Below, piece by piece: positions 1-12,868 of a stretch of DNA of 12,868 bases; the first letter of the stretch is position 1, and every line of letters starts with the position of its first letter. This stretch comes from Clostridiaceae bacterium. Lineage in GTDB: Bacteria; Bacillota_A; Clostridia; Acetivibrionales; Acetivibrionaceae. The translations under genes were made by a program, and so were the position numbers. Location of the stretch: the NCBI GenBank assembly GCA_012513545.1, contig JAAZCB010000141.1:1-12868 (forward strand). Direction: 5' to 3'. The notes below the pieces were generated by a model, which saw only the letters and a list, made by a program, of their open reading frames with translations, was not told the origin of the DNA and did no database searches.

Positions 1-35
1 CAGGAGATAGGAGGCATTTGTTTGCTCTTTGACAT
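1..35 (-). CDS. 5' end of an early-operon gene (partial)
   Basis: Only the first 11 codons are visible; they read MSKSKQMPPIS before the window ends. The ATG (35 to 33, minus strand) follows a purine-rich AAGGGGGAT ribosome-binding site at good spacing, just after the stop of the Rha-family gene, so it looks like the third gene of the leftward cro-rha operon. The remainder lies outside the window and no function can be given. The call rests on the start signal and operon position only. Confidence 0.5.
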   Translation of the reverse strand, partial: MSKSKQMPPIS

Positions 36-48
36 TTGAATATCCCCC

Positions 49-693
49 TTATGCTGAAAGCTGTTTTCTTCGTTCAAAATAACCTTGCAAGAATGTTTTA
101 CGTTGCTGAAAATCTGGAATGCTGTATATCAACCCTATGTCGATACGCTGCAATGTTTTGATTGAATTGATTTGCTCTTTTGTCAGGTATGGTCTTATTG
201 AATTAACTTTGCCTAAATTATTTGATTCCTTGAACTGTTTTGCTGACATGCCCAGAACTATCCGGTTTATCATGTCGAGTTCATTGGCAAAGTGGTAATG
301 TTTTGGTTCTTCATGAGCTGCCATTATTGCATATGTGAATTCCGGGAAATCTGCTTTTGCTTCATATAAATCTTTGATGAATTGCTCCATTTCATTGAAT
401 CTTTGAATGTATGCTTCTTTGAATTGAGCTGCTTTTTTACCCCTATAACCCATGACTAAAAAAGTGAATCCATCTTTGGTCATTAATATTTCAGGATATT
501 TTTTCCCTCTTACTTTATAATTTGACTCCTCATAATTGAGGGATGAAAAATCCTTACTGCAATCAAGATTCCTTATGTCTCTCAAAACATTATCATGAGT
601 TTTATTGAAAATATCTGCAATATATCTACTACTTACAACTGGTTTTCCTTTTTGCTCTGTTACACCGTAAATATCTGTAATTAAGCCTGACAT
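49..693 (-). CDS. Rha-family phage regulatory protein
   Basis: A 214-residue protein. Residues about 17-105 match the phage pRha domain: a conserved opening (VVSSRYIADIFNKTHDNVLRDI) of the DNA-binding type seen in Rha/KilA-N/ORF6-like antirepressors, then the typical MTKDGFTFLVMGYRGKKA segment and a helix with YIQRFNEME. Residues about 115-214 form a second helical region (FANELDMINRIVLGMS, then SIRPYLTKEQ) of a kind often fused to Rha or KilA-N domains in Firmicutes phages. Known relatives regulate lysis-lysogeny choice or interfere with host functions. AAGGAGG sits directly before the ATG and overlaps the stop of the upstream XRE gene, so the two are co-transcribed and probably coupled. Family call is firm; the exact target is not inferable. 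Confidence 0.85.
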   Translation of the reverse strand: MSGLITDIYGVTEQKGKPVVSSRYIADIFNKTHDNVLRDIRNLDCSKDFSSLNYEESNYKVRGKKYPEILMTKDGFTFLVMGYRGKKAAQFKEAYIQRFNEMEQFIKDLYEAKADFPEFTYAIMAAHEEPKHYHFANELDMINRIVLGMSAKQFKESNNLGKVNSIRPYLTKEQINSIKTLQRIDIGLIYSIPDFQQRKTFLQGYFERRKQLSA

Positions 694-704
694 AATAAAC
701 CTCC

Positions 705-926
705 TTAAGATGCTTCATCGTACGTTTTGTTCGATGTGTCATTAAAAAAATTTAAATCATCAACTGTTACAAGAAAACAATCTGCTATTTTTTTGGCTAA
801 TTTAAAACCAGGGGTTCTTTTACCTCTTTCAATCATACCAACATAATCTTTTGAAACTTCAAGAAGTTCAGCTAATTGCCCTTGTGTTAAGCTATTAGAT
901 TTTCTGTACTTTTTTACTTCATTCAT
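705..926 (-). CDS. Cro-like XRE-family regulator
   Basis: A 73-residue helix-turn-helix protein that is almost entirely an XRE domain: YRKSNSLTQGQLAELLEVSK (helices 1-2), then the recognition region with YVGMIERGKRTPGF and LAKKIADCF. A longer reading could start at a TTG at 944, but the ATG at 926 is preceded by GGTGGTGAT at normal spacing, so the shorter form is preferred. It is the first gene of the leftward transcript and lies divergent from the second XRE gene at 1072, the usual cro/cI arrangement. A near-consensus promoter (966-994) drives it. Its 3' end contains a copy of the operator motif (720-733). It could equally be named an early repressor; the Cro role is inferred from size and orientation. 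Confidence 0.8.
   Translation of the reverse strand: MNEVKKYRKSNSLTQGQLAELLEVSKDYVGMIERGKRTPGFKLAKKIADCFLVTVDDLNFFNDTSNKTYDEAS
720..733. promoter_or_regulatory. Operator copy inside the 3' end of the cro-like gene
   Basis: GTACGTTTTGTTCG occurs here and again, identical over 14 bases and in the same orientation, at 974-987 in the cro promoter. The copy lies within the last codons of the Cro-like gene, about 250 bp from the main operator cluster. A remote operator could support repressor looping or a roadblock on the early transcript. The base match is direct; the binding role is inferred. Confidence 0.5.
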
Positions 927-943
927 TTTATCACCACCGTTCA

Positions 944-1019
944 ATTTGTTCGTTGCTATATTTATATAATACAGTACGTTTTGTTCGTTGTCAATAGGTT
1001 AAAGTAAATTTTGTTCGTT
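944..1019. promoter_or_regulatory. Operator cluster of the genetic switch (three direct repeats)
   Basis: The motif TTTGTTCGTT appears three times in the divergent region, all in the same orientation: 944-954 (ATTTGTTCGTT), 979-989 and 1009-1019 (both TTTTGTTCGTT). Spacings are 35 and 30 bp. The middle copy lies between the -35 and -10 boxes of the leftward promoter, the third is upstream of the rightward repressor gene, and the first overlaps the leader of the cro-like gene. Such placement is what repressor/Cro operators show in temperate phages. Which of the two XRE proteins binds which copy is unknown. Confidence 0.7.
966..994 (-). promoter_or_regulatory. Early leftward promoter (cro-like gene and rha)
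   Basis: On the minus strand a perfect -35 TTGACA (994 to 989) is followed by a 17-bp spacer and a -10 TATTAT (971 to 966). This is close to a full sigma-A consensus. The spacer contains one operator repeat, so a bound repressor would block polymerase directly. Confidence 0.8.
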
Positions 1020-1029
1020 TTTATTTTTA

Positions 1030-1052
1030 AACACAGTACAATGTGTTATATT
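1030..1052 (+). promoter_or_regulatory. Inverted repeat and possible promoter of the repressor gene
   Basis: AACACA (1030-1035) and TGTGTT (1042-1047) form a perfect 6-bp inverted repeat with a 6-bp centre. Two candidate -10 elements lie in it: TACAAT (1037-1042) and TATATT (1047-1052). Neither has a good -35 at 17 bp, although TTGTTC at 1012-1017 and TTTTTA at 1024-1029 are nearby. A weak, activator- or repressor-dependent promoter would fit; the exact start is uncertain. Confidence 0.4.
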
Positions 1053-1071
1053 GTTCTTTGGAGGGATTTGT

Positions 1072-1434
1072 ATGTTATCTAGACGTTTGAAACAATTAAG
1101 AGAAGATAAACAGGTTTTGCAAAAAGATGTTGCTAAACACATTGGAGTATCAGAAAGAGTATATGGATTTTATGAAGCTGGAAGGTTTCCAAAAGATGAA
1201 GAAGTATTAAAAAAACTATCACAATATTTTAATGTATCTGTAGATTATTTAGTTGGAAATGTGGATAATCCGGAATATAAACTTATACCAAAAAGCGAAT
1301 GGCCGAAAGAATTAATTGAATCTGGAATTGAAGAGTTACCTATATTAAAAGAATACAGTATAAAAGATTTAACCATGGAAGACTTGCAGGATTTAATTGA
1401 AGTAGCCAAAAAAATAAAAGAACGGCATAAATAG
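1072..1434 (+). CDS. CI-type XRE repressor without a self-cleavage domain
   Basis: A 120-residue protein. Residues 1-60 are an XRE helix-turn-helix domain (RRLKQLREDKQVLQKDVAKH, IGVSERVYGFYEAGRFP, then LSQYFNVSVDYLVGN). Residues 61-120 form a short acidic/basic helical tail ending IEVAKKIKERHK. The ORF extends back to a TTG at 1051, but GGAGGG at 1060-1065 sits just before the ATG at 1072, which is taken as the start. No S24/LexA-type peptidase domain is present, so RecA-triggered self-cleavage is not expected. The size recalls ICE/phage repressors such as ImmR that are removed by a separate protease, but no ImmA-like HExxH protein is in the window. It is divergent from the Cro-like gene and upstream of the integrase, as lysogeny repressors usually are. 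Confidence 0.8.
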   Translation: MLSRRLKQLREDKQVLQKDVAKHIGVSERVYGFYEAGRFPKDEEVLKKLSQYFNVSVDYLVGNVDNPEYKLIPKSEWPKELIESGIEELPILKEYSIKDLTMEDLQDLIEVAKKIKERHK

Positions 1435-1439
1435 CCGTT
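1421..1439. terminator. Hairpin terminator between convergent repressor and 41-codon ORF
   Basis: AACGGC (1421-1426) and GCCGTT (1434-1439) form a 6-bp stem with a 7-base loop; the rightward side continues into a T-rich tract (TATTTTGGTTT). The hairpin overlaps the stop codons of both convergent ORFs, so it may stop transcription from either side. The U-tract is imperfect. Confidence 0.5.
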
Positions 1440-1564
1440 TATTTTGGTTTAAAATTCTCATTTATATATTTAATACCATTTATTATCACATAAGGTATTA
1501 AGGTAGATTTTAAGCTTACAAAGTTATCTCTAGGAATTGTTTGAACCTGTTTGACATCCTGCAT
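1439..1564 (-). CDS. Small 41-residue ORF behind a LexA box
   Basis: A short leftward ORF: ATG at 1564, 41 codons and a TAA at 1439-1441. The strongest argument for it is a classic ribosome-binding site, GGGGAGG, eight bases before the ATG. The product begins MQDVKQVQTIPRDNF and ends NENFKPK; the middle (LIPYVIINGIKYI) is hydrophobic but short for a membrane helix. I do not recognise the family. It converges on the repressor gene, sharing its terminator hairpin. A near-consensus LexA box (1608-1621) lies about 45-57 bp upstream, with a GATAAT-type -10 between. By context it could be a DNA-damage-induced anti-repressor or excision helper; that is inference only. Confidence 0.5.
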   Translation of the reverse strand: MQDVKQVQTIPRDNFVSLKSTLIPYVIINGIKYINENFKPK

Positions 1565-1808
1565 ATGTATATCCTCCCCTTTATTTATTATCTATATTGG
1601 GTGTTGCTAAACATATGTTCGGTTAAAAATAAAAAATAATAAAGCTGTAAGAATTGCTTTTGTTAAATTTGTGTTAACTTCAAGAAAATTATATAACTTA
1701 TTCAAACAAAATTCAAGTAAAAATTATGTAATTTGACACAAAAAGAATAAATTTTGACATAAAAGACAAAATTACAACAAATATTTACATTTTAAGGGGG
1801 GTATATGT
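1565..1808. other. AT-rich intergenic region before the integrase operon
   Basis: No further ORF with a start signal was found. The region contains the LexA box, then a very AT-rich stretch with two TTGACA hexamers (1733-1738 and 1754-1759) set in a short direct repeat, TTTGACAcAAAA and TTTGACAtAAAA, 21 bp apart. They resemble -35 elements for the rightward genes, but no good -10 lies 16-18 bp downstream of either. The phage attachment site of a large serine recombinase is often next to its gene, so attP may lie here or just after 3468; no core could be identified from one sequence. Confidence 0.4.
1608..1621. promoter_or_regulatory. Candidate LexA (SOS) box
   Basis: TAAACATATGTTCG matches the Gram-positive LexA/DinR consensus CGAACRNRYGTTCG at 12 of 14 positions; only the first two bases differ, and on the opposite strand it reads as GAACATATGTTT. 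It sits over the expected -35 area of a leftward promoter (GATAAT-type -10 about 17 bp further) for the 41-codon ORF and far from the rightward gene at 1809. Match is direct; LexA control is inferred. Confidence 0.6.
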
Positions 1809-2066
1809 ATGGACAACGTTGTATTTGCAAGATATGTAGGTAGTTTTTTTGGGACATTGTTCTTGTATTTATTAATCTCAAGAGCTATTCTAATGAAGGT
1901 TAAAAAGCCTAAATCATTTATTATAGCTGCTGTTATCCAAGCAATACTTAATATAGTAGCAAATGTTTATAACCTGTTTGGGATAGCAATACAACTCCTA
2001 TATATAGTTGTGATATGTGGGATTGACTTGACGTTACATGATGTTGTAAAGAAAGAGGAATATTAA
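1809..2066 (+). CDS. Small integral membrane protein upstream of integrase
   Basis: An 85-residue hydrophobic protein with probably three membrane segments: residues about 8-27 (VGSFFGTLFLYLLISRAILM), 37-53 (SFIIAAVIQAILNIVAN) and 55-74 (FGIAIQLLYIVVICGIDL). The loop between the first two is basic (KVKKPK) and the tail is charged (HDVVKKEEY). AAGGGGGG precedes the ATG. It ends one base before the integrase ATG, whose ribosome-binding site lies inside this gene, so the two are made together. I do not recognise the family. Possibilities include a superinfection-exclusion or other lysogenic-conversion protein; none can be shown. Confidence 0.7.
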   Translation: MDNVVFARYVGSFFGTLFLYLLISRAILMKVKKPKSFIIAAVIQAILNIVANVYNLFGIAIQLLYIVVICGIDLTLHDVVKKEEY

Positions 2067-2067
2067 A

Positions 2068-3468
2068 ATGATTGCAGCACTTTACTTACGTGTAAGTACT
2101 GAATCTCAAGCAGAAGATGGATTTAGTATTGCAGCTCAGTTAAGGCTATTACAAGACTATTGTCAAAGAAATAATATAGAGATATATAAAGTATATTCAG
2201 ATGAAGGGATATCCGGGCAGAAAGAAAATAGACCACAATTCCAGGCTATGTTAAGGGATGCAGAGAAGAAGCTGTTTAATATCATCTTGGTGCATAAATT
2301 CGATAGATTCGCCAGGAAGGTTGAGCTTTCCCAGAAAATAAAGAATCAACTTCGGAAAACAAATATAAATGTAATATCTGCCACTGAGCCGATTGAAGAT
2401 AGTCCAATGGGCTTTTTTGTATCCGGACTCCATGATCTTATGGCAGAATATTATATCCGTAACCTGGCCTTGGAATCTAAAAAAGGGCATATTGAAAGGG
2501 CAAAACAAGGCTATCATAATGGTTCTGTACCGTATGGATATTATACGGACCGGGAAACAGGTATACCAAAGATAAACGAAGAGCAGGCGAAAATAGTACG
2601 ATGGATATTTGAAATGTACAATAAAGAAGGGAAAGGGAGTACTAAGATTGCAGCTATATTAAATGAGCATGGAATACTTACTGCCGTCAATGGAACGTGG
2701 GCGCACTTTACAGTGTCAAGAATACTTCACAATGTCAAATACATAGGCAAAATATATTATGATGGAGAAATCTATCAAGGGAAACATGATCCTATAATCT
2801 CAGAAGAAGAATTTTATCTTGCCCAACAGAACATAAAGGACCGCACTTGGAAACGTGAATACCGGGGGGCAAATTATAATAAGTTCCTATTTCTCGGACT
2901 GCTACGCTGCGGAATATGTAAAAAAGTTATGAAGATACATTCCAACCTTAAAAGCACATCAAAGAGAACTAATAGTTCTTATTATTATGTCTGCAATAAT
3001 GCAAGTCACACTGATAATCCTAATCGATGCCAACATAGGAAATGTTATTCTACTAAATTACTTGAAGAACACTTGCTAAAAGAAATAAAACATATGGTCA
3101 AAAGTGTTAAAGCCATGAATGTAAATATAATAGAAAGGAACTCTGTGGAAGATATATTGGTTAATCAAAAGAATAAAATGGAAATAGAACTGGACAGAAT
3201 TAAAAAGGCTTATATTGCCGGGGTATTTTCTTTAGAAGAATACCAAGAAGAAAAAAATAGGATCCTAGAACAAATCAAAAATATAGAACTCTCCGAAAAG
3301 CAAAATACTGATAAAGAAAAGGAGAAAAGATTTCAGCAAAAAGCCAGGACCATATGGGAAGAGTTCGAGCAGTTGGAGACTATAGAAGAGCGAAAATTAT
3401 GCCTAAAGAAAATAATAGACGTTATATATATAACGTCTGAGGGAATAGATATTGATGTTGTGTTGTAA
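2068..3468 (+). CDS. int: Large serine recombinase (phage integrase)
   Basis: A 466-residue site-specific recombinase. The N-terminal resolvase domain (about 2-145) shows the YLRVS motif with R8 and nucleophile S10, a SGQKENRPQFQAML segment, and HKFDRFAR (D79, R80, R83) of the catalytic pocket. The recombinase domain follows (about 150-260, including PYGYY, IVRWIFEMY and GSTKIAAILNEHGI). A zinc ribbon is formed by C281, C284, C309 and C321, or C326. A coiled coil (about 335-420) interrupts or follows it, as in phage integrases of the phiC31/TP901 type. All key residues are present and the length is usual, so it should be active. It inserts and excises the phage genome between attP and attB; excision would need a directionality factor not identified here. 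It is translationally coupled to the membrane-protein gene before it. Confidence 0.95.
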   Translation: MIAALYLRVSTESQAEDGFSIAAQLRLLQDYCQRNNIEIYKVYSDEGISGQKENRPQFQAMLRDAEKKLFNIILVHKFDRFARKVELSQKIKNQLRKTNINVISATEPIEDSPMGFFVSGLHDLMAEYYIRNLALESKKGHIERAKQGYHNGSVPYGYYTDRETGIPKINEEQAKIVRWIFEMYNKEGKGSTKIAAILNEHGILTAVNGTWAHFTVSRILHNVKYIGKIYYDGEIYQGKHDPIISEEEFYLAQQNIKDRTWKREYRGANYNKFLFLGLLRCGICKKVMKIHSNLKSTSKRTNSSYYYVCNNASHTDNPNRCQHRKCYSTKLLEEHLLKEIKHMVKSVKAMNVNIIERNSVEDILVNQKNKMEIELDRIKKAYIAGVFSLEEYQEEKNRILEQIKNIELSEKQNTDKEKEKRFQQKARTIWEEFEQLETIEERKLCLKKIIDVIYITSEGIDIDVVL

Positions 3469-3472
3469 ATTC

Positions 3473-3503
3473 GCTCAATGGCTACTGCTATTGAGCATTT
3501 TGA
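3473..3503 (+). terminator. Hairpin after the integrase gene
   Basis: GCTCAATGGC (3473-3482) pairs with GCTATTGAGC (3487-3496), giving a 10-bp stem with one G-U pair and a 4-base TACT loop, followed by ATTTT. It begins four bases after the integrase stop and sits between convergent genes. The U-tract is short, so efficiency is uncertain; a recombination-site role cannot be excluded. Confidence 0.6.
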
Positions 3504-3511
3504 CAGCACTA

Positions 3512-3685
3512 TCACTTAAATTCTATACAAACATATTCTTGTGTCATACTTATATTTTTAACATTTTCTATATGTAACCATCCAGCATCTAATCCATGAT
3601 TTTTTATAATGTCCTTCATTGATGTATTCCAAAATTCTTGTTTTGGTATTTTTAATGTTCCGCTAATTGCTATGCCTTCATTCAT
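3512..3685 (-). CDS. Small hypothetical protein, last gene of leftward operon
   Basis: A 57-residue protein beginning MNEGIAISGTLKIPKQEFWN and ending TQEYVCIEFK. A GTG nine bases further upstream (3694) is open, but AAGGAG is at proper distance only for the ATG at 3685, so that start is used. The ATG overlaps the last codons of the zinc-ribbon gene (ATGAATGA), indicating translational coupling. It probably folds as a small alpha/beta protein with strands at both ends. Family not recognised. Confidence 0.55.
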   Translation of the reverse strand: MNEGIAISGTLKIPKQEFWNTSMKDIIKNHGLDAGWLHIENVKNISMTQEYVCIEFK

Positions 3686-3830
3686 TCTCTTCACTCTCCT
3701 TTAATAATCTGCCACACAAAGGACAATATTTTATTTGGATATGACAAGTATCGCCTTTATCATCTATCCAACACCAACGATTAAAAAACCATTCATCATT
3801 ATTACAGCTTTTACATCCTTTTTCATTCAT
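3678..3830 (-). CDS. Small zinc-ribbon protein
   Basis: A 50-residue protein. A CKSC pair (C6, C9) near the start, C20 and C29 in the middle, and a CPLCG knuckle (C36, C39) form a typical two-knuckle zinc ribbon; the aromatic WFFNRWCW stretch lies between. Its ATG overlaps the TGA of the upstream gene (ATGA), with AAGGAG at good spacing, and its end overlaps the next gene, so it belongs to the same tightly packed operon. Such small zinc ribbons are common in clostridial phage accessory regions, and their partners are mostly unknown. It would bind one zinc and possibly nucleic acid or a protein. Confidence 0.65.
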   Translation of the reverse strand: MNEKGCKSCNNDEWFFNRWCWIDDKGDTCHIQIKYCPLCGRLLKESEENE

Positions 3831-4195
3831 TCTTTTTCACTCTCCTTTATAGTTAATATAATAGCTTTACAACGATTTAGTGCTGATGCGTGAATAATAT
3901 CTGTTAACGGGAATCCATATTTCATTAATGATTCAAGCTTGATTAAATAATTCCCCCTGCTTTTATTAATCGATTCATCAAGATATTTATACAGCTTTTC
4001 TTCTACTTCATATACTAGATTAAGGTCTTTAGTATACAAAGGCCTTCCATGAGGATGTGGCACGCCATTACTATAATAAGCAATAGGCCCACTAAAAAAT
4101 GAATTGTCATGTTCGCAATGTTGAATTATAAACCCCATAAACTTTGCTATCTCAATATTTATTTCTTCTTCTGTCATAGTGTTTATATCTTTCAC
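3827..4195 (-). CDS. Possible phage ABA-sandwich domain protein
   Basis: A 122-residue protein. The start is a GTG at 4195, with AAGGAG nine bases upstream; an ATG six codons later lacks a site. The pattern of an N-terminal MTEEEINIEIAKFMGF helix, a central YTKDLNLVYEVEEKLYKYL segment and a C-terminal ASALNRCKAIILTIKE helix resembles the phage ABA-sandwich family (often written INxxVAExMGW, YSTDIxxAWEVVEK, AICxAALKA). These are small uncharacterised phage proteins. Its start overlaps the stop of the RHH gene (TAGTG), and its stop overlaps the zinc-ribbon start. The family match is by memory of motifs and moderate. Confidence 0.6.
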   Translation of the reverse strand: MKDINTMTEEEINIEIAKFMGFIIQHCEHDNSFFSGPIAYYSNGVPHPHGRPLYTKDLNLVYEVEEKLYKYLDESINKSRGNYLIKLESLMKYGFPLTDIIHASALNRCKAIILTIKESEKE

Positions 4196-4410
4196 TATAT
4201 ACCACTCCTTTCCTCTAATACTTTAATACGCTGCTCTAATTCTATAATCTTCTTTAGTAAGTCTATACCGTTATATTCTCTATCATATTTTTCTTCTATT
4301 GCTTCAGATACATATTGCACCCTGTTCCTTTTAGGTAAATTATCTAGTATTTCTATTGTCTTAGGGTAGCAGGTAAAATCAAAATTCCTTTGCTTAGTCC
4401 TATCTCTCAT
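4195..4410 (-). CDS. Ribbon-helix-helix-like DNA-binding protein
   Basis: A 71-residue protein. The open frame continues upstream to 4455, but AAGGAGG sits seven bases before the ATG at 4410, which is chosen. The pattern FDFTCYP (strand), KTIEILDNLP (helix 1), RVQYVSEAIEEKYD (helix 2) fits an Arc/CopG/MetJ ribbon-helix-helix domain, which dimerises and inserts a two-stranded ribbon into the major groove. The tail (LLKKIIELEQRIKVLEE) is a short coiled coil. Its start overlaps the stop of the preceding gene by one base (TAATG). It may autoregulate: small palindromes lie in the divergent promoter region upstream of the operon. DNA binding is inferred from fold pattern. Confidence 0.6.
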   Translation of the reverse strand: MRDRTKQRNFDFTCYPKTIEILDNLPKRNRVQYVSEAIEEKYDREYNGIDLLKKIIELEQRIKVLEERSGI

Positions 4411-4742
4411 TAAATATCCTCCTTGATTAACCATTCTTCTTTTGGGTTTAACCATTCTCCAGCATTCACATAAAATGATATATGTAAATCAGGATTCGCA
4501 TGCTTATCATAAATAACTTCTTTATCATAAACGACAAAAGTATTTTTCCCAAAAAACTCTCTTGTCGTTGAATTAAAAAATATTTCATATAATAATATGA
4601 TTTTTCCTTTAACTGATAAAGTCATTGCTTTTTTTAATGCTTTGTTAAAATCTTCAAACAAATAGTAATCTAAGCTATCATTAAATCTTACTATGTATTC
4701 AAATTTAGGTTTTTCTTTTTTTGATTTCATTGGATATTTCAC
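4410..4742 (-). CDS. Hypothetical protein, first gene of leftward accessory operon
   Basis: A 110-residue protein starting at GTG 4742, eight bases after GGAGG; a TTG at 4757 overlaps that site and an ATG at 4730 is too far from it. The N-terminus is basic (KSKKEKPKFEY). The rest alternates strands and helices (YLFEDFNKALKKAM, GKIILLYEIFFNS, FFGKNTFVVYDKEVIY) and ends acidic. No motif I recognise. It is first after a good promoter (4762-4790) and overlaps the RHH gene. Confidence 0.65.
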   Translation of the reverse strand: MKYPMKSKKEKPKFEYIVRFNDSLDYYLFEDFNKALKKAMTLSVKGKIILLYEIFFNSTTREFFGKNTFVVYDKEVIYDKHANPDLHISFYVNAGEWLNPKEEWLIKEDI

Positions 4743-4761
4743 TACAACCACCTCCAAGAAT

Positions 4762-4790
4762 ATTATATAATAATTTTATAGTAATTGCAA
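4762..4790 (-). promoter_or_regulatory. Promoter of the leftward accessory operon
   Basis: On the minus strand, TTGCAA (4790 to 4785), a 17-bp spacer and a perfect TATAAT (4767 to 4762) precede the GTG start at 4742 by about 20 bp. Confidence 0.65.
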
Positions 4791-4836
4791 GTATATACTA
4801 GACACTATTTACAATTTGTGTTATCATAGATATATC
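4791..4836. promoter_or_regulatory. Palindromes in the divergent promoter region
   Basis: GTATATAC (4791-4798) lies exactly between the two divergent -35 boxes, and GATATATC (4829-4836) lies right after the rightward -10, at the expected start of transcription. An ACAC...GTGT inverted pair also spans 4802-4821. Eight-base AT palindromes can occur by chance in such DNA, but their positions suit a shared operator, for instance for the nearby ribbon-helix-helix protein. Confidence 0.35.
4799..4827 (+). promoter_or_regulatory. Promoter of the rightward accessory operon
   Basis: TAGACA (4799-4804), a 17-bp spacer and TATCAT (4822-4827), each one mismatch from sigma-A consensus, lie upstream of the gene starting at 4860. 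It is back-to-back with the leftward promoter. Confidence 0.65.
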
Positions 4837-4858
4837 AATATAAGGAAGGTGATTGAAA
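4837..4858 (+). repeat. Repeated leader/ribosome-binding element, copy 1
   Basis: A 22-base segment containing TAAGGAAGGTGATTGAAA is identical to 5067-5088. It carries the ribosome-binding site for the gene at 4860. Confidence 0.8.
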
Positions 4859-4859
4859 A

Positions 4860-5066
4860 ATGACATTTGGTTGTGATTTTGATTTATTCTTTTCAAGATT
4901 TAAAGACTTATCGAACAAAGATAAAATAGACAAACTAAGGAAATATTCTACAGGAGATATGTTAACATTGCTTAGAAATATAGAAGAATCTCCAAGGGAA
5001 TATGATGAGGAAATTATAAAAGCCGTATATAGTTCTCTTTATGACAAGGGGATTATTTGTATTTAA
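4860..5066 (+). CDS. Hypothetical protein, first gene of rightward accessory operon
   Basis: A 68-residue acidic and helical protein (FFSRFKDLSNKDKIDKLRKY, then MLTLLRNIEESPREYDEE, ending YDKGIICI). The ATG follows the repeated AAGGAAGGTGATTGAAA leader. It is the first gene after the promoter at 4799-4827. It contains no motif I recognise; two or three helices are likely. Confidence 0.65.
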   Translation: MTFGCDFDLFFSRFKDLSNKDKIDKLRKYSTGDMLTLLRNIEESPREYDEEIIKAVYSSLYDKGIICI

Positions 5067-5088
5067 AATATAAGGAAGGTGATTGAAA
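5067..5088 (+). repeat. Repeated leader/ribosome-binding element, copy 2
   Basis: Exact 22-base copy of 4837-4858, placed right after the stop of the previous gene. It provides the AAGGAAGGTGAT site for the Cys-rich gene whose ATG starts at its last base. The duplication suggests a gene-cassette insertion or tandem duplication with later divergence of the coding parts. Confidence 0.8.
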
Positions 5089-5237
5089 TGAAAAAATACA
5101 AAGAATGTGAAAGGTGCAAATGTAACAATTGTTTAAACATAGGCAAATGTGAATTTCATTCTTGTTCCGAATGTGAAGAGGAAAGAGATCGTGTTATAGT
5201 ATGCCCATGTTATTTTAACTACAAAAATTTAGATTAG
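5088..5237 (+). CDS. Cysteine-rich small protein
   Basis: A 49-residue protein with nine cysteines: C7, C10, C12, C15, C21, C26, C29, C39 and C41. The spacing (CxxCxCxxC, then CEFHSCSEC and a late CPC) suggests it binds one or two zinc ions. It starts at the ATG inside the second leader copy and is followed after 16 bases by another Cys-rich gene. The family is not recognised; small Cys-rich proteins like this are frequent in clostridial phages and may act on transcription or host proteins. Confidence 0.65.
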   Translation: MKKYKECERCKCNNCLNIGKCEFHSCSECEEERDRVIVCPCYFNYKNLD

Positions 5238-5253
5238 TATGAGGTGATAAAAA

Positions 5254-5397
5254 ATGAAGCAAAAATATACTTGTAAGAATTGTAAATACTGTTGTCCGTT
5301 TTTAAATGGTAATTTGGGTAATTGTGGATTAGACATGAAAGAAATAGATATAGAAAAGGATAGATGTAAAAAATTCAAACTGTTGAAGGAGGAATAA
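5254..5397 (+). CDS. Second cysteine-rich small protein
   Basis: A 47-residue protein. Cysteines C7, C10, C13 and C14 (CKNCKYCC) are followed by GNCGLD (C24) and DRCKKF (C38). The layout CxxCxxCC...GxCGLD...DxCxxF resembles a recurring phage/clostridial Cys-motif domain with a C-terminal aromatic after the last Cys. A GAGGTGAT site precedes the ATG at normal distance. The last codons carry the GGAGG that serves the next gene, so the two are likely coupled. Metal binding is inferred; function unknown. Confidence 0.65.
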   Translation: MKQKYTCKNCKYCCPFLNGNLGNCGLDMKEIDIEKDRCKKFKLLKEE

Positions 5398-5402
5398 TAT
5401 AT

Positions 5403-5816
5403 ATGAAACAAAATATATCAATAGAGGATATAAACAAGCTTACAGATATACAGAAAGAGAAGTTGAGGGAATTGTGGCAGCCTGTGCCGGGAGATGTGTT
5501 TTATTATTCAGATGGTAATAATTGGTATTGCCATAACGGAGAATACATTTGCTTTAATTATGAGGATGGGTTTATTGGCATAGGAAATGAACGTTCGTTA
5601 TATAAAAGTTTCTGTTTTCCTCTGTTCTCCATAGGTCAAATGATAGAAATATTAGGCAAAAACTTATCAAGTCTCGGAATAACAAGTGGGAAGTATTATG
5701 TTGTTATTGATAAAATAATAGATCAAGAAACGGGAGAAATGTGGAATTGTGAAGAACCTGAATTATGTGATGCTCTATGGAATGCTATAGTAGATTTTAT
5801 GTTGGAGGAGGAATAG
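5403..5816 (+). CDS. Conserved-type phage hypothetical protein
   Basis: A 137-residue acidic protein. It opens with helices (ISIEDINKLTDIQKEKLRELW), then a small beta region (PGDVFYYSDGNNWYCHNGEY), and a later SIGQMIEILGKNLSSLGI segment that recalls clostridial phage hypotheticals with an LRELWxPxxGD opening. The ATG lies ten bases after GGAGG, inside the end of the upstream gene. The stop is closely followed by the next gene. No catalytic motif is apparent. Confidence 0.75.
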   Translation: MKQNISIEDINKLTDIQKEKLRELWQPVPGDVFYYSDGNNWYCHNGEYICFNYEDGFIGIGNERSLYKSFCFPLFSIGQMIEILGKNLSSLGITSGKYYVVIDKIIDQETGEMWNCEEPELCDALWNAIVDFMLEEE

Positions 5817-5821
5817 AAGGT

Positions 5822-6241
5822 ATGGGAGTAACAATAAGCTCAAAAAGATACAGTTGCGATATGGGATATAGTGGATTTAACAGATTTAGGCAAGTTGTTG
5901 CTGACAAAGTAAATAATGAATTTGCAGATCATTATAAGGAGCTTGCTAGTATCGATGTAATTATGCTTGGGGGAGAAAAGAGAAAAGAGTATTTTGAAAA
6001 ATATGATGCTAAAACGATTGAGTTTGTTAATTCGAATGTTATAACTGCTGAAGTTGCTAATTTTTTATATCAGAGTGATTGTACCGGAAAGATAGATAGA
6101 AAACAAGCAAAAGAGATATATGAATTAATTAAGGATTGTGATGATAATATAATATTTGGTTATACAGGTAGAAAAGACTGTGCAAAAATGTATGACATGA
6201 AAAATATATTTTCTGATAGAACAAAGGTTGAATGGTGTTGA
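5822..6241 (+). CDS. Uncharacterised phage family protein (SSKRYSxDMGYxGF type)
   Basis: A 139-residue protein. The reading frame is open from 5777, but GGAGGAGG sits ten bases before the ATG at 5822, so that start is chosen. Conserved-looking blocks are SSKRYSCDMGYSGFNRFR near the start, FLYQSDCTGKI and IYELIKDCDDNIIFGYTG, and RKDCAKM near the end. From memory this architecture recurs in many Firmicutes phages without known function. It is the last gene of the rightward operon, ending about 60 bases before the strong terminator. Three Asp-Cys pairs (SDC, KDC, KDC) are notable. Confidence 0.75.
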   Translation: MGVTISSKRYSCDMGYSGFNRFRQVVADKVNNEFADHYKELASIDVIMLGGEKRKEYFEKYDAKTIEFVNSNVITAEVANFLYQSDCTGKIDRKQAKEIYELIKDCDDNIIFGYTGRKDCAKMYDMKNIFSDRTKVEWC

Positions 6242-6266
6242 ACATTATACATATATCTGTTATAAT
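6238..6266 (+). promoter_or_regulatory. Possible promoter ending at a nearby terminator
   Basis: TTGAAC (6238-6243) overlaps the stop codon of the preceding gene and is followed by a 17-bp spacer and a perfect TATAAT (6261-6266). A transcript would begin near 6273 and reach the terminator at 6335 after about 60 bases, with no ORF in it. AT-rich sequence yields such matches by chance, so this is weak. Confidence 0.35.
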
Positions 6267-6300
6267 ATATATAGTTTCATAGTGTTTTTACCCTGACAAG

Positions 6301-6335
6301 AAAAAGAAGGTTATACAGGTGTGACCTTCTTTTTT
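6301..6335. terminator. Strong bidirectional terminator
   Basis: AAAAAGAAGGT (6301-6311) pairs with ACCTTCTTTTT (6324-6334), and weaker pairs extend the stem to a 4-base CAGG loop. The rightward strand ends in six T residues, and the leftward strand has TTTTTCTT. It separates the rightward accessory operon from the end of the late operon, whose last stop is only five bases away. Confidence 0.9.
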
Positions 6336-6339
6336 GTTG

Positions 6340-6705
6340 CTATCTTTTTATTGCAGCTTCAATTTTATCCCTCAAGTATTCATCCCATTTATCACCCTTA
6401 ATCTGTTGTATAGCTGTAATTGCTGAGTCACCCATAGTAGAAATGACTTTTGTTCTGGCAATCATGAAAGCTTCTTCCTTTTCTTCTGCCCCAAAGGTTC
6501 CTTCTTTTTTGAGTGCATCAACATATGTTTGTGATACTGATTTAACTGCAGTTATTACAGCATCATCCATTATGTCGAAGTACTTTTTAAAGTTATCATT
6601 TGCAATTCTAGCCTTTACATAGTTTAATGCCGGTACGATAATAAAAGGTATTACTATCAATGTTACTGCTGTCTGGATTAATTCAGCTATCATAGTTTCA
6701 CTCAT
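6340..6705 (-). CDS. LLH-family phage holin
   Basis: A 121-residue protein. One membrane segment near the start (about residues 8-30, AELIQTAVTLIVIPFIIVPAL) is followed by a charged helical tail containing DDAVITAVKSVSQTYVDAL, a GTFGAEEKEEAFMIARTK segment and DEYLRDKIEAAIKR. This is the layout of the LL-H holin superfamily (about 110-130 residues), which opens the membrane late in infection to release the lysin. It overlaps the lysin stop by four bases (ATGA) and is the last gene before the bidirectional terminator. It lies at the end of a four-gene lysis cassette. Confidence 0.8.
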   Translation of the reverse strand: MSETMIAELIQTAVTLIVIPFIIVPALNYVKARIANDNFKKYFDIMDDAVITAVKSVSQTYVDALKKEGTFGAEEKEEAFMIARTKVISTMGDSAITAIQQIKGDKWDEYLRDKIEAAIKR

Positions 6706-7382
6706 ATACTATTCATCCTCTCTTTTAACATATTTATTTGACCTTTAAGGTCATTAATCATAGCCTGTTGTTGTGCCATTATTGCGAAATTCTCAGCTCT
6801 TTTTATGCTATCCTCGAAGCGTTTTTCATGGATAACAATACCGGAATTACGCAAAAATGTATAAGGTTCTTCGCCCCAATGAGGTTTTGGTGGTTCCGGT
6901 TCATAAGAAATGAACGGACATTTAAGCCATTCAATCCAAGGATAATCCCTTAAATTAGACTGAATAACACCTATTGCTGTACCTCTGGATTCTATTACTT
7001 TTCCGTTACCGATATATACCCCTATGTGTCCAGACTTCCATACACATAGTCCAGGTATTTCGGGAATAGTTTTGATCGGTCCTTTTTCTTTTGCAGCTTC
7101 ATACATCCCATTTGCTGATTTGTCATTATTGGGGTTATATACAGCTTTTTCACCGTCCCACCATATGTAACTTTTAATAAGTCCCACACAGTCAGTAACC
7201 ATTCTATTCATCCACTTACTGCGAATGGTGGCTTCTTTATCTCCTACACCCTTAGGGTATTGTCTCATTTTATCCTGCAGGAATTGTTCTGTTAACTTGT
7301 TGCCGAAGCTACCCCATACATAACCCCATTTTTCATTTAAGGCTTTTTGGGCATGTTCTACTAATCCTATATTATCTTTCAA
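6702..7382 (-). CDS. NlpC/P60 endolysin with SLH-like tail
   Basis: A 226-residue lysin. The NlpC/P60 papain-like domain (about 5-160) shows YVWGSFGN at 21-28, TDCVGLIK with catalytic C65, KSGHIGVYIGNG with H119, and VIESRG with E131 as a possible third residue. A linker rich in Pro and Glu (160-170) leads to a HWGEEPYTFLRNSGIVIHEK segment with RAENFAIMAQ, which resembles a single S-layer-homology-like cell-wall module, then a short coiled coil. It would cut peptidoglycan peptides; no signal peptide is seen, so a holin is needed. The start is TTG (7382) directly after a TAG, with AGGTGAT before it; no usable ATG precedes the active-site region. Confidence 0.85.
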   Translation of the reverse strand: MKDNIGLVEHAQKALNEKWGYVWGSFGNKLTEQFLQDKMRQYPKGVGDKEATIRSKWMNRMVTDCVGLIKSYIWWDGEKAVYNPNNDKSANGMYEAAKEKGPIKTIPEIPGLCVWKSGHIGVYIGNGKVIESRGTAIGVIQSNLRDYPWIEWLKCPFISYEPEPPKPHWGEEPYTFLRNSGIVIHEKRFEDSIKRAENFAIMAQQQAMINDLKGQINMLKERMNSI

Positions 7383-7391
7383 CTATATCAC

Positions 7392-7658
7392 CTACTTTCC
7401 TATAAGCTTATTAAAAAAGTACCCGGCAACTAAGCCGAGTACTGCAATAATAAAACCTCTTACTAATTCGTTCCATCTGTTTCCGGGGCCTGCTGCTAAT
7501 AAATCAACCTTTGCCATGAGTTGGTCTAAGGCTTTTTCAATATTCTTGAGAGTTAAACAAGTTGTGCTTGATGTCTTCTCAAGCTCATTAACCCGGGTCC
7601 ATAATTCCTTTACATCACGCTGTAAAGCTTCAACTACTTTTTCAAGCCCATCACTCAT
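7392..7658 (-). CDS. XhlA-like holin accessory protein
   Basis: An 88-residue protein. A coiled coil (residues about 1-50, VVEALQRDVKELWTRVNELEK) is followed by one C-terminal membrane helix (about 62-84, ELVRGFIIAVLGLVAGYFF). This is the layout of haemolysin XhlA-like proteins, which accompany holins and lysins in Bacillus and Clostridium phages and help lysis. GGGGGATTAATAATG provides a good start. Located immediately before the lysin, whose ribosome-binding site overlaps its stop. Confidence 0.8.
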   Translation of the reverse strand: MSDGLEKVVEALQRDVKELWTRVNELEKTSSTTCLTLKNIEKALDQLMAKVDLLAAGPGNRWNELVRGFIIAVLGLVAGYFFNKLIGK

Positions 7659-7660
7659 TA

Positions 7661-7936
7661 TTAATCCCCCTTTACTTTGGCGGTTTCGGTGGTTTCGGGG
7701 GCTTCGGTGGTTTGAATAGTATCTTTTTCACGACACTCCATATACTCATTTGTAGCACTTCCTTCCTGATAATCTGTGTAACCTAAAAAATAAAATCCTG
7801 CTATAACCGAAAGGGTTATGCAGAATAATGCGGTTATTATTACTATTGCAGTTACAATCCTTTTGTTAATCTCGTCTGCTTTGGTTATAAGTAAATCCAA
7901 CACTTTAATAACCTCTATTACTGTAGATTCATCCAT
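7661..7936 (-). CDS. Single-pass membrane protein of the lysis cassette
   Basis: A 91-residue protein with one long hydrophobic segment (about 26-54, RIVTAIVIITALFCITLSVIAGFYFLGY) after a short helical head (IEVIKVLDLLITKADEINK). The tail is Thr/Glu-rich (TTEAPETTETAK). In DNA, that tail is encoded by a short GGTTTCGG-type micro-repeat (about 7678-7713). It is the first gene of the lysis cassette, just two bases upstream of the XhlA-like gene. The family is not recognised; a holin partner or antiholin is plausible. The ribosome-binding site is weak (GGTGATTAGTGT). Confidence 0.7.
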   Translation of the reverse strand: MDESTVIEVIKVLDLLITKADEINKRIVTAIVIITALFCITLSVIAGFYFLGYTDYQEGSATNEYMECREKDTIQTTEAPETTETAKVKGD

Positions 7937-7939
7937 ACA

Positions 7940-8011
7940 CTAATCACCAGCCTTTCTTAAAATGTCGTTAAAGGCTGTTATATCTATGTAACCATCACCA
8001 TTAACACATCC
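7940..8011 (-). pseudogene. Dockerin/EF-hand-like C-terminal remnant
   Basis: In the minus frame ending at TAG (7942-7940), the codons read GCVNGDGYIDITAFNDIL followed by RKAGD. This is very close to a dockerin-type calcium loop (DVNGDGxID...LR), though the first coordinating Asp is Cys. The frame is open upstream to about 8077, but no ATG, GTG or TTG start with a ribosome-binding site exists, and the upstream part is the RNA terminator. It therefore looks like the residue of a longer gene rather than an expressed protein. Twenty-three residues are few, so chance similarity is possible. Confidence 0.4.
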
Positions 8012-8020
8012 TTTCTTGTA

Positions 8021-8056
8021 GAAAATAAAAAGAGAACTACATTTCTGTAGCTCTCT
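8021..8056 (-). terminator. Intrinsic terminator upstream of the lysis genes
   Basis: On the minus strand AGAGAGCTACA (8056 to 8046) pairs with TGTAGTTCTCT (8041 to 8031), an 11-bp stem with one G-U pair closed by a GAAA tetraloop, followed by TTTTATTTTC. It lies 85 bases before the first lysis ATG, so polymerase must pass it, or start again, to express lysis genes from upstream. Confidence 0.9.
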
Positions 8057-8170
8057 CTGTGAGGATGTATTAACGTATCAACATCCCCATTGCCCAATTG
8101 GGGTCTGCCCTGATTAATGCCGGGAAACACTCGGGCAGAGTGCTTGTCGTGTTGCAATCACTATCCCGGC
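8021..8170 (-). ncRNA. Novel structured RNA between virion and lysis genes
   Basis: A consensus-like promoter (8177-8206) would start transcription at about 8170, exactly at the first base of a 7-bp stem (GCCGGGA with TCCCGGC, 8164-8170 and 8119-8125). That stem encloses a small GTG/CAC hairpin and an 8-bp hairpin (8125-8132 with 8138-8145) with loop TGCCC. The loop can pair with GGGCAG made from 8105-8110, giving a pseudoknot. A CCCCAATTGGGCAATGGGG hairpin and a GGATGT/ACATCC hairpin follow, then the terminator. The resulting RNA is about 150 bases with no convincing ORF. I do not recognise an Rfam class. It could be a free RNA, or a leader that controls read-through into lysis genes. Confidence 0.65.
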
Positions 8171-8176
8171 CTTGTT

Positions 8177-8206
8177 ATAATATAAAATTTTGGATTCAAT
8201 TGTCAA
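8177..8206 (-). promoter_or_regulatory. Promoter of the structured RNA / lysis region
   Basis: On the minus strand a perfect TTGACA (8206 to 8201) overlaps the last codons of the large virion gene; after an 18-bp spacer TATTAT (8182 to 8177) follows. Transcription would begin about seven bases later, near 8170. Confidence 0.7.
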
Positions 8207-11200
8207 GTTGTTTTTTGTTCTTCAACAGTTCCTTTTTAGCCTTGTCGTAGTTATCCCTGACAATTTTACTTAACATTTTACTTTTTTCATCATCCGATGC
8301 CTTTTTATACTTCGGTGAATTAATCAATAGCAGTATCTTATTATAGTTTTCTTCGCCCATGGTACGCTGAAATTCGGTTACTTCTTTAGGGGTTAATTGT
8401 ATTGTTTTACCACTAGAAGTAAGTTTATATGGTGCAACTTTCGGTAGTATATCCGTTTCATTTGTCGATTTATAAAGCCTTGCTATTTCTTTTGTTACTT
8501 CATCATCTGACTTGCCTTTGCTATAACCCGGACTAAAGAATTGTTCCAATGGGCTATTTTGCTTTTGCTCTTTCCCAAATACATCAAGTTTAGGCTCAAG
8601 AAGTTTCGAAGCAAAAGGAGTTTTGGCAAGGATTTCTTTACCGAATTTCTTAACCGGATTCGGGTCATATGTGCTTCTTCTTACCGGGTCAATGCTCCTT
8701 GTTGCCTGACCGAACAGTGTAGGGAATGCCTGTTCAAAATATGCTACAGGTAAACCCATTATTTTTTCTGTTGGACTGCCGTAACTTCCACCAAACAAAT
8801 CTTTTATGTTTTGCAGCATAGACATATTAAATATGGTATCGCCCCCTGCTGCTACTGCTTCGGTTATCCCTTCAATATCAACATTATCCTTTTTAGCAAC
8901 ACTTTCATACATAACCATTCCCATTGCAAAAGGTACAGCGAATGGTTGCGCCCAATCAAATGTATAGCTACCTATAGGTGTAATAATAGAATTTGGTTGC
9001 TCGCCCATCTGGTTTAATATTGCTTCGGCATTTTTACTTGTACTCTTTTCACTTCTCGCCCAACCTAAAGAAGCAAGCAAGAAGCCTAACCCTGCAATAG
9101 ATGTCCCGGCCATGCCTTTTGATAAAGTTTCAATCACTTCTGCCGGGGCTTTATTTTTGCTATAAATCAATTTCAATAATCCAACAGGTGAATAATCAAT
9201 TGAACTGCTTACTATGTTGGCCGGGGTTTTACTGAATGGAATTGCTGCTTCTGTAAGTTTGCCTACAACTCCACCTTTTGCTTTAGCCCTGTTGATAAAA
9301 GAAGCAACCATATTGGTTTGTTTGAATGTTGCTTCCATTGCTCTACGTTTAGCATATTGATGGGCTTGTTCTGTTACCTTCCCTAATTTGTTGGCATTCA
9401 TATACTGGCCTAATGAATCCTTATAGGCATTCTGAAAAAATATAGCATCTTCCCAATTCAATGTGTTTTTTGAAAATTGATTTAATGCTTCAAGCCATTT
9501 CGTTTTGAATATGGGCTTTTCATAATTCAACAATCTTAAGTTTTCTATATCCCATCGGCCAATATTAAGTAAATCTTTTTGGTTATCTTTCCATGCCTTT
9601 TCAACTATAGGAATAAGAGATTTATTTCTTTTCCAGAATACAGACTTAGTTCTTCCCCCAGGCTTAATTATCTTTGCTTTTTCTGCTGCCTTTTCTACCA
9701 TTGCCCCAATAGCATCCGAATACTTACGCAATCCTAACATCAAAACGTTACCGCCGATGTTTCGAGCATGGGTTTTCGGATTAAACAACATGGCCATCCT
9801 TCTCCAAGCATCAAACTTTTCCATATTCGTAACCGGAATTCTTTTTGAGATACGGTTAAAAATATCTTCGAGAACTTTATCTCTTTCGAATTCACTTTTG
9901 TTTACCATGTCATTAAGTATTTTGATTTCATCATCTGTCAAATCAATGTTCTTCCACTTGTCGCCGAAACGCTTTGCTCCATCCCTGTTTAATTTGTCAA
10001 GGTTATTCTGTATAAAGATTGCCGTTGCTTCTGGGTCTGCCTGTCTCAATATGTTTGCTGCTTGAGAAAACTGTCCAGCCTTGGTTAGTTTTTCGGCCAT
10101 GTCTGATATAATTCTTCTCCCTAAGTCAATGTTACCTTCTTTAATTGCCTGATTAGATAACATCTTTGCCAATGGAACATCTTCTGGCCTAAAGTTATTC
10201 AGGTTCCTATCCCATTCACTTAAAGCCGTATTAAATCCTTTTGCATATATAGCTTCTGCTTTTTGCAACGTTTCTTTGTTACTAAGCCTTTCATATGACA
10301 ATGGCTTTTCTTCAAAGGACTTTCTTAAATCGTCATTCATATATGAATCTGTTCTAATGTTTTTGGAAAATCCTCTTTCTAGCCGTTGGAGTTTTTCTTT
10401 TGCTTCAGCAAAAAGTTGAAGGTCAATTTTAATTCCTTTTTTCTGTTGCTCTTCCAATGATTTAACATAGCTTTTTAATTCTATTACATCATCTGGTATA
10501 CTTGATTTTTTAGATTGTAAGTCTGCAATTTGCTTATCAATGTCCTGTATGAATTTAGAATTGTTAGTTTTGTTCTTGGTCCCTGTCATTAAATCATTTT
10601 GGAATTGCAACATTTTCTTTGAGCGTGTTAATTTTTCTATCTCCGTATCTATTGGAGTAGGTTTCTTTGGAACATCAGCTTTTGGTTCAAGTTTAGCATT
10701 TTGAATTTCAGGGGTCTTTCCTCTTACTTCCCGGAAAGGAAATTCCCTTGTGCCTTTTGCTCTGTCGTATATAGATGGTTCCGGTTTGTATGGTTCAGGC
10801 TGTCTTACAAAATCATATTTCTGCCCGGTTCCTGTATACTCACCTTGTTTAAGTAAATCAATTTTAGCCTGTTGTTGCTTTAGTTTATCACTTAGTTTAT
10901 TTACTGTTGGAGGTAGTTGTTTCTTTTTGAGTTCGCCTTTTGCTGTTTGAAAAGGTGCTTCAACTCTCTGCGCATTATTATAATCAGGTAAATTAACAAC
11001 CCTTCTTGTACGGTCAATCATTTCTTGACCTACATTAATCTTCTGTGGTATTCCTTCCGGCAATGCTAAAGGCTGTTTAGGTGGGGTGCTCAACTCATTA
11101 ATATTTCTTACTACACTCCCCCCTGATGTACCGTAAAAATCAGCTTTAGGTTTCAATGGTGCCGGTATAGGTTTAGCAGGTGGCATCTGTATTGATGTAC

Positions 11201-12083
11201 TCTCAGGCAACATTAATATATCTCTTGCTGCCGGAAGCTCCTTTACAACTTGTGCTTTGGTTTCGACCGGTAAATCTTTCAAGGCTTTCATATCGATGTT
11301 GTCAAGTGCTTCACCTATAAGATGTTTTTTAATTGCTTTACCTGCAGGTCCCAATGCTCCAAGTAATACGTCTATTCCCGCTCCTATCCCTGCACCTTCT
11401 AACATAGCTTTGGGGACTTTACGGACATCTCCTGTCTCTACCAATGTTTGAATGGCATCCAAAGGGGCCCCAACAATAGCACCTTCTACAACATTCTTCA
11501 TTATTGGACTTGCTATATTTTTTGTTGCTACTGCTGTAACTGGTTTTAAGGCTTTTGCTGATACCGTAGAAGGTACAACATATCCAGCTAAGTTACCTAT
11601 TGTTCTAGCTCCTTGAGTATTTGCTTGACCTTCTTGGTATGCCTTATTAGTCAAAAACCCTGTAACTGAAGGTTTACCTGTAATCCTTTCTTTTAGTTTG
11701 TCTCCTGCATTTGCTGCAAGTTCCATTGCTTTATCTTGAAGCCCCAATGTTGCACTATTAGTAAATCCTAACAATGCCTGATTGACAGGCTGGTTAAAAG
11801 TCTTTTCATAATCTTCTAATAATTCATTGGTAAACTTAGTGCGTGAGTCCAAAGGTTTACTCTCTAATGTTGTGTTAGGGTATGGTATATTTTTAACGTT
11901 TCCCAGTGCAGGACTTTTAAATATTTCAGGTATAGGGACAGGTTTTGACTTTGGTTCTACCTTCAACACAATTCCTTTACCCGCTTCTTTGATAGGTTGA
12001 TTTAATTCAGCTTTTCTTTTTTGAATATCTTTTGATAATAAACTATTAGCTTTGCGTTTCTTTATATCTTCTGAAAGGCTCAT
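8196..12083 (-). CDS. Large multidomain virion/ejection-type protein (LPD38-like)
   Basis: A 1295-residue protein, the largest in the window. Its N-terminus has a short internal repeat (EDIKKRKA at 5-12, KDIQKRKA at 18-25). Residues about 101-255 are Ala/Gly-rich amphipathic helices. A Pro/Lys-rich linker (about 290-480) and coiled coils (about 480-600) follow. The C-terminal half holds FNPKTHARNIGGN (near 771), PFSKTPANIV (near 949), a hydrophobic segment (about 990-1006) and FAVPFAMGMVMY (near 1053). These motifs recall large polyvalent proteins with an LPD38 domain, found in phages as internal virion or DNA-ejection proteins. AAGGTGAT precedes the ATG. No catalytic site was recognised. It may form or line an ejection channel; that is inference. 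Confidence 0.6.
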   Translation of the reverse strand: MSLSEDIKKRKANSLLSKDIQKRKAELNQPIKEAGKGIVLKVEPKSKPVPIPEIFKSPALGNVKNIPYPNTTLESKPLDSRTKFTNELLEDYEKTFNQPVNQALLGFTNSATLGLQDKAMELAANAGDKLKERITGKPSVTGFLTNKAYQEGQANTQGARTIGNLAGYVVPSTVSAKALKPVTAVATKNIASPIMKNVVEGAIVGAPLDAIQTLVETGDVRKVPKAMLEGAGIGAGIDVLLGALGPAGKAIKKHLIGEALDNIDMKALKDLPVETKAQVVKELPAARDILMLPESTSIQMPPAKPIPAPLKPKADFYGTSGGSVVRNINELSTPPKQPLALPEGIPQKINVGQEMIDRTRRVVNLPDYNNAQRVEAPFQTAKGELKKKQLPPTVNKLSDKLKQQQAKIDLLKQGEYTGTGQKYDFVRQPEPYKPEPSIYDRAKGTREFPFREVRGKTPEIQNAKLEPKADVPKKPTPIDTEIEKLTRSKKMLQFQNDLMTGTKNKTNNSKFIQDIDKQIADLQSKKSSIPDDVIELKSYVKSLEEQQKKGIKIDLQLFAEAKEKLQRLERGFSKNIRTDSYMNDDLRKSFEEKPLSYERLSNKETLQKAEAIYAKGFNTALSEWDRNLNNFRPEDVPLAKMLSNQAIKEGNIDLGRRIISDMAEKLTKAGQFSQAANILRQADPEATAIFIQNNLDKLNRDGAKRFGDKWKNIDLTDDEIKILNDMVNKSEFERDKVLEDIFNRISKRIPVTNMEKFDAWRRMAMLFNPKTHARNIGGNVLMLGLRKYSDAIGAMVEKAAEKAKIIKPGGRTKSVFWKRNKSLIPIVEKAWKDNQKDLLNIGRWDIENLRLLNYEKPIFKTKWLEALNQFSKNTLNWEDAIFFQNAYKDSLGQYMNANKLGKVTEQAHQYAKRRAMEATFKQTNMVASFINRAKAKGGVVGKLTEAAIPFSKTPANIVSSSIDYSPVGLLKLIYSKNKAPAEVIETLSKGMAGTSIAGLGFLLASLGWARSEKSTSKNAEAILNQMGEQPNSIITPIGSYTFDWAQPFAVPFAMGMVMYESVAKKDNVDIEGITEAVAAGGDTIFNMSMLQNIKDLFGGSYGSPTEKIMGLPVAYFEQAFPTLFGQATRSIDPVRRSTYDPNPVKKFGKEILAKTPFASKLLEPKLDVFGKEQKQNSPLEQFFSPGYSKGKSDDEVTKEIARLYKSTNETDILPKVAPYKLTSSGKTIQLTPKEVTEFQRTMGEENYNKILLLINSPKYKKASDDEKSKMLSKIVRDNYDKAKKELLKNKKQLDN

Positions 12084-12095
12084 TTAATCACCTTC

Positions 12096-12860
12096 TTAAT
12101 CGAATAATGTACTTCTTTTTATCTGTGGAGCATTTTTGTTCGGTGTTTTTGTAACTTTTAATGTGGCAGCTAATTCCTCGGCTTCTCTTTCAGTAATCAT
12201 ATCTTGTGCTGCAAGATCAACAATCCAATCATAGATATAATCATCGTCATAAACAGGCTTATATTCATTCCCTATTATATCTCCGTATTCATTTCTGATT
12301 GCATTGTTGTTGCCTTTGTTTTTCATATCTAGTCCTATATCAATATAGTCTTTCAATGTATATCCTGAAGCATTCTTCCCTGTTTCAGATAGCCTTTGTT
12401 TTGCCAATGCGTTTGAAGCTCCTGCGCTTGCAGCATTTTCAGCTATTCTACTTTTAATCTCCTGTAGTTTTAATGCCTGTTCCTGTGGTCCATAGTAACC
12501 TAACATTTCAACTTCTTGCTGAAGCTTCTGAAGTTCAAGACGTTTCATAATATTATCTGGATTGTTCGGGTCTCTTGCTGCTTCTGCCTCCATCATGGCA
12601 AGTTGACTTTCTAAGTCTCTTTGCTGTTGTGCTACTGTTTTGTATTGATCTCCATATTTTGCTGTAAGGTCTGGGCTTGACAATATTTTATTTGCTCTTG
12701 CTGCTTCAAGTTGAGGGATTAACGCATCGTCTGAGGTGTCAGGTGTTGCTCTTCTTCTGTTTATTTCTGCTTGATAATCCCCAGCATATTGTGATACTTC
12801 AGGGCTTATCTGTGTACCGGCATATGGATTATAGTACCCTGTCAATTGTGCTGTGTTCAT
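12096..12860 (-). CDS. Probable internal virion protein, 5' end may lie outside
   Basis: A 254-residue hydrophilic protein. The N-terminus is Tyr/Gln-rich (TGYYNPYAGTQISPEV). A long coiled coil covers about residues 70-150 (KTVAQQQRDLESQLAMMEAE and LELQKLQQEVEMLG). The C-terminus is acidic then basic (YDDDYIYDWIVDLAAQDM; KTPNKNAPQIKRSTLFD). The stop lies 12 bases before the large virion gene, whose ribosome-binding site overlaps it, so the two are co-expressed. Only eight bases precede the ATG in the window and they show no ribosome-binding site, so the true start could be further upstream. A partner internal virion or scaffold-like protein is likely; family not recognised. Confidence 0.55.
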   Translation of the reverse strand: MNTAQLTGYYNPYAGTQISPEVSQYAGDYQAEINRRRATPDTSDDALIPQLEAARANKILSSPDLTAKYGDQYKTVAQQQRDLESQLAMMEAEAARDPNNPDNIMKRLELQKLQQEVEMLGYYGPQEQALKLQEIKSRIAENAASAGASNALAKQRLSETGKNASGYTLKDYIDIGLDMKNKGNNNAIRNEYGDIIGNEYKPVYDDDYIYDWIVDLAAQDMITEREAEELAATLKVTKTPNKNAPQIKRSTLFD

Positions 12861-12868
12861 ATTATTGG

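Follow-up and report, generated by a model that had tools for sequence, protein, structure and literature searches.

Among described RNAs, those that provide the closest comparison here are the int-alpA RNAs (Rfam RF02996), which reportedly stem from the Weinberg 2017 survey and which, going by their name, lie between an integrase gene and an alpA-type gene. The Rfam model is 71 positions long and is typed as an sRNA. It ends at the first of what will be described here as two downstream partners of a single hairpin loop, with the second partner, the copy at the Shine-Dalgarno site, lying beyond it. In a literature search that covered mostly papers outside of subscription, int-alpA turned up only as a table entry, and RF02996 nowhere, within the portions of text available; nor is int-alpA mentioned in the available part of PMC8040213. 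Neither a two-partner switch nor an endonuclease link is described for int-alpA in the literature searched, few subscription papers being among it.

A further point of comparison is the homing endonuclease genes of phages. Those of the T4 type (I-TevI, segB, mobE) are silenced by hairpins at their ribosome sites, and control of the remaining free-standing T4 homing endonucleases is described as not obvious (PMC2988022, available part).

The RNA considered here is found on the minus strand of what we call the window, i.e., the whole stretch of DNA analysed, 12,868 nucleotides from a Clostridiaceae bacterium. It sits not between integrase and alpA-type genes but between a gene for a 1295-aa protein and a lysis cassette. 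Its parts are as follows.

8177..8206, minus strand: promoter of sigma-70 type, TTGACA-18-TATTAT (or instead -16-TATATT), with 11 of 12 consensus matches for each spacing.
8119..8170, minus strand: stem P1, GCCGGGA (8170-8164) with TCCCGGC (8125-8119), closing the core domain; from the fold and from double changes in the family.
8147..8163, minus strand: core UAGUGAUUGCAACACGA with the P1a hairpin GUG/CAC (8161-8159/8151-8149); an exact 17-mer in viral stretches.
8126..8144, minus strand: hairpin P2, AGCACTC/GAGTGTT (8144-8138/8132-8126), with loop UGCCC at 8137-8133; from the fold and from double changes in the family.
8105..8110, minus strand: GGGCAG, the P2 loop's first partner (pseudoknot PK1); from loop complements in the family.
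8085..8103, minus strand: hairpin P3, CCCCA/UGGGG, whose loop holds GGGCA copy 2 (8095-8091); from stem scores and copy counts in the family.
8070..8090, minus strand: residual ORF, ATG GGG ATG TTG ATA CGT TAA, where other members begin a gene.
8060..8089, minus strand: hairpin P4, UGGGGAUGU/ACAUCCUCA, containing the second ATG; from the fold.
8029..8058, minus strand: intrinsic terminator hairpin with GAAA loop and a U-tract to about 8022; from the fold and a terminator scan.

The first-pass annotation had described, from the sequence, a minus-strand promoter, a 7-bp stem around two hairpins, a loop able to pair downstream, and a terminator, and all of these are recovered by folding and motif scanning. 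Its overall picture likewise holds: the phage RNA is self-contained and pseudoknotted, measures about 145-150 nt, and is furnished with both a promoter and a terminator, transcription being predicted to start at about 8170-8171, near the base of P1. The terminator has the GAAA loop and U-tract as claimed, although with 13 pairs, G-U included, rather than 11. Downstream of P1 the GGGCA motif is present twice (8110-8106 and 8095-8091). The residual ORF is of 6 codons from the ATG at 8090 or, if the second ATG at 8084 is used, of 4, with its stop ending at 8070, and P3 and P4 are predicted by folding to be mutually exclusive.

Folding of 8175-8010 gives -55.6 kcal/mol, where shuffles average -37.8 (z of -4.24, with 0 of 200 shuffles as good). 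Taken by part, z is -5.84 for the terminator and -2.46 for the 63-nt P1 domain versus -1.06 for the 82-nt core and -0.81 for the 57-nt downstream part, and energy thus backs the terminator and the P1 domain but not the part with the pseudoknot. The predicted pseudoknotted core is proved instead by comparison of homologues. A terminator scan of 6200-8700 found 2 sites, with 1.7 expected by chance.

The cmscan search of Rfam that the first-pass annotation had proposed as a check did not by itself place the RNA. No family matches the window at gathering cut-offs, and at E <= 10 there are, around the RNA, but two chance-level matches, both to other families. RF02996 has no match to the window RNA even at that threshold, i.e., the RNA scores below the 35.8 bits required for membership. 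A covariance model made from the window sequence alone, by contrast with these null results, matches one of 391 genomes of one class, at a locus here called L071. The E of that match is 0.002 per genome, such that about one chance match is expected across 391 genomes. L071 is accepted not for its E-value, then, but because it has the same 17-nt core, because both strands of its P1 differ and yet still pair, and because it scores 34.3 bits with RF02996 (gathering cut-off 35.8).

The exact 17-nt core pattern is found in 107 stretches of viral contigs. A pattern which leaves the P1a stem free and has two fewer fixed letters, and so is looser by a factor of about sixteen, yielded 21 stretches, its listing being taken as new loci only; none of these matches the family model, and chance therefore explains few of the 107. 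Model R2 matches 103 of the 106 17-mer loci scanned, most of them in its training set, with L086, L117, and L146 not matching and L171 left out of the scan. Model R3, from which the window was held out, gives the window RNA 61.5 bits (E of 7e-12 over 80 kb), its rows having been aligned with R2, whose 88 rows included the window once. RF02996 itself was run on 38 records chosen from the 108 that carry the core and matches 19 of these at E <= 1, with 13 above cut-off; for 14 control genomes these numbers are 3 and 0. As half of the tested records are missed by RF02996, and the window as well, the phage family is broader than the Rfam model. By homology, then, the predicted window RNA belongs with the int-alpA RNAs of Rfam, and these are found ahead of other genes. 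It is rare in the one-class sample, the 17-mer being present in 1 of those 391 genomes. Across 398 genomes of one phylum R2 gave a single match (G700, 31.7 bits, E of 8e-4), which is without the core and was judged to be a plain hairpin.

Homology with int-alpA takes the place of the precedents that had been suggested, namely riboswitch-like attenuators, the HK022 put RNA, and the phi29 packaging RNA. A packaging RNA of the phi29 kind, or instead a put-type antitermination RNA, is scarcely credible: size, pseudoknot, and phage context are all that speak for it, cmscan of the region at E 10 returned no such match (from a library whose put and pRNA content is unconfirmed), and the family precedes many unrelated genes.

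Covariation was assessed in an alignment of 90 copies, fitted to the model and not including the window, the sequences of which are related. Standard pairs occupy 97.8% of its 1436 pair cells versus 68.9% when shuffled, both partners have changed in 13 of 16 pairs as against a mean of 10.7 in shuffles, and the covariation score is 0.774, where shuffling gives 0.209 (sd 0.010) and sliding the structure 0.07-0.15. The covariation among homologues upon which the first-pass annotation had made its case depend is, that is, strong. Double changes are seen in all 8 modelled P1 pairs and in 4 of 5 modelled P2 pairs. P1a is near-constant in the rows selected by the 17-mer, an invariance which is by construction as the search fixed those letters. 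Copies lacking the 17-mer, i.e., second copies in L077, L111, and L125 (the last weak, 30 bits) along with L180 and L181 of E. coli, have by eye other short hairpins at P1a, such as GGG/CCC or CGC/GCG, with the UAG and CGA around P1a nevertheless kept, in E. coli too.

The second copies just mentioned (L077:7685-7794, L111:8089-8203, L125:8416-8532) share a contig with a first and each precedes an ORF, as do two further same-contig second copies which likewise lack the exact 17-mer (L139:2468-2587, L165:628-735). Several copies of this predicted RNA are thus present per phage. As to counting, P1 is weak in 8 of 109 motif matches, which were dropped (L086, L104, L108, L111, L112, L117, L146, L167). 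Merging identical cores left 88 RNAs aligned and 89 parsed, the window being in both sets, with L075, which is cut off, parsed but not aligned. A promoter score of at least 9/12 within 50 nt upstream of P1 is found in 15 of 75 members, the window included, versus 2 of 72 control stretches from the adjacent zone, and in 11 of these 15 the -10 ends 3-8 nt before P1; most members thus are without a clear promoter at that place.

In much of the family the P2 loop is complementary not to one downstream copy of a motif but to two. A 5-mer complement of the loop is present within 62 nt after P1 in 85 of 89 RNAs (shuffled loops: mean 33.5, maximum 45), and two such complements in 58 of 89 (mean 17.7, maximum 26). 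Among loops without GCCTT, two copies are seen in 28 of 49, versus 3.7 with a maximum of 11. With 4-mers, two copies are found in 82 of 89 (mean 44.2, maximum 56), and with 6-mers in only 6 of 89 (mean 1.8, maximum 6), i.e., each loop pairing is short. For these comparisons loops were shuffled among members, with 500 shuffles, and relatedness of the sequences inflates the shuffle results.

Copy 2 tends to occupy P3, a small hairpin ahead of the start codon. P3 stem scores of at least 5 are found in 61 of 89 RNAs versus 10.8 expected from letter shuffles, and the best P3 loops carry a purine-rich motif from a loose list in 77 of 89, a figure without a control. In the E. coli copies (L180:2487-2598, L181:2490-2600), which are located between a tyrosine integrase gene and the next gene, copy 2 by eye is in a hairpin, followed by an ATG. 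The window RNA shares this arrangement, with its P2 loop complementing both GGGCAG at 8110-8105 and GGGCA at 8095-8091. The latter has, in the P3 loop, the position of the Shine-Dalgarno sequence of other members, and as a Shine-Dalgarno sequence GGGCA is poor.

Two copies of the loop's partner, the second of them at the Shine-Dalgarno site, suggest a translational switch. The P2 loop of family RNAs would serve as an internal anti-Shine-Dalgarno. Were it to pair with the upstream copy 1, a decoy, then the ribosome site would be free, and were it to pair instead with the Shine-Dalgarno copy that P3 displays (copy 2), then that site would be blocked. Such alternative pairing could allow the leader to set the timing or the amount of protein made. 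In another reading of the same sequences, PK1 could be permanent and copy 2 a mere resemblance. A related proposal is that the UAG-hairpin-CGAnAAG core is a sensor which binds something, ligand or protein, with PK1 structural and the second copies simply purine-rich ribosome sites. The retention of UAG and CGA in copies not selected for the 17-mer is what one would expect of a sensor; copy 2, however, is also found behind loops other than plain anti-Shine-Dalgarno ones (UCGCU loops have AGCGA twice), and a core that senses could well be part of the switch, such that we consider a sensor in place of a switch to be improbable.

What might be switched is indicated by the genes that follow. Family RNAs usually end directly at a gene's start codon, and in most loci the core is followed, no more than about 125 nt on, by an ORF of at least 40 aa. 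Pfam searches of 90 distinct downstream ORFs gave HNH 21 times, HNH_5 20, NUMOD4 12, HNH_3 11, and GIY-YIG 8, these counts overlapping. That set is what remained after duplicates were merged and after the window, L084, L086, L103, L104, L114, L117, L146, and L167 were omitted, the reasons being contig ends, a weak RNA, or the lack of an ORF of 40 aa at that place, although a long ORF is present in L146. Upon clustering, one group of 44 includes HNH, NUMOD4, and GIY-YIG proteins. A second, of 19 proteins, has the signature DLTGQRFG...CDCG; three of its members, scanned singly, have no Pfam match, and the group is at most a candidate for being endonucleases. Also found are homing-endonuclease repeat proteins (3) and TnpB (1), the TnpB-type gene (L090:8090-9378) being directly behind the RNA, and the leader therefore extends beyond HNH or GIY-YIG genes. 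Many of the followers, the group of 19 among them, are not recognised endonucleases. Ordinary phage genes occur too, such as antirepressor and methylase by Pfam as well as terminase and portal by eye, and for what follows the two E. coli copies Pfam makes no assignment above cut-off. The apparent endonuclease link of the family is strong, covering about half of the ORFs by Pfam, but is not exclusive.

Tentatively, and as a possibility rather than an expectation, int-alpA RNAs may be a portable translational switch placed on unrelated mobile genes of phages. They would have been carried across distant bacterial hosts by many unrelated homing endonucleases and other mobile genes, and whatever reads the conserved core would tune the choice between decoy and ribosome site. 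The copy in the window then would be one that has been freed from its gene and fixed as a phage RNA standing alone, and which may act in trans on sister leaders.

What of the window's own genes? The 1295-aa gene (window 8196-12083) has its stop at 8196, and its relatives are hypothetical or are called 'Large polyvalent protein'. Nearer relatives of this phage have proteins (P0002 and P0003) at 71%. One scan with the 1295-aa protein by itself came up empty. Its only relative in the phage collection is MW202801, titled Podoviridae sp., at 27% over 19% of the query. The lysis cassette consists of a 91-aa ORF, an 88-aa ORF (PHROG 'hemolysin') which we take to be XhlA-like, an NlpC/P60-like protein (at E of 0.0002, which is below Pfam's cut-off), and a holin. 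Elsewhere on the contig there are virion-type genes, and the serine-type integrase of a temperate phage is at window 2068-3468.

Loci with relatives of these genes were collected, 70 in all, 66 by way of the 1295-aa protein and 4 by way of the endolysin. Many are only remotely related (identity of about 27-30%), and some stop short of the junction at which the RNA would be found. Across these 70, junction present or not, the family model has no match at E <= 0.1, the single-sequence model nothing convincing (best E of 0.38), and blastn-short and nhmmer no homologue (best nhmmer E of 0.21). Blastn of the RNA region against phages gave one match, with E of 0.7 and 17% covered, and against plasmids none. 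In L005, at 56% identity the top among the matches listed, only a plain hairpin is seen behind the gene by eye. Model matches at window 7368-7447 (18.4 and 20.2 bits), where the 88-aa gene ends and the endolysin starts, were judged to be chance. The idea that the RNA is conserved with the lysis cassette was dropped, as neither model matches convincingly in the 70 loci, not all of which reach the junction. The cassette's position next to the putative window RNA looks incidental.

Lysis gating could still be proposed for the window alone. Under that proposal the terminator at 8029 would be the normal stop, with a signal, or translation of the mini-ORF, letting transcription continue into the lysis genes. 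The order of promoter, leader, mini-ORF, and terminator suits this, P3 and P4 are mutually exclusive with the second ATG inside P4, and c-di-GMP-I riboswitches at the phiCD119-type lysis module of C. difficile offer a precedent (PMC3649979, available part). An attenuator, however, would have an antiterminator helix competing with its terminator, and in the window RNA none stands out above chance: the longest helix between leader and terminator is 7, versus a mean of 7.7 and maximum of 16 for shuffled leaders. Together with the failure to find the RNA in the 70 loci, some of them short of the junction, this makes lysis gating quite unlikely. Of the two roles which the first-pass annotation had left open, the stand-alone RNA thus is favored and the leader gating lysis genes set aside.

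Our preferred reading, to which we give a probability of about 0.6, is that the window RNA belongs to the int-alpA class as a divergent member standing alone, an intact switch-type leader which likely was stranded by loss of a mobile gene. The leader is complete to the start codon, behind which there follow only the 4-6-codon ORF and the terminator. No gene begins behind P3, that is. The product would be short, about 145 nt of RNA, with the terminator also halting transcription before the lysis genes. Gene loss is inferred only, as no relative with both RNA and gene at that junction was seen. The promoter, stems, and pseudoknot show no decay, which argues for retained function rather than a dead remnant.

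A second gene-less copy, L103, is followed by a hairpin, one not counted by the terminator scan. The genes upstream of the L103 and L071 RNAs look alike by eye, and the two may be one site without and with an endonuclease-like gene. Two observations concern the window junction itself. In L063 the gene homologous to that of the 1295-aa protein is immediately followed, at the RNA's junction, by an IscB-like ORF (by eye; L063:7925-9274), hinting that the window junction accepts insertions. In the window, a start-less frame past the terminator (about 8010-7940, minus strand), ending ...KKGCVNGDGYIDITAFNDILRKAGD*, by eye resembles a single dockerin-like EF-hand repeat and perhaps is the tail of a lost gene; its NGDG motif was found in none of 14 related loci searched.

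Retained function leads to a more specific proposal, that the window RNA is an sRNA which acts in trans, its P2 or P3 loop pairing with other genes at their Shine-Dalgarno regions, or else with sister leaders, meaning those on competing mobile elements. The window leader's parts are all intact, along with a near-consensus promoter and strong terminator, Rfam types int-alpA as 'Gene; sRNA', L103 likewise has no gene behind it before its hairpin, and Gifsy-1 IsrK, a prophage RNA with short and read-through forms, is a precedent (PMC4825925, available part). The loop UGCCC, however, is short, and in most relatives an ORF follows the core at a distance of no more than about 125 nt, and so we view trans action as rather unlikely.

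The wider family, with two competing partners ahead of mobile genes, is a more interesting result than is the window copy. Int-alpA, listed until now as a small RNA, gains from it a concrete mechanism proposal along with a set of client genes. A single conserved leader ahead of several unrelated types of endonuclease would be, if true, a shared answer to the keeping of such genes quiet, and the switch idea is directly testable through the two copies, which covary. The window copy, for its part, suggests that int-alpA-type leaders can persist as stand-alone RNAs.

In terms of known systems, the window RNA and its family have in common with int-alpA (RF02996) a P1 around two hairpins, a UAG...CGA core, and a P2 loop which pairs downstream, whereas the window copy differs in being undetected by the RF02996 model and in having a terminator rather than a gene behind it. 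Gifsy-1 IsrK is likewise a prophage RNA with a terminator, occurring in short and read-through forms, but IsrK activates in trans the translation of its own read-through form (PMC4825925, available part), and no sequence relation between the two RNAs was seen. The c-di-GMP-I riboswitch of phiCD119-type modules is similarly a regulatory RNA beside the lysis module of a clostridial prophage (PMC3649979, available part), whereas the window RNA matches no riboswitch family and no antiterminator helix above chance was found in it. With the hairpins of T4-type phages, finally, the family shares the quieting of phage homing endonuclease genes by RNA structure at the Shine-Dalgarno site, as the switch would predict. 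The T4-type hairpins, however, sequester that site depending on which promoter is used (PMC2988022, available part), whereas in the window family there is a conserved pseudoknotted core with what appear to be two competing partners.
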